Origin: Chloroflexia bacterium
GTDB taxonomy: Bacteria; Chloroflexota; Chloroflexia; QHBQ01; JADMIH01
Length of the DNA: 7,683 bases
Direction of reading: 5' to 3'
Assembly: GCA_025927935.1 (NCBI GenBank)
Contig: JAICKM010000319.1
Coordinates: 1-7,683 of the forward strand
Shown: in pieces, positions 1 to 7,683 of the stretch
How the letters are laid out: the number at the start of each line of letters is the position of its first letter
How positions within the stretch are numbered: position 1 is the first letter of the stretch
The notes under the pieces: model-generated
Told to the model about the DNA's origin: nothing
Database searches by the model: none
The model's input: the letters and a program-made list of their open reading frames with translations, nothing else
Program-made: the position numbers and the translations under genes

Positions 1-44
1 GCCGGCTACCTTACCCGGCGGTAATTTGCTGCCGCATGCGCTCA

Positions 45-1193
45 TTAATTCGTATAAAGCCGCTCGAACAGGCTTAGCTGGCGGGTGTCGTCGCGGGCAA
101 TAAAGTCTGCGGCCCGCACCCCCAACAGGCGCAGACGGGCAGGCCCCCGTGCCCCGGCCACCTGGCGCTCGGCCAGCCAGCGCCGGAATTCGCTCAACGC
201 CGCCCGGTAGATCACTGAGGCGGTCGCGCTGGGCGCCAGCAGTGTGCGCTGGCGGGTCTGCGTACGGAAATCCGCCGTCTTGATTTTTACCGCCACACAG
301 CGGGCCAGCAAGCCCTCGGCCTCCACGGCGGCGGCCACTTCCTCAGCCAGCCCATGCAGCATGGCGGCGATCTCCGCACCCTGGTTGCTGGACAGCAACT
401 CCTCAAAGGTCGTCTCGCTGCTGATCGACTTGCTGTCGCGGTTCGGCACTACCGGGCGCGGATCATAGCCGCGCGCCAGGTCGCGCACCTCCGCGCCCCA
501 GCGGCCAAACAACGCGCGGGCCTGCTCCTCGTCCAGCGCCGCCAGTTCGCCAATCGTGGTGATGCGTAGATCGGCCAGTTGGGCTTCACGCTTCGGCCCG
601 ATGCCCCACAACGCGCTCACCGGCAGCCCGGCCAGGAATTCGGCCTCACGGCCTTCGGCCACCACCAGCAGGCCGTCGGGCTTCGAGCGGTCGCTGGCGA
701 TCTTGGCGAGCATCTTGCCTCGCGCCACGCCGAGGCTGGCCGTCAGGCCCACGGCCTCGCGGATCTGCCGCTTCAACTCCGCCGCGACCTCCATCGCCCG
801 GTCCATCGTCGGCGCGACCGCCGTGACATCCAGGAAGGCTTCGTCGAGGGCAATCGGCTCAATGCGCGTGGTGAAGCAGCGGAAGACTTCATGCACGGCG
901 CCCGACACCTCGCGGTAGAGCTTGTGGTTGCCCGGCACGACCGTCAGATCGGGGCATAGCTCCAGCGCGCGCCACAGCGGCATGGCCGAGCGCACGCCGA
1001 AGCGCCGCGCCTCGTATGATGCCGCCGCCACCACGCCGCGGCGCGACCCGGCGCCGTTCGCCACCGCCAGCGGGATACCCCGTAGCTCGGCGTTGTCGCG
1101 TTGCTCCACCGAGGCATAGAAGGCGTCCATATCGGCATGAACGATGCTCAACCCCGTCGAGGGATAGGCGTCTTCCGTCCGGTTATCACTCAT
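45..1193 (-). CDS. dinB: DNA polymerase IV (Y-family translesion polymerase, DinB)
   Basis: This 382-residue protein is a full-length Y-family polymerase that copies past damaged template bases with low fidelity. The palm begins with the metal-binding block HADMDAFYASVEQ (D21; Y26 at the steric-gate position that excludes ribonucleotides). The fingers motif YEARRFGVRSAMP follows at 60-72, and the second catalytic block IALDEAFLDVT at 114-124 carries D117 and E118. A helix-hairpin-helix thumb element (LWGIGPKREAQL) lies near 195-206 and the little-finger domain spans about 250-365. The C-terminus has QLSLF (372-376), a good match to the pentapeptide that binds the beta sliding clamp. The ATG is preceded by an AGGG six bases upstream, and about 13 extra residues precede the usual DinB start. 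The S-[IL]-D-E-A-Y core of the family reads A-L-D-E-A-F here. It is transcribed alone, away from the envelope genes, from a region full of DnaA-box-like sites. Confidence 0.96.
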   Translation of the reverse strand: MSDNRTEDAYPSTGLSIVHADMDAFYASVEQRDNAELRGIPLAVANGAGSRRGVVAAASYEARRFGVRSAMPLWRALELCPDLTVVPGNHKLYREVSGAVHEVFRCFTTRIEPIALDEAFLDVTAVAPTMDRAMEVAAELKRQIREAVGLTASLGVARGKMLAKIASDRSKPDGLLVVAEGREAEFLAGLPVSALWGIGPKREAQLADLRITTIGELAALDEEQARALFGRWGAEVRDLARGYDPRPVVPNRDSKSISSETTFEELLSSNQGAEIAAMLHGLAEEVAAAVEAEGLLARCVAVKIKTADFRTQTRQRTLLAPSATASVIYRAALSEFRRWLAERQVAGARGPARLRLLGVRAADFIARDDTRQLSLFERLYTN

Positions 1194-1310
1194 GTAACCC
1201 TGTCCAATCCCCTGATAACCCCTACGTTATCCCAACCATTGCCCAAGGTTATCCCCAGAAAAGCCCAAAACCTGTGGAAAACTTGTGGATAAGGGCTTAT
1301 TTGGGGATAA
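1182..1310. promoter_or_regulatory. Cluster of DnaA-box-like 9-mers upstream of dinB
   Basis: Compared with the classical DnaA box TTATCCACA, this stretch holds a perfect match on the minus strand at 1284-1292. There are 8/9 matches at 1273-1281 (minus, TTTTCCACA), 1302-1310 (minus, TTATCCCCA) and 1249-1257 (plus, TTATCCCCA). A 7/9 match, TTATCCCAA, lies at 1227-1235 (plus). GTTATC or its complement occurs five times (1182-1187, 1214-1219, 1226-1231, 1248-1253, 1306-1311). The two best boxes are in the same orientation with an 11-bp period, about one helical turn. The stretch between the genes is about 50% GC, while its flanks are much richer. It must contain the dinB promoter, but I see no convincing -35/-10 pair. 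A DnaA-regulated promoter, a titration site or part of a replication origin are all possible. DnaA binding is inferred only from sequence. Confidence 0.6.
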
Positions 1311-1317
1311 CTTTGGG
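1242..1317. repeat. 25-bp imperfect inverted repeat enclosing two DnaA boxes
   Basis: The arms are 1242-1266 and 1293-1317, and 22 of 25 positions pair. Each arm carries one TTATCCCCA 9-mer, facing each other. The 26-bp spacer (1267-1292) holds the two best DnaA-box matches in tandem. The right arm contains the stop codon of the vWA gene at 1297-1299 and its last codons. The spacer is long and neither side has a T-tract, so a simple intrinsic terminator is unlikely. A protein-binding array or extruded structure fits better. Confidence 0.7.
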
Positions 1318-3213
1318 ATTACCCATCCGTGGCCGCAGGCGGCGCAGGGCGCCCGCGCCGCCATGATGATACATCCACCATTCCAGCAACAGCACCAGCA
1401 GCGCCAGGGCCAGCAACCAGGGCGCCACCTCGCGCGGTCCCGTCACCGGCTGGCCGCCCGCGACCGGGCGACCTTGCAGGGCAAGGGTAGGGCGGGGCGC
1501 AATATCCGCCGCCGCGCGATCCAGCAGGTTGACGGCGAACGCCTCCGGCTCGCCCAGAGGCTTGCCCCTGGCGCTCTGGCGCACCGTGTAGAGGCCGAGT
1601 TGTGCTGTATCGGCGAAGGCCAGGTTGGGCTGCACCGGCAGGTTCACTTCGCGCGCCGGCGCATCCGGTCCCGCCGGGATGGCGATCGTCACCTGGTCGG
1701 CGTCGGGCAGGGGGTGCAGCGCCACGGCCAGGCCGGGTGTGAGCCGCGGCGGCAGATCGACGGCGCTGCCGGGGGCCAACCACTGCACCAGGTTCGCCAC
1801 CAGGATCGGGAAGGCCACCTGCAAAGCCAGATCGGTGCGGTGCAGATCGAAGGCCAGCGCCGCTACCCGCCGCCCGTCCGGCTCACCCACCAGCAGCAGC
1901 GGATCGCCCGCCGTGCTGCGGACGAGGGTGTGTGCCCAGGCCGGCGGCTGCACGCGCGCCGCTTCGGCCAGGTGGACGCCACTCAAATCGACATAACTCA
2001 GCAAAGGATCGTTGTTCTCCGTCTGTCCGATAGCCGGCGCAGTAATCGTCCCCGAAATCGGCAGCAGCGGCGAGTTGGGCGGGTTGATCAGCAGCAGATT
2101 GCCCGGCGGCAGCGTCGCGGGCAGGTAGCTGTCGAACACGGTCAGGTCGTACCCGGCGCCCGGCTTGTAGTTGGCGGGCACCACCCGATCCAGCCTCACC
2201 TGCGGCAGCAGGTTGAGCGCCTTTTCGGCGAAGCTGTTGCCCGCGCTCACCAGCAACGTCTTCGCGCTCCCCGTGGACCCGCGCACCGCCCAGGCGGTGT
2301 TGTCCAGCGGCAAGATGTCGGGCGTCTTGAGCGTCACCGTCACCTGGCGCGTGCTGATGGGCAGATCGGGCAGGGTCAGTTCGGGTTCGCCGCCCGCGGG
2401 CAGGTTCACTTGCCGCGAGTCCCAGGGCCGCCCGTCCACCTCGACCGTCAGCAGGCCCGCCACCGGTTGGCTGCCCAGGTTCGCCATGCTGACGAAGAGT
2501 TGCGGCCCTGCCGGCGCGTCGCGCAGCGCCAGCGCGGTAATGGCCGTGTTCTCGCCGCTGTGACCCACCGGGATGTAGCGCACGGCGGCGCTCACATCGG
2601 GCAGTTTCTGCTCGCCGATGGCCCCGTCGCTGATGACGATTACCGTGCTGTCCGGGGTGTTCGCCGCGGCGGCGGCCAGGGTCACAGCCGCCGTCATGTT
2701 GCTGGAGCCGTTCGCCGGGCGCAGGGCCGCGATGGCGCCACGTAGCGCGCCCTTATCCTGCGCGCCGCTGATCGCCGTGCTCGGCGCGGGACCGGCCAGG
2801 ATCACCGTCATCCGGCCACCGGAGGCCAGGCTGTCCACCAGGCCCGTAGCCTCGGCCTGGGCGCGCGCAAAGCGGGTCATCGTCCGCCCGCCGTCCGCGC
2901 CGTCGGTGGCCTGCATCCCCGCCCCGCCGTCCAGGATCACCACCACGTTGCCCGCCGCGCCGCCCGCGCCCTCCAGAAAGGGCCGCGCCAGCGCCAGCAC
3001 CAGCAGCGCCAGTATCAGCAACTGCACGTAGAGCAGGATATTGCGCCGCAACTTCTGCCAGGGCGCGTTGGCCTGCCGGTCCTGCAACACCTGGCGCCAA
3101 AGCATACTGCTTGACACGGTGATCTCCTGCCGGCGCAGGCGCAGCATGTAGAAGATGATGATCGGGATCGCCAGCAGCGCGCCCAGCAGCGCCAGGGGTT
3201 CGAGGATGCCCAC
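1297..3213 (-). CDS. BatA-like membrane protein with vWA and amidotransferase-like domains
   Basis: This 638-residue protein has the BatA architecture (aerotolerance-type N-terminal region). A first membrane helix (about 5-22) is followed by the basic stretch MLRLRRQE. A second helix (about 58-77) leads into an extracytoplasmic vWA domain (about 88-215). The region around 315-480 resembles the class-I glutamine-amidotransferase-like fold found in this family, ending in DLHRTDLALQVAFPILVANL. A last helix lies at 597-612 with a basic tail. Positive residues place both ends in the cytoplasm and the bulk outside. The MIDAS motif DxSxS is replaced by D95-G-G97-A-G99, while the flanking MQATD and the later ISDG (D196) remain, so metal binding is doubtful. 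It starts with GTG one base after the DUF58 stop codon, so translation is probably coupled. A GGAG lies 12 bases upstream, rather far for a good ribosome site. Its exact role in envelope homeostasis is unknown. Confidence 0.85.
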   Translation of the reverse strand: MGILEPLALLGALLAIPIIIFYMLRLRRQEITVSSSMLWRQVLQDRQANAPWQKLRRNILLYVQLLILALLVLALARPFLEGAGGAAGNVVVILDGGAGMQATDGADGGRTMTRFARAQAEATGLVDSLASGGRMTVILAGPAPSTAISGAQDKGALRGAIAALRPANGSSNMTAAVTLAAAAANTPDSTVIVISDGAIGEQKLPDVSAAVRYIPVGHSGENTAITALALRDAPAGPQLFVSMANLGSQPVAGLLTVEVDGRPWDSRQVNLPAGGEPELTLPDLPISTRQVTVTLKTPDILPLDNTAWAVRGSTGSAKTLLVSAGNSFAEKALNLLPQVRLDRVVPANYKPGAGYDLTVFDSYLPATLPPGNLLLINPPNSPLLPISGTITAPAIGQTENNDPLLSYVDLSGVHLAEAARVQPPAWAHTLVRSTAGDPLLLVGEPDGRRVAALAFDLHRTDLALQVAFPILVANLVQWLAPGSAVDLPPRLTPGLAVALHPLPDADQVTIAIPAGPDAPAREVNLPVQPNLAFADTAQLGLYTVRQSARGKPLGEPEAFAVNLLDRAAADIAPRPTLALQGRPVAGGQPVTGPREVAPWLLALALLVLLLEWWMYHHGGAGALRRLRPRMGNPKVIPK

Positions 3214-3214
3214 C

Positions 3215-4213
3215 TTAGCCGATTACTCCGCGGCGGCGCAGATAGTGCAGCACCAGTTCGTCGAAAGGCTCGTCGGTGGTGATTTGCAGGTAATTGATAC
3301 CGCGCCGCCGGCAGTAGTTCTCCAGCGCGCCCTGCCAGGCCGCGAATTTCTCGGCGTAGATATCGAGCAGGCCGCTGTCGATGGAGACCTCCTGGGTCTG
3401 GCCGGTCTCGCTGTCGCGCAGGCGCAGGTCGCCCAGCAGCGCCACCTCCGGGTGGACCTCGGCGGGCGCCAGGATGTGCAGCACGTGGATCTCGTGCCCC
3501 GCCGCCTGGAGGGCCGCCAGGCCCTCTGTGCCGCCCCCGGCGGTGAAGAAATCGCTGATGATGAAGCAGACGCCGGGGTAGCGCGCGAAGGCCGCGTAGG
3601 CGCGCAGCGAGGCGTCCAGGTCGGTCTCGCCGCCCGGCTGAATCCCGGCGATAAAGCGCAGCAGGTTCACGGCGTGGCCCCGCCCGCGCACCGGCGCGAA
3701 GCGGCTGATATTGCCCCGGTGGAACGCCGCCACCGTCACCCGGTCGAAGCCACTCAGCCCGATATAGCCCAGCGCCGCCGCCGTGCGCTTGCCGTAGATC
3801 AGCTTGTTCTGGTCGGCGGAGGCGGGCGTGCCGCCGCCCGGCGCGGCCACCGTGCCCAGCCCGAACACCGGCTTGTTGTCGCCCCAATCCATCGACTTGC
3901 TGCCGTCGAGCAGCACATGGATGGTGATGTCCTCTTCCTCCTGGTAGAGCTTGAGGAACAGGCGTTCCAGCCGGGCATAGGCGTTCCAGTCCACGCGCCG
4001 CAGATCGTCGCCGGGCGTATAGTCGCGGTAATCAGCAAACTCCACTGAGTTGCCGCGATGCGTGGAGCGCCGCTCGCCCTTCATCCGCCCCGCGCGCAGC
4101 TTGCGGCTGATCACGCTCAACCGCTCCAGCTTCTTCAGGAAGTTGGCGTCGAAGAGGCTCGTATAGGAAGCGGCCCCGCTACCTCCGCCCGGATTCTGGA
4201 TGTTGGTCGTCAT
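3215..4213 (-). CDS. DUF58 domain-containing protein with intact MIDAS
   Basis: This 332-residue protein carries the DUF58 signature from about residue 54: RGNSVEFADYRDYTPGDDLR, then VDWNAYARLERLFLKLYQEE. A vWA-like fold follows. Its metal site is complete: D103-x-S105-x-S107 (LLDGSKSMDW), T197 in GGETDLD and D221 in IISDFF. No membrane helix or signal peptide is evident, so it is probably cytoplasmic or peripheral. DUF58 proteins usually sit in operons with a MoxR AAA+ ATPase and Bat-type vWA membrane proteins, and are thought to help a chaperone-like or metal-insertion complex. Here the BatA-like gene follows after one base, which supports that grouping, but no MoxR gene is present. A Gly/Pro-rich insertion (about 112-135) follows the MIDAS serines. 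The ATG start has an AGGGA a few bases upstream. It lies 39 bp after the cupin stop codon and is probably cotranscribed with it. Confidence 0.92.
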   Translation of the reverse strand: MTTNIQNPGGGSGAASYTSLFDANFLKKLERLSVISRKLRAGRMKGERRSTHRGNSVEFADYRDYTPGDDLRRVDWNAYARLERLFLKLYQEEEDITIHVLLDGSKSMDWGDNKPVFGLGTVAAPGGGTPASADQNKLIYGKRTAAALGYIGLSGFDRVTVAAFHRGNISRFAPVRGRGHAVNLLRFIAGIQPGGETDLDASLRAYAAFARYPGVCFIISDFFTAGGGTEGLAALQAAGHEIHVLHILAPAEVHPEVALLGDLRLRDSETGQTQEVSIDSGLLDIYAEKFAAWQGALENYCRRRGINYLQITTDEPFDELVLHYLRRRGVIG

Positions 4214-4252
4214 CGTATCCCTGCCGTTCTAAGAAAATAGCCCAAAATAGCT

Positions 4253-4573
4253 CTACGGAACCAGCACCTTATCGCCCCGGATCATCGGGCAATGCAGCAC
4301 GAAATGGAAGTAGTCGGGTGTATTGTCCACAAACGTATGCACCTCGCCCGGCTCGACCACGATCACGTCTCCTGCCTGTAGCGTGATCCGTTGATCGTCC
4401 ACGATCATCGTGCTGCTGCCCCGCGCCACCAGGTAGACTTCGCGCAACTCGCGATGATAGTGCGGCTCGTTAATGCCCGCGTTGGCAAAGCCGATGGCGG
4501 GTAGCGCCGGCTGGAAAAGCTCCGTATACCAGCCCTTCGCGGGGCGACCCGCGTCGTTGCGCGCCAGGATCAT
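4253..4573 (-). CDS. Small single-domain cupin
   Basis: This is a 106-residue beta-barrel protein of the cupin superfamily. Motif 1 spans G33 to G52 with H38, H40 and E45. Motif 2 starts at G68-D and contains PGEVHTF with H79. All four usual metal ligands are therefore present, and a bound divalent metal is likely. The substrate cannot be told from sequence: small cupins include sugar isomerases, dioxygenases and ligand-binding proteins. The frame stays open to an ATG at 4612, but I reject that start because it lies inside the palindromic repeat. The ATG at 4573 has an excellent GAGGAGG five bases upstream. The gene lies directly before DUF58 and after the repeat-containing gap, so it looks like an accessory gene inserted into the envelope cluster. 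Confidence 0.85.
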   Translation of the reverse strand: MILARNDAGRPAKGWYTELFQPALPAIGFANAGINEPHYHRELREVYLVARGSSTMIVDDQRITLQAGDVIVVEPGEVHTFVDNTPDYFHFVLHCPMIRGDKVLVP

Positions 4574-4578
4574 GCGGG

Positions 4579-4585
4579 CCTCCTC
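4579..4585 (-). promoter_or_regulatory. Ribosome binding site fixing the cupin start
   Basis: The minus strand reads GAGGAGG, then CCCGC, then ATG at 4573. It is the strongest Shine-Dalgarno match I noticed in the window. It shows that the longer frame starting at 4612 is an artefact of reading into the palindrome. Confidence 0.8.
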
Positions 4586-4605
4586 AGCAATGCGTCCAGT
4601 TTCCC

Positions 4606-4683
4606 TTGTCATTCTGAGCGGAGCGAAGAATCTCGTCGCGTACGGGTCCTAGACGAGACTCTTCGCTGCGCTCAGAGTGACAA
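4606..4683. repeat. 78-bp imperfect palindrome (dispersed-repeat type)
   Basis: The arms are 4606-4637 and 4652-4683, each 32 nt, with 29 of 32 positions pairing across a 14-nt loop. The arms start TTGTCATTCTGAGCGGAGCG and end in TGACAA. From memory, sequences of the form GTCATTCTGAGCG followed by AGCGAAGAATC recur as dispersed palindromes in many bacterial genomes, including Chloroflexota. No target-site duplication is visible at the ends. It occupies the 233-bp gap between the small membrane protein and the cupin. Any transcript crossing it would form a long hairpin, which could terminate or stabilise RNA. The rest of the gap (4684-4806) holds no gene or convincing promoter. Confidence 0.9.
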
Positions 4684-4806
4684 CACGAGTAGGGCGGCCC
4701 GCGCCGAATCGGGTGCTGGTAGGCGAGTCTGCTCTACTATGATACCACGCCGGGCCATTGGCGGTTGCGGCGGCCTCACTTTCGCTTAGTTGACATAACG
4801 CGAAAA

Positions 4807-5175
4807 CTAGCTGCGATTTTGCCACCACAGCCGCAGCGAATTGGCGGCCAACCCGAACAGGAGTACCCCGGCACCCGCTAATACCACTGCCCCGACGACC
4901 GTGGCGCGGAAGACCGGGGGCGCGGCGGCCGGCAGCCGGGTCGCCGCCTCGACGGCGGGAGTGGGGGAGGGCGCGACGAGCAACGCGGCCAGCGCCAGGC
5001 AGAGCGCCCCGGCGACCGCGTAGAGCAGGGTGATCGCCAGTTCGTTGCGCCGCTTGCGCGCCGTGCGCACCCCGGCGCGCGCCTGGCGGCGGACGCCGCG
5101 CGCCAGCAGGCTCCAGCGCGGCCCCGCCGGCAAGAGGCCCTTGCGGCGGGACCGGCGCCGCGTGCGGCGGCTCAC
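4807..5175 (-). CDS. Small Arg-rich protein with two membrane helices, unknown function
   Basis: I do not recognise this 122-residue protein. Its first 43 residues contain 18 Arg or Lys, which should hold the N-terminus in the cytoplasm and could touch nucleic acid or phospholipid head groups. Two hydrophobic helices (about 47-68 and 91-112) are joined by an Ala/Pro loop containing SPTPAVEAATRLPAAAPP. The C-terminus, RLWWQNRS, should return to the cytoplasm. It begins with GTG overlapping the upstream stop codon (GTGA) and has only a weak ribosome site, so it depends on translational coupling with the DUF4175-like gene. That coupling suggests a partner or accessory subunit of that protein. 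The TAG stop is followed by the repeat-containing gap, so it probably ends this transcription unit. Confidence 0.75.
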   Translation of the reverse strand: MSRRTRRRSRRKGLLPAGPRWSLLARGVRRQARAGVRTARKRRNELAITLLYAVAGALCLALAALLVAPSPTPAVEAATRLPAAAPPVFRATVVGAVVLAGAGVLLFGLAANSLRLWWQNRS

Positions 5176-7028
5176 GGCGTAGGCTCGATGGCGGTGAAAT
5201 AGCGGCGCACCAGGTCTTTCATGCCCGACGGGATGTAGGTCGTGCTCAGCGTCTTTTGCGCGTTGTCGTTATACGTCCCGTAGACCTGCTGGTAGGGCAC
5301 GGTCGCGTTGCCGGTGGCCGGGTCCACGTTCACGCCGGTGACGCCGGTCTCGCCCGAATTGGGCCGGGCCGCCACGCCGACGGGCGTGCCCTGGGCGTTG
5401 AGCGTGCTGGGCGGCACGACCACCGGCTCGGTATGCTGGTTGCCCGCGCCGCTCCCGCCGACCCCACCGCCCTGGCCTTGCCCCTGACCTTGTCCCTGGC
5501 CCTGGCCTTGCCCTTGGCCCTGACCTTGCCCCTGGCCTTGGCCTTGCCCTTGGCCCTGACCTTGCCCTTGCCCCTGCACGGCCACCGGCGTGCCCTGGCC
5601 GGGGGTGCCGGGCACCAGCACCGGCGTGCCCGTCCCGGTAAACGTGCCCGGCACGACCGTCCCTGCCAGGCTCACGGACGTGCCGAGGGTCAGCGGGGTG
5701 CCGAGGGCCAGAGGCGTGCCGCCCGCGATGGGCGTGCCGCCGGGCAGTGGAGTGCCGGCGGGGGTGCCCAGCGCCACCGCCGTGCCCGGTATGGGCGTTG
5801 GGCCGGGCGTCCCGGTGGTCTGCGGCGGCTGGCCGCTGGCCGCGATGTTGTTCTTGCTGGTTTGCAGTTGGGCCAGCGCCTGGTTGAGCTCCTGCTGGGT
5901 GGCCTGCTGCTGCGCGGCTGTCCCCATCTGCTGCGCCAGGTTATCGAACGCCTGCTGAGCCGCCTTCGGGTCGCCGCTCTGCGCCGCGCGGGCCGCGTCT
6001 TCCAGGCTCTGCGCCAGCGCCGGGTCGTTGGCCGCAGCCTCGGCGGCGGCCTGGCGCATTCCCTCGGCCAGCGCCTGGCGATCCGCCGGCGACATTTTCA
6101 CCGCGTCGGCTCCGGCTTGCTTCAGATCCTTGGCCGCCTCCTGGCTGTCGCCGCGCTGGAGCGCCTTCCCGGCCTCGCCCAGGGCGCCCGGCTGTCCGGC
6201 CATGCGTTGCGCCAGGGCATCCATCGCCGCTTGCTCGCCCGGCGCGCGGGGGTCGATCTGCTTTTGCAGCGCCGCCTCCGCGTCCGACAGGCGGGCCATC
6301 GCCTGATCGCGGCTCAGGTTGCCCGCCTGGAGATCGTGGTGCAGTTGATCAAGCTGGGCCAGCAACTCCTGTTTGGCCGGATCGTTCGCGCCGGGCCGGG
6401 CGGCCAGGTCCTTGCGCAACTGCTCGATCTTCTCGGCCTCGGCCTGCTGTTGCTGGCGGATGGCGTTTTGCTCGTCCCAGTAGCCCTGCAACGGGTTGGG
6501 CGCCAGCAGGGCCGCGCCGAAGGCGCCCAGCAGCAGCACCGGCAGCAGCAGCGCCGTGCGCCCCGGCGCCAGCGGCACGCGCGCCGGCAGATCCGGAAGC
6601 GCGCGCTCCAGGCTGGCGCTTGCGTCGGCAAGTTGCGCCGCGCGCAGCATCGGCGCTTCACCGGCCCACGGGCGGTCATGAGCCTCGACGGCGGTCGCCA
6701 CCTTCTCATCTAGCGCTAGCAGGGCATCGGCCCGGCGGGCCACGCCCAGGCGCGGGCGGGCGCGCAGCACGGCGTAGGCGGTGCGCCCGCCCACCGCCCC
6801 GATCAGCAGCACGGCTGCGACTCCGGCAACTTCTACTGGAGGCAGGATGGGCGCGAGACGCGCGGCCACTGCCAGCAGGATCGCCAGCGCCAGCGCCACA
6901 GTCCCGGCCAGGGGTGCGCCCTGCACGGCGTCTTGCCGGCGCAGGCGGCGCTCCACGACGCCCAGCGCCCGCAATAGCGCGGCATAGGGCGTGGCGGTCG
7001 TGTCTACCGGCGGCACGGTGCGCTGCAT
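5172..7028 (-). CDS. DUF4175-like membrane-anchored coiled-coil protein with repeat linker
   Basis: This 618-residue protein has three predicted membrane helices (about 40-59, 64-81 and 158-177). The first two are followed by a basic, probably cytoplasmic segment (RARPRLGVARR), which places residues after 178 outside the membrane. A long Gln/Ala/Glu-rich helical region (about 183-395) follows, probably coiled coil. Then come a Gly-Thr-Pro linker (about 406-484), an 18-unit Gln-Gly tract (485-520) and a C-terminal module with VPYQQVYGTYNDNAQ and DLVRRYF. This layout matches my recollection of DUF4175-type proteins found near DUF58 and vWA genes, but I could not confirm the family by alignment. 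The ATG directly follows the permease stop codon (TAAATG) and has GGGAG eight bases upstream. The next gene overlaps its stop by four bases. A structural or scaffolding role in the envelope is an inference. Confidence 0.8.
   Translation of the reverse strand: MQRTVPPVDTTATPYAALLRALGVVERRLRRQDAVQGAPLAGTVALALAILLAVAARLAPILPPVEVAGVAAVLLIGAVGGRTAYAVLRARPRLGVARRADALLALDEKVATAVEAHDRPWAGEAPMLRAAQLADASASLERALPDLPARVPLAPGRTALLLPVLLLGAFGAALLAPNPLQGYWDEQNAIRQQQQAEAEKIEQLRKDLAARPGANDPAKQELLAQLDQLHHDLQAGNLSRDQAMARLSDAEAALQKQIDPRAPGEQAAMDALAQRMAGQPGALGEAGKALQRGDSQEAAKDLKQAGADAVKMSPADRQALAEGMRQAAAEAAANDPALAQSLEDAARAAQSGDPKAAQQAFDNLAQQMGTAAQQQATQQELNQALAQLQTSKNNIAASGQPPQTTGTPGPTPIPGTAVALGTPAGTPLPGGTPIAGGTPLALGTPLTLGTSVSLAGTVVPGTFTGTGTPVLVPGTPGQGTPVAVQGQGQGQGQGQGQGQGQGQGQGQGQGQGQGQGQGQGGGVGGSGAGNQHTEPVVVPPSTLNAQGTPVGVAARPNSGETGVTGVNVDPATGNATVPYQQVYGTYNDNAQKTLSTTYIPSGMKDLVRRYFTAIEPTP
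5469..5576 (-). repeat. Gln-Gly tandem repeat, 18 units, with 36-bp higher-order period
   Basis: The minus strand encodes 18 consecutive Gln-Gly dipeptides using mixed codons (CAA/CAG with GGC/GGG/GGT/GGA). Units 3-8 and 9-14 are identical at 34 of 36 bases, and units 15-18 continue the pattern imperfectly. The tract therefore grew in part by duplicating six-unit blocks. It should be a flexible, uncharged extracytoplasmic linker. Confidence 0.95.
5577..5813 (-). repeat. Degenerate Gly-Thr-Pro linker repeats
   Basis: This part of the DUF4175-like gene encodes about 79 residues in which Gly-Thr-Pro occurs nine times at irregular 4- to 24-residue intervals. Related Gly-Thr-x triplets (GTA, GTS, GTV, GTF) occur between them. 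It forms a low-complexity stalk between the helical region and the Gln-Gly tract. The repeated codons appear as many GGCGTGCC copies on the plus strand. Confidence 0.85.
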
Positions 7029-7683
7029 TTATCCGGCTCCCATCGGCGGGGGTGGTGGCCCCGCGGCCCCGGCGGGCGGGCCAGCAGACGGCTCCGCCGG
7101 GGCAGGTTCATGCGGCCGCACCGGTTGCCCAGTGATATGCACAGGCGGAGGAGGCGGCACAGGCACCGGCGCACCTTCCAGCGGCGGCGCCACCAGCGCG
7201 GCGCCCGGCCCGCCGGGCAGGCTCGGCGGCACCCGCCGCGGTGCGCCCTGGCTGCGCACCAGCGGCAGGCGCCGGATGCTCCACCACAACACAATCAGGC
7301 TGCCCACCAGGGCAAAGAGGCAGTATGCGATCCACGGATGCAAGACCGGCAGGCTCTGGCCGTTGACGATGTTGGTATCGAAGAAAAAGAACAGCGGCTT
7401 GCCCTGGCGCAGATAGTTCTCGCTCAATCCCATAGCGATCAGGGGATTGGTCGAGAGCAAGATGCCCGAAAAATAGATGAACGGAATATTGTTCGACAGC
7501 GCCGAGCCATTACCGTTCGCGCCGAGGATGATTGTTGCGATGAACCAGAGGAACGGCAGCCCGGCCAGCATCAGCAGCAGCGTGCCGTAGGACAGCACCG
7601 TGGACGCCGCCGTGCTGCGCATCAGGCTCGACCAGAAGATGCCGATGCTGCCGTAGAACAGCGCGGCGCAAATCAGCACCACC
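7029..7683 (-). CDS. ABC-2 type transporter permease, C-terminal part (truncated by window edge)
   Basis: Only the last 217 residues are in the window. The open GTG at the edge is probably an internal Val codon rather than the start. The visible part has hydrophobic helices at about 1-16, 28-53, 66-85 and 117-136. GIFWSSLMRSTAASTVLSYG resembles the conserved stretch after the cytoplasmic loop in ABC-2 permeases, and a large hydrophilic loop (about 86-116) precedes the last helix. An export role, with an ATPase encoded further upstream outside the window, is expected from the family. After the last helix comes a basic RRLPLVR and then a proline-rich tail, 27 Pro in 81 residues (137-217), probably cytoplasmic and disordered. 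The stop codon abuts the ATG of the DUF4175-like gene, so the two are cotranscribed. The substrate is unknown. Confidence 0.75.
   Translation of the reverse strand, partial: VVLICAALFYGSIGIFWSSLMRSTAASTVLSYGTLLLMLAGLPFLWFIATIILGANGNGSALSNNIPFIYFSGILLSTNPLIAMGLSENYLRQGKPLFFFFDTNIVNGQSLPVLHPWIAYCLFALVGSLIVLWWSIRRLPLVRSQGAPRRVPPSLPGGPGAALVAPPLEGAPVPVPPPPPVHITGQPVRPHEPAPAEPSAGPPAGAAGPPPPPMGAG

Follow-up and report, generated by a model that had tools for sequence, protein, structure and literature searches.

Introduction

In bipartite bacterial origins, as outlined in excerpts of two papers (PMC5043019, PMC7561715), DnaA-box clusters lie on both sides of dnaA and unwinding takes place in the downstream cluster. 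DnaA boxes also serve in gene control, and the available parts of two other papers (PMC8203912, PMC6015884) report that DnaA regulates its own gene, polA and, together with LexA, uvrB and recN. Here we analyse a stretch of 7,683 nucleotides from a Chloroflexia bacterium (hereafter the window), in which a cluster of DnaA boxes is located just upstream of the start of dinB, and compare it with the batA-dnaA region of related genomes and with both kinds of described system.

Results

A dense DnaA-box cluster between batA and dinB

All genes of the window are on the minus strand, in the order ABC-permease-like protein, 618-aa GQ-rich protein, 122-aa protein, cupin, DUF58 gene, batA, box cluster and dinB (Table 1). 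The cluster consists of five TTATCCACA-like 9-mers, two on the plus strand and three on the minus strand, which span 84 bp (1227-1310). The initial annotation had described one perfect, three 8/9 and one 7/9 match in both orientations within about 85 bp, the two best of them 11 bp apart on the same strand (1273-1281 and 1284-1292), and each of these details is reproduced. The cluster is intergenic only in part, because the box at 1302-1310 falls inside the batA ORF (1297-3213).

Four boxes of 8/9 or better lie within 120 bp. Outside the cluster, the window has a single 8/9 match, at 4323, and a single 7/9 match, at 7135. Shuffling 1182-1310 with its dinucleotides preserved never reproduced the observed box counts (0/2000). 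Random anagrams of the motif never give four matches of 8/9 or better (0/2000), and the best of them gives three, once. We rejected chance as the source of the cluster, since 0/2000 shuffles are as dense, and by the same count 1182-1310 carries the dense DnaA-box cluster that is looked for in a bacterial oriC. The earlier claim of a density above chance therefore stands, while its description of the surroundings as GC-rich DNA does not apply to the cluster itself, which has 45% GC. The hexamer GTTATC/GATAAC occurs six times in the window, five of them in 1182-1310 (at 1182, 1214, 1226, 1248 and 1306) and the sixth at 5940. Further along the window, an imperfect palindrome at 4609-4682 (TCATTCTGAGCGGAGCGAAGAATCTCGTC ... 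GACGAGACTCTTCGCTGCGCTCAGAGTGACA) was spotted by eye at the start of the cupin ORF and upstream of it, and could be a dispersed repeat; a run of GQ-coding repeats is present at 5460-5580 in the 618-aa protein.

Table 1. Features of the window
Feature	Position	Strand	Remarks
dinB, DNA polymerase IV	45-1193	-	occupies the place of dnaA in six relatives
Proposed oriC1-like DnaA-binding region	1182-1320		45% GC versus 69% GC for the window
Weak DnaA box TTATCCCAA	1227-1235	+	7/9
Inverted repeat	1242-1317		arms 1242-1266 and 1293-1317, 25 nt, 88%
DnaA box TTATCCCCA	1249-1257	+	8/9
DnaA box TTTTCCACA	1273-1281	-	8/9; start 11 bp from the 9/9 box, same strand
DnaA box TTATCCACA	1284-1292	-	9/9
batA-like gene, BatA N-terminal and VWA domains	1297-3213	-	homologue precedes boxes and dnaA in six relatives
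DnaA box TTATCCCCA	1302-1310	-	8/9; within the final codons of the batA ORF
DUF58 gene	3215-4213	-	upstream neighbour of batA in the window and six relatives
618-aa protein with GQ-rich tract	5172-7028	-	GQ-rich 636-aa protein in the matching G293 operon
ABC-permease-like protein	7029-7682	-	weak match (24.8%, E 9e-6) to ABC permease of the G293 operon

The region 1182-1320 contains the lowest-GC 100-mers and the least stable 50-mers of the whole window. Beside the boxes this amounts to a relative AT enrichment only, with neither an AT-rich unwinding element nor a DnaA-trio: a DnaA-trio scan of 1151-1330 finds no run, and a TTTCCAC/TATTACT-type block is absent from both strands of the window, in agreement with the annotation, which had seen no clear unwinding element. 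The site is therefore not classed as a complete oriC. The missing element fits an oriC1-type half, as such a block is located downstream of dnaA in four of six relatives. The GC skew inside the window is uninformative, and a blastn search of plasmids with 1150-1360 gives no match.

The arms of the inverted repeat carry both TTATCCCCA boxes, and its 26-nt centre carries the two best boxes. As single-stranded DNA, the stretch 1238-1321 has a fold of -18.1 kcal/mol (z -4.5), which is better than 200 of 200 shuffles. This fold, and the overlap of the 25-nt repeat with the batA stop, would suit an RNA end signal of the batA operon whose likeness to DnaA boxes is incidental. We regard such a signal as very unlikely, since the repeat has no terminator-like T run, Rfam gives no match at gathering score, and the two best boxes are placed outside the arms. 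Moreover, the related genomes G454 and G293 have box groups at the same place with no closely spaced 25-nt repeat, G293 having a shorter 13-nt perfect repeat.

The batA-boxes-dnaA arrangement in related genomes

BatA was searched in a 400-genome phylum sample, in which 165 genomes have a match, and in the orders of G293 and G454. The six best E-values among the genomes searched belong to G293, G448, G449, G450, G451 and G454; G293 is the best match within the phylum sample, and G454 (45%) has the best E-value of all. In each of the six genomes batA is followed by DnaA boxes and then by dnaA, which corresponds to five of five genomes searched in the order of G293 and one of one in the order of G454. 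The first 1 kb after batA contains eight boxes of 8/9 or better in G293, six in G448, five each in G449 and G450, ten in G451 and four in G454. The batA-dnaA gaps of the relatives measure about 0.9-1.0 kb, and the window cluster is compact at 84 bp. The boxes of G454 are sparse, at most two within 120 bp, and the last of its four lies just inside dnaA. In G293, 896 bp separate the end of batA from the end of a 2,961,161-bp contig whose base 1 is the start of dnaA. The order there is batA, boxes, dnaA provided that this contig is circular, which a first base at dnaA suggests. The DUF58 genes that precede batA in the window and in G293 share 49.7% identity, and both regions contain same-strand box pairs 10-11 bp apart. 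A tblastn search of the G293 operon region with the 618-aa GQ-rich protein of the window gives no match.

Boxes are not a general companion of batA homologues in the control loci. Among 19 other loci, taken from the best 20 BatA matches of the 165 matching genomes, 17 have at least 1 kb downstream and the remaining two end early at contig ends; 15 of these 17 have no box and two have one box. A search for DnaA covered 28 genomes. In 13 of them the best BatA match shares a contig with DnaA at a distance of 254 kb or more (linear coordinates), in 13 others the two are on different contigs, in G454 they are neighbours, and G018 yielded no match to DnaA. The large genomes G284, G305, G326, G129, G357 and G333 (7.4-11.3 Mb) each have a contig with two strong matches to DnaA domains. 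By its position after batA, the window cluster occupies the conserved place upstream of dnaA that an oriC1-type cluster has, with dnaA itself outside the window.

Boxes downstream of dnaA and GC skew in the relatives

Within 1.3 kb downstream of dnaA, five to nine boxes are present in five of the six relatives, and G451 has one. A TTTCCAC / TATTACT / AT-rich block follows dnaA in G293, G448, G449 and G454, and a stricter form of the pattern is matched in G293 and G454 only. The DnaA-trio scan downstream of dnaA, applied to two genomes, finds a run in G454 and none in G293. The block resembles the order of box and DnaA-trio in the basal unwinding system, as that system is presented in excerpts of PMC6669920.

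The GC skew of G293 was read from twenty 20-kb samples of contig 1 (400 kb of 2.96 Mb), which have 44-49% GC. The skew is positive in five of the first six stretches, negative in all of the last five and mixed in the nine between, and the summed skew is minimal at the contig end. The change from negative to positive is located between 2,892,000 and 60,001, a 129-kb interval that contains the batA-dnaA junction. Across the 400 kb sampled, boxes of 8/9 or better number 92, with a maximum of two within 150 bp; the junction has four within 150 bp. The resemblance of the window cluster to an origin, which the initial annotation had pointed out, is supported by this skew change and by the boxes that stand between batA and dnaA in the six relatives.

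Probable location of dnaA relative to the window

The window contains no dnaA gene, as had been stated before. The protein database reports the longest contig per entry, and probable linkage of genes was read from identical bp values. A contig value of 13,931 bp is common to the DinB of the window (P0001) and a DnaA (P0246), which scores above the cut-off of TIGR00362. Values of 14,905, 95,140 and 655,751 bp are each common to a DinB, a BatA and a DnaA; 11,951 bp is common to a DinB and a DnaA, and 61,240 and 5,593 bp are each common to a DinB and a BatA. At 5 kb or more, about 0.15 DinB-DnaA matches are expected by chance, as estimated from pairs differing by 1-20 bases, and five were found, all of them among DinB hits of at least 66% identity. 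The BatA-DnaA matches at 1,946 and 2,162 bp, which are too short for both genes, indicate that chance matches do occur among short contigs. Among the 120 matches listed for each protein, there is no BatA at 13,931 bp and no DnaA at 61,240 or 5,593 bp. The best BatA hit, P0121 (94%), comes from a 6,442-bp contig. DinB relatives of 65-95% identity are present among the database proteins, one of them labelled 'Chloroflexia bacterium'. Judging from equal contig values only, dnaA is probably within 13.9 kb of the window dinB, and the synteny suggests that it would probably lie on the far side of dinB.

This probable linkage bears on the reading that the cluster is a relic or a DnaA-titrating site, in which the functional origin relocated together with dnaA and boxes were left at the ancestral position. 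Such a site would agree with the absence of dnaA and of an unwinding element from the window and with a cluster shorter than the batA-dnaA gaps of the relatives. It appears quite improbable in view of the 13,931-bp value that the window DinB has in common with a DnaA, of the three further values common to DinB, BatA and DnaA, the shortest of which is 14,905 bp, and of the four boxes of 8/9 or better.

dinB and DnaA boxes elsewhere

The location of the cluster immediately before dinB, and the regulation by DnaA of its own gene and of repair genes described above, suggest another function, in which the boxes would act solely as a promoter or operator through which DnaA controls dinB, or a joint dinB-dnaA transcription unit, and would be no part of a working origin. 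The genomic context of dinB in other genomes argues against it. G454 has the best DinB match (58%) among the 158 genomes of the class and the only one at 1e-90, and is the nearest genome whose dinB DNA was read. Its dinB is located elsewhere than batA-dnaA; the 4 kb upstream of it are free of 8/9 boxes, and one such box lies inside the gene. In the 331-genome phylum sample only G454 matches DinB at 1e-100; in the 400-genome sample the one match at 1e-90 is G355 (52%), which is not among the genomes of that sample with a BatA match. For 199 genomes in the class of G323 the DinB search came back empty at 1e-90, a return that carries no weight as a negative. A distant set was formed from the 80 retained of 410 dinB loci in genome contigs (best identity 49%), and none of the 80 has a box of 8/9 within 300 bp upstream (275 bp in one locus); boxes are therefore not a usual feature of dinB. 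No BatA match was found in the 83 loci searched for it, and a search of viral contigs with BatA and DinB gave no relative. Conversely, the six related genomes have boxes between batA and dnaA and no dinB match in the gap region. A sigma-70-like promoter was not found in 1150-1450, which is a weak test in this phylum. The reading that the boxes serve dinB alone is thus the weaker one, because boxes accompany batA and dnaA in six genomes and dinB has no close upstream box in G454 or in the 80 distant loci, and we hold it to be unlikely.

Tandem boxes also occur away from dnaA in the class, a point in favour of promoter control. Pairs with an 11-bp spacing were found 14 times, in 12 of the 158 class genomes, and no dnaA, batA or dinB match was found in the flanks of these places (up to 1.5 kb a side, less at contig ends). 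The tandem-box pair alone was accordingly rejected as a marker of origins, since these places indicate that a pair by itself is no proof of one. The same tandem-box pattern was found in 26 stretches of viral contigs. In two loci, L141 and L143 (of G407 and G364), two boxes 11 bp apart lie near base 1510, upstream of an ORF. The start of this ORF (HVHSEYSLLDG) resembles DnaE, and boxes in front of a DnaE-like ORF hint that further replication genes of the class may be controlled by DnaA.

Discussion

The conserved position of the boxes after batA, together with their density, makes it highly probable that the cluster is the batA-side, oriC1-like DnaA-binding half of a dnaA-linked bipartite chromosome origin, with dinB adjacent. 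In such an origin, the tandem and inverted boxes where batA ends would be occupied by DnaA, which would then oligomerise. Looping by the bound DnaA would aid DnaA loading on the far side of dnaA, at a second box cluster with an AT-rich unwinding block. The gene directly after the batA-side cluster in this clade would be dinB, in the place of dnaA, and the probable order would be batA, boxes, dinB, dnaA, and finally boxes and unwinding block. The site would thereby serve the organism of the window as its origin; DnaA binding and looping at the cluster, and an effect of the boxes on the transcription of dinB and dnaA, are predictions of this arrangement.

Control of dinB by DnaA is possible, and an origin role and regulation of dinB by the boxes can coexist. 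A more far-reaching and tentative proposal, which we consider somewhat doubtful, is that dinB has entered the bipartite origin, with the oriC1 boxes on one side and dnaA on the other, and is co-transcribed with dnaA from a region bound by DnaA, in which case the dosage and expression of pol IV would track initiation and DnaA autoregulation. With an error-prone polymerase gene next to a probable origin, the locus is a specific case that lends itself to experiment. From a fragment of 7.7 kb, the probable origin can be placed for a clade of Chloroflexia that is poorly sampled, and the batA-boxes-dnaA arrangement is seen in two neighbouring orders. In the literature on Chloroflexi/Chloroflexota origins and on dinB with DnaA boxes, the arrangement appears in no title or abstract opening among the matches listed, with subscription papers mostly outside this scope.

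A close counterpart is the origin region of G293, which has the same DUF58-batA pair, boxes directly after batA and same-strand pairs 10-11 bp apart. It differs from the window in that dnaA follows directly, after an 896-bp gap with eight boxes and no dinB, in a genome with 44-49% GC in the stretches sampled. Compared with DnaA-regulated promoters, as far as those of dnaA, nrdAB and uvrB are covered in the excerpts of PMC8203912 and PMC6015884, the window likewise has a replication or repair gene that is preceded by several boxes; however, the position of the cluster tracks the batA-dnaA synteny and not dinB. The relatives resemble the origins of Bacillus subtilis, Helicobacter pylori and Clostridioides difficile, as portrayed in the available portions of the papers on bipartite origins, in that boxes flank dnaA (downstream in five of six) and an unwinding-like block is present in four of six. 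In contrast to the bipartite origins described in those portions, the upstream neighbour is a DUF58-batA operon and not rpmH or ruvC, and the window has dinB between its cluster and the presumed dnaA. The mixed orientation of the boxes and their closely spaced pairs are shared with the bipartite, dnaA-flanking origins, again as these portions describe them.
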